Source: Thermanaerothrix sp. (lineage in GTDB: Bacteria; Synergistota; Synergistia; Synergistales; Synergistaceae). From it: a stretch of DNA of 39,128 nt. This document shows positions 1-39,128 of this stretch, in pieces. The notes beneath the pieces were generated by a model, which worked only from the letters and a program-made list of their open reading frames with translations, was not told where the DNA came from and ran no database searches. Numbering within the stretch: position 1 is the stretch's first letter; each line of letters opens with the position of its first letter. Position numbers and translations under genes: made by a program. The stretch lies in NCBI GenBank assembly GCA_026417795.1, contig JAOACP010000019.1, positions 1-39,128 on the forward strand, read 5' to 3'.

Positions 1-10
1 ATCCCTGCCT

Positions 11-71
11 TCGTTTAGATTTTTACATGAGGCAACCCGTCTCGTTCGTTTAGATTCTTAAGAGAGGCAAC
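11..71. repeat. Two-copy imperfect direct repeat, about 26 bp each
   Basis: Copies lie at 11-36 and 46-71 (period 35). Both begin TCGTTTAGATT and end GAGGCAAC, with about 22 of 26 positions identical. They sit in the untranslated region before trmB. The array may extend left beyond the window. The 9-bp gap between copies is too short for a CRISPR spacer. Function unknown. Confidence 0.6.
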
Positions 72-119
72 ATGGGGCTTGTTGTGTACATACAATAAAG
101 TCCTAAGCCCGGTGTCCAC

Positions 120-149
120 TTGAAAGGTTGATGGCTGTGGAGAGATAAT
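120..149 (+). promoter_or_regulatory. Possible sigma-70-type promoter for trmB operon
   Basis: TTGAAA (120-125) and GATAAT (144-149) are separated by 18 bp, each one base from consensus. It would give a leader of about 85 nt before trmB. The rest of the 243-bp leader holds the direct repeat at 11-71 and nothing else I recognise. Confidence 0.35.
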
Positions 150-243
150 ATGTAGCTATTGTTAGCTATGGGTGCGCGGGTTTTGGGGTTTAGTGGTCTT
201 TGATGATGGACAATAGAGCTGACGTTTGGAGGCATAGGTTTGG

Positions 244-1203
244 ATGAACTGGGCTTTGGGTAAGGTCATAGTTAACGCTCCCCTTGAGAAGCTTCCGATT
301 GACCTATCATTCCCCGGGTGGGATGGTCGGGTTTTCTTGGAGATAGGTTTTGGCGACGGGGGATTTCTCGCTCACCTTGCGTCTAGGGAGAGCAGTGCGG
401 CAGTGGTGGGCATGGAGGTTTGCCAGTGGTGTGTCACAAAGGCGGCCCGAAGGGTTCTTAGGTTGGGGCTTGATAACGTAAGAATTCTTAGGGGTGATGC
501 CAGGTACTTGATAGGCCTTTGCTTTAAGAGGTCCAGCTTGGATGGGGTTATACTGAACTTCCCGTGTCCTTGGCCTAAGAAGAGACATGCGGAGAGGCGG
601 GTTACAAGTCCTAGATTTGCTAAGCTTTTGTCCGAGTACTTAAAACCTGATGGCATCTTCTCGTTGGCTACGGATGTGGATTGGTATGCAATGGCTACGA
701 TGGACTTCTTTGGAGCCATGGAGGGCTTCTCGGTGGTTCAGCATCAGGTTAACCCCGTTAGAGGGTTCCTTACCAAGTACGAGAGGAAGTGGAAGGCCCA
801 GGGAAGGGATACTTATTTGGTGGAGATCAGGTATGAAGGCGCTACCCGTCGTGGAACGCCCATGGAGGATCCTTTATATTCCGAGGAGGATTTTAATATG
901 GAGATTGCTTTGGGGCAGCTGAGGGAAGAGGCTGCTATACATGATCTGGTTGAGGCCTTAAGGGATAAAAAGGGTGGCAAAGATGGGCATATGTTCGTTT
1001 TTAGGGATATATTCCGTGGTGGAGATGGGGTTGTATTGGTTTCTACCATAACCGTAGATGATGGATTTGAACAGCATTTTTACATCCGATTTTATCCGAA
1101 GGGCAAGGGGTACGGGGTGAAACTGGATCCCGTGGGTCATCCTTATAGGACCCCCGCTGTGCGCATGGCTTTAAAAGAAGCCGCTGGGGTATTGGAGCGT
1201 TGA
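244..1203 (+). CDS. trmB: tRNA (guanine-46-N7)-methyltransferase TrmB, with C-terminal extension
   Basis: This enzyme would methylate N7 of G46 in the tRNA variable loop using S-adenosylmethionine. The SAM-binding loop EIGFGDGGF (residues 33-41) opens a Rossmann methyltransferase fold. The family block usually read as FPDPWxKxRH appears at 106-115 as FPCPWPKKRH, so the conserved Asp is Cys108. The later ATD (D about 143) and TKYE motifs are intact. At 319 residues it is about 100 longer than the E. coli type; the extra C-terminal domain resembles the longer thermophile-type TrmB proteins in layout. ATG at 244 follows GGAGG (228-232). It is first of a tight trmB-rsmD-coaD group, and its TGA overlaps the next start by 4 bp. 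Confidence 0.9.
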   Translation: MNWALGKVIVNAPLEKLPIDLSFPGWDGRVFLEIGFGDGGFLAHLASRESSAAVVGMEVCQWCVTKAARRVLRLGLDNVRILRGDARYLIGLCFKRSSLDGVILNFPCPWPKKRHAERRVTSPRFAKLLSEYLKPDGIFSLATDVDWYAMATMDFFGAMEGFSVVQHQVNPVRGFLTKYERKWKAQGRDTYLVEIRYEGATRRGTPMEDPLYSEEDFNMEIALGQLREEAAIHDLVEALRDKKGGKDGHMFVFRDIFRGGDGVVLVSTITVDDGFEQHFYIRFYPKGKGYGVKLDPVGHPYRTPAVRMALKEAAGVLER

Positions 1204-1724
1204 GATCTAGGAGGGTCAATGGATCGAAGCCTTCCGTTGACGGGCCTGCGAGACCCACGTCCGGGAAGGTCATACAGGCGCTTTTCAACATATTGGGCCC
1301 ATTGGATGGTCTTAGGTTTTTAGACTTGTTCTCCGGGTCGGGCCGGGTGGCCAGAAGGGCATCGGAGATGGGAGCCAAAGTTACTGCCGTTGATATCAAT
1401 GGCCGCTATTGCAGGGAGATATCCGGCTGCGGATGGGAAATTCGTGTGGTTAAGGGTGATGTCCGCCGCTTTATTCAAAGGGCTGCAAGGGATGGGGATA
1501 GTTACCACGTGGTGTTTGCGGACCCACCATATTGTATGGGTTGGGTGGGAGAGCTGATGGATCTTTTCTCTGCCAACAGATCCATAATAAAAACCGGTGG
1601 AACCTTGATCCTGGAACACAGCGTGAGGGAGCCCTTGCCGGAGGATGTCGTTCGAGATGACCGAGTATATGGGGAGACGGTGCTTTCCTTTTTTTGGCGC
1701 TGGGAAGGGGGTGACGGGGATTGA
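1200..1724 (+). CDS. rsmD: 16S rRNA (guanine-966-N2)-methyltransferase RsmD
   Basis: This is a SAM-dependent methyltransferase predicted to modify G966 of 16S rRNA during 30S assembly. The N-terminal RPTSGKVIQALFNIL segment matches the family's RPTxxxVREALFNIL. The SAM loop is DLFSGSGRVA (about residue 41) and the N-methyltransferase motif IV is DPPY (about residue 103). At 174 residues it is slightly shorter than usual (180-190), with the loss at the extreme N-terminus. The start is TTG at 1200 in a TTGA overlap with the trmB stop, implying translational coupling. The rsmD-coaD pairing is common in bacteria. Confidence 0.9.
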   Translation: MRSRRVNGSKPSVDGPARPTSGKVIQALFNILGPLDGLRFLDLFSGSGRVARRASEMGAKVTAVDINGRYCREISGCGWEIRVVKGDVRRFIQRAARDGDSYHVVFADPPYCMGWVGELMDLFSANRSIIKTGGTLILEHSVREPLPEDVVRDDRVYGETVLSFFWRWEGGDGD

Positions 1725-2218
1725 TAAGGGCGGTGTATCCAGGTTCTTTTGACCCCATAACTAATGGCCATGTCTACATAGCGGAGAGGGCGGCGGCTCT
1801 TTTTGACGAGCTCGTGGTTGCGGTGCTCCATAACCCGCAGAAGAGGGCAACTTTTAGCGTGGAGGAGAGGCAGATGATGGCAAGGGAGGCCCTTAGCCAT
1901 CTTCCGTCGGTTAAAGTGGATGCGTTTGAGGGGCTGCTGGTGGATTTCATGAGGCGTAAGCGAAGCAGGATAATCATACGAGGGTTGCGTGCCCTTTCTG
2001 ACTTTGAGTATGAGTTCCAGCTGGCCCAAATGAATCGTCAGCTGGCCCCGGAGATAGAGACCATGTTCATCGTAACCGACGCGCAGTATTCATATCTGTC
2101 CAGCCGGGGAGTGAAGGAGGTATATAGCTTCGGGGGCTCCATACAGGACATGGTGCCCCCGGGTGTGTTCAGGAGGATGAGGGAGAGGATCCCCCCGGTT
2201 GATTTTCGCAAGTCGTAA
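1721..2218 (+). CDS. coaD: Phosphopantetheine adenylyltransferase CoaD
   Basis: CoaD transfers AMP from ATP to 4'-phosphopantetheine, the penultimate step of coenzyme A synthesis, in the cytosol. The nucleotidyltransferase motif is YPGSFDPITNGH (residues 6-17, the TxGH signature) and the ISSRxVKE-like motif appears as YLSSRGVKE. Length, 165 residues, is normal. The start is TTG at 1721, overlapping the rsmD stop by 4 bp. The last 50 bp overlap the 3' end of tmcAL on the opposite strand. Confidence 0.95.
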   Translation: MIRAVYPGSFDPITNGHVYIAERAAALFDELVVAVLHNPQKRATFSVEERQMMAREALSHLPSVKVDAFEGLLVDFMRRKRSRIIIRGLRALSDFEYEFQLAQMNRQLAPEIETMFIVTDAQYSYLSSRGVKEVYSFGGSIQDMVPPGVFRRMRERIPPVDFRKS

Positions 2219-3416
2219 TGATCCGGCGGCTTCGGAAGGAGCTGACATCTCCTCCGGCCAGTATCTCCCATAGCTGACAGGCTCTTTCCTCCATTTTAAG
2301 CAGCTCCCTGGAGTAATGATCCCTTGGAGATGTGAAGCGGGATATCACTGGAAGTTTGGCGGACTCCCTCATGCGCCTGAGCAATGCCTTCCCAATGGGG
2401 CTCATGCCTAGGACGCCTATCCATGAGGGGCCCAGCCTTTGAGCCGCTCGATTAAACCAGTGGCTGTATCCAAGCAGAAGGTGGCAGCATAGTCGTTGTA
2501 TCCTGCTCCTTGGGTATCGGCGGCTTACCGTCCTGTCCAGGAATTCGTCATAGCTTTGTGCCCTGGCGGCCCACCTTTTCAAGTTGTTCTCAAGCCCCTC
2601 GGACATCTCGGCGGATAGGGAGATTTCTTCCGTGGAAGAACTTAGTATTTTCCAGCGTAGCAAATTCCACCAAGTAGGGGCCTCCCGTTGAACGATCCGC
2701 CCTTTTTGTGACTCTCGTTCAAGTATTTCGCGGCAGAAATCAGGAAGGCCCTCCAATGCCCTTCCTTTTTCGCCGGACGCCCATAGGGTCCTTATGGCGG
2801 TGGCGCTGGGGATGTCGCAGAAGTCCTTTTGGTTATATGCTGCTCCTATGCGCCTTATGGGGAAGGTCTTTATCGGCAGCCCGCGGGACATTATCCTGAT
2901 CTTATACGCTAGGGCGAGGAGGTTGTTGGACCCCTTCAGAAACGTCCCAAGTCCTGTCTCTATCTCATCCAATGCCCTGGTCCTGGCTTCAACGAAAGAG
3001 AACCCCTGCTCCAGCCATTTCCTAAGGCTGAGCTTGAAGGCAGGGGGTTCCTGTATTAATATGGAGCCGGCTTTTTCAAGGAGATCGCTGGGGTCTTCCA
3101 TTCCAAAGGACATATGGGTAACCAGTCCGGTAGCCCATAGTATGTCCACGGCGGCGGAAGCGAAGACCTGTGCTTGATGGCACGAGAAGGGGGTTGGCAG
3201 ATCCAATATGAGGTCCGCCCCGGCTTCAAGCGCCGCCTCCGCCCGGCTCCACTTGTCAAGGAATGCGGGTTCGCCCCGTTGGACGAAATTGGAGGACAAC
3301 ACCACCACTATGGGGCAGTTGGGGAAGGCCTCCCGCGTTCTGTCCAGGTGGTACTTGTGTCCCTTGTGTAATGGGTTATATTCTGCAACTATCCCGATTA
3401 TGGGGGTATTATACAA
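2169..3416 (-). CDS. tmcAL: tRNA(Met) cytidine acetate ligase TmcAL (YlbM family)
   Basis: TmcAL activates acetate with ATP and acetylates C34 in the wobble position of elongator tRNA-Met. The N-terminal GIVAEYNPLHKGHKYHL (from about residue 8) carries the HxGH-type nucleotidyltransferase motif typical of this family, and GSNNLLALAY (about 167) matches its conserved central block. 415 residues is family-normal. The start is TTG at 3416 with a strong GGGAGGTG ribosome site just upstream. It is divergent from ackA (80-bp gap) and convergent on coaD, overlapping its last 50 bp. Its substrate, acetate, is the product of the neighbouring acetate kinase; whether this matters is speculation. Confidence 0.88.
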   Translation of the reverse strand: MYNTPIIGIVAEYNPLHKGHKYHLDRTREAFPNCPIVVVLSSNFVQRGEPAFLDKWSRAEAALEAGADLILDLPTPFSCHQAQVFASAAVDILWATGLVTHMSFGMEDPSDLLEKAGSILIQEPPAFKLSLRKWLEQGFSFVEARTRALDEIETGLGTFLKGSNNLLALAYKIRIMSRGLPIKTFPIRRIGAAYNQKDFCDIPSATAIRTLWASGEKGRALEGLPDFCREILERESQKGRIVQREAPTWWNLLRWKILSSSTEEISLSAEMSEGLENNLKRWAARAQSYDEFLDRTVSRRYPRSRIQRLCCHLLLGYSHWFNRAAQRLGPSWIGVLGMSPIGKALLRRMRESAKLPVISRFTSPRDHYSRELLKMEERACQLWEILAGGDVSSFRSRRIITTCENQPGGSSPSSS

Positions 3417-3497
3417 ACCAGGTCACCTCCCGGCGTTGGCTGGGTAAGGATAGTTTCCGCCGGGTTGGGTAGTCAAGTGGAGGGAGGCTGGATTTTT

Positions 3498-4694
3498 GTG
3501 AAGGTCTTGGTTTTGAACTGCGGGAGTTCTTCTTTGAAGTATCAGCTCATCGACATGTCCGATGAGACCCTTCTGGCTAAGGGGTTGGTGGAGAGGATCG
3601 GAATCCACGGATCCAGGATAAAGCATGTGAAGGTGGGGATGGATCCGGTGGTTAAGGAGACTGACATTCCCAACCATGACGTTGCGGTGAGGCTGGTTAT
3701 AGATGCCCTGCTTGATTCGTCTCACGGGGTGCTCAAGGATCTTTCTGAGCTATCCGCTGCGGGCCACCGGGTGGTCCACGGGGGCGAGAAGTTTACCCGC
3801 TCGGTGCTTGTGGATGACGAGGTTATTAGGGGTATTGAAGAGGTGATTCCCTTGGCGCCTCTTCACAACCCCGCCAACCTCATGGGGATAAGGGCTGTGA
3901 TGAATGCGCTGCCCGGTTTGCCCAATGTGGCGGTCTTTGATACCGCCTTTCATCAGACCATGCCTCCGCAGGCCTATATGTACGGTATCCCTTATGAGCA
4001 TTACCAGGTGGATAGGGTTCGCCGTTACGGCTTCCATGGCACCAGTCATTTCTATGTGGCCCACCGGGTTGCCCAGGTGATGAACAGGCCTATAGAGGAA
4101 CTCAAGATAGTTACCTGCCACCTTGGCAACGGCAGTTCGATAACCGCGGTGGATGGAGGCAAGAGCGTGGACACCAGCCTTGGTTATGGAACCACGGAGG
4201 GAATTCTCATGGGTACCAGGTCCGGTAACCTGGATCCCTCGGTGATGATATATCTGATGGAGAAGTATGGGGATGCAAAGACGGTGAGTGATGTGGTTCA
4301 CAAGAAGAGCGGCGTTTGTGCCATAAGCGGCATCTCCAGCGATATGAGGGACGTGGAGGAGGCCATGGAGAAGGGGGACCAGCGGGCCAAGCTGGCCTTC
4401 GACATGTTGTGCTATGGCATAAGAAAGTACATAGGCGCCTATGCTGCGGCTATGGGCGGATTAGATGCCATTGTGTTTACCGCCGGCATAGGGGAGAACA
4501 GCGACCTGGTTAGGGAAGAGGTCTGTAGGCACCTGGAGTTCCTGGGTGTTAAGTTCGATCCATCGAAGAATAAAGTGCGCGGCAAGGAGGCAGAGTTGAG
4601 CACCCCTGATTCAAGAGTTAAGGTCTTTGTGATACCCACCAACGAGGAGCTGGTCATAGCAAGGGACACCAAGGAGTTGGTGACCAGGGGATAA
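3498..4694 (+). CDS. ackA: Acetate kinase AckA
   Basis: AckA interconverts acetyl phosphate plus ADP with acetate plus ATP, the energy-yielding step of acetogenic fermentation. Diagnostic blocks are NCGSSSLKYQL at the N-terminus, GFHGTSHFYV (about residue 178), HLGNGSSITAVDGG and TRSGNLDPS in the ASKHA fold, and FTAGIGEN near the C-terminus. I chose GTG at 3498, which follows GGGAGG (3482-3487) by 10 nt and gives the family N-terminus MKVLVLNCGSSS (398 residues). A longer reading from 3465 has no support. No phosphotransacetylase gene is adjacent. yceD follows with no gap. Confidence 0.96.
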   Translation: MKVLVLNCGSSSLKYQLIDMSDETLLAKGLVERIGIHGSRIKHVKVGMDPVVKETDIPNHDVAVRLVIDALLDSSHGVLKDLSELSAAGHRVVHGGEKFTRSVLVDDEVIRGIEEVIPLAPLHNPANLMGIRAVMNALPGLPNVAVFDTAFHQTMPPQAYMYGIPYEHYQVDRVRRYGFHGTSHFYVAHRVAQVMNRPIEELKIVTCHLGNGSSITAVDGGKSVDTSLGYGTTEGILMGTRSGNLDPSVMIYLMEKYGDAKTVSDVVHKKSGVCAISGISSDMRDVEEAMEKGDQRAKLAFDMLCYGIRKYIGAYAAAMGGLDAIVFTAGIGENSDLVREEVCRHLEFLGVKFDPSKNKVRGKEAELSTPDSRVKVFVIPTNEELVIARDTKELVTRG

Positions 4695-5267
4695 ATGGTC
4701 ATGGATAAGCCTTTCCCCGTTGATTGGCAGAAAGAGATCCCCCTAAGCTCAATCCCCCAAGACGGAGCGGATCTGGAACAGCGGATTTCTCTTTCGATTG
4801 ACGATGATCGCTTGGGCTATTGGTTCCCAGGCGGATTGGATTTTGTCGTTAGAGCTAACCGAGCCCCAGGGGGAGTGGTGTTAAGGGTCTCTTTTAAGTG
4901 CGAGCTGGCGGGCCAATGTGCCCGTTGTCTTGAGGATGCCATGGCAACTCTTGAGGGGGAGGACGTTTTCTTTATCTCTGTGGGCGGAGGGAATGCCTCA
5001 GAGATGGGGGTAGAGGGCTTCCAAGAAGAGGACTTTTGGTGTAATCTAGATTCTTGGTCTGACAGAATTGATTTGGTCCCCATGCTTTGGGAGGTTCTTG
5101 CCTCCTCCATCCCTTCCAGGTTGGTTTGCAGGGAGGGGTGTCTAGGGCTTTGTCCTAATTGTGGCGCCAATCTCAACGATGGTCCGTGTGGCTGTGGTGG
5201 TGTCGGAACGGATCCTCGTTTGGATGCCCTGAGGCTTAAGCTCCAGGAGTTTGGGGAAGAAAAATGA
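4695..5267 (+). CDS. yceD: YceD/DUF177 family protein (23S rRNA accumulation protein)
   Basis: This family is almost always encoded directly before rpmF, as here, and is linked to 23S rRNA or 50S subunit accumulation; the biochemical role is not settled. CARCLE (about residue 75) is the first Cys pair, and a Cys-rich tail at about 146-171 (CREGCLGLCPNCG...CGC) probably binds zinc. The ATG at 4695 abuts the ackA stop; a second in-frame ATG at 4701 has equal or better spacing from AGGGG (4686-4690), so the true start is uncertain by two codons. Confidence 0.85.
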   Translation: MVMDKPFPVDWQKEIPLSSIPQDGADLEQRISLSIDDDRLGYWFPGGLDFVVRANRAPGGVVLRVSFKCELAGQCARCLEDAMATLEGEDVFFISVGGGNASEMGVEGFQEEDFWCNLDSWSDRIDLVPMLWEVLASSIPSRLVCREGCLGLCPNCGANLNDGPCGCGGVGTDPRLDALRLKLQEFGEEK

Positions 5268-5285
5268 CGAAGGGGGTGTTTTTCT

Positions 5286-5480
5286 ATGGCTACGCCAAAG
5301 AGGCGCGTTTCCCACTCTAGGACTCACAACAGGAAGGCCCATTGGCTTGGGGCTCTGGAGGTTCCCAGTCTCACCACCTGTTCGCACTGCGGGGAAACCA
5401 TTCAGACCTACAGGGCTTGCCCTGCCTGTGGATACTACAGGGGCAGACAGGTGGTTAAGGTTTCCGAGGAGAAGGAGTAA
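5286..5480 (+). CDS. rpmF: 50S ribosomal protein L32
   Basis: L32 is a small zinc-ribbon protein of the large ribosomal subunit. MATPKRRVSHSRTHNRKAHW is the classic N-terminus, and CSHCG...CPACG supplies four zinc-binding cysteines, so this is the zinc-containing (C+) form. 64 residues is normal. It follows yceD by 18 bp and is ended by a strong terminator at 5512-5549. Confidence 0.97.
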   Translation: MATPKRRVSHSRTHNRKAHWLGALEVPSLTTCSHCGETIQTYRACPACGYYRGRQVVKVSEEKE

Positions 5481-5511
5481 ATATAGCTGGATCTTCATCC
5501 TTTCATCCTCG

Positions 5512-5549
5512 CTCGCCCTTGCCTATTGACGGCATGGGCGAGTTTTTTT
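5512..5549 (+). terminator. Rho-independent terminator of ackA-yceD-rpmF
   Basis: CTCGCCC (5512-5518) pairs with GGGCGAG (5536-5542). The stem continues inward as TTGCC/GGCAT with one T-T mismatch, giving about 12 bp around a 7-nt loop, followed by T7 (5543-5549). Confidence 0.9.
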
Positions 5550-5554
5550 ATACT
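5526..5554 (+). promoter_or_regulatory. Sigma-70-type promoter of the fapR-plsX-fab operon
   Basis: TTGACG (5526-5531) and TATACT (5549-5554) are spaced exactly 17 bp, each 5/6 to consensus. The -35 lies in the loop and 3' arm of the rpmF terminator and the -10 begins at its T-tract. The predicted start of transcription is near 5561. Confidence 0.75.
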
Positions 5555-5575
5555 GTCAGGCATTCTGAGTAGTTA

Positions 5576-5592
5576 TTAGCACCAGATGCTAA
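5576..5592 (+). promoter_or_regulatory. FapR-type operator (17-bp palindrome)
   Basis: TTAGCACCAGATGCTAA has perfect 6-bp arms (TTAGCA/TGCTAA) around 5 bp. It has the TTAGxACCxGATxCTAA layout that I recall for FapR sites in Bacillus and Staphylococcus. It lies about 15-30 bp downstream of the predicted transcription start and 6 bp before the fapR start codon, so binding would block elongation and fapR would be autoregulated. Confidence 0.8.
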
Positions 5593-5598
5593 GAGGAA

Positions 5599-6177
5599 GT
5601 GATTCCAACGAGGTCCGACCATCGCAAGAACAGGCATAAGGTCCTTATGGACCTCATAAAGTCTAATCCTCTTTTGACCGACGAAGAGCTTGCGGATAGG
5701 CTGAAGGTCAGCATAAGCACCGTTAGGCTTGACCGGGTCATATTGGGTATACCTGAGCTTCGGGAGAGGATGCGGCTGATGGCGGAGGCGGCGGGTAGCA
5801 GGCTTAGATCTCTTACCAGGGATGAGGTGGTTGGGGATCTCCTTGAGCTTGAGCCCAATGTGGGGGCACTTTCGATGCTGGAAGCCGCTCCGGATATGGC
5901 TTTTAGGGGTACCGATAGGATATGGGATCACTTTATATATGCCCAGGCCAGCACGTTAGCCATGGCCACCATAGGGGCGGAGATGGTGATAACCGGCAGC
6001 GCAAGAATAAGGTACAGGTATCCTGCGGTGGTGGGGGATAGGCTTTTGGCCAGGTCTAAAGTGGGTATTCATAAGGGCAACAAATATGTGGTAAGCGTTA
6101 GGACAAGGGTTAAAGACCGTGAGATATTCGTCGGGCGTTTTATAGTGGTTAGCTTAGATCAAGAGAACGGTCTTTAG
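5599..6177 (+). CDS. fapR: Transcription factor FapR (malonyl-CoA-responsive fatty acid repressor)
   Basis: FapR represses lipid-synthesis genes and is released by malonyl-CoA. The N-terminal winged helix-turn-helix shows LLTDEELADRLKVSISTVRL followed by DRVILGIPELRERM (about residues 22-56), very close to Bacillus FapR. A short linker leads to a hotdog-fold effector domain with LSMLEAAPDMAFRG, HFIYAQASTLAMATI and SARIRYRYPAVVGDR. 192 residues matches the family. The GTG start at 5599 sits 4-5 nt after GAGGA. It heads the plsX-fab operon, which fits local control through the operator at 5576-5592. Confidence 0.93.
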   Translation: MIPTRSDHRKNRHKVLMDLIKSNPLLTDEELADRLKVSISTVRLDRVILGIPELRERMRLMAEAAGSRLRSLTRDEVVGDLLELEPNVGALSMLEAAPDMAFRGTDRIWDHFIYAQASTLAMATIGAEMVITGSARIRYRYPAVVGDRLLARSKVGIHKGNKYVVSVRTRVKDREIFVGRFIVVSLDQENGL

Positions 6178-6197
6178 ATCCTGAGGGAGGATTGCGG

Positions 6198-7202
6198 ATG
6201 ATTTTGGCTGTGGATGCCATGGGGGGAGACAGGGCGCCTTTCGAACCTTGCAGGGGGGCGATTATGGCATGTCAGATGGATTCGTCCCTTCAGATTGCCC
6301 TGGTGGGAGATGCATCTAAGATATCTCCCCTTTTGGAGGAAGCCCCTGCGGGTGTCAGAAGCAGGGTCCATTTGGTTCACGCCGACGAGTTTATCTCCAT
6401 GGATGACTCTCCGTCGGTTTCAATAAGAAAGAAGCGGAACTCCAGCATGAGGTTGGCCATGGAGATGGTGCGTTCCAAAGAGGCGGAGGCGGTTATATCT
6501 GCGGGCAACACCGGCGCCATCGTGGCGGGCGGAATACTGGTTTTGGGTAGGATACCGGGTATAGACAGGCCTGGCCTTGGAGTTCCAATAGCCACTTTGT
6601 CATCCAGGGTGAGCCTCCTTTTGGATGTGGGGGCCACTGTTCGGTGCAAACCTGTAAACCTGGCGCAGTTCGCGCTTATGGGGTCCATATACATGCGTTC
6701 TCTTGTAGGGGTATCGGATCCGTCGGTTGCCCTCCTCTCCAATGGGGAGGAGGACATAAAGGGTGATGACGTGATTCTCCAGGCCAGGGAGATGCTGAAG
6801 GCAAGTTCTCTGAACTTTGTGGGCTATGTGGAGGGTAAGGATGTGCCATTGGGGACCACCGATGTGGTGGTTTGCGATGGTTACACTGGCAACGTGTTGC
6901 TTAAATTTGGCGAGGGCCTGGGGGAGGGTGTTATGAACCTCATGAAGGAGGAGATATCGAAGAGCTTCCTCCCCAAGGTGGGGCTCCTTTTCATGATGCC
7001 AATGCTTAAGAAGCTGCACTATCGATTTGATTACGAAAGGCATGGCGGTACTCCCCTCCTTGGGGTTAGAGGAACCGTCATAAAGGCTCACGGAAGATCC
7101 AGGGCCAAGGCCATATGTAATGCTCTGATGGTGGCCAGGGACTTCGTAGCTAAGCGCGGTGTCCAGACTATAGAGGACGAACTTGCCAAGGGGGGAATAT
7201 AG
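6198..7202 (+). CDS. plsX: Phosphate acyltransferase PlsX
   Basis: PlsX converts acyl-ACP to acyl-phosphate for the PlsY route to lysophosphatidic acid, as a peripheral membrane enzyme. Conserved blocks are ILAVDAMGGDRAP at the N-terminus, SAGNTGAIVAGG (about residue 99), NGEEDIKG (about 183) and VCDGYTGNVLLKFGEG (about 225). ATG at 6198 is 7 nt from GGGAGG (6185-6190); the TTG two codons earlier is too close to that site. 334 residues is normal. fabH starts at the next base after its stop. Confidence 0.95.
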   Translation: MILAVDAMGGDRAPFEPCRGAIMACQMDSSLQIALVGDASKISPLLEEAPAGVRSRVHLVHADEFISMDDSPSVSIRKKRNSSMRLAMEMVRSKEAEAVISAGNTGAIVAGGILVLGRIPGIDRPGLGVPIATLSSRVSLLLDVGATVRCKPVNLAQFALMGSIYMRSLVGVSDPSVALLSNGEEDIKGDDVILQAREMLKASSLNFVGYVEGKDVPLGTTDVVVCDGYTGNVLLKFGEGLGEGVMNLMKEEISKSFLPKVGLLFMMPMLKKLHYRFDYERHGGTPLLGVRGTVIKAHGRSRAKAICNALMVARDFVAKRGVQTIEDELAKGGI

Positions 7203-8207
7203 ATGCCTAAGTTGTGTGGCTTTGAGGTGGCGGTGCTTGGCACTGGCATGGCGGTGCCAGGCAAGGTGGTCACCAACCAGGATCTTGAGAAGATGGTAGA
7301 TACCTCTGACCAGTGGATAGTGGAGAGGACCGGAATAAGGACCAGGTATGTGGCGGAGGAGGGTGTTTTAACCTCCGATATATCTGAAGAGGCTTCTAAA
7401 ATGGCCCTAGAAAGGGCTGGGATATCTGCCGAGGATTTGGATCTTATACTGGTTGGGACCAATTCTCCCGATACGCTCTTCCCCTCCGTGGCGGCCAAGT
7501 TGCAGGGGCGTCTTGGGGCCCTTCGGGCCGGAGCTGCGGACGTGCAGTCCGGTTGTACCGGATCTTTGTATGCCATGGCCATGGGGGCATCCTTTATAGC
7601 GTCCGGTGTGTTTAGGTACGTGCTGGTGGTGGGGGCGGAGGTCCCCTCCAAGGTGGTTGACTGGACTGACCGTAACACCTGTGTCCTCTTCGGTGACGGA
7701 GCTGGGGCTGTGGTTTTGGGCCCCGCCAAGGAAGAAGGACTGTCCGGCCGGGTCCTTGGATTTTCTTTAAGGGCCGATGGAACTAAGCACGATCTTATAA
7801 CCCTTATGGGTGGTCTTGTGGAGCACCCCGCATCCCGTGAAACGCTGGACCAGGGGCTTCACTACGTCAAAATGAAGGGTAACGACGTGTTCAAGTTCGT
7901 AAATCGCGAGATACCGCCGTTCCTTGACGGTTTCCTAAGGGAGATGGGAATAATCCCAGAAGATGTGTCGAGCTGGGTTTTCCATCAGGCAAATTGGAGG
8001 ATAATGGAAGGGGTACTGAAGCGTCTTGGGGTTCCAGAGGACCGGGCGGTGGTGAACCTGGATAGGTATGGCAACACCTCCTGTGCCTCTATAATGATGG
8101 CCCTTCACGAGGCGATTGATTCGGAGCGTATTCGCAAGGGGGATAAGGTGCTTGTTTCCTCCTTTGGGGCTGGTATGACCTATGGGGCCATGTTGCTGGA
8201 GTTTTAG
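7203..8207 (+). CDS. fabH: Beta-ketoacyl-ACP synthase III FabH
   Basis: FabH condenses an acyl-CoA primer with malonyl-ACP to start fatty acid chains. The Cys-His-Asn triad is visible: QSGCTGS (Cys118), VFHQANWRI (His about 261) and GNTSCAS (Asn about 291). DTSDQWIVERTGIRTR near the N-terminus is a family hallmark. 334 residues is normal. ATG directly follows the plsX TAG, with a G-rich ribosome site inside the plsX 3' end. Confidence 0.96.
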   Translation: MPKLCGFEVAVLGTGMAVPGKVVTNQDLEKMVDTSDQWIVERTGIRTRYVAEEGVLTSDISEEASKMALERAGISAEDLDLILVGTNSPDTLFPSVAAKLQGRLGALRAGAADVQSGCTGSLYAMAMGASFIASGVFRYVLVVGAEVPSKVVDWTDRNTCVLFGDGAGAVVLGPAKEEGLSGRVLGFSLRADGTKHDLITLMGGLVEHPASRETLDQGLHYVKMKGNDVFKFVNREIPPFLDGFLREMGIIPEDVSSWVFHQANWRIMEGVLKRLGVPEDRAVVNLDRYGNTSCASIMMALHEAIDSERIRKGDKVLVSSFGAGMTYGAMLLEF

Positions 8208-8222
8208 GAGGTGGCAGTTAGG

Positions 8223-9206
8223 TTGAGGTCGTTGCCTAACAGGATCATAGAACTTACGGGAATAAGGTATCCGGTGTTCCAGGGTGGGATGGCTTGGGTT
8301 GCGGACGCTCAGCTGGCTGCGGCGGTTAGCAACGCAGGTGGCCTTGGGATAATTGCTGCGGCTAACATGCCTCCTGAGTTGTTGGACCGGGAACTCAATC
8401 GGGTTCGGGAACTGACGGATCGTCCCTTTGGTCTCAACATTATGTTGTTGTCCCCCACCGCGGACGACGTGATTGAGATAGCCGCGGCCCACAGGGTGTC
8501 GGTTATAACCACTGGGGCGGGTAAGCCCGGGAAGGTTATAGAGCGGCTTAAGCCTTTGGGGGCGAAGATCATACCGGTTGTAGCATCGGTGGCCCATGCA
8601 AGGCGGGTTGAGCAGCAGGGGGCTGATGCTGTTATAGCCGAGGGTATGGAGTCTGGGGGGCACATAGGGGAGATATCCACATTTGCCCTGGTGCCTCAAG
8701 TGGTGGATGCAGTATCCATCCCAGTTATAGCCGCCGGCGGCATAGCCGACGGCCGGGGGGTTGCCGCCGCTTTCGCGTTGGGGGCAGAGGGAGTCCAGAT
8801 GGGGACCAGGTTTGTTTGTGTTAGGGAGTGTTCGGCCCACCAAAGATACAAGGAGATGATCCTAAAGGCAGGAGATAGGAGTACCGTGGTTACCGGCCGT
8901 TCTACGGGGCATCCTGTAAGGTGCATAAAAAACAAGTTCTCCGTCAAGTTTGAGGAGATGGAAAGAAATGGGGCTTCCATTGAGGAGCTGGAGGCCTTTG
9001 GCTCCGGTCGGCTTAGAGCTGCGGTGGTTGAGGGGGATGTGGAATGGGGATCGGTTATGTCTGGCCAGTGCGCAGGTATGATTGATGATATCCCAAGTGC
9101 CGCCGAGGTCATAAGAAGTATATTTGCTCAAGCCGCCGATGTGTCGGAGGGGCTGGGTGCTTTGGGGGGCTTTTTTAGGTCCCTCTGTTTGGAGGAGGGT
9201 AGGTAG
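8223..9206 (+). CDS. fabK: Enoyl-ACP reductase II FabK (FMN-dependent)
   Basis: FabK reduces trans-2-enoyl-ACP with NAD(P)H through FMN, replacing FabI. YPVFQGGMAWVADAQLA at the N-terminus, NIMLLSPTADDV, TTGAGKPGK, DAVIAEGMESGGHIGE and IPVIAAGGIADGRG closely follow Streptococcus FabK. I placed the start at TTG 8223, about 10 nt after AGGAGGTG (8206-8213); this gives MRSLPNRIIELTGI, the usual short N-terminus. The GTG at 8211 lies inside the Shine-Dalgarno sequence itself. The protein is 327 residues, embedded in the fab operon. Confidence 0.93.
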   Translation: MRSLPNRIIELTGIRYPVFQGGMAWVADAQLAAAVSNAGGLGIIAAANMPPELLDRELNRVRELTDRPFGLNIMLLSPTADDVIEIAAAHRVSVITTGAGKPGKVIERLKPLGAKIIPVVASVAHARRVEQQGADAVIAEGMESGGHIGEISTFALVPQVVDAVSIPVIAAGGIADGRGVAAAFALGAEGVQMGTRFVCVRECSAHQRYKEMILKAGDRSTVVTGRSTGHPVRCIKNKFSVKFEEMERNGASIEELEAFGSGRLRAAVVEGDVEWGSVMSGQCAGMIDDIPSAAEVIRSIFAQAADVSEGLGALGGFFRSLCLEEGR

Positions 9207-9207
9207 G

Positions 9208-10158
9208 ATGAGCGATTACGCGTTGATTTTCCCTGGCCAGGGAGCCCAAGAGGTAGGAATGGGTCGGGACTTTTACGAGTCTTACCCCGCTGCTAGGAGG
9301 GTCTTTGAGGAGGCGGATTCCGCGCTGGGGTTCCCCCTTTCGGATGTAATATTTTCTGGCCCTGAGGAGGAGTTAAGGAAGACCGCCTTAACCCAGCCGG
9401 CCATATTGACGGTTTCCTTGGCGATTTTGGCAGCCCTGAGGGATGACAAGGGCATTGAATTGTCTCCCGCTTTTGTGGCGGGTCATAGCCTTGGGGAGTA
9501 CACCGCTTTGGCGGCCTCCAGGGCCATATCTGTGGCGGATGCGGTGAAGCTTGTGCACCTCAGGGGGAGTAAGATGCAGGAGGCGGTCCCCTTGGGCAAG
9601 GGAGCCATGGTGGCGGTTCTTGGCCTTGAGGGGGATGCGGTGAGGGAAGTTTGTTCCCGGGCGTCTTCTAATGGGGTGTGCGAGATGGCCAACTACAATG
9701 CTCCGGGACAGATAGTGATCTCCGGAGAGGCTGAGGCCGTGGATTTGGCGGCTCAGATGGCAAGGGAAGCTGGAGCCTCCAAGGTAATCCCGTTGAAGGT
9801 AAGCGCCCCTTTCCACTGTTCTCTTATGAGGCCCGTGGCGGATGCTTTGAGGGAGGCCTTTGGATCCGTCAGTTGGTCCGCTCCGTCCTTCCCGCTGGTT
9901 TCAAACGTGGATGCCCAGCCAAGGGAGGATATAGAGGGGATAAAAGATCGGCTTCTTGAGCAGACGTACTCTCCGGTTCTTTGGTTGGACAGCGTAAGGG
10001 CCATGGCGGATAGAGGGGTCCAGCGCTTCGTTGAAATAGGACCCGGCAATGTGCTTACCGGTCTTGTCAAACGTTGTGTAAAGGGCGTTAAGGGTATGAG
10101 CGTGTCCAAGGTTCAGGATTTGGATGGTTTGCTTGATTTTATAGGGGAGGGCCACTAG
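9208..10158 (+). CDS. fabD: Malonyl-CoA:ACP transacylase FabD
   Basis: FabD loads malonyl groups from CoA to [15 protein letters not shown] (about residue 7), the catalytic GHSLGEY (Ser94) and APFHCSLM (catalytic His about 200) are all present, with [11 protein letters not shown] near the C-terminus. ATG at 9208 gives the canonical [12 protein letters not shown]; upstream in-frame codons would run into fabK. 316 residues is normal. It starts one base after the fabK TAG. Confidence 0.96.
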
Positions 10159-10159
10159 A

Positions 10160-10903
10160 ATGACTTCGCATCGTAAGGTGGCCCTCGTGACCGGCGCCAG
10201 CAGGGGTATAGGCAGGGCTGTGGCGCTTCGCCTGGCCAGTGACGGTTTTAGGGTTGCGATTAATTATAACTCTTCGGAGGATAAGGCGGCGGAGGTCCGT
10301 GATCTAGTCCGCCAGGTGGGCGGAGAGGCAGAGATATTCAGGGCCGATGTAAGTGACGCATCTTCCGTCGCGTCCATGTTTGAACAGGTGGAGTCCAGCA
10401 TGGGCCCCGTGGAGGTTCTTGTTAACAACGCGGGGATCACCAGGGATGGCCTTATCATGAGGATGAAGGATTGCGACTGGGACGAGGTTATAAGGACGAA
10501 CCTTACATCTGCGTTTCTGTGCGTCAGGCAGGCTCTTCGTGGAATGACCAAGGCTAGATGGGGCAGGATCATAAACGTGAGTTCCGTGGTTGGCCTCATG
10601 GGTAACGCAGGACAAGCTAACTACTCCGCGGCTAAGGCGGGGTTGATTGGGTTTACCAAGAGCTTGGCCAGGGAGGTGGCTAGCCGGGGGATCACTGCTA
10701 ACGTGGTGGCTCCTGGGTATATAGACACCGATATGACCAGGGTTCTTGGTGATTCGGTCAGGGAGGCCCTTAAGGGGCAGATACCTCTTGGCCGGGTGGG
10801 TACTCCGGAGGACGTGGCAGAGCTTATTGCCTTTTTAGCTTCCGAGGGTGCCTCTTACATCACCGGACAGGTGATAGCCGTTGATGGTGGAATGACCATG
10901 TAG
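10160..10903 (+). CDS. fabG: 3-oxoacyl-ACP reductase FabG
   Basis: FabG is an NADPH-dependent short-chain dehydrogenase reducing 3-oxoacyl-ACP. [13 protein letters not shown] is the cofactor loop (TGxxxGIG), NNAGITRDG the structural NNAG motif, and the SSVVG...YSAAK segment carries the Ser-Tyr-Lys catalytic set. The C-terminal [17 protein letters not shown] is typical. 247 residues. ATG begins one base after the fabD stop. Confidence 0.96.
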
Positions 10904-10923
10904 CCTGGAAGGAGGTGAATGGA

Positions 10924-11175
10924 ATGCAGATGGAGGAGCTTATGTCTCGTTTGAAGGAGATAGTGGTGGATCGCCTTAACGTGGAGGAGGATCAGATAAA
11001 GCCTGAGGCTTCCTTTGTGGAGGACCTTGGGGCGGACTCCCTCGACATCGTGGAGCTTATCATGGGTATTGAGGAGGAGTTCGACATCGAGATCCCCGAC
11101 GAGGATGCGGAGAAGCTTGCCACGGTTGGTGATGCCATCAACTACGTGAAGAGCAAGCTGGGGGTCGAGGAGTAG
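10924..11175 (+). CDS. acpP: Acyl carrier protein
   Basis: ACP carries growing acyl chains on a 4'-phosphopantetheine attached to the Ser of the DSLD motif, seen here as [11 protein letters not shown] (Ser39). The acidic helical sequence and length (83 residues) fit. ATG at 10924 is 8 nt after AAGGAGGTG (10909-10917), the strongest ribosome site in the operon, fitting the high demand for ACP. GTG 10915 lies inside that site and is unlikely to be the start; ATG 10930 is a further alternative. Confidence 0.96.
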
Positions 11176-11186
11176 TTGCGTTTTCA

Positions 11187-11210
11187 GGGGGATGGACCTT
11201 CCCATCCCCC
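11187..11210 (+). other. Strong hairpin between acpP and fabF
   Basis: GGGGGATGG (11187-11195) pairs perfectly with CCATCCCCC (11202-11210) around a 6-nt loop. No T-tract follows (ATATGTTTAG), so it is not a standard terminator. It may stabilise the upstream acpP mRNA or act as a partial attenuator. The remaining gap to fabF (11211-11292) shows nothing clear. Confidence 0.6.
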
Positions 11211-11292
11211 ATATGTTTAGAATTTCGATATCGCTGATGGATTTTTAAGCTGCGGAAATGATAAAACCCTCAATACAAGGGAGTGACCTGGT

Positions 11293-12531
11293 TTGAGAAG
11301 AGTCGTCGTCACGGGCCTCGGAGTCGTAAGCCCCATAGGACTTGGCCGAGAGACCTATTGGCGTGCCCTGGAGGAGGGCCGCAGCGGTGTTGGCACCATC
11401 TCTCTCTTCGATGCTACCGATTATGCGGTCAAGATAGCCGCTGAGGTCAAGGATTTTAACCCTGAAGATTGGATGGATAAGAAGGAGGCCCGCAGAGCGG
11501 ACCGGGTCATCCACTTCGTCACCGCTGCCGCCGCCATGGCGGTTAAAGATGCACAGCTGGATGTGCATAAGATAGATCCCTACCGCTTTGGAGTTTATAT
11601 AGGAAGCGGTGAGGGGGGTATAAACACCACCAACGAAAACTATGGGATACTCCGGGATAAGGGACCGTCCCGCGTGAGTCCCTTCTTCGTGCCAATGATG
11701 CTGAGCAACATGCCAGCCGCTTACGTGGCCATAACCTATGGTGCCAAGGGTCCCAACATGGCGGTGGTAACCGCCTGCGCTTCTGCTACGCACAGCATGG
11801 GAGAGGCCTATGAGACCATCTTGCGTGGCGATGCGGATGTGATGATAACCGGAGGGGCAGAGGCGGCCATAACGCCCATAGCGGTGGCGGGTTTTGCGGC
11901 GTTGAAGGCCTTGTCTACCCGTAATGATGAGCCTCGGCGGGCTTCAAGGCCCTTTGACATGGAGAGGGACGGGTTTGTCATGGGTGAAGGGGCCGGGATC
12001 CTCATATTTGAGGAGTTGGAGCACGCCCTTAATAGGGGGGCTAACATAATAGCTGAGGTAGTGGGATATGGTAATACCTGCGACGCCTACCATATCACCG
12101 CTCCGGATCCGGAGGGCGACGGTCCCAGGAGGGCAATGGAGATGGCGCTTCGTAAGGCTGGACTCAAGCCCGATGAAGTGGACCTCATAAATGCCCATGG
12201 TACCTCCACCCCATTGAACGATAAGATGGAGAGCGCCGCCATTAGGTCTGTGTTTGGGGAGCATGCTAATGATCTTCTAGTGAACTCCACCAAGTCGATG
12301 ATAGGTCACGGCTTGGGTGCCGCTGGAGCTCTTGAGACCATAGCGGCCTTGCAGTCCATAGTAGAAGGCGTAGTGCACCCAACCTTGAACTATGAGAATC
12401 CCGATCCCGAGTGCAACGTGAACGTGGTGGGGCCCAAGGCGGTTAGGAAGGATGTCCGCTGTATATTGGTGAATAACTTTGGTTTTGGCGGCCACAACGC
12501 CGTATTGGCGCTCAAAAAGTATGAGGGGTAG
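11293..12531 (+). CDS. fabF: Beta-ketoacyl-ACP synthase II FabF
   Basis: FabF elongates acyl-ACP with malonyl-ACP. The Cys-His-His triad is seen in VTACASATHSMGEA (Cys162), NAHGTSTPLND (His about 303) and STKSMIGHGLGAAG (His about 339). RRVVVTGLGVVSPIG is the standard N-terminus. 412 residues. The start is TTG at 11293 after GGGAGTGA. It is last of the fab set and separated from acpP by a 117-bp gap with a hairpin, so its expression may differ from acpP. Confidence 0.96.
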   Translation: MRRVVVTGLGVVSPIGLGRETYWRALEEGRSGVGTISLFDATDYAVKIAAEVKDFNPEDWMDKKEARRADRVIHFVTAAAAMAVKDAQLDVHKIDPYRFGVYIGSGEGGINTTNENYGILRDKGPSRVSPFFVPMMLSNMPAAYVAITYGAKGPNMAVVTACASATHSMGEAYETILRGDADVMITGGAEAAITPIAVAGFAALKALSTRNDEPRRASRPFDMERDGFVMGEGAGILIFEELEHALNRGANIIAEVVGYGNTCDAYHITAPDPEGDGPRRAMEMALRKAGLKPDEVDLINAHGTSTPLNDKMESAAIRSVFGEHANDLLVNSTKSMIGHGLGAAGALETIAALQSIVEGVVHPTLNYENPDPECNVNVVGPKAVRKDVRCILVNNFGFGGHNAVLALKKYEG

Positions 12532-12536
12532 CTCTC

Positions 12537-13220
12537 ATGAGGGATTCCCAGGATCTTGAGGGATCGATCGAGGTTCTGCAAAGGCTGGTTGGGTATCGGT
12601 TCTCCGATACCCAACTTTTAATTGAAGCCCTTACGCACTCTTCTTTTGCTAATGAGTACTCCCTGGGCTACTGTAACGAGAGGCTGGAGTTTCTTGGGGA
12701 CTCGGTTATAGGGCTTTGCGTGGCGGAGGAGCTGTTTGTTAAGTATCCCTCGGAGAGGGAAGGGCGTCTTACTAAGATGAGGGCCAGGGTGGTGTGCTGT
12801 GAGGCCCTGGCTGATGCGGCCAGGGCTGCAGGGTTCGCCGCCTATCTTCGGCTGGGCAAGGCCCTTAAAAATAGGGCCACGGACAGCATTTTGGCCGATG
12901 CATTTGAGGCTTTGATCGGAGCTGTGTACCTGGATGGGGGCATAGAACGGGCCAGGGAAGTAGTTTTGAGGTTCATCCCCCTGGATGTTGACGTCGATGT
13001 CTCTGATCCAAAGTCGGCCCTTCAGGAAATGCTTCAGCATCAAGGGCTTGGGGCGCCAAAGTATAAGCTGGAGGGTACCTATGGCCCGCCCCATGATGCA
13101 ACTTTTTGGGTATCTGTATGGTGTGCAGATGATCTCCTTGGCAGGGGTAGGGGCAAAACACGGAAGGAAGCGGAAGCTTCGGCGGCTTCGGAGGCCCTTT
13201 CCAAGTTGGCCAAGAAATGA
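12537..13220 (+). CDS. rnc: Ribonuclease III
   Basis: RNase III cleaves double-stranded RNA in rRNA precursors and some mRNAs. The signature NERLEFLGDSVIGLCVAEELF region (from about residue 41) carries the catalytic Glu and Asp, and DAFEALIGAVYLDGG gives the second acidic pair. A C-terminal double-stranded-RNA-binding domain follows (about 155-227). 227 residues is normal. ATG at 12537 is 5 bp after the fabF stop; the fab-acpP-rnc order is common in bacteria. Confidence 0.95.
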   Translation: MRDSQDLEGSIEVLQRLVGYRFSDTQLLIEALTHSSFANEYSLGYCNERLEFLGDSVIGLCVAEELFVKYPSEREGRLTKMRARVVCCEALADAARAAGFAAYLRLGKALKNRATDSILADAFEALIGAVYLDGGIERAREVVLRFIPLDVDVDVSDPKSALQEMLQHQGLGAPKYKLEGTYGPPHDATFWVSVWCADDLLGRGRGKTRKEAEASAASEALSKLAKK

Positions 13221-13222
13221 TC

Positions 13223-13240
13223 TATGCAACCGGTTGCATA
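13223..13240. promoter_or_regulatory. Perfect 18-bp palindrome, LacI-family-type operator
   Basis: TATGCAACCGGTTGCATA is its own reverse complement. The central AACCGGTT with CG at the dyad is the style bound by LacI/GalR-family repressors. It lies directly after rnc and about 25 bp before the PyrR-binding hairpin, where a pyr promoter should be; a weak TTGCAT (13234-13239) overlaps it. No LacI-family gene is in the window. The regulator is unknown. Confidence 0.55.
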
Positions 13241-13264
13241 AAAGTTTGGGTTGCTGTAAACTAT

Positions 13265-13313
13265 CCCCCGAAGAGCCTTTAAGAGGGTCCAGAGAGGCCC
13301 CAAGGCTGGGGGG
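13265..13313 (+). promoter_or_regulatory. PyrR-binding hairpin (anti-antiterminator) of pyr leader
   Basis: CCCCC (13265-13269) and AGCCTT (13274-13279) pair with AAGGCT (13302-13307) and GGGGG (13308-13313). The apical part holds GTCCAGAGAGGCC (13287-13299), matching the conserved UCCAGAGAGGCY loop recognised by PyrR with UMP bound in Bacillus. TCCCCC at 13264-13269 can alternatively pair with GGGGGA in the 5' arm of the terminator downstream, giving the antiterminator (inference). Confidence 0.85.
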
Positions 13314-13352
13314 TGTTGTGGCGTGCTTAGTTTATCTTCTCTTGTGGTAACA

Positions 13353-13391
13353 GGGGGAGCGCTGGATTGTCCAGCGATCCCCCATTTTTTT
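13353..13391 (+). terminator. pyr operon attenuator terminator
   Basis: GGGGGAGCGCTGG (13353-13365) pairs with CCAGCGATCCCCC (13371-13383), a 13-bp stem with one mismatch and a 5-nt loop. It is followed by ATTTTTTT (to 13391). It sits 24 bp before pyrR and downstream of the PyrR-binding hairpin. Confidence 0.9.
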
Positions 13392-13414
13392 ATGCCTTCC
13401 GGGGGTGATATTAA

Positions 13415-14881
<1,467 letters not shown>

Positions 14882-14882
<1 letters not shown>

Positions 14883-16168
14883 TGGGCCTTTTGCTTAAAA
14901 ACGCTAAAGTTTTTGACGGTAACGATATACAGGAAGGGCTTTACCATCTGGTTATAGACGGCGATATGGTGGCGGCGGTATTGAAGGATATGCCGGTCGA
15001 CTTTAACGGCCAGGTGGAGGACCTTGATGGGAAGCTGTTGAGCCCGGGCTTCGTTGATATTCACTGTCATCTTAGGGAGCCTGGTTTTGAATGGAGGGAA
15101 GATTTAAGTTCCGGCTCGAAGGCGGCTTGCGCTGGAGGATTTACTGACGTGGTGGCCATGCCGAACACGGATCCACCGGTTGATGACGCTTTCCTGGTGG
15201 AGCATATGGCCATGAAGGGTGCGCTGTTGGATGGCGCTAGGGTCTTCCCCGCCGGTTGTGTCAGCAAGGGCCGGAAGGGGGAAGAAATGGCGGAGCTGCT
15301 TAAGATGGCCGAGGCCGGCGCGGTGCTGTTTACCGATGATGGGGCCCCTGTTAAAAGTTCCTCTCTGCTTAGGCTCGCTTTGATCTATCTTAAGAGAACC
15401 GGCATAAGGGTTATGGAGCACCCTGAGGATACATCCCTTTCGTCGGGTGGCCATGTGCATGAAGGCAAGGTGAGCTGTCTTAGTGGCCTTAAGGGTATTC
15501 CCTCTGTATCTGAGGAGCTAGGGGTCATGAGGGCCATAGAGATTGCCAGGAACACGGGAGGATCGATACACCTCACTCACATCAGCACCGCCAGGTCCGT
15601 TGAGATTATAAGGAGGGCCAAAGAAGAGGGCGTTGATGTGACTTGCGATGTTACTCCCCATCACCTAACGTTCTGCGAAGATGATGTGATAGCCTCTGGT
15701 TATGATGCGGTGTTTAAGGTCAACCCGCCGCTTAGGTCCATAGAGGATAGGGAAGCTTTGTGGCGTGGACTTATGGATGGTACGGTGGATGTGATAGCCA
15801 CCGATCACGCACCGTGGCATCTTGACGAGAAGGATCTACCCTTCCAGGAAGCATCGTTTGGTATAGCCTCCCTGGAGTGTGCGGCGGCGGCGGTTCTGGA
15901 TGGTGCTGTCCGCCGAGGTATACCAATGGGAACGGTTCTTACTGCGATGAGCATGGCGCCTAGGAGGATAATCAACCATAGCTTGCCAGGCCTTGAGGTT
16001 GGGGCAAGGGCGGACCTTACCGTTTTGGACCTTGATAAGGTGGGTAAGGTTTCCTGCTCTTCCTGGGTGAGCAAGTGCAAGTTTGGCCCTTGGGATGGAG
16101 TAGTCTTAAAGGGATGGCCTGTAATGACCTTGGTTGGCGGACGTATCGCCTGGAGGTCTCAAGATTAA
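14882..16168 (+). CDS. pyrC: Dihydroorotase PyrC (class I)
   Basis: PyrC cyclises carbamoyl aspartate to dihydroorotate. Metal-binding motifs of the amidohydrolase fold are DIHCHLREPG (about residue 59), the conserved MPNTDPPVDD, LTHISTARSVEII and ATDHAPWHLDEKD (about 304). 428 residues fits class I. ATG at 14882 shares a base with the pyrB stop (TGATG); an upstream in-frame ATG inside pyrB is unlikely. Confidence 0.96.
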
Positions 16169-16956
16169 TGGGCTGCTCCTTTGCGACCATCCCTTGTTCC
16201 TTGGTTTGTAAGCAAGTTTTTGGAGACCTGGGTGGTTTGCTTATGGTAAGGCCTCATGAAACTGTGCGATGGAGGCCTGGACAATTTGCCATGCTCTTTC
16301 CATCGGAATCCATGGATCCCTTGTTAGGCAGGCCCTTGGGTATAGCCGCAGAGATCGATGGCAACCTCCTTTTCCTCTGTCAGCGGGTAGGGCGTGGCAC
16401 AGGTATTTTGCTTGACATGCCGGTTGGAGGGACCCTCCGAATAAATGCACCCCTTGGAAGTCCTATCGATGTGACAGGAGGTAGAGAGCCGCTAACACTG
16501 CTGGGGGGTGGGTTTGGCATAGCCTCTTTACTTTCGGTGCCGAGGATTTTTGAAACTGATGTCATAATATGGGCTTTCAGGGGGGGCAAGGAATGGGGGG
16601 AGTTGGTCAGAGCTTGTCTTGACCTGATCCCTATGCCTAGGAGCTCCAAGGTTCTTTTAGCCACTGAGGATGGCAGCATGGGTTTTAGGGGTAACGGGAT
16701 TGATGCCATGGCCTCCCTGGACTTGCGTGGTGGTGCCGTGGTCGCCTGCGGCCCCTCTGGGATGCTGAAGGGGGTCCTCATGGAATCTAGGCAGCGGGGG
16801 TTTATGGCATTGCTTGGCATAGAGAAACGCATGGCCTGTGGGTTTGGCGGATGTCTTGGGTGCTCCATAGACTTGAAGGGCAACAGAAGGGCCAGGGTTT
16901 GTAAGGAAGGGCCGTTTTTCTCAGGGGAGGATATCGTTGATGACGAAATCCTTTGA
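16168..16956 (+). CDS. pyrK: Dihydroorotate dehydrogenase electron-transfer subunit PyrK
   Basis: PyrK carries FAD and a [2Fe-2S] cluster and passes electrons from dihydroorotate oxidation by PyrD to NAD. The FAD-binding RPLGIAA (about residue 52) and GGGFGIASL (nucleotide-binding) are seen, followed by the iron-sulfur cysteines in CGFGGCLGCS and VCKEGPFF near the C-terminus. I start at ATG 16168 (TAATG overlap with pyrC), 11 nt from GGAGG (16152-16156), giving 262 residues; the ATG at 16075 lies in pyrC. Confidence 0.92.
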   Translation: MGCSFATIPCSLVCKQVFGDLGGLLMVRPHETVRWRPGQFAMLFPSESMDPLLGRPLGIAAEIDGNLLFLCQRVGRGTGILLDMPVGGTLRINAPLGSPIDVTGGREPLTLLGGGFGIASLLSVPRIFETDVIIWAFRGGKEWGELVRACLDLIPMPRSSKVLLATEDGSMGFRGNGIDAMASLDLRGGAVVACGPSGMLKGVLMESRQRGFMALLGIEKRMACGFGGCLGCSIDLKGNRRARVCKEGPFFSGEDIVDDEIL

Positions 16957-17887
16957 TCTTTTAGGGTCAAGTTCGGTTAGCGTGAAGGTTACACCCTTAG
17001 GGCTTAAATCTCCCCTGGTGGCGGCTTCTGGAATAATTCCCATGGATCCAGATGTCTGGAACTCCATCGAGGGATGTGATCTTATTTGTACCAAGGGCAT
17101 TACGCTATTCCCAAGAAGGGGCAATGGGGGCCATAGACTTTGGGAAACCTCGTCTGGGCTGCTTAACAGCATAGGCCTTGAGAATCCAGGGCTCCAGGAT
17201 TTCCTGGATTGCCTGCCGGAGCTCGCCGGGACGGGTAAGAAGGTGGCCTTAAATATGGCCTTCTCATCTACGGACGAGATAAAAAGCGCAGTAGATTTAG
17301 TTTGCAAAAGAAAGTTAAATCATTTGATCTCGGTTTTGGAGCTTAATCTGTCGTGTCCCAACGTGGAGGATGAGGGATCCATTTGGGGAGAGGATCCTGA
17401 ACGAACCTTTGAGGCGGTGAAAACCGCCAGGGATGTTTGGGATGGGGTTATATGGGCTAAGCTTACACCTCAAGCGAGGGATATCGAACGGGTGGCTGTC
17501 TCTGCGGTGGAGGCAGGGGCTGATGGATTGGTGGTGGCTAACACTTGGTTGGGGGCCGCGGTGGATATAAAGCGGGGGTTGCCCGTTTTTAATAGGGTCT
17601 TTGCAGGTCTCTCTGGGCCTGCGGTGTTTCCCCTCACGATGAGGCTTCTCTTTAAACTCTACGGAAAGGTTCCGGTACCCCTTATTGCATGTGGCGGCAT
17701 ATGCTTTGCGGAGGATGTCCTGGGGGCCCTTATGGCCGGTGCCTCTGCGGTTGAGATTGGGACATGCCTCTTCAGGGACGTAAGGATATCTAGGAAGATC
17801 TTGGAGGATGTAAAGCTGTTCCTTGAGAGCAGATCTATCGGTTCTTTGGACGAACTAGTGGGGGTGGCCCACCGGGGAGGATTCTAG
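16940..17887 (+). CDS. pyrD: Dihydroorotate dehydrogenase catalytic subunit (class 1B) PyrD
   Basis: This FMN enzyme oxidises dihydroorotate to orotate in a heterotetramer with PyrK. LKSPLVAASGI (about residue 23), ELNLSCPNVEDEG (about 136), WAKLTPQ and the phosphate-binding CGGICFAEDVL...GASAVEIGT are typical of class 1. 315 residues. ATG at 16940 is 9 nt from GGGGAGG (16924-16930); the preceding TTG is possible. It overlaps pyrK by 17 bp, which suggests coupled synthesis of the two subunits. Confidence 0.94.
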   Translation: MTKSFDLLGSSSVSVKVTPLGLKSPLVAASGIIPMDPDVWNSIEGCDLICTKGITLFPRRGNGGHRLWETSSGLLNSIGLENPGLQDFLDCLPELAGTGKKVALNMAFSSTDEIKSAVDLVCKRKLNHLISVLELNLSCPNVEDEGSIWGEDPERTFEAVKTARDVWDGVIWAKLTPQARDIERVAVSAVEAGADGLVVANTWLGAAVDIKRGLPVFNRVFAGLSGPAVFPLTMRLLFKLYGKVPVPLIACGGICFAEDVLGALMAGASAVEIGTCLFRDVRISRKILEDVKLFLESRSIGSLDELVGVAHRGGF

Positions 17888-17943
17888 TTAGCCAGTTAAG
17901 AAATCGGATTTTAAATTGGGCAGTTTTTATGGGGGGACTTTTG

Positions 17944-18636
17944 ATGGTTGAATTAAGCGCCAGGGATAGGCTGATATTGGCCCTAGATGTGAATTCCTTA
18001 GATGAGGCTAAGGGGATTCTTGATGGGATTGGGGAGTCGGTTACGAAGGTTAAGATAGGTCCTAGGCTCTTCGCCATGGGGGGGCTTGCGTTCGTGGGGG
18101 ATGTCATTAGACGAGGGTATCAAGTATTCCTTGATCTAAAACTTCACGATATACCGAACACCGTGGCTTCTGCGGTGGAAATCTTTGCTTCCGCTGGACT
18201 TTGGGCTTTGACCGTCCACGCCGCTGGTGGGGAAGAGATGATGAGAAGGGCCTCTAAGCTTCGCGGGGGAACCAATATCTTGGCGGTTACGGTTTTGACA
18301 AGCCTTGGAGAGGACCAGTGGGAGAGGATTTGCCCTGGTTGTGCCATGGATGCGGCCCTTGTATGCAGAGCAAAGTTGGCGGAGCAATCTGGTGTGCAGG
18401 GGCTGGTTTGTAGCCCCAGGGATCTTAGGCTTGTAAGGGGGGCAGCTCCCAATCTCTTTACGGTGGTGCCTGGTATAAGGATACCCGGCGAAGACAGTCA
18501 TGATCAGGCCCGAGTTATGGGGCCTTCTCAGGCGGTCAAAGAAGGGGCGGACTTCTTGGTGGTTGGGCGTCCCATACTTGAGGCCCAGGACAGGAGGTCT
18601 AGGATTGAGCAAATCGTTGAGATGATGGAGGTTTGA
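17944..18636 (+). CDS. pyrF: Orotidine 5'-phosphate decarboxylase PyrF
   Basis: PyrF decarboxylates OMP to UMP. The active-site motif FLDLKLHDIPNTVASA (about residues 60-75) contains the catalytic Asp-Lys-Asp set. LALDVNSLDEA at the N-terminus and VVGRPILEAQD at the C-terminus (phosphate grip) also match. 230 residues. ATG at 17944 is 7 nt from GGGGGG (17931-17936); the ATG at 17929 overlaps that site. Confidence 0.95.
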   Translation: MVELSARDRLILALDVNSLDEAKGILDGIGESVTKVKIGPRLFAMGGLAFVGDVIRRGYQVFLDLKLHDIPNTVASAVEIFASAGLWALTVHAAGGEEMMRRASKLRGGTNILAVTVLTSLGEDQWERICPGCAMDAALVCRAKLAEQSGVQGLVCSPRDLRLVRGAAPNLFTVVPGIRIPGEDSHDQARVMGPSQAVKEGADFLVVGRPILEAQDRRSRIEQIVEMMEV

Positions 18637-18641
18637 TCAAT

Positions 18642-19232
18642 ATGGCTGGATTGTTGGTGAAAGACGAGCTGGAGCGTTTCCTTTCCATGTTGTCGGGGAG
18701 CGGTGCCCATCTGAAGGGGCATTTCCTGCTCTCCTCAGGGCTTCACAGCTCCGATTATCTTCAGTGTGCCCTGTTCCTGTCCAACACTTCATACGCCTCA
18801 TGGGCGGGGGAGAAGCTTGCCAGGGCTGTTAAGGACCTTGCCCCTGAGTTAATAGTTTCTCCTGCCATGGGAGGGATAATCATAGGCCATGAGACCGCTC
18901 GTCATGTGGGCTTACCCTTCGTGTTCACGGAACGGGAGGGAGGGGTTATGAAGCTGCGACGCTTTCCTAATCCCGGTAAGGTACGGTTTGTTGTGGTTGA
19001 GGATGTCTTTACCACCGGCAAGTCTACCATGGAGGTGGTGGAGGTGATGTGTTCCATGGGAGGCCAGTGGATGGGGGCCTTGTCATTGGTTAACCGTTCT
19101 GGGAAGGACGGGCTTTTCCCAGTGCCCACCGCAACCCTCTGGGAAACTCAATTTCCGGTGTATCCCCCTGAATCGTGTCCCATGTGTGCTGATGGGGAGA
19201 AACTTGTGAAGCCCGGGAGCCGCTTTATATGA
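18642..19232 (+). CDS. pyrE: Orotate phosphoribosyltransferase PyrE
   Basis: PyrE makes OMP from orotate and PRPP. HFLLSSGLHSSDYLQCA near residue 26 is the orotate-side block and VVVEDVFTTGKSTMEVV (about 118) the PRPP loop. A short Cys-containing tail (ESCPMCADGEKL) is seen in longer OPRTases of this type. 196 residues. ATG at 18642 has correct spacing from GGAGG (18627-18631); the TTG at 18633, overlapping the pyrF stop, does not. Confidence 0.93.
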   Translation: MAGLLVKDELERFLSMLSGSGAHLKGHFLLSSGLHSSDYLQCALFLSNTSYASWAGEKLARAVKDLAPELIVSPAMGGIIIGHETARHVGLPFVFTEREGGVMKLRRFPNPGKVRFVVVEDVFTTGKSTMEVVEVMCSMGGQWMGALSLVNRSGKDGLFPVPTATLWETQFPVYPPESCPMCADGEKLVKPGSRFI

Positions 19233-19294
19233 TATAACTTAACCTTGGCAGGACGCTTGATCAGGCCAATACTACTATGGGGAGGGCGGCTTGT

Positions 19295-20170
19295 ATGCTG
19301 TCCATGAGCGGCAAGGAGCCTGCAGAGTGGGTGATGGAATGGGTTAAGGACGGTATATCCCGGCTTGGTGGTTGTACACTTGTTTCCGTGTCAGCCCAAC
19401 GAGAAGGGGCCTCTGAGGCCTACAGGCGTCGCCAGATGGCGGCCTGCAACGGCGTTGGTGCCAGGGGGTTTACGATAGATATCGACCCCGCGGACGGTGA
19501 GGAGGCCATGGTGGAAACCATAGGGGCTCTCAGTGAGGATCCAGGGGTGCACGGCATAATAGTACAAACCCCGTTGCCGGTTGGATGGGACATATCTAGG
19601 GTTTTCCAGTCCCTGGATCCCTCTAAGGATGTTGAGGGGGTTCATCCTGAGAACTTGGGTAAGCTTTTTTTAGGGGTAGGAGGGCACCCATTACCCTGTG
19701 CCGCATGGGCTTCGGTTGGGTTGCTGGAATGGTACGGCATGGGGGATTTCAAGGGCAAGATTTGCACGGTGGTAGGACACAGCATAAACGTAGGACGTCC
19801 CATAGGTGCCATGTTGCTCCAGCGGGATGCTACGGTGCTACAAACCCACAAACATACCCCCAGGGATGCCTTCGAAGATCTATTAAAAGGATCCCATGTG
19901 GTGGTTTCTGCCGCCGGCGTCCCTGGCCTTATAAAGGAGGATATGATATCTCCTGGATCTTGGATCGTTGATGTTGGCACCACTCCCACGGATAAGGGAC
20001 TTGTGGGGGATGTGGATCCCTCTTGCTTTAGAGTTGCGGGGGCTGTAAGTCCCGTGCCTGGTGGGGTGGGGCCCTTAACTGTGGCTCTTCTGCTGGCTAA
20101 TCTTGTCCTGTTGACCAGTAAGCAAAAGAAGAGATCGTTGGTGGTGCTAGATCGTGTTCGAAGGGGTTAG
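19295..20170 (+). CDS. folD: FolD-type methylenetetrahydrofolate dehydrogenase, cyclohydrolase lysine replaced
   Basis: FolD normally oxidises 5,10-methylene-THF and then hydrolyses 5,10-methenyl-THF to 10-formyl-THF. The Rossmann block VVGHSINVGRPIGAMLLQ, VVSAAGVPGLI and VPGGVGPLTVALLL confirm the family. The folate site diverges: the YxxxK motif reads YRRRQ (Tyr43, Gln47), KDVDG reads KDVEG (Glu114), and the usual PCTPxG reads PCAAWA (134-139). VQTPLP keeps the Gln (91). Loss of the lysine predicts a dehydrogenase without cyclohydrolase activity. ATG at 19295 is 8-9 nt from GGGGAGGG; the ATG at 19277 precedes that site and is poorly placed. It follows pyrE by 62 bp. Confidence 0.88.
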   Translation: MLSMSGKEPAEWVMEWVKDGISRLGGCTLVSVSAQREGASEAYRRRQMAACNGVGARGFTIDIDPADGEEAMVETIGALSEDPGVHGIIVQTPLPVGWDISRVFQSLDPSKDVEGVHPENLGKLFLGVGGHPLPCAAWASVGLLEWYGMGDFKGKICTVVGHSINVGRPIGAMLLQRDATVLQTHKHTPRDAFEDLLKGSHVVVSAAGVPGLIKEDMISPGSWIVDVGTTPTDKGLVGDVDPSCFRVAGAVSPVPGGVGPLTVALLLANLVLLTSKQKKRSLVVLDRVRRG

Positions 20171-20969
20171 ATGTCGGTTTTTAGGGTTTTTGTGTGCCAT
20201 TTTTATAGTGGCATCCGTGCCGTCTAATTGCTATGCCTTGGAAGTTTGGGCTTCATCTCCGTGGCTTGCCCAGATGGTGGGGTTCATTGCGGGGGTTCAT
20301 GGTAAGGTTCACAGCATAAGGACATGGGATGATCAGGGCAGGGTGGTTAGAGTGGCCTCTCCCCGGGGAGTGGCGGTGGCGTTGGACAGGAACGAGGCGA
20401 GCGAAGCAGGCATAGGTAAGTACAGGGGAACCCGTTTCCTGTTTGAGAGGTCCTTGCCCCTTGGGGGCGCAAGGCTCGAGACCGCTTACTTTGATCCGGC
20501 GGTCTTACCTTTCGTAGGGCAGAAGATATTGTCTTTTTTGGCGAAAGAGGATCCGGGGAATTACCCCTATTATCAGAGGCGTTTGGCGGAGTTTCAATCT
20601 CGCCTTGAAAGCACTATGGAGGTAGGCCGTCAACTATTAAAAGGAGTAGCGGTGCTTGACCTGACTGGTTCCATGGGGCCATGGGTCAGCGCCGCGGTTT
20701 CCCGCTCCGCGCGGCCCCCCTTGGACCTTTGGAGGGATTGGTCAAAGGGAGCCAGGTTGGATCTTCTTTCGGCTGCATTGGGAAGCGCTAAGCAGAAGGG
20801 CTGGTTGGTTGTCATGGATCCATGGACGCCGGGCTCCATATCGTCAGTGGTTCAGGGTGCGGGGGTTCCCATGATAAAACTATCTCCTCCTCGCGGAGGA
20901 GGGGATATATTCCTCTACTACTACGATCTGTACCTTGAGATATGGAACCTCCTTAGAAAACCATCCTAG
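20154..20969 (+). CDS. Secreted protein, distant resemblance to TroA/ZnuA-type metal-binding proteins
   Basis: The first 28 residues form a signal peptide: a short Arg-containing start, a hydrophobic core FLGFLCAIFIVASVP and a likely cut after YALE or nearby. The mature part begins VWASSPWLAQMVGFIAG, and the middle has DPGNYPYYQRRLAEFQSRL, both reminiscent of zinc/manganese-binding TroA-fold proteins. The first His motif of that family (DPHxYEP) is not present, so metal binding is doubtful. No ABC permease or ATPase is adjacent. The start is GTG at 20154, overlapping folD by 17 bp; initiation further in is possible. 271 residues. Function unknown. Confidence 0.6.
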   Translation: MFEGVRCRFLGFLCAIFIVASVPSNCYALEVWASSPWLAQMVGFIAGVHGKVHSIRTWDDQGRVVRVASPRGVAVALDRNEASEAGIGKYRGTRFLFERSLPLGGARLETAYFDPAVLPFVGQKILSFLAKEDPGNYPYYQRRLAEFQSRLESTMEVGRQLLKGVAVLDLTGSMGPWVSAAVSRSARPPLDLWRDWSKGARLDLLSAALGSAKQKGWLVVMDPWTPGSISSVVQGAGVPMIKLSPPRGGGDIFLYYYDLYLEIWNLLRKPS

Positions 20970-20981
20970 GCAAGCGTAGAT

Positions 20982-22040
20982 TTAAACGTTGCCCGCTCGA
21001 TCTATCTCCTCTTCAGTCTTGGAGATGAGATCATCGGCCATATTGAACCCCAGTATCTTGACGACCATTATGGTGCCTAGCAAAACGCCGGTGTATTCGG
21101 TTATCACCCTCCAAAGCACAGCCAGTAGCCCTGCTAAGTTGCTGGGTACCAACAGCCTGAAGGCGGCGGCGCCCCCGCCCTCTGCGGCGCCGCTTCCTCC
21201 CGGGGTTGGTATGAAGTATAGTGCAAAGAGCAGAAGCGCTTGGATTAGGATGGATTTGAGGTACTCCACCGGAAGACCCATTGCCCAAATAAGGCAAGGT
21301 AAAACCGATAATTGAACCAGCTGTTGGCAGAAGGTGAAGAAAGCGCCAAGTAAAACGTAGCTCTTCCCCTGAGACCAGAAGGTCCTCATGTTTTCGTTGT
21401 ATATATCTACCTCTGCGTTAACATGGCGGACGATCTTGAGAACCCTTTGAGGTTTTACTACCCCCAACCGCTTGAGCAGCAGCGTGAGTATGGCGGAAAT
21501 CCTCTTAACAAAAGCGGGTTTTATCAAGCTTATGGTTATGACGACCCATATGAGCCCCAAGGCGGAGGCCACGTATATGGCCAAGTCCTTTAAGATGCTT
21601 TCCCCCAAGAGTATGTCCGGCGACATCACCATGGTTACTGGTATGGCCAAACCCAATACCAACAAGGTCAGCATCGTCCTTACCAGGGTAACCGCCACGC
21701 CCTTGCCCACCGGGACGCCGTTTTTATAAAGGAGGTATATCTGGAAGGGGCCGCCGCCGCTTTGCATGGGCGTTATGGCGCAGCCGAAGTAGTTTATCCA
21801 TATGAGCATAAAGGATAGCTTAAGTGGTATCCTGTTGCCGCTTGCTCTTATGAGGGAAGAGAACCTTAATGAATCGAAGAGCCAAACTAGCGGGACCAGG
21901 AAAAGGGCGATAGCAAGTCTCGTCTTGTCGGCCTTTAGCACCAATTCTATCGCCTCTCCGTCGGTGGTGGCCAGTATGGTACCTATGCCAACGCAAACCA
22001 CCACTATCAGGAAAAGAGACAGCCCTCTTCGCACCGTCAT
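20982..22040 (-). CDS. Lysylphosphatidylglycerol synthase TM-domain (YbhN/UPF0104) flippase-like membrane protein
   Basis: An integral inner-membrane protein of about 8 helices with the family's IPTPGGSGAAEGG motif (about residues 273-285) and the early SLRFSSLIRASGNRIPL loop. It has only the flippase-like membrane domain; there is no C-terminal aminoacyl-transferase domain, so it is probably a lipid-handling protein of unknown substrate rather than a lysyl-PG synthase. 352 residues. ATG at 22040 with GGGAGAT upstream. It is 31 bp downstream of the unknown gene at 22072-22665 and likely co-transcribed with it. Confidence 0.8.
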   Translation of the reverse strand: MTVRRGLSLFLIVVVCVGIGTILATTDGEAIELVLKADKTRLAIALFLVPLVWLFDSLRFSSLIRASGNRIPLKLSFMLIWINYFGCAITPMQSGGGPFQIYLLYKNGVPVGKGVAVTLVRTMLTLLVLGLAIPVTMVMSPDILLGESILKDLAIYVASALGLIWVVITISLIKPAFVKRISAILTLLLKRLGVVKPQRVLKIVRHVNAEVDIYNENMRTFWSQGKSYVLLGAFFTFCQQLVQLSVLPCLIWAMGLPVEYLKSILIQALLLFALYFIPTPGGSGAAEGGGAAAFRLLVPSNLAGLLAVLWRVITEYTGVLLGTIMVVKILGFNMADDLISKTEEEIDRAGNV

Positions 22041-22071
22041 CGTCTATATCTCCCGCAGGAATTGGTTGTTG

Positions 22072-22665
22072 TCAATTGGAGGCCTTGTAAGACTCGTCCT
22101 TGAGCCTTCCCAGGTATGGGGAGAACTCCTTCAACCTTGGTATCATAACCTCTCTGATCCTGCGGGCCATCTCTAAGAGCTTGCCTTCCCGGAGGGAATC
22201 TGCAACTGCTTCCAGGGCCTCCTGGAGTTTGACGCAAGCCGATGCCAAATCAAAACCCTCAGAAGGACGGACCCCCAAAAGGTTTCCACAGTGGTGCAGC
22301 ACCTGGAGCACCCAGCCCATCCCTTCGGTAGCCTGTTGGAAAAGGCGTAAAGCCTCTTCGTTCTCGTGGGATTCAAGCTTTTCCGCCACAGAAAGGAGTC
22401 CATTAACCAGTATGGGTAAATATTCCTCCGTTTGATCCAGCGATTCGCTGACTAACGTGCGTATGTCTTTGGTGACCGCATTGATTTTGGAACCGGCGGA
22501 TGAGATTGCAAGCGCCTCTTCGGATATCTCTTCCCCATCCAACTGCCAGAACATCACAACCCTGCCGTTTCTTGCGGCGTAGTTCTTGATATCCTCTATT
22601 ACCTTGGTTCTTTCGATTCCCTCCACTGCTTCCTGCCATTCCGCATTGTCCAAGAAAAACTTCAT
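22072..22665 (-). CDS. Conserved-looking hypothetical protein, helical, 197 residues
   Basis: I do not recognise this protein. It is soluble and acidic with no signal peptide or membrane segment, begins MKFFLDNAEWQEAVEGIERTK, and appears largely alpha-helical with heptad-like Leu/Ala spacing at about 60-100 and 130-165. It has few cysteines and no known catalytic motif. ATG at 22665 sits 8 nt from AAGGAGG; a TTG one codon earlier is possible. It heads a two-gene minus-strand unit with the flippase-like protein. The strong ribosome site and codon use like its neighbours argue that it is real. Confidence 0.75.
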   Translation of the reverse strand: MKFFLDNAEWQEAVEGIERTKVIEDIKNYAARNGRVVMFWQLDGEEISEEALAISSAGSKINAVTKDIRTLVSESLDQTEEYLPILVNGLLSVAEKLESHENEEALRLFQQATEGMGWVLQVLHHCGNLLGVRPSEGFDLASACVKLQEALEAVADSLREGKLLEMARRIREVMIPRLKEFSPYLGRLKDESYKASN

Positions 22666-22827
22666 CAAATCGTCCTCCTTAATATGGAGCGATCAACGCT
22701 TAAGGAATTCTAGCACATGGGGGATGAATTAATATTAAATAATGGTTTTGCGTTTTCCTCTGTTGTCTAGCCATTTTGGGGGTACAATTACATACCCTGC
22801 CATGTGATTTAGCGAGGGGGAATTGCT

Positions 22828-23601
22828 TTGGCGCCTGGTGTGTTGTCTTTTTGTGGGTATCTCTTGGAGATTGTTAACTTATCCGTCATGTCTGGGTTGA
22901 TATCCCTTGGTTTATCGCAGAAGGCAAGCTCTCCGTGGTTGTCCCAAGGAACGAATCAGGGTGGGGCGTTGGCTTGTGTTGGTGAAATACTTTTTTTCTT
23001 GCTTTCGGCCATCGTCGTATTATCGCAACCCTTTGGGCCGATTTATCCTATTTTACGCCTTCCTGTGCCATCCCTGTGGTTGACCGTGCTTGTGGGGGTT
23101 TTATGCTTTGTGGTGTTAAAGAGCGATGGAAGACCGTGCTTGTCCGCCCCCTTGGGGTTGTGGGTTGGCATTTGGGGGGTTGTGATAAGGGCCGGTCTTC
23201 AGCCGGTGTTAGGGGATTCGATGGGAATAGAGGTCTTCTCTGTGATCCCCGTCTGGTCCATCTTGGGCCCCATTGCTAAGCTCGGATATATCATGTCCTT
23301 TGGGGGATCCATGTTAATCCTTGGAGTCTGTTTGTCTTGTAAGGGTAAAATTAACCCTGTGAATGGGTTATGTTGCTGGGCCATCGGCATTACTGTATCC
23401 AACGTGTTTGCTGGGACGTTGGGGCCTCAATTTTCGACCTTTGCTGGAGTTGCATTTGGGGGATATTGGCTTGCTGCAATGAGAGCTATTCTTGTGACTG
23501 GGATGCCTTCTGTTATCCTGGAAGGAGTTTCGTGGAAGATGCTTGGCCATGTGGCAGTGGCGTTGTGTTCCATGGGGTCGGTTATGGTGATATTTTTTTA
23601 G
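22828..23601 (+). CDS. Polytopic membrane protein of unknown function
   Basis: I do not recognise this protein. 257 residues with about seven hydrophobic segments (e.g. 9-27, 47-66, 80-97, 106-121, 151-170, 179-197, 240-257) and very few charged residues; only short polar loops. No transporter, sensor or enzyme motif was seen. The TTG start at 22828 follows GAGGGGG by about 6 nt. It is 27 bp upstream of the asparaginase on the same strand and may be co-expressed with it, which would allow a link to amino-acid movement; this is a guess from position only. Confidence 0.65.
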   Translation: MAPGVLSFCGYLLEIVNLSVMSGLISLGLSQKASSPWLSQGTNQGGALACVGEILFFLLSAIVVLSQPFGPIYPILRLPVPSLWLTVLVGVLCFVVLKSDGRPCLSAPLGLWVGIWGVVIRAGLQPVLGDSMGIEVFSVIPVWSILGPIAKLGYIMSFGGSMLILGVCLSCKGKINPVNGLCCWAIGITVSNVFAGTLGPQFSTFAGVAFGGYWLAAMRAILVTGMPSVILEGVSWKMLGHVAVALCSMGSVMVIFF

Positions 23602-23628
23602 CATTAAAGCAGAATAGGGGGTATTTTT

Positions 23629-24681
23629 TTGAACGAGGCCAAGTCTAAGGTTAGGGTTATATTGACAGGCGGTACCATAGGCAGTGATCGCCGTGAGGGA
23701 GGTTCTGCCCCAAGCGAGGAGGCGTCCCGCTTTCTTTCAGAAACCCTCTCGGCTTTATTCAGGGATAAGGGTGTTGTCCCTGATTTCTCTTATCCATGGG
23801 GGGAGGGCGGCATAGACAGTTCTGATTTATCCCCCTCTGGCTGGTTGCGTATTACTAGGGATGTGATAGAGGCGTTAAGGTCTGGATGTTCGGGGGTCTT
23901 AATCCTCCATGGAACGGACACCATGGCATACACCGCTGCCTGGTTGTCCCTTTGCTTTGCGGGATGTCCAATACCTATAATACTGACCGGCAGCCAGTTC
24001 ACCAGGGACTATATGCCGGAGGATGGTTCGGTTAACCTTAAGGGAGCGGTTCAGGTCATGTGCTCCAATATAAAAGGTGTCTGGATATACTTTAATTGGA
24101 AGCTCATCCAGGGGAATAGGGCTCATAAAGCAAGGGCAAGCCACCCTGATGCCTTTACTGCCATGGGGGGATTCCCGGTCTTTTTCAACCCCGAGTGGGG
24201 GCTTATCGGGGAGGCTGATTCACCGCGGGGTAATCGGGCTTGGGCTCCTGGGGATGCTTTGAACGCGCTTATGGGGATTCCACAAGATTTGGTGGATGCG
24301 GTTTGCAAAGATATAAGGTGGCTTTTTTTGACCCCTGGAACGGGACATTTCTTGGACGGAGGAGAGAAGATAATCGGAGTGATAGGCTACGGGGCAGGAA
24401 ACGCCCCCCAACGTCTCCATGCCGCCATAGATAGAGCCTATGCCCATCGTGATGATAAGCCCGTCATTGTGGCTTGCAGTCAGGCGGAGGGGGATATGAA
24501 GAATCCATTTCTATACGATAACGTGGGTTTGGGATGGCTGTCGCGGAAGGGCTTCAAGGTTTTCAGCCAGATGGACTATCCCATAGAGTTTGTTCATGCC
24601 CTGGCTTGCTACTCTCTGTTGTTGAACCATGCCGGCATGGATGGGGAATCTGTTATGGGTAGGTATCTTAAGAAGCATTGA
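23629..24681 (+). CDS. ansA: Cytosolic (type I) L-asparaginase
   Basis: This enzyme hydrolyses L-asparagine to aspartate and ammonia. VILTGGTIGS (nucleophile Thr, about residues 10-19) and LILHGTDTMAYTAAWLS (second active-site Thr-Asp, about 89-105) are the two catalytic signatures, and ILTGSQ also matches. There is no signal peptide, and HGTDTMAYTA is closer to type I AnsA than to periplasmic AnsB. At 350 residues it is slightly long. The start is TTG at 23629 after GGGGG. Aspartate produced here could feed pyrB, though the genes are not in one operon. Confidence 0.88.
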   Translation: MNEAKSKVRVILTGGTIGSDRREGGSAPSEEASRFLSETLSALFRDKGVVPDFSYPWGEGGIDSSDLSPSGWLRITRDVIEALRSGCSGVLILHGTDTMAYTAAWLSLCFAGCPIPIILTGSQFTRDYMPEDGSVNLKGAVQVMCSNIKGVWIYFNWKLIQGNRAHKARASHPDAFTAMGGFPVFFNPEWGLIGEADSPRGNRAWAPGDALNALMGIPQDLVDAVCKDIRWLFLTPGTGHFLDGGEKIIGVIGYGAGNAPQRLHAAIDRAYAHRDDKPVIVACSQAEGDMKNPFLYDNVGLGWLSRKGFKVFSQMDYPIEFVHALACYSLLLNHAGMDGESVMGRYLKKH

Positions 24682-24692
24682 GCCTTGGGGCT

Positions 24693-24732
24693 TTTGTGGT
24701 TTCCCATCTTCGTTTGTGGTTTCCCATCTTCG
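24693..24732. repeat. Perfect 20-bp tandem duplication
   Basis: TTTGTGGTTTCCCATCTTCG occurs twice back to back (24693-24712 and 24713-24732) just after the asparaginase stop. It is outside coding sequence. It could be replication slippage; no function is evident. Confidence 0.85.
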
Positions 24733-24754
24733 GTGGCTTGGTTTGTTAGCATAG

Positions 24755-24804
24755 ACCCAATGAAGCTAGCCCCATTAGCGTCCATGGGGCTAGCTGCTTT
24801 GGGT
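24755..24804. terminator. Bidirectional terminator-like hairpin between ansA and gltX
   Basis: AGCTAGCCCCAT (24764-24775) pairs with ATGGGGCTAGCT (24784-24795) as a 12-bp perfect stem. After a small internal loop, outer arms ACCCAA (24755-24760) and TTGGGT (24799-24804) also pair. It lies between converging genes. There is no long T-tract on either side, so termination would be structure-driven. Confidence 0.65.
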
Positions 24805-24865
24805 TCTTTATGTAGTTATGGTTAGGCGTGCCCCTAGTCCCGTCCCCTGTCTTTGGCTGTGTGGA

Positions 24866-26215
24866 TTAGCAGGGTTTTGCCAAGCCGTAGTGGGCCAACC
24901 GTTTCCTGCACTCCTTGGGGCCCAGGATTTCGGCGATCTCAAATACGCCAGGGCTTACCTTGCGTCCTGAAAGGGCAAACCTCAGCGGCATGGCGATCTC
25001 CTTTAGGGATACACCATTGGATTCTCCCCATGACCTGGCCATCTCTTCCATGGCCGCGCCAGTCCAAGGGGTACAGCCAAGCATTTCTTCAAAGAACGGA
25101 GATATTCGATTCCTCTGCTCCTCCGATATGTCGGATCCGTCGTATCTCTCGACCACCCGTTTAAAGTCCACGAAGTAATCCGTGTAATCCGCTAGCTCTC
25201 TGGTGGTCTTAGCCCTGGATGTCAGAAGCTTTACCGCTTTGGACAGATAAGAGTCATCCAGATTGGAAGAGTCCAGCCCCATCTCAGCCCAAATTGGCCT
25301 TACCAGATTGAGCAGTTCCCATGGATCCATTAACTTCAGGTGTTCCTGGTTTATGTGGTTGAGCTTGTCCATGTCGAACACCGCGGCCCTTTTGGTCACC
25401 TTTGATATGTCGAAGAGCCTTGCTGCCTCCTGGCGGTCGAAAATCTCCTTGTCATCACCGGGGGACCATCCAAGGAGGGCCAGGAAGTTAAAAACCCCTT
25501 CAGGTACATAGCCCAGGTTATGATATTCGAAAACGCTGGTTGCCCCATGCCTCTTTGAGAGCTTTTTCTTATCTTTTCCAAGTATCATGGGAAGATGGGC
25601 AAACTTGGGAGGCTCCCATCCAAGGGCCCTGTAAAGAAGTATCTGTTTGGGGGTGTTTATAACGTGGTCTTCCCCTCGTATTACCCAATTTATGCCCATG
25701 CAGTGGTCGTCCACCACGACCGCATAGTTGTAAGTGGGGCTGCCATCGCTTTTGATTATCACTATGTCCTTAACCGAGCCATCCTTATTTACCGATGCGT
25801 TTTCGCTCATCACTGATATGAGGCCATAAACCGCATCCTCGAACTCCACCTTGACTCCCGTGGGGACCCGGTAGAGGATCGCTCCCTCCTCCTCATATGC
25901 CATGCCTTTTTCAATCAATTCCCGGGCGTATCTCTCATAAAGATGGGATCGCTCGGATTGCCTGTAGGGCCCGAACGGGCCACCTACGTCGGGTCCCTCG
26001 TCCCAGTGAAGGCCAAGCCACCTAAGGCCGTCCAGGATCGTCTCCTCATATTCCTTAGTGGATCTTTCCCTGTCGGTGTCCTCTATCCTCAATATGAATT
26101 TTCCACCGGTTTTCTTAGCCCACAACCAGTTGAAAAGGGCCGTATGGGCGCCCCCGATGTGGAGGGCACCGGTGGGACTAGGTGCAAACCGTACCCTGAC
26201 CTCTTGCCCGGTCAT
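24866..26215 (-). CDS. gltX: Glutamyl-tRNA synthetase GltX
   Basis: GltX charges tRNA-Glu (and, in many bacteria lacking GlnRS, tRNA-Gln, with later amidation). It is a class I synthetase with the HIGH-type motif APSPTGALHIGGAHTALF (about residues 11-28), RIEDTDRERS and the KLSKRHG loop (about 218-224). 449 residues is at the short end of the family (470-490); the anticodon-binding domain is present but compact. ATG at 26215 follows AAGGAGG. It is divergent from polA across 142 bp. A TATAAT-type -10 on the minus strand (26284-26289) may serve it, but no -35 is clear. Confidence 0.95.
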   Translation of the reverse strand: MTGQEVRVRFAPSPTGALHIGGAHTALFNWLWAKKTGGKFILRIEDTDRERSTKEYEETILDGLRWLGLHWDEGPDVGGPFGPYRQSERSHLYERYARELIEKGMAYEEEGAILYRVPTGVKVEFEDAVYGLISVMSENASVNKDGSVKDIVIIKSDGSPTYNYAVVVDDHCMGINWVIRGEDHVINTPKQILLYRALGWEPPKFAHLPMILGKDKKKLSKRHGATSVFEYHNLGYVPEGVFNFLALLGWSPGDDKEIFDRQEAARLFDISKVTKRAAVFDMDKLNHINQEHLKLMDPWELLNLVRPIWAEMGLDSSNLDDSYLSKAVKLLTSRAKTTRELADYTDYFVDFKRVVERYDGSDISEEQRNRISPFFEEMLGCTPWTGAAMEEMARSWGESNGVSLKEIAMPLRFALSGRKVSPGVFEIAEILGPKECRKRLAHYGLAKPC

Positions 26216-26357
26216 GCCAATCCTCCTTGCGCAGAAGATATGTGCGGCATCCTTGTCATGTAAAATGGATCCGCTGGGCCATAATTATACATGTACGAGG
26301 GGCATTGATTTCCGGTTGTGTGAGCATTTTTTGAGATAGAAGTGGAGGTATGTAATT

Positions 26358-28877
26358 TTGTCCTGCGAAGAGAGCTTTCTCCTGGTTGATGGGCATGGGT
26401 TGGCCTTTAGGGCATTCTATGCTCTTCCCAACTTAACTGCTCCCGATGGCACTCCTGTTAACGCCGTGGTGGGCTTTTTCAACATGCTTTATAGGATATT
26501 GGATGACCAAGCTCCGACCGGTTGGGCTATATTCTTTGATCCCCCAGGACCTGTGGCTCGGAAGGAGGTCTTTGCTGAGTACAAGGAAGGAAGGCGTCCC
26601 ACCCCAGAGGACTTTAAAGTACAGTTACCTATAATCAAAGGTTTGCTGGAGGCCTTGGGGCACCGGGTTTATGAGCGAGCGGGCGAAGAGGCCGACGATA
26701 TGATAGCCGCCACCGCAAGGGAGCTTTCCCGCCATGGCAAGGTGGTGATCCTTTCGGCAGATAAAGACCTTTTCCATGTGATAGCACCTAACGTGATGGT
26801 TTGCAGGCCCATACGTGGAGTTTCGGAGTTTAAGCTGTATGACCGTGATGGTTTCGTGGAGGAGTATGGATTTGAGCCTCCACTTATGGTGGATTATCTT
26901 TCCCTTACGGGGGACTCGGTGGACAACATACCCGGCGTCAAGGGGATAGGGGAGAAGGGGGCTAGGGAGTTGGTGGCTTCCTTCGGTTCCCTGGAGGAGA
27001 TCTATCATAGGATCCAAGATGTGCCGAAGGCAAAGAGGGCGAGATTAGAGGAAGGGCGGGATATGGCCTTCCTGAGCAAAAAGCTGATATTGCCGGCTCC
27101 TTCGGAGCCGGTGCCTTTGGAGGGGCTTATCCCGTTGCAAGCCGACGTAATAAAAGCCAAGGGGATTGTGGAGCGATTGGCCCTTAGACAGTTGGCTTTG
27201 AGGCTTGGTTTGAACGGATCGGTGCCGGATCATGCGTCTTCCCTAACGACCAGGGGCGATGATGGGTCCGTAGAGGTTAAAGAAGTCCCCCTTTCGTCCA
27301 TGCAGCGTGCTCAACGCTTGGCGTTCTTTGGCACCTGGGAGAGCGGTGGCTTGGGTTTTGACGTTAGGATCATGTCGCAGGATGGCACCACATGGGCGGG
27401 GAGATTATCCCAAGCGGAGGTTCTGGAGGTCCTTAAACGCAAAGAAGTCATAACCTGGGACTATAAGAGGCTTGTCGCTGCGCTGGGAACGGTGCCGGAA
27501 TGGTCCTCCGTTTTGGACCTTAGGCTTTGCTACTATGCGTTTCATCCGGATCGTACTGGTCAGTTTGAGGGTCGATTCATCCCAATGGTGATGAATTGCG
27601 AAGAAAACCCCTATGAGCTTATGAACTCCATTTTTTCGGATCCCCGGTGGCCAGCCTGCATGGATCTGGTTTTTAAAGTAGATCATCCCCTTTCGATGGT
27701 GTTGCTGGACATGGAGCGAGAGGGTATTGGGGTTGACCTCTTAGCCCTGAGGGGTCTGTCAGACCTTCTTAGGGAGAGGATGAAGGGCATAGAGGATGAG
27801 GTGGCTAAGTTAGCGGGCACATGGGTTAACTTGCAGTCTCCCAAGCAGGTTGGTTGGCTTCTGTTTGAGAAGCTCCAGCTCCCGCCCATAAAGAAGACCA
27901 AGACCGGTTTTTCCACCGACGTTGCTGTTTTGGAAGAACTGTCGAAGCTCCCGGCCCCTTTGGGGGAAGTTCCTTCGCTGTTGCTGGAGCATAGGGAGGC
28001 AAGCAAGCTTCTTACTGGGTTTGTGAATCCATTTGCCGAACTGGGCAGCTCCGGGACCATAAGATCAACCTTTGAGCAGGCTGGCACTGGAACTGGTAGG
28101 CTATCCAGCCGGGATCCCAACGTACAAAACCTGCCTCAGTTTGGAGAATGGGCTTTGAAATTTAGACGAGCCCTAAGGCCCTCAAGGGAAGGACGGGTGT
28201 TCCTTTCCGCGGACTATTCACAGATAGAGCTGAGGGTGCTGGCGCACCTCTCAAAAGAGGAGCGGTTGATAGATGCATTTTTGCAGGGAGCTGATGTCCA
28301 CGCCAGGACCGCTTCCTGGATATACGGGGTAGAGCAAGAATCCGTGAGCCCCGAGCAAAGACGGTTTGCTAAAGTGGTTAATTTTGGTTTGCTTTACGGG
28401 ATGGGGGCCCATGGACTAGCCCAAAGGATGGGGGTATCAAGGTCTCAGGCCGCGGAGCTCATCAATAGGTACTTTGATGCCCTGCCGGGCTTGAAGGAAT
28501 ATACATCCAGGGTTATTGAGGAGGCTAAATCTAGGGGCTATGCTGAAACTATCATGGGAAGGATAAGGCCCCTTGATGAAGTGTCCACCGTGGAGGGACG
28601 AGGCGCAGGGGCGATAGACAGGGTGGCTATAAATACTCCAATACAGGGGTCCGCTGCCGATATAGCCAGAAAGGCCATGGTGGACCTCTCTCAAGCAATT
28701 AGGGGAGAGGACTGCAGCTTGGTTTTACAGGTGCATGACTCGATAGTCTGCAGCGTTCCGGAGGCGCAGGCAGATCGCTTTTGTGGGGTTATAAAGGAAG
28801 TGATGGAGGGGGTCGTTTCTCTGGATGTGCCTTTAGAGGTGGAAGTGAAAATAGGTCGAACCATGGGAGATATATGA
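26358..28877 (+). CDS. polA: DNA polymerase I, proofreading domain degenerate
   Basis: Pol I fills gaps and removes RNA primers. The N-terminal 5' nuclease shows LLVDGHGLAFRAFYALP, EEADDMIAATA and GDSVDNIPGVKGIGEKGA. The middle domain sits where the 3'-5' exonuclease lies, but the FDTE motif reads FGTW (about 324-327) and the NxKxD motif reads WDYKR (about 367-371), so metal-binding acids are missing and proofreading is unlikely, as in Taq or Bacillus Pol I. The polymerase domain is intact: RDPNVQNLP, DYSQIELRVL (motif A, Asp619), RRFAKVVNFGLLYGM (motif B) and QVHDS (motif C, His793-Asp794). 839 residues; TTG start at 26358, 9 nt after GGAGG. Confidence 0.96.
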   Translation: MSCEESFLLVDGHGLAFRAFYALPNLTAPDGTPVNAVVGFFNMLYRILDDQAPTGWAIFFDPPGPVARKEVFAEYKEGRRPTPEDFKVQLPIIKGLLEALGHRVYERAGEEADDMIAATARELSRHGKVVILSADKDLFHVIAPNVMVCRPIRGVSEFKLYDRDGFVEEYGFEPPLMVDYLSLTGDSVDNIPGVKGIGEKGARELVASFGSLEEIYHRIQDVPKAKRARLEEGRDMAFLSKKLILPAPSEPVPLEGLIPLQADVIKAKGIVERLALRQLALRLGLNGSVPDHASSLTTRGDDGSVEVKEVPLSSMQRAQRLAFFGTWESGGLGFDVRIMSQDGTTWAGRLSQAEVLEVLKRKEVITWDYKRLVAALGTVPEWSSVLDLRLCYYAFHPDRTGQFEGRFIPMVMNCEENPYELMNSIFSDPRWPACMDLVFKVDHPLSMVLLDMEREGIGVDLLALRGLSDLLRERMKGIEDEVAKLAGTWVNLQSPKQVGWLLFEKLQLPPIKKTKTGFSTDVAVLEELSKLPAPLGEVPSLLLEHREASKLLTGFVNPFAELGSSGTIRSTFEQAGTGTGRLSSRDPNVQNLPQFGEWALKFRRALRPSREGRVFLSADYSQIELRVLAHLSKEERLIDAFLQGADVHARTASWIYGVEQESVSPEQRRFAKVVNFGLLYGMGAHGLAQRMGVSRSQAAELINRYFDALPGLKEYTSRVIEEAKSRGYAETIMGRIRPLDEVSTVEGRGAGAIDRVAINTPIQGSAADIARKAMVDLSQAIRGEDCSLVLQVHDSIVCSVPEAQADRFCGVIKEVMEGVVSLDVPLEVEVKIGRTMGDI

Positions 28878-28915
28878 GAAATTAATTGTTGGCTATCGTT
28901 CCGGGGTCTTGGGTT

Positions 28916-28944
28916 TTGACATACCAAGGGTCAGAGCTTATCAT
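28916..28944 (+). promoter_or_regulatory. Sigma-70-type promoter for SurA/PpiD-like gene
   Basis: A perfect TTGACA (28916-28921), a 17-bp spacer and TATCAT (28939-28944, 5/6). Transcription would begin near 28951, giving a leader of about 70 nt. Confidence 0.8.
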
Positions 28945-29020
28945 CAACCCCGTTTGGTGAATTTCCGGCTTATTTGAAGGCTGGAAAACTACGTAGGGCT
29001 ATGGAGGAGGAGTGCAGGTC

Positions 29021-30055
29021 GTGATGATGCGATATCTAAGGAACAACGTTAAGGCCATAATGATAGGCGTGGTGATAGTTTTTGTGATCTCCTGTTTTGC
29101 GGGTTATGGGATGTACGTCCGCGGAAGGTCCGGTGGCGGGGCAGGGGGAGACTATCCGGTCGCCAAGGTTAATGGAAAAAAAATAATGAGATCCCAGGTT
29201 GAGGCGGGCTTGAAGGAGTTGGCGGATCAGTTTGGGAGTGACAGGATAACTTCTAAGGATGTCCCCCTGCTCAGAAAAATGGTTTTAGACGACATCGTAA
29301 TAGGGATGGAGCTTGTAAGGGCTGCAGGCGAAGAGGGTGTTGACGTTTCCAAGGAAGAAGTAGATGACTACCTGGCGGCCATGCAGGCCCGATTCCCCAC
29401 AAAGGAGGCCTACAACGAGTACGTCCAGCGGTCAGGCATGACCGAGAGGGAGATGCGGAAGAGGATAGAGGAAATGCTCGCCCAGAAGAAGCTACTGGAG
29501 AAGGTCACTGCCAATGTCTCTGTGGATGCCTCGGAGAGTCGGAAGTTCTACGATGCCATGAAGAACGTGTTTTTCAAACGCCCGGTTGGATATAATCTTA
29601 ACGTGGCGGCCTTCCGGGGTAAGGCGGTTGCGGAGCAGGCTAGGGCAAGGTTGGTGAAGGGAGAGGGATGGGATAAGGTGATAGAGTCCCTGTCCAAGGA
29701 CGTTAGCAATTCCACCCCTTACGATAAGCCGGTCTTTGTGGCCCAGAAGGATCTTGCCGATGATCTTAAGCCGGTCAGATCCCTTAAGCCCGGGGCTTAT
29801 TCATCTCTTGTGAAGGTGGCCAGCGAGGATTACATCATCGTGCTTAAGCGCTCGGACGAGCCTGAGCGGATAATGCCCTATGACGAGGTAAGCAAGGACA
29901 TCCATCAGGTTCTTTTGAATCAGAAGCGCAACCAGCTGCAGCGTGAATACGTTCAGGACCTTTTAAAGAAAGCCCCCGTTGAGATCCTGGACAAGTCCAT
30001 ATTTGAAGTTCCGTCCGATGATGCCGGCGTAGAAGGTTCTAATAAGGGAAACTAG
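29021..30055 (+). CDS. Membrane-anchored SurA/PpiD-like periplasmic chaperone
   Basis: A single N-terminal membrane helix (VKAIMIGVVIVFVISCFAGYG) anchors a long periplasmic part. VAKVNGKKIMRSQVEAGLKEL matches the SurA/PrsA/PpiD N-terminal chaperone domain, followed by the helical MQARFPTKEAYNEYVQRSGM segment, also family-typical. The region after about residue 185 occupies the place of a parvulin domain but lacks an obvious rotamase signature, so it may be a chaperone only. Probable role is outer-membrane protein folding in a diderm. GTG 29021 best fits GGAGGAGGAG (29003-29012); ATG 29024, ATG 29027 or GTG 29012 are alternatives. About 344 residues. Confidence 0.8.
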   Translation: MMMRYLRNNVKAIMIGVVIVFVISCFAGYGMYVRGRSGGGAGGDYPVAKVNGKKIMRSQVEAGLKELADQFGSDRITSKDVPLLRKMVLDDIVIGMELVRAAGEEGVDVSKEEVDDYLAAMQARFPTKEAYNEYVQRSGMTEREMRKRIEEMLAQKKLLEKVTANVSVDASESRKFYDAMKNVFFKRPVGYNLNVAAFRGKAVAEQARARLVKGEGWDKVIESLSKDVSNSTPYDKPVFVAQKDLADDLKPVRSLKPGAYSSLVKVASEDYIIVLKRSDEPERIMPYDEVSKDIHQVLLNQKRNQLQREYVQDLLKKAPVEILDKSIFEVPSDDAGVEGSNKGN

Positions 30056-30063
30056 TCTTTCAC

Positions 30064-30092
30064 TTGACAGGATGAGGATGCCAAAATAGAAT
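30064..30092 (+). promoter_or_regulatory. Promoter of tRNA-Ser/tRNA-Arg unit
   Basis: Perfect TTGACA (30064-30069), 17-bp spacer, TAGAAT (30087-30092, 5/6). Predicted start near 30099, 13 nt before the mature tRNA-Ser. Confidence 0.8.
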
Positions 30093-30111
30093 AATCCCCG
30101 TGCGATGGAGA

Positions 30112-30206
30112 GGTGGGATGGCCGAGTCGGCTGAAGGCACTCGCCTGCTAAGCGAGTAGGGTGGCTAAAACCGCCCTCCAGGGTTCGAATCCCTGTCCCA
30201 CCGCCA
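30112..30206 (+). tRNA. tRNA-Ser (anticodon GCU)
   Basis: Acceptor arms GGTGGGA and TCCCACC pair fully; the anticodon arm CTCGC-CTGCTAA-GCGAG gives GCU. A long variable arm marks a class II tRNA, the T-arm is CAGGGTTCGAATCCCTG, and CCA is encoded (30204-30206). It reads AGC/AGU codons. Confidence 0.95.
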
Positions 30207-30222
30207 TCACGTTAAGCCAAGT

Positions 30223-30299
30223 GCGCCGGTAGCTCAACTGGATAGAGCATCGGACTACGGATCCGAAGGTTACGGGTTCAAATCCTGTCCGGCGCGCCA
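30223..30299 (+). tRNA. tRNA-Arg (anticodon ACG)
   Basis: Acceptor arms GCGCCGG and CCGGCGC pair fully; the anticodon loop CTACGGA gives ACG, whose first base is normally deaminated to inosine by TadA to read CGU/CGC/CGA. The D-loop and T-arm are normal and CCA is encoded (30297-30299). It lies 16 bp after tRNA-Ser and is co-transcribed with it. Confidence 0.95.
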
Positions 30300-30308
30300 T
30301 GATTTTAA

Positions 30309-30340
30309 GGGAGGGGTGGATCACCCCTCCCTGTTTTTTT
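30309..30340 (+). terminator. Terminator of the tRNA-Ser/Arg unit
   Basis: GGGAGGGGTG (30309-30318) and CACCCCTCCC (30322-30331) form a perfect 10-bp stem with a 3-nt loop, followed after TG by T7 (30334-30340). It may also help end clpB on the other strand. Confidence 0.93.
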
Positions 30341-30366
30341 GTCAGCAACGGTGAAATCGACAGATG

Positions 30367-32985
30367 TTAGTTATCTTCCTCCGGGTTTTCGAAGTAGAAG
30401 GATAGATCCTTACCATGGGCGTCTATGGTGGCCCTTCCACCGTCCCTCAGTTCTCCCCTTAGGATGGCTCTAGCCAGAGGCGTTTCCATCATGCGCTGGA
30501 TGGCTCTTTTAAGGGGTCTTGCCCCATATATTGGGTCATATCCCTCTTGTGCGATCAAATCCATGGCCCGTTCGGACGCCTCTATGGTTATGTTCCTGTC
30601 CTTCAGCCTATCCGACATCTTTGAGGTGAGCATGGATACGATGATCCTCACCTCTTCTTTTGTCAGTGGCTTGAATACTATGATCTCACCCAACCTGTTT
30701 ATGAACTCCGGACGGAACAACCCCCGTACCTCGTCCAGGGCCCTCTTCGCGGCTTCCTCAAAATCGGCCCCGTTGGCTGCCTTCGAGAGGTGTTGAGATC
30801 CAACGTTACTGGTCAGGATTATCACGCAGTTCTTAAAGTCTACGGTCTTACCATGGCTGTCGGTCACCCTTCCGTCATCCAGAATCTGTAGCAGTGTGTT
30901 AAAGACGTCCGGATGGGCTTTCTCAACCTCGTCGAAGAGGATCACGGAGTATGGCTTGCGCCTTACCTGTTCGGTGAGCTGTCCGCCCTCTTCGTAGCCC
31001 ACATAGCCCGGAGGAGCTCCTATAAGCCTAGAGACCGAGTGCTTCTCCATGTATTCGGACATGTCTATCCTCACCATGTTGTCTTCGGAGTCAAACAGGG
31101 CCTCTGCAAGGGCTTTTGCCAGCTCCGTCTTACCCACCCCTGTGGGGCCTAGGAACAGGAAGGATCCTATGGGCCTTCTGGGGTCCTTTATCCCCGCCCT
31201 GGCTCTCAACACCGCTTCCGATACGAGCCGTACCGCATCATCTTGGCCTACCACCCTTTGGTGGAGAAGTTCCTCAAGCCGCAGGAGCTTTTCCCTCTCC
31301 CCCTCCTGAATCTTTGATACCGGGATTCCAGTCCAGCGACTCACTATCTCCGCTATTTCTTCGGGGGTCACTTCTTCCTTGAGCAAACGGCTTCCGCCGA
31401 AAAGCCTTTGCAGCTCAGCCTCCTTGTCTGATAGCTCTTTGAGGAGCTTGGGGAGTTCTCCGTGTTTTAGTTGGGCTGCGGTGTTTAGATCATAGGTGCG
31501 TTCCGCCTCCTCTATCATCCTTTTGGTGTCTTCGATCTTCTTTCTTATGGCCCTTATCTCGCCTATGGCGGTCTTTTCTTTTTCGTATTGAGCCCTTAGG
31601 GAGTCTGCGACGGCCCGTTGTTCCGCGAGCTCCTTTCTTAGCGCCTCAAGGCGCTTTAGGCTGGCAGGATCGGTTTCCTTGCTAAGGGCAGCTTCCTCTA
31701 TCTCCAGCTGCATCACCTTGCGAACCGCTGCGTCCAGCTCCGCCGGCATGCTGTCTATTTCGGTCCTTATGTGGGCACAGGCTTCATCTACCAAGTCTAT
31801 GGCCTTATCCGGAAGATAACGGTCCGTTATGTAGCGGTTCGATAAAACCGCCGCGGAGACCAGCGCATTATCCTGTATCCTCACGCCGTGGTGAACCTCA
31901 AAGCGCTCCTTGAGTCCTCGAAGTATGGAGATCGTGTCCTCCACGTCCGGCGCTTCCACGAGAACGGGCTGAAAGCGTCTTTCAAGAGCGGGGTCTTTCT
32001 CAATGTACTGGCGGTACTCGTCAAGGGTGGTGGCTCCTATGCATCGCAACTCACCCCTGGCGAGCATGGGCTTAAGCATATTGCCGGCGTCCATTGCTCC
32101 CTCTGCCTTGCCTGCTCCTACCACGGTGTGAAGTTCATCTATGAACAATATTATCCTGCCGTTGCTCCTTTTGATCTCCGATAAAACCGCCTTCAGTCGT
32201 TCCTCGAACTCGCCTCGGAACTTGGCCCCGGCGATCAATGCCCCCATGTCAAGGGCAAAAACGGTCTTGTCCTTAAGCCCTTCCGGCACGTCTCCTTTGA
32301 GGATCCGCTGGGCTAGACCCTCTACGATGGCGGTTTTTCCAACCCCCGGCTCGCCTATCAGCACGGGATTGTTCTTGGTTTTTCTGCTGAGGATTCTGAT
32401 TACCCGTCGTATCTCCTCGTCCCTTCCTATGACGGGATCAAGCTTCCCCTCTTTGGCCATCCTCACCAGGTCCCGGCCATATTTTTCCAGCGCTTCATAG
32501 GTCTCCTCCGGGGTTGCGCTGGTTATCCTCTGTCCACCGCGCACTTCCGCCAAGGCCCTTAAGAACCTGTCCCTTGTAACGTTGAAGGTCTTCAGTATCC
32601 TCTTCACGGGGGTTGAATCCGGCTCCTCCAGAAGCCTGAGGAAGAGGTGTTCCACGGACACGTACTCATCCTTCATCGCCCTTGCCTCCTCCTCGGCGTC
32701 TACCAATATCTTAGAGAGCCTGTGCGTGAGGTATATCTTGCCGCTCTCCATGATGGGTCCCGAGATCTTGGGCCTTTTTGCGAGTTCTCGTTCGACCTCC
32801 TGAATCATTCCCTGGACGGAGAACCCTTCCCGCTCGAGGATCCGGCTTATTAGTCCTCCCTCCTGTATTAACAGGGCTAGGAGTAGATGTTCTGGATCTA
32901 TCCCTTGATGAGACAGCCTTATGGCTTCCTTTTGGGCCTCGAGCAGGGCTTCCTGGGATTTGCTGGTGAACCTATCCATATTCAT
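30367..32985 (-). CDS. clpB: ATP-dependent disaggregase ClpB
   Basis: ClpB is a hexameric AAA+ chaperone that rescues aggregated proteins with DnaK. Domain order: N-terminal Clp repeat domain (1-145, starting [18 protein letters not shown]), first AAA+ with Walker [11 protein letters not shown] (near 210) and Walker [10 protein letters not shown], coiled-coil middle domain (about 410-530), second AAA+ with [10 protein letters not shown] (near 615), and the C-terminal small domain. 872 residues is full length. ATG at 32985 lies 8 nt from GGAGG. No ClpP-binding loop was noted. It has its own promoter at 33022-33050, with no CIRCE element. Confidence 0.97.
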
Positions 32986-33021
32986 GTGGATCCCTCCGTT
33001 TTTACCAAAGTTGACGAGTGG

Positions 33022-33050
33022 ATTATATTTATTAGGTCACTAAAAGTCAA
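33022..33050 (-). promoter_or_regulatory. Near-consensus sigma-70 promoter for clpB
   Basis: On the minus strand TTGACT (33050-33045), a 17-bp spacer and perfect TATAAT (33027-33022). Transcription would start near 33015, 30 nt before the start codon. Confidence 0.85.
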
Positions 33051-33097
33051 TAGCAGGGGGCTTGCCAGTGCTTTTTGGGTATATCACATTGAATAGC

Positions 33098-33126
33098 TTG
33101 ACACCATCCCTTGAACTGGGTAATGT
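33098..33126 (+). promoter_or_regulatory. Probable promoter of the cold-shock gene
   Basis: Perfect TTGACA (33098-33103), 17 bp, then a weak TAATGT (33121-33126). The short leader contains a small stem GTCGAT/ATCGAC (33133-33138 with 33146-33151), possibly relevant to cold-responsive translation. Confidence 0.5.
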
Positions 33127-33179
33127 AACTTCGTCGATTGGCGCCATCGACAACATATTCATAGCGGGGGGCAATGCTT

Positions 33180-33383
33180 TTGAAGACCAACGGAGTTGTT
33201 AAGTGGTTTAACGCAACCAAGGGTTATGGCTTTATAACCGCAGAGGATGGCAAGGATGTGTTCGTTCACTTCAGCGCCATCCAGGAGGAGGGCTTCAAGA
33301 CCCTTGAAGAGGGGCAGAGGGTTTCCTTTGAGGTGGTTAACGGCCAGAAGGGACCGCAGGCGGCCAACGTGGAGAAGCTGTAA
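33180..33383 (+). CDS. csp: Cold-shock domain protein (CspA family)
   Basis: A 67-residue single-stranded nucleic-acid-binding protein acting as an RNA chaperone. RNP1 is KGYGFI and RNP2 is VFVHF. TTG at 33180 lies 8 nt from GGGGGG (33166-33171) and gives the standard start [18 protein letters not shown]; the ATG at 33174 is only 2 nt from that site. It is monocistronic, with its own promoter and terminator. Confidence 0.95.
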
Positions 33384-33406
33384 GGGTATCGGCTTCTGTT
33401 TTGCTG

Positions 33407-33436
33407 AAGAGGAGGGCTTGGCCCTCCTCTTTTTTT
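33407..33436 (+). terminator. Terminator of csp
   Basis: AAGAGGAGGGC (33407-33417) and GCCCTCCTCTT (33421-33431) form an 11-bp stem with a 3-nt loop, followed by a T-run to 33436. Confidence 0.95.
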
Positions 33437-33463
33437 GTTTCTCAATGCTCAGGCTGTTATAAT
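33435..33463 (+). promoter_or_regulatory. Promoter of the LonC-like protease gene
   Basis: TTGTTT (33435-33440), 17-bp spacer and perfect TATAAT (33458-33463). The -35 starts in the csp terminator's T-run. The leader to the start codon would be about 115 nt; nothing else is recognised in it. Confidence 0.65.
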
Positions 33464-33586
33464 AACAAAAAGCCATCCGGTGCGTTAGATTGAAGCATTG
33501 GCGATACCCCGCCGTTGGGATTATTGTTTTTTGAATGCTATCCCTTAGACGAAATGTGACCTTTACAATTAAAACAAGAGGGGTGG

Positions 33587-36097
33587 ATGAACATCATGGA
33601 AAATTCCCGTTTTGCGGTTCCCATAGATAAACTCCGTAGAAGAACCGATGTTCGTTCCTTGGGGTTTGCCGACACCGACGAACTTGGTTGCCTCAAGGGG
33701 CTGATAGGGCAGGAGAGGGCTGTGCGGTCCATATCCTTTGGGTTATCCGTTAACAGCAAGGGTTATAACCTATTTGTTGTTGGCAACCCAGGGAGCGGCA
33801 GGACAACCTATGTGCTGGAGGAACTAGCCAATAGGGCGAAGGAGATGCCCGCTCCTGACGATTGGGTGTATGTCTATAACTTCAAGGAGCCCCAGGAGCC
33901 CATGGCCATAAACCTGCCTGCGGGAATGGGTAGGGAGCTGGCGAAGGACATGGAGGAGACCCTGGAGGATCTTAAGGTTACGTTAAGCAAGGCCTTTGAT
34001 AATAGCCAGTATGAGGACAGCAAGGCCCAATTGGTTCGGGAGTTCCAGGAACAGGTTAACTCCCTCATGGAGGAGTTGAAGGATTGGGCAACGGAGAAGG
34101 GATTTGCGATCAAGAGAACGCCTCAGGGTTTTGTGAACCTTCCGTTGGTTAAGGAGGTCTCCGAATCGGGGGAGGTCTCCCAAAGGGAGATGCAACAGGA
34201 GGAGTTTGAAGCCCTCGGTGAGGAGGAGCAACAGCGGCTTCAGAGGGTATCGGAGGAGATATCCCAGAGGACGCTGGAGATCTTAAGGCAGATAAGGGAA
34301 AGGGAGAAGGGGCTTAAGGACCGGATAAAATCCCTGGAGGCAGAGATATGCAGGGGGGCCATAAAGTCCCATTTTGACGAGCTTAAGGGGACTTACGGTT
34401 CCTATGGCAGTTGTTCCCAGTGGTTGGACCAGCTTGCGGAGGATGTGGTGGCCAACTTCAGTGCCTTTATCGCCGCGGGTAGGGATGAGAACGCGGAGGT
34501 TGATTTTTCCAGATATCACGTTAACGTGTTTGTGTCAAACGATCCCACCCAAGGGGCGCCGGTAGTAAGGGAGACCAATCCGACCTATTATAACCTGATT
34601 GGCAAGGTGGAGTACGAAAGCCGCCAGGGTTATCTATACACGGATTTCAAAAAGATCGTCCCCGGTGCCATACACAGGGCCAACGGTGGATTCCTGGTGC
34701 TCGAAGCGGAGGAGCTGTTTCGGCACTTCATGTCTTGGGATGCTCTCAAGCGGGTGTTGAGGACGCAGGAGCTTTCGATAGAGAACTTGGGGGAACAACT
34801 GGGATTTGTACCTGTTTCATCATTGAGGCCCGCCCCTATCCCAGTTGATCTTAAGGTGGTCATAGTTGGTACCTACTGGATCTACTATCTGCTTAACATA
34901 TACGACCCGGAGTTTCAGAAGATATTCAAGATAAAGGCGCATTTTGACTCGGATATGCCTAGAAACCCCGAGACGGAGAAGCTGTTGGCCTGTTTTGTGG
35001 CTAACTTCGTCAAAAAGGAGGGGGGTATCCCCTTCAGCTCAGAGGCGGTGGCGGAGATAATCGAATGGTCGTGCCGCCTTTCCGAGAACCAGGACAGGAT
35101 GTCCACCCAATTCAACAGGATAGCGGAGATCCTGGTGGAATCAACCGCATGGGCAAGGATGGACAGGGCTGCAAGGGTTGAAAGGTCTCATGTTAGAAAG
35201 GCGATAGAGGAGAAGATATTTAGATCAAACCTCATCGAAGAGCGGCTGCGCAGGGCTTTCGAAGAGGGATTTGTAAGGGTGGACACCGAGGGTAGGGCGG
35301 TGGGACAGATAAACGGCCTTACCGTGGTTGACATGGTTGACCATGCCTTTGGCCACCCAGTTAGAATAACCGCTAACGTGTTCATGGGGCAGGAGGGGGT
35401 TGTGAACATAGAGCGGGAGGTGAAGATGACCGGTCCCATCCACAACAAGGGGCTGCTTACCCTCCAGAGTTACTTGGGGCGTAAATATGCTCAGGATATG
35501 CCTTTGTCCCTTTCTGCCAGGATAGCCTTTGAGCAGACCTATTCTGGCATAGAAGGAGACAGCGCATCCTCTACGGAGCTCTACTGTCTCATATCCGCCC
35601 TAGCGGGTATCCCACTTCGTCAAGATGTGGCGGTCACTGGTTCAGTGGATCAGTTTGGCAATGTGCAGCCAATAGGTGGTGTTAACGAGAAAATAGAAGG
35701 GTTTTTTCGGTACTGTAAGTCCAAAGGTCTCACCGGCACCCAGGGGGTTATGATCCCGGTTCAAAACGTCAAGAACCTCATGCTTCACCACGAGGTGGTG
35801 GATGCGGTAAGGGAAGGGAAGTTCCACATATGGGCAGTGGAACACGTGGATCAGGGGCTTGAGCTTCTTACCGGAGTCCAAGCCGGATCGCCTGGAGAAG
35901 ATGGCACTTATCCTGATGGTACCGTCCACGGGCTTGTCAAGGAAACGCTGAAGAAGATGTTAGATAAGCTTAGGGAATTTAAGAAGGGGAGTAATAACGC
36001 CTCCGCCTCTGTTGGTGATGATGGGGATTCGGGGAGCGGCGATGAGCCGGTGGATGTGGACGATCCGGCAGGGTCTGACGATGGTGAAGAGGATTAG
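33587..36097 (+). CDS. Lon-family protease with degenerate ATPase motifs (LonC/AAA_32 type)
   Basis: The C-terminal domain has the Lon serine-lysine dyad: EGDSASSTEL (Ser659) and GGVNEKIEGF (Lys702), 43 residues apart as in E. coli Lon. The N-terminal AAA-like part differs from Lon. Its P-loop is GNPGSGRTT (Arg72 instead of Lys) and the Walker B position reads GGFLVLEAEEL (about 367-377) without the usual Asp. A long charged helical insertion (about 120-260) precedes it. These traits fit LonC or AAA_32-type proteases, some of which degrade unfolded protein without ATP. The last 35 residues are a highly acidic tail. ATG 33587 or 33596 may be used. 836 residues; nth overlaps its 3' end. Confidence 0.88.
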   Translation: MNIMENSRFAVPIDKLRRRTDVRSLGFADTDELGCLKGLIGQERAVRSISFGLSVNSKGYNLFVVGNPGSGRTTYVLEELANRAKEMPAPDDWVYVYNFKEPQEPMAINLPAGMGRELAKDMEETLEDLKVTLSKAFDNSQYEDSKAQLVREFQEQVNSLMEELKDWATEKGFAIKRTPQGFVNLPLVKEVSESGEVSQREMQQEEFEALGEEEQQRLQRVSEEISQRTLEILRQIREREKGLKDRIKSLEAEICRGAIKSHFDELKGTYGSYGSCSQWLDQLAEDVVANFSAFIAAGRDENAEVDFSRYHVNVFVSNDPTQGAPVVRETNPTYYNLIGKVEYESRQGYLYTDFKKIVPGAIHRANGGFLVLEAEELFRHFMSWDALKRVLRTQELSIENLGEQLGFVPVSSLRPAPIPVDLKVVIVGTYWIYYLLNIYDPEFQKIFKIKAHFDSDMPRNPETEKLLACFVANFVKKEGGIPFSSEAVAEIIEWSCRLSENQDRMSTQFNRIAEILVESTAWARMDRAARVERSHVRKAIEEKIFRSNLIEERLRRAFEEGFVRVDTEGRAVGQINGLTVVDMVDHAFGHPVRITANVFMGQEGVVNIEREVKMTGPIHNKGLLTLQSYLGRKYAQDMPLSLSARIAFEQTYSGIEGDSASSTELYCLISALAGIPLRQDVAVTGSVDQFGNVQPIGGVNEKIEGFFRYCKSKGLTGTQGVMIPVQNVKNLMLHHEVVDAVREGKFHIWAVEHVDQGLELLTGVQAGSPGEDGTYPDGTVHGLVKETLKKMLDKLREFKKGSNNASASVGDDGDSGSGDEPVDVDDPAGSDDGEED

Positions 36098-36806
36098 GAG
36101 ATCTGATATCCCAGGAGAAGGGAAGGCAGAAAGGGTTCTTGCTGTTTTTGATGCTTTGGAGGTCGCTTACGGCAATGAGAGTTCCGTCGCCTTAACTCCC
36201 AGCAAGGAGCCCCTTGAAGGCCTTATATTGACGGTTCTGTCTCAAAATACCAACGATAGAAACAGGGATAAGGCCTATCAGGAGCTTGTGAGGAGGTTCC
36301 CTGCGTGGGATGCTGTGGCGGCTGCATCTGTGGAAGAGGTGGCAGAGGCGATAAGGGTTGCTGGGCTTGGGAACAGCAAAGCAGCGAGGATAAGGGAAAT
36401 CCTGGGCGTTATTAGGGATCGGTTCGGAGGATACACCATGGAGCCGATGAAGAGCTGGTCCGTTCAGGATATCAGGGAATTTTTGCTTTCCCTCCCGGGG
36501 GTCGGTCCAAAGACTGTGGCCTGTGTTCTGGTCTTTGACCTGGGGATCCCGGCGTTTCCTGTGGATACCCACGTTGCGAGGTTGAGCGTCCGGCTTGGCT
36601 TTGTGCCACCTGGTATGGAACCCAGTGACGTTCAGGTGGTTTTAGAGGGGTTGTTGCCGCCGGAGAGGTACATTGGAGCCCATGTTAACATGATAAGCCA
36701 TGGCAGGGCAGTATGCAGGGCTAGGGGCCCAAATTGTAGGGCATGTGTAGTGGCAAGCCTGTGCCCCAGGGTTGGAATCGCTTTGGGGGATCCCGATAGG
36801 GCTTGA
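36081..36806 (+). CDS. nth: Endonuclease III (Nth)
   Basis: Nth is a base-excision-repair glycosylase/AP lyase for oxidised pyrimidines. The helix-hairpin-helix LPGVGPKTVACVLV carries the catalytic Lys144, and PVDTHVARLSVRLG the catalytic Asp162, 18 residues apart as in E. coli. A [4Fe-4S] cluster motif C-x6-C-x2-C-x5-C closes the protein (CRARGPNCRACVVASLC). ATG at 36081 overlaps the protease 3' end by 17 bp and gives 241 residues; an earlier in-frame ATG (36012) would add a non-homologous stretch read from the acidic-tail codons. A terminator follows at 36857. Confidence 0.94.
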   Translation: MVKRIRRSDIPGEGKAERVLAVFDALEVAYGNESSVALTPSKEPLEGLILTVLSQNTNDRNRDKAYQELVRRFPAWDAVAAASVEEVAEAIRVAGLGNSKAARIREILGVIRDRFGGYTMEPMKSWSVQDIREFLLSLPGVGPKTVACVLVFDLGIPAFPVDTHVARLSVRLGFVPPGMEPSDVQVVLEGLLPPERYIGAHVNMISHGRAVCRARGPNCRACVVASLCPRVGIALGDPDRA

Positions 36807-36856
36807 TAAGTAGATGTGTATTGTTATTGTGGGCAAGTGGAGTTAAGGGGCGCGAG

Positions 36857-36887
36857 AAAAAATGGGAGGGGAATACCCCTCCCATTT
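36857..36887. terminator. Bidirectional terminator between nth and the YerC-like gene
   Basis: AAATGGGAGGGG (36860-36871) pairs perfectly with CCCCTCCCATTT (36876-36887), with an AATA loop. The left A-run gives a T-run for minus-strand transcripts. The YerC-like gene's stop codon overlaps the right arm. Confidence 0.85.
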
Positions 36888-37191
36888 AGCCTTTTGGCTT
36901 GTCGCGATCCTTCAACCTACTGAGAGCGGTTTTGTAGCCGTCTGCTCCGTAATCAAGAAATTTCTTGACTCGACTTATGGTGGCAGTGCTCGCTCCGGTT
37001 CTCTGGGCGATTTGAGGGTATGTCATGTTTTCACTGAGCAACCTCGCCACTTCAAGCCTCTGGGCAAAGGCCCTGATCTCCCCTATGGTGGCCACGTCTT
37101 CAAGGAAACGATAAACCTCGTCCTCTTCTTTGAGAGCTAGAATTGCTCTGCACAGCTGATCCGTTAGCTTGTCTTTCCACCGGTCGGTCAC
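36886..37191 (-). CDS. TrpR/YerC-family helix-turn-helix regulator
   Basis: A 101-residue protein of the YerC/YecD type related to Trp repressor. The helix-turn-helix is YPQIAQRTGASTATISRVKKFLDYG (about residues 58-82), preceded by the helical EVYRFLEDVATIGEIRAFAQRLEVARLL dimerisation part that is nearly invariant in this family. The ligand is unknown. The GTG start at 37191 follows a G-run about 9 nt away. It lies 87 bp downstream of the aminotransferase-fold gene on the same strand; no clear promoter was found in the gap. Confidence 0.88.
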   Translation of the reverse strand: MTDRWKDKLTDQLCRAILALKEEDEVYRFLEDVATIGEIRAFAQRLEVARLLSENMTYPQIAQRTGASTATISRVKKFLDYGADGYKTALSRLKDRDKPKG

Positions 37192-37278
37192 CTTGGTTGT
37201 CCCCCCCTCTTTGTCTCGGATGGACTCTAACCAAGCATATATTTTAATCTGCTTTGTTGCAAGGCTTAATTCATAAAC

Positions 37279-38358
37279 TTAAGCCGTGGCAACTTTTGCT
37301 CCATCTTCTTGGCCAGTGTGCCAGTGATCCCCCATAAGGGACAGGATATCTGCTAAAAGACGGCTTAGTTCCTCCTCCGAGGTTGCAAACACCTGCAGGA
37401 AGGGGATGTTTATATTGGGAGCCTTAACAGGTATCACCCACTCTCTCTGTGAGAATAGCCCTTCTATGTCCTCCCAATCCTTGCAGTTAAAACCGAGCAG
37501 CACGAACGGGCCATCTCCTGGATAAACCTCTACCCCTGGTATCTTTGAGCACCCCTTGGCGAATTCATCCCTTATATAACGACAGGAGTATGTGCGGGAC
37601 TCCATCCAACCGGAACAACGCTTGACCAGGTGGGTTAATATCTCATTTCTTGGGCTTTCCAGTCGGTTGGCGGATTGGAATTTCATTGATTCAGCTTGTT
37701 TCCATATCATGTAACACATGTCCATCCCACCAAGTCCCCAAGCAAAGGACAGTGAACGGATGATTCCAAGCCCGCCGCGGCCTCGCCATAGCTTAATGAG
37801 GTTCGTGGAGAAGTATGGATCCTGGCGAGAGAACTCAGCGTAACGTTGATCTAATATCCAAAGAGAATCTCCACATAGACCGGACAGAGTGGCTAGATCC
37901 TCTGTGGATAGGTTAATTCCTGTTGGGTCGTTTGGCACATCGACGTAAACCACCTCTGGCCTACAGGAAGACCATCGGTCCAGAAATGATTCCATTGGGA
38001 ATGAAAATTTCCCATCGTAGTCTAAGGGTACTGAGATTACTTCACATCCCAAGAATGCAAAGACCTCCCCTGCTCCTCCGCAGCTCCAGGGCATCAGTAC
38101 CCTTGGGCTCCTCATGGATAATGCCAGGTCTCTAAATGGATCTGCCGATGATCCGAATACAAGGATGTTATCGTGGGATTCTCCGATGAGATCCCCCAGC
38201 CCACGTCGCAGGGATATGCATCCGTCATTGCGAGGGACGTTGTAGCTAAGATCCCTAAGGATTCCTCTTATCTCTTCCCTGATTGCGGCTGGAAGTTGAC
38301 GGCTTACTGCCTGGGATCCCTTGAGAAGCCCCCGATTTGCTGATTCTTGAAAGGCCAT
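37279..38358 (-). CDS. Aminotransferase-fold protein lacking the PLP lysine (HisC/CobD-like pseudoenzyme)
   Basis: The scaffold follows class I/II aminotransferases of the HisC/CobD type: GSSADPFRDLAL (about 69-80), VPNDPTGINLS (141-151, the PNxPTG loop), WILDQRYAEFS (167-177, with the Asp and Tyr that hold the cofactor) and RSLSFAWGLGG (201-211). In the last block the family reads SKAFGLAG; here the Schiff-base lysine is Phe205 (TTT codon, 37744-37746). The C-terminal substrate Arg block (usually LRIxxGTxEE) reads LQVFATSEE. Normal transamination is therefore not expected. The frame is open over 359 residues with a good GGGGGG ribosome site, so it is not simply decayed. Function unknown. Confidence 0.85.
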   Translation of the reverse strand: MAFQESANRGLLKGSQAVSRQLPAAIREEIRGILRDLSYNVPRNDGCISLRRGLGDLIGESHDNILVFGSSADPFRDLALSMRSPRVLMPWSCGGAGEVFAFLGCEVISVPLDYDGKFSFPMESFLDRWSSCRPEVVYVDVPNDPTGINLSTEDLATLSGLCGDSLWILDQRYAEFSRQDPYFSTNLIKLWRGRGGLGIIRSLSFAWGLGGMDMCYMIWKQAESMKFQSANRLESPRNEILTHLVKRCSGWMESRTYSCRYIRDEFAKGCSKIPGVEVYPGDGPFVLLGFNCKDWEDIEGLFSQREWVIPVKAPNINIPFLQVFATSEEELSRLLADILSLMGDHWHTGQEDGAKVATA

Positions 38359-38431
38359 AGAGCAGCCCCCCTTCGATTTATCTTGATAAAATGGCGCAAC
38401 AATATCTGAATCAGAAGGCTACCACGCTTAA

Positions 38432-38461
38432 TTGGTAGAGTCAAGTGGTATTTGTTATAAT
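38432..38461 (+). promoter_or_regulatory. Promoter for the arsC-like gene
   Basis: TTGGTA (38432-38437), 18-bp spacer and perfect TATAAT (38456-38461). Transcription would begin about 15 nt before the ATG at 38483, a very short leader holding the GGGGGG ribosome site. Confidence 0.6.
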
Positions 38462-38482
38462 TGGTTTTGAAGGGGGGATTAT

Positions 38483-38935
38483 ATGAAAGACAAGATAAGG
38501 GTCCTTTTTCTCTGTGGCCGCAATACCGCAAGAAGCCAGATGGGAGAGGCTTTCCTCCGGCACATTGGTGGGGATGTGTTTGACGTGTGGAGCGCCGGCC
38601 TTGAGCCTGGCGATGGAGTTCTTCCCATAGTAAGGGAGGTAATGGGCGAGGTGGGCATAGATATGTCCGACCATTACTCCAAAAGTGCCATGGAACTATT
38701 GGAAAAGGGGCTTGAGTTTGACATTGTCGTAACGGTATGTGATGCCGCCATGGCGGGGCGTTGTCCGGATTACCCTGGAGTTTCCAAGAGACTTCATTGG
38801 CCCTTCCCGGATCCTGCGGCCTTGGAAGGATCCCATGAAGAAAGGCTGCAGGGGGCCCGCAAGGTTAGGGATATGATAAGGGATGCGGTGATAGAGCTGA
38901 TGAAAGAGGAGACGGAGGGCAGGGCCAAAAAATAA
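38483..38935 (+). CDS. arsC: ArsC-type arsenate reductase / low-molecular-weight phosphatase-fold protein
   Basis: The P-loop CGRNTARSQM (Cys11, Arg17, CX5R with the RSQM of thioredoxin-linked ArsC) begins the protein. The redox cysteine region reads VTVCDAAMAGRCPDYPG (Cys86, Cys94), followed by HWPFPDPAALEGSHEERL, typical of the family. The Cys86-Cys94 spacing is one residue longer than in the S. aureus and B. subtilis enzymes. 150 residues. No arsB or arsR is near, so it may act in general arsenate or phosphatase chemistry rather than a resistance operon. Confidence 0.87.
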   Translation: MKDKIRVLFLCGRNTARSQMGEAFLRHIGGDVFDVWSAGLEPGDGVLPIVREVMGEVGIDMSDHYSKSAMELLEKGLEFDIVVTVCDAAMAGRCPDYPGVSKRLHWPFPDPAALEGSHEERLQGARKVRDMIRDAVIELMKEETEGRAKK

Positions 38936-38950
38936 GCTTCCCCCCTGGGG

Positions 38951-38978
38951 TTGACTAAATGTCTTTCGGTGATATAAT
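38951..38978 (+). promoter_or_regulatory. Promoter of the tRNA-Leu/tRNA-fMet unit
   Basis: TTGACT (38951-38956), 16-bp spacer, perfect TATAAT (38973-38978). Transcription would start near 38985, about 5 nt before tRNA-Leu. Confidence 0.8.
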
Positions 38979-38989
38979 GATCAGCGCTG

Positions 38990-39077
38990 GCCGGGATGGC
39001 GGAACTGGTAGACGCATGGGACTTAAAATCCCTGGGGCCCTGTGCCCGTGCGGGTTCGAGTCCCGCTCTCGGCACCA
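38990..39077 (+). tRNA. tRNA-Leu (anticodon UAA)
   Basis: Acceptor arms GCCGGGA and TCTCGGC pair (one G-T); the anticodon loop CTTAAAA gives UAA. A long variable arm marks class II, the T-arm is GCGGGTTCGAGTCCCGC, and CCA is encoded (39075-39077). The outermost anticodon-stem pair is T-T, a small deviation. Confidence 0.93.
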
Positions 39078-39087
39078 CGAGGGGTAT

Positions 39088-39128
39088 CGCGGGGTGGAGC
39101 AGTCCGGAAGCTCGTCGGGCTCATAACC
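39088..39128 (+). tRNA. Initiator tRNA-Met (partial, cut by window end)
   Basis: It begins CGCGGGGTGGAGCAGTCCGG, the usual initiator tRNA 5' end, with an anticodon arm starting CGGGCTCATAACC (anticodon CAU and the GGG run that marks initiators). The 3' half lies outside the window. Confidence 0.85.

What the first reader, a model, noticed from the sequence alone, without database searches (positions are those of the whole stretch)
37279..38358. Aminotransferase-fold protein that has lost the PLP-binding lysine
The reading frame keeps the fold I landmarks (PNDPTG loop, LDQRY, SxxxGLGG) but has Phe205 (TTT) where the Schiff-base lysine should be, and the C-terminal substrate-arginine block is also altered. 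The frame is intact with a good ribosome site, so this looks like a retained pseudoenzyme. It could be a PLP-independent enzyme, a PLP sensor, or a partner subunit of a true HisC/CobD. Its neighbour is a TrpR/YerC-type regulator, so a regulatory link is possible but unproven.
Basis: partly seen in the sequence, partly recalled or inferred. Interest (0 to 1): 0.75.

Follow-up and report, generated by a model that had tools for sequence, protein, structure and literature searches.

The report
Dead HisC beside the histidine repressor
In Thermanaerovibrio and Aminomonas bacteria, a histidine-making enzyme gene has lost its cofactor-binding machinery but is still kept intact, next to and apparently switched by the histidine repressor, which suggests that a former enzyme now has a non-catalytic, probably regulatory, job.

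Summary
Window 37279-38358(-) encodes a full-length HisC-fold protein with Phe205 (TTT) at the PLP lysine. Its three syntenic orthologues (T. velox 71%, T. acidaminovorans 46%, Aminomonas paucivorans 35%) have Phe, Leu and Tyr there, and no lysine is conserved among the four. Most other PLP contacts are also gone (phosphate Arg, Asn before PTG, partner-subunit Tyr, GNGGDE loop), while Asp170 and Tyr173 remain. The coding sequence is under purifying selection (omega about 0.1-0.2; omega = 1 rejected). The parent family is clear: the four nest (100/100) among HisC proteins of other Synergistota families. All 47 of those keep the lysine, and most lie beside hisR (YerC), a TrpR-family repressor that needs histidine to bind DNA. 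The HisR operator just upstream is kept in all four. Two canonical HisC paralogues, one beside the his operon, can supply catalysis. So this is a conserved HisC pseudoenzyme with a HisR site. A non-catalytic role in the HisR circuit is the best explanation but remains inferred (about 0.4). A PLP sensor or active-site-sharing partner is less likely because the PLP site itself is dismantled. Published work calls the gene pair hisC-hisR; I found no mention of the lost active site.

The parts
37279..38358 (-). HisC-derived pseudoenzyme, 359 aa (first gene of a two-gene unit with hisR)
   Evidence: PF00155 37 bits; TIGR01141 58 bits, far below cut-off 276.55; tree; HisC fold
37744..37746 (-). codon TTT, Phe205, at the position of the PLP Schiff-base lysine
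   Evidence: K in all Lys-bearing relatives, F/F/L/Y in the four orthologues
37720..37722 (-). Asp213, where relatives have the PLP-phosphate arginine (K+8)
   Evidence: R in all Lys-bearing relatives aligned, D/D/D/Q in the four
37927..37929 (-). Asp144 of PNDPTG, where relatives have Asn that contacts PLP
   Evidence: N in all Lys-bearing relatives aligned, D in all four
37840..37851 (-). Asp170 to Tyr173 (DQRY), retained PLP-ring contacts
   Evidence: D and Y invariant in both sets
36886..37191 (-). hisR (yerC), TrpR-family histidine repressor, second gene
   Evidence: TIGR02531 125.8 bits (cut-off 42.2), PF01371 98 bits
38374..38393 (-). predicted HisR operator CATTTTATCAAGATAAATCG, about 15 bases upstream of the pseudoenzyme's start codon
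   Evidence: 21.3 bits with a matrix built only from Lys-bearing operons; next best in window 12.0; expected 0.01 per 39 kb
38366..38373 (-). ribosome binding site AAGGGGGG
   Evidence: read directly from the sequence
36860..36887 (-). intrinsic-terminator-like hairpin AAATGGGAGGGG-TATT-CCCCTCCCATTT followed by T, at the end of hisR
   Evidence: read directly from the sequence; not listed by the consensus scan, probably because the stem absorbs part of the T run

Best explanation
This is a conserved pseudoenzyme. SHOWN by sequence: it descends from the HisC that is encoded in an operon with the histidine repressor HisR in most Synergistota families; in the Thermanaerovibrio/Aminomonas lineage it lost the PLP lysine, the phosphate arginine, the ring-contacting asparagine, the partner-subunit tyrosine and the phosphate loop, yet kept the fold, an intact frame under purifying selection, its place before hisR and the predicted HisR operator. 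SHOWN: two canonical HisC genes remain in the same genome, one of them divergent from the his operon. INFERRED: once another HisC supplied catalysis, the hisR-linked copy was kept for a non-catalytic function in the same circuit. Most likely it binds HisR, or a cationic histidine-pathway ligand in its former PLP pocket (where K, R and N became F/L/Y, D/Q and D), and so tunes HisR's histidine-dependent repression of its own operon and the his operon, as yeast Gal3 does beside galactokinase.
For: Non-Lys at the site in 4 of 4 orthologues, Lys in 47 of 47 relatives from other families. The four form one clade (100/99) inside the 29-row hisR-linked-type HisC clade (100/100), apart from the canonical HisCs of the same genomes. 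hisR lies beside the Lys-bearing gene in 21 of 27 plus 16 of 20 fetched loci and beside all four pseudoenzymes. Selection: lnL -4675.7 at omega 0.2 against -4819.9 at omega 1; pairwise dN/dS 0.18. The operator, found with a matrix that excluded these genomes, is the top site of each locus: 21.3, 22.0, 17.6 and 14.7 bits; chance rate 0.12 per 39 kb at 14.7 and 0.01 at 17.5 and above. HisR is predicted to control hisC-hisR and his operons in Synergistetes, and R. gnavus HisR needs histidine to bind DNA (PMC9413887). Canonical HisC next to hisZ and hisB, with hisH-, hisA- and hisF-like frames following.
Against: Nothing here shows contact between the protein and HisR or any ligand; operon partnership alone does not prove regulation by the protein. 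It evolves faster than the canonical HisCs (long branches; omega 0.1-0.2 against about 0.05 or less for HisC_C39), so constraint is weaker. No stretch stands out clearly as a HisR contact: the WMxSRxYSxRY block is the most conserved (permutation P about 0.05), but L075, which is hisR-linked, lacks it. A second hisR exists in the Thermanaerovibrio genomes, so the circuit may be more complex. Only four species carry the dead form.
Confidence: 0.4

Rival explanations
1. It is a PLP-independent enzyme or small-molecule binding protein with a new role outside histidine regulation, using a remodelled pocket (Asp144, Asp170, Asp213, Tyr173); it stays in the operon only by history.
For: Pocket residues changed in a consistent way (N to D in all four; R to D in three) rather than at random, while D170, Y173, S204, W207 and G208 stayed; fold kept with mean pLDDT 85.
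Against: No catalytic motif of another family was found: only PF00155 and weak HisC-type models match. The operator and hisR linkage are kept.
Confidence: 0.2
2. It is a non-catalytic subunit that forms a heterodimer with one of the true HisCs and stabilises or regulates it, as LCB1 does for LCB2 in serine palmitoyltransferase.
For: HisC is a dimer whose active sites lie at the interface (established knowledge of the family); a Lys-less fold-I subunit is known in LCB1 (PMC3794620). Two true HisCs are available.
Against: The tyrosine (NRYPD) that each HisC subunit lends to its neighbour's PLP phosphate is lost in all four, as is the LDKNENP N-terminal segment in three. Neither true HisC gene is near it.
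Confidence: 0.15
3. It is a dying gene: catalysis was lost, and the frame is kept only because a broken first cistron would upset expression of hisR downstream.
For: Long branches, progressive decay (Aminomonas keeps LDRNE and the C-terminal arginine; Thermanaerovibrio lost them), weaker constraint than canonical HisC_C39.
Against: Selection acts on the amino-acid sequence (omega 0.1-0.2, omega 1 worse by 144 lnL units), which frame-keeping alone would not give; intact in four species of two genera.
Confidence: 0.17
4. It still binds PLP without a Schiff base and serves as a PLP sensor, or catalyses with a non-lysine residue as ColD does with histidine.
For: Asp170 and Tyr173, which touch the PLP ring, are kept.
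Against: Phosphate-holding residues (Arg to Asp/Gln, GNGGDE loop, partner Tyr) and the Asn are gone; replacement is by Phe, Leu or Tyr, of which Phe and Leu cannot act as base.
Confidence: 0.05
5. Sequencing error or a recent mutation in one genome.
For: None found.
Against: TTT to a Lys codon needs three changes; three other genomes agree.
Confidence: 0.01

Closest known systems
HisC (histidinol-phosphate aminotransferase, TIGR01141), in the Synergistota hisC-hisR operon
   Same: Fold, length, phylogenetic position, operon partner and operator (operon described in PMC9413887)
   Different: No PLP lysine, no phosphate arginine, no Asn before PTG, no partner tyrosine; 58 bits against a cut-off of 276.55
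Gal3 of Saccharomyces (galactokinase paralogue without enzyme activity that regulates Gal80/Gal4)
   Same: Enzyme of a pathway made redundant, catalysis lost, proposed to stay as regulator of the same pathway (PMC7556753)
   Different: Different fold and kingdom; regulation by the present protein is not shown
HisZ (histidyl-tRNA synthetase-derived regulatory subunit of ATP phosphoribosyltransferase)
   Same: Pseudoenzyme within histidine metabolism; a HisZ-like gene stands in this genome's his operon
   Different: Derived from a synthetase; acts on the enzyme HisG, not on a transcription factor
LCB1/SPTLC1 of serine palmitoyltransferase
   Same: Fold type I subunit that lacks the PLP lysine (PMC3794620)
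   Different: Obligate partner of a catalytic paralogue; here no such partner is linked and the shared-site tyrosine is lost

Membership tests
HisC (TIGR01141 equivalog) | score over the curated cut-off 276.55 bits | tested here: not met
   58.2 bits; orthologues 46.9, 43.8, 103.8
HisC (TIGR01141 equivalog) | PLP Schiff-base lysine in SKAxGLAG | tested here: not met
   Phe205; F/F/L/Y in the four orthologues
HisC (TIGR01141 equivalog) | descent from HisC | tested here: met
   nested in the hisR-linked-type HisC clade, 100/100
HisC (TIGR01141 equivalog) | histidinol-phosphate aminotransferase activity | not testable with these tools
   needs purified protein or complementation
Fold type I aminotransferase (Pfam PF00155) | profile score over gathering cut-off 19.7 | tested here: met
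   37.1 bits
Fold type I aminotransferase (Pfam PF00155) | overall fold | tested here: met
   AlphaFold2 model pLDDT 85.3, pTM 0.86; best PDB matches HisC 3cq5 and CobD 1lkc, E about 1e-17, TM 0.72-0.78
Fold type I aminotransferase (Pfam PF00155) | PLP pocket: Lys, phosphate Arg, Asn, Asp, Tyr | tested here: not met
   only Asp170 and Tyr173 remain
CobD (TIGR01140) | score over cut-off 290.55 bits | tested here: not met
   28 bits
HisR/YerC (TIGR02531), the neighbour | score over cut-off 42.2 bits | tested here: met
   125.8 bits
HisR regulon member | HisR operator in the promoter region | tested here: met
   38374-38393, 21.3 bits; conserved in three orthologous loci; binding itself not tested
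Gal3-like enzyme-derived regulator | binds the repressor in response to a pathway ligand | not testable with these tools
   no interaction data

The most novel reading that the evidence does not exclude
A HisC has been turned into a dedicated, ligand-responsive partner of the histidine repressor HisR: a bacterial counterpart of Gal3, in which the former PLP pocket, now acidic (Asp144, Asp170, Asp213), reads histidine or a histidine precursor, and the Lys-bearing HisCs of sister families may already have been two-job proteins.
Probability: 0.25. Interest if true: 0.78.

Novelty: new variant of a known kind. Interest (0 to 1): 0.55.

Why it matters
Fold-I aminotransferases are among the commonest enzymes, but conserved forms without the PLP lysine seem rarely described in bacteria. 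Here ancestor, intermediate (Aminomonas) and advanced stages (Thermanaerovibrio) can be laid side by side, with operon and operator unchanged, so loss of catalysis can be separated from loss of function. If the protein acts on HisR, it would be a bacterial case of a biosynthetic enzyme reduced to a regulator of its own pathway, and it would prompt a test of whether HisR needs more than histidine in this phylum. It also warns that a 'HisC' label on this gene in these genera, and metabolic models built on it, would be wrong.

Tried and rejected
A genome-contig scan with the window protein found no relative; with A1 it found two distant contigs, of which L065 (PNDPTG but Lys kept) clusters elsewhere. 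A whole-genome count of the HisR consensus with two mismatches gave no excess over its control (26 against 23 in G000), so site counts alone prove nothing; the argument rests on position and conservation. I tested whether the conserved WMxSRxYSxRY block could be a HisR contact: it is the densest block of invariant residues (P about 0.05), but one hisR-linked enzyme (L075) lacks it and unlinked f10 enzymes keep part of it, so it is only a lead. A HisR tree was too poorly resolved to use. A promoter consensus on the minus strand was not found. NG86 dN/dS is near saturation for the wider pairs, hence the codon-likelihood scan, which did not print its own omega estimate, so fixed values were compared. 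No atomic coordinates were available, so pocket distances and dimer contacts were not measured. Sequencing error, CobD membership and recent pseudogene were rejected (see rivals). I found no paper describing a Lys-less HisC, but only open-licence papers could be searched.

Full report
OBSERVATION. The reading frame 37279-38358 (-) is intact, 359 aa, with an ATG and a strong purine-rich ribosome site. It matches Aminotran_1_2 (PF00155, 37 bits) and, weakly, HisC (TIGR01141, 58 bits against a cut-off of 276.55). Residue 205 is Phe (TTT, + 37744-37746) where fold-I aminotransferases carry the PLP lysine. A Lys codon is three base changes away.

WHOSE GENOME. The window is contig 19 of a 1.92 Mb assembly. 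Two complete genomes of the same genus have lengths identical to the published Thermanaerovibrio acidaminovorans (1,848,474 bp, PMC3035242) and T. velox (1,880,838 bp, PMC3910556), so the window is from a third Thermanaerovibrio-like species; a same-family genome of 2,630,170 bp is close to Aminomonas paucivorans (2,630,120 bp, PMC3035310).

ORTHOLOGUES. Of 53 genomes of the family, only these three others carry a clear orthologue: 71, 46 and 35% identity. At the lysine they have Phe, Leu and Tyr.

HOW MUCH OF THE ACTIVE SITE IS GONE. Against Lys-bearing relatives: Lys to F/F/L/Y; phosphate Arg (K+8) to D/D/D/Q; Asn before PTG to D in all four; Tyr of NRYPD (which in HisC reaches the neighbour's PLP; my knowledge of the E. 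coli enzyme) to P/P/P/T; the GNGGDE loop replaced; Asn of xNF to P/P/P/S; C-terminal Arg to Q/Q/Q/R. Kept: Asp170 and Tyr173, PTG, S204, W207, G208. Aminomonas keeps the N-terminal LDRNE and the C-terminal Arg, so catalytic-core loss came first and wider remodelling later. The fold is kept (AlphaFold2 pLDDT 85; best PDB matches are HisC and CobD).

ORIGIN. A search of 188 genomes of the phylum with the four-sequence profile returned, next to these, HisC proteins of other families. All 47 that I read carry the lysine motif. In the tree the four form one clade (100/99) inside that group (100/100), separate from the canonical HisCs of the same genomes. hisR lies within the fetched stretch beside the Lys-bearing gene in 21 of 27 and 16 of 20 loci and directly after the pseudoenzyme gene in all four. 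PMC9413887 reports hisC-hisR operons in six of nine Synergistetes, predicted HisR control of his and hisC-hisR operons, and, for Ruminococcus gnavus HisR, histidine-dependent DNA binding. That paper names the gene hisC; I saw no remark on its active site, and its supplementary genome list could not be read.

OPERATOR. The published consensus is cacTTTAnnnnnnTAAAgtg. A matrix from twelve sites upstream of Lys-bearing genes, with the four dead-HisC genomes left out, gives its best score in the whole window at 38374-38393 (CATTTTATCAAGATAAATCG on the minus strand, 21.3 bits; next 12.0), about 15 bases before the start codon. The top hit in each of the other three loci is at the same place: 22.0, 17.6, 14.7 bits. 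In Markov copies of the window, sites of 14.7 bits or more occur 0.12 times and 17.5 or more 0.01 times per 39 kb. The his-operon intergenic region of this genome has a weaker candidate (12.1 bits; T. velox has a 2-mismatch site in the same region). A hairpin with T run follows hisR (36860-36887).

SELECTION. Between the window and T. velox dN/dS is 0.18 with dS 1.2; the two canonical HisCs give 0.05 and 0.18. Over four species the codon likelihood peaks near omega 0.1-0.2 (-4675.7) and is 144 units worse at omega 1; HisC_C39 peaks near 0.05 and HisR near 0.02. Thus the protein sequence is constrained, though less than HisC_C39. Neutral simulations always break the frame.

WHO DOES THE CHEMISTRY. 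The genome has HisD and two HisC proteins over the family cut-off. HisC_C6 is divergent from a run of hisZ, hisB and hisH-, hisA-, hisF-like frames; HisC_C39 lies among murA, dxr, uppS-type genes (named from sequence by eye). The sister genome G063 has, over 200 bits, only a C39-type HisC and the hisR-linked one. So an added his-operon HisC in this family may have freed the hisR-linked copy from catalysis; this is inference.

MECHANISM. Shown: conserved catalytic-site loss, constraint, gene order and predicted operator. Inferred: a non-catalytic role in the HisR circuit. The pocket exchanged positive for negative or neutral residues (K, R, N to F/L/Y, D/Q, D), which would suit a cationic ligand such as histidine or histidinol rather than PLP, but no structure of the pocket was measured. 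Gal3 (PMC7556753) shows that a pathway enzyme can end this way; LCB1 (PMC3794620) shows that a Lys-less fold-I protein can persist as a partner subunit. Against the latter here: the lent tyrosine is gone and no catalytic partner is linked.

VERDICT. Real, conserved and more thoroughly non-catalytic than first reported. New variant of a known kind (enzyme-derived pseudoenzyme beside its pathway regulator). Function in regulation is the best guess but unproven.

Noticed in passing
G001 C1:476826-477089 and 477199-477462; G020 C136:663-926 and 1004-1267: Two hisR/yerC genes in tandem, about 80-110 bases apart, in two genomes of the family.
   Followed up: no
G000:C48:605-868 (L145), G052:C1:1535884, G051:C1:333384: A second hisR outside the hisC-hisR unit in all three Thermanaerovibrio genomes; in T. 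velox a site-like CAGTATATCTAACTAAATAG (13.6 bits) lies just upstream.
   Followed up: partly
L141:10041-10060 and L141:2146-2165 (G000 contig 2): Two strong HisR-like sites (18.0 and 16.9 bits), one just after the hisD reading frame.
   Followed up: no
L147:6641-7504 (-): A HAD-like phosphatase reading frame (FDVDGTLVDVRDSYP) next to hisC_C6 with no NCBIfam match; possibly a histidinol-phosphatase.
   Followed up: partly
window 38483-38935 (+): Divergent low-molecular-weight phosphatase/arsenate reductase-like gene (PF01451), with a TTGGTA-18-TATAAT promoter at 38432-38461, shares the intergenic region with the HisR site.
   Followed up: partly
window 33587-36097 (+), 36012-36806 (+), 38990-39077 (+): Lon-like protease (AAA_32, LonB/LonC domains), endonuclease III-like HhH-GPD protein and tRNA-Leu(taa): ordinary neighbours.
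   Followed up: yes
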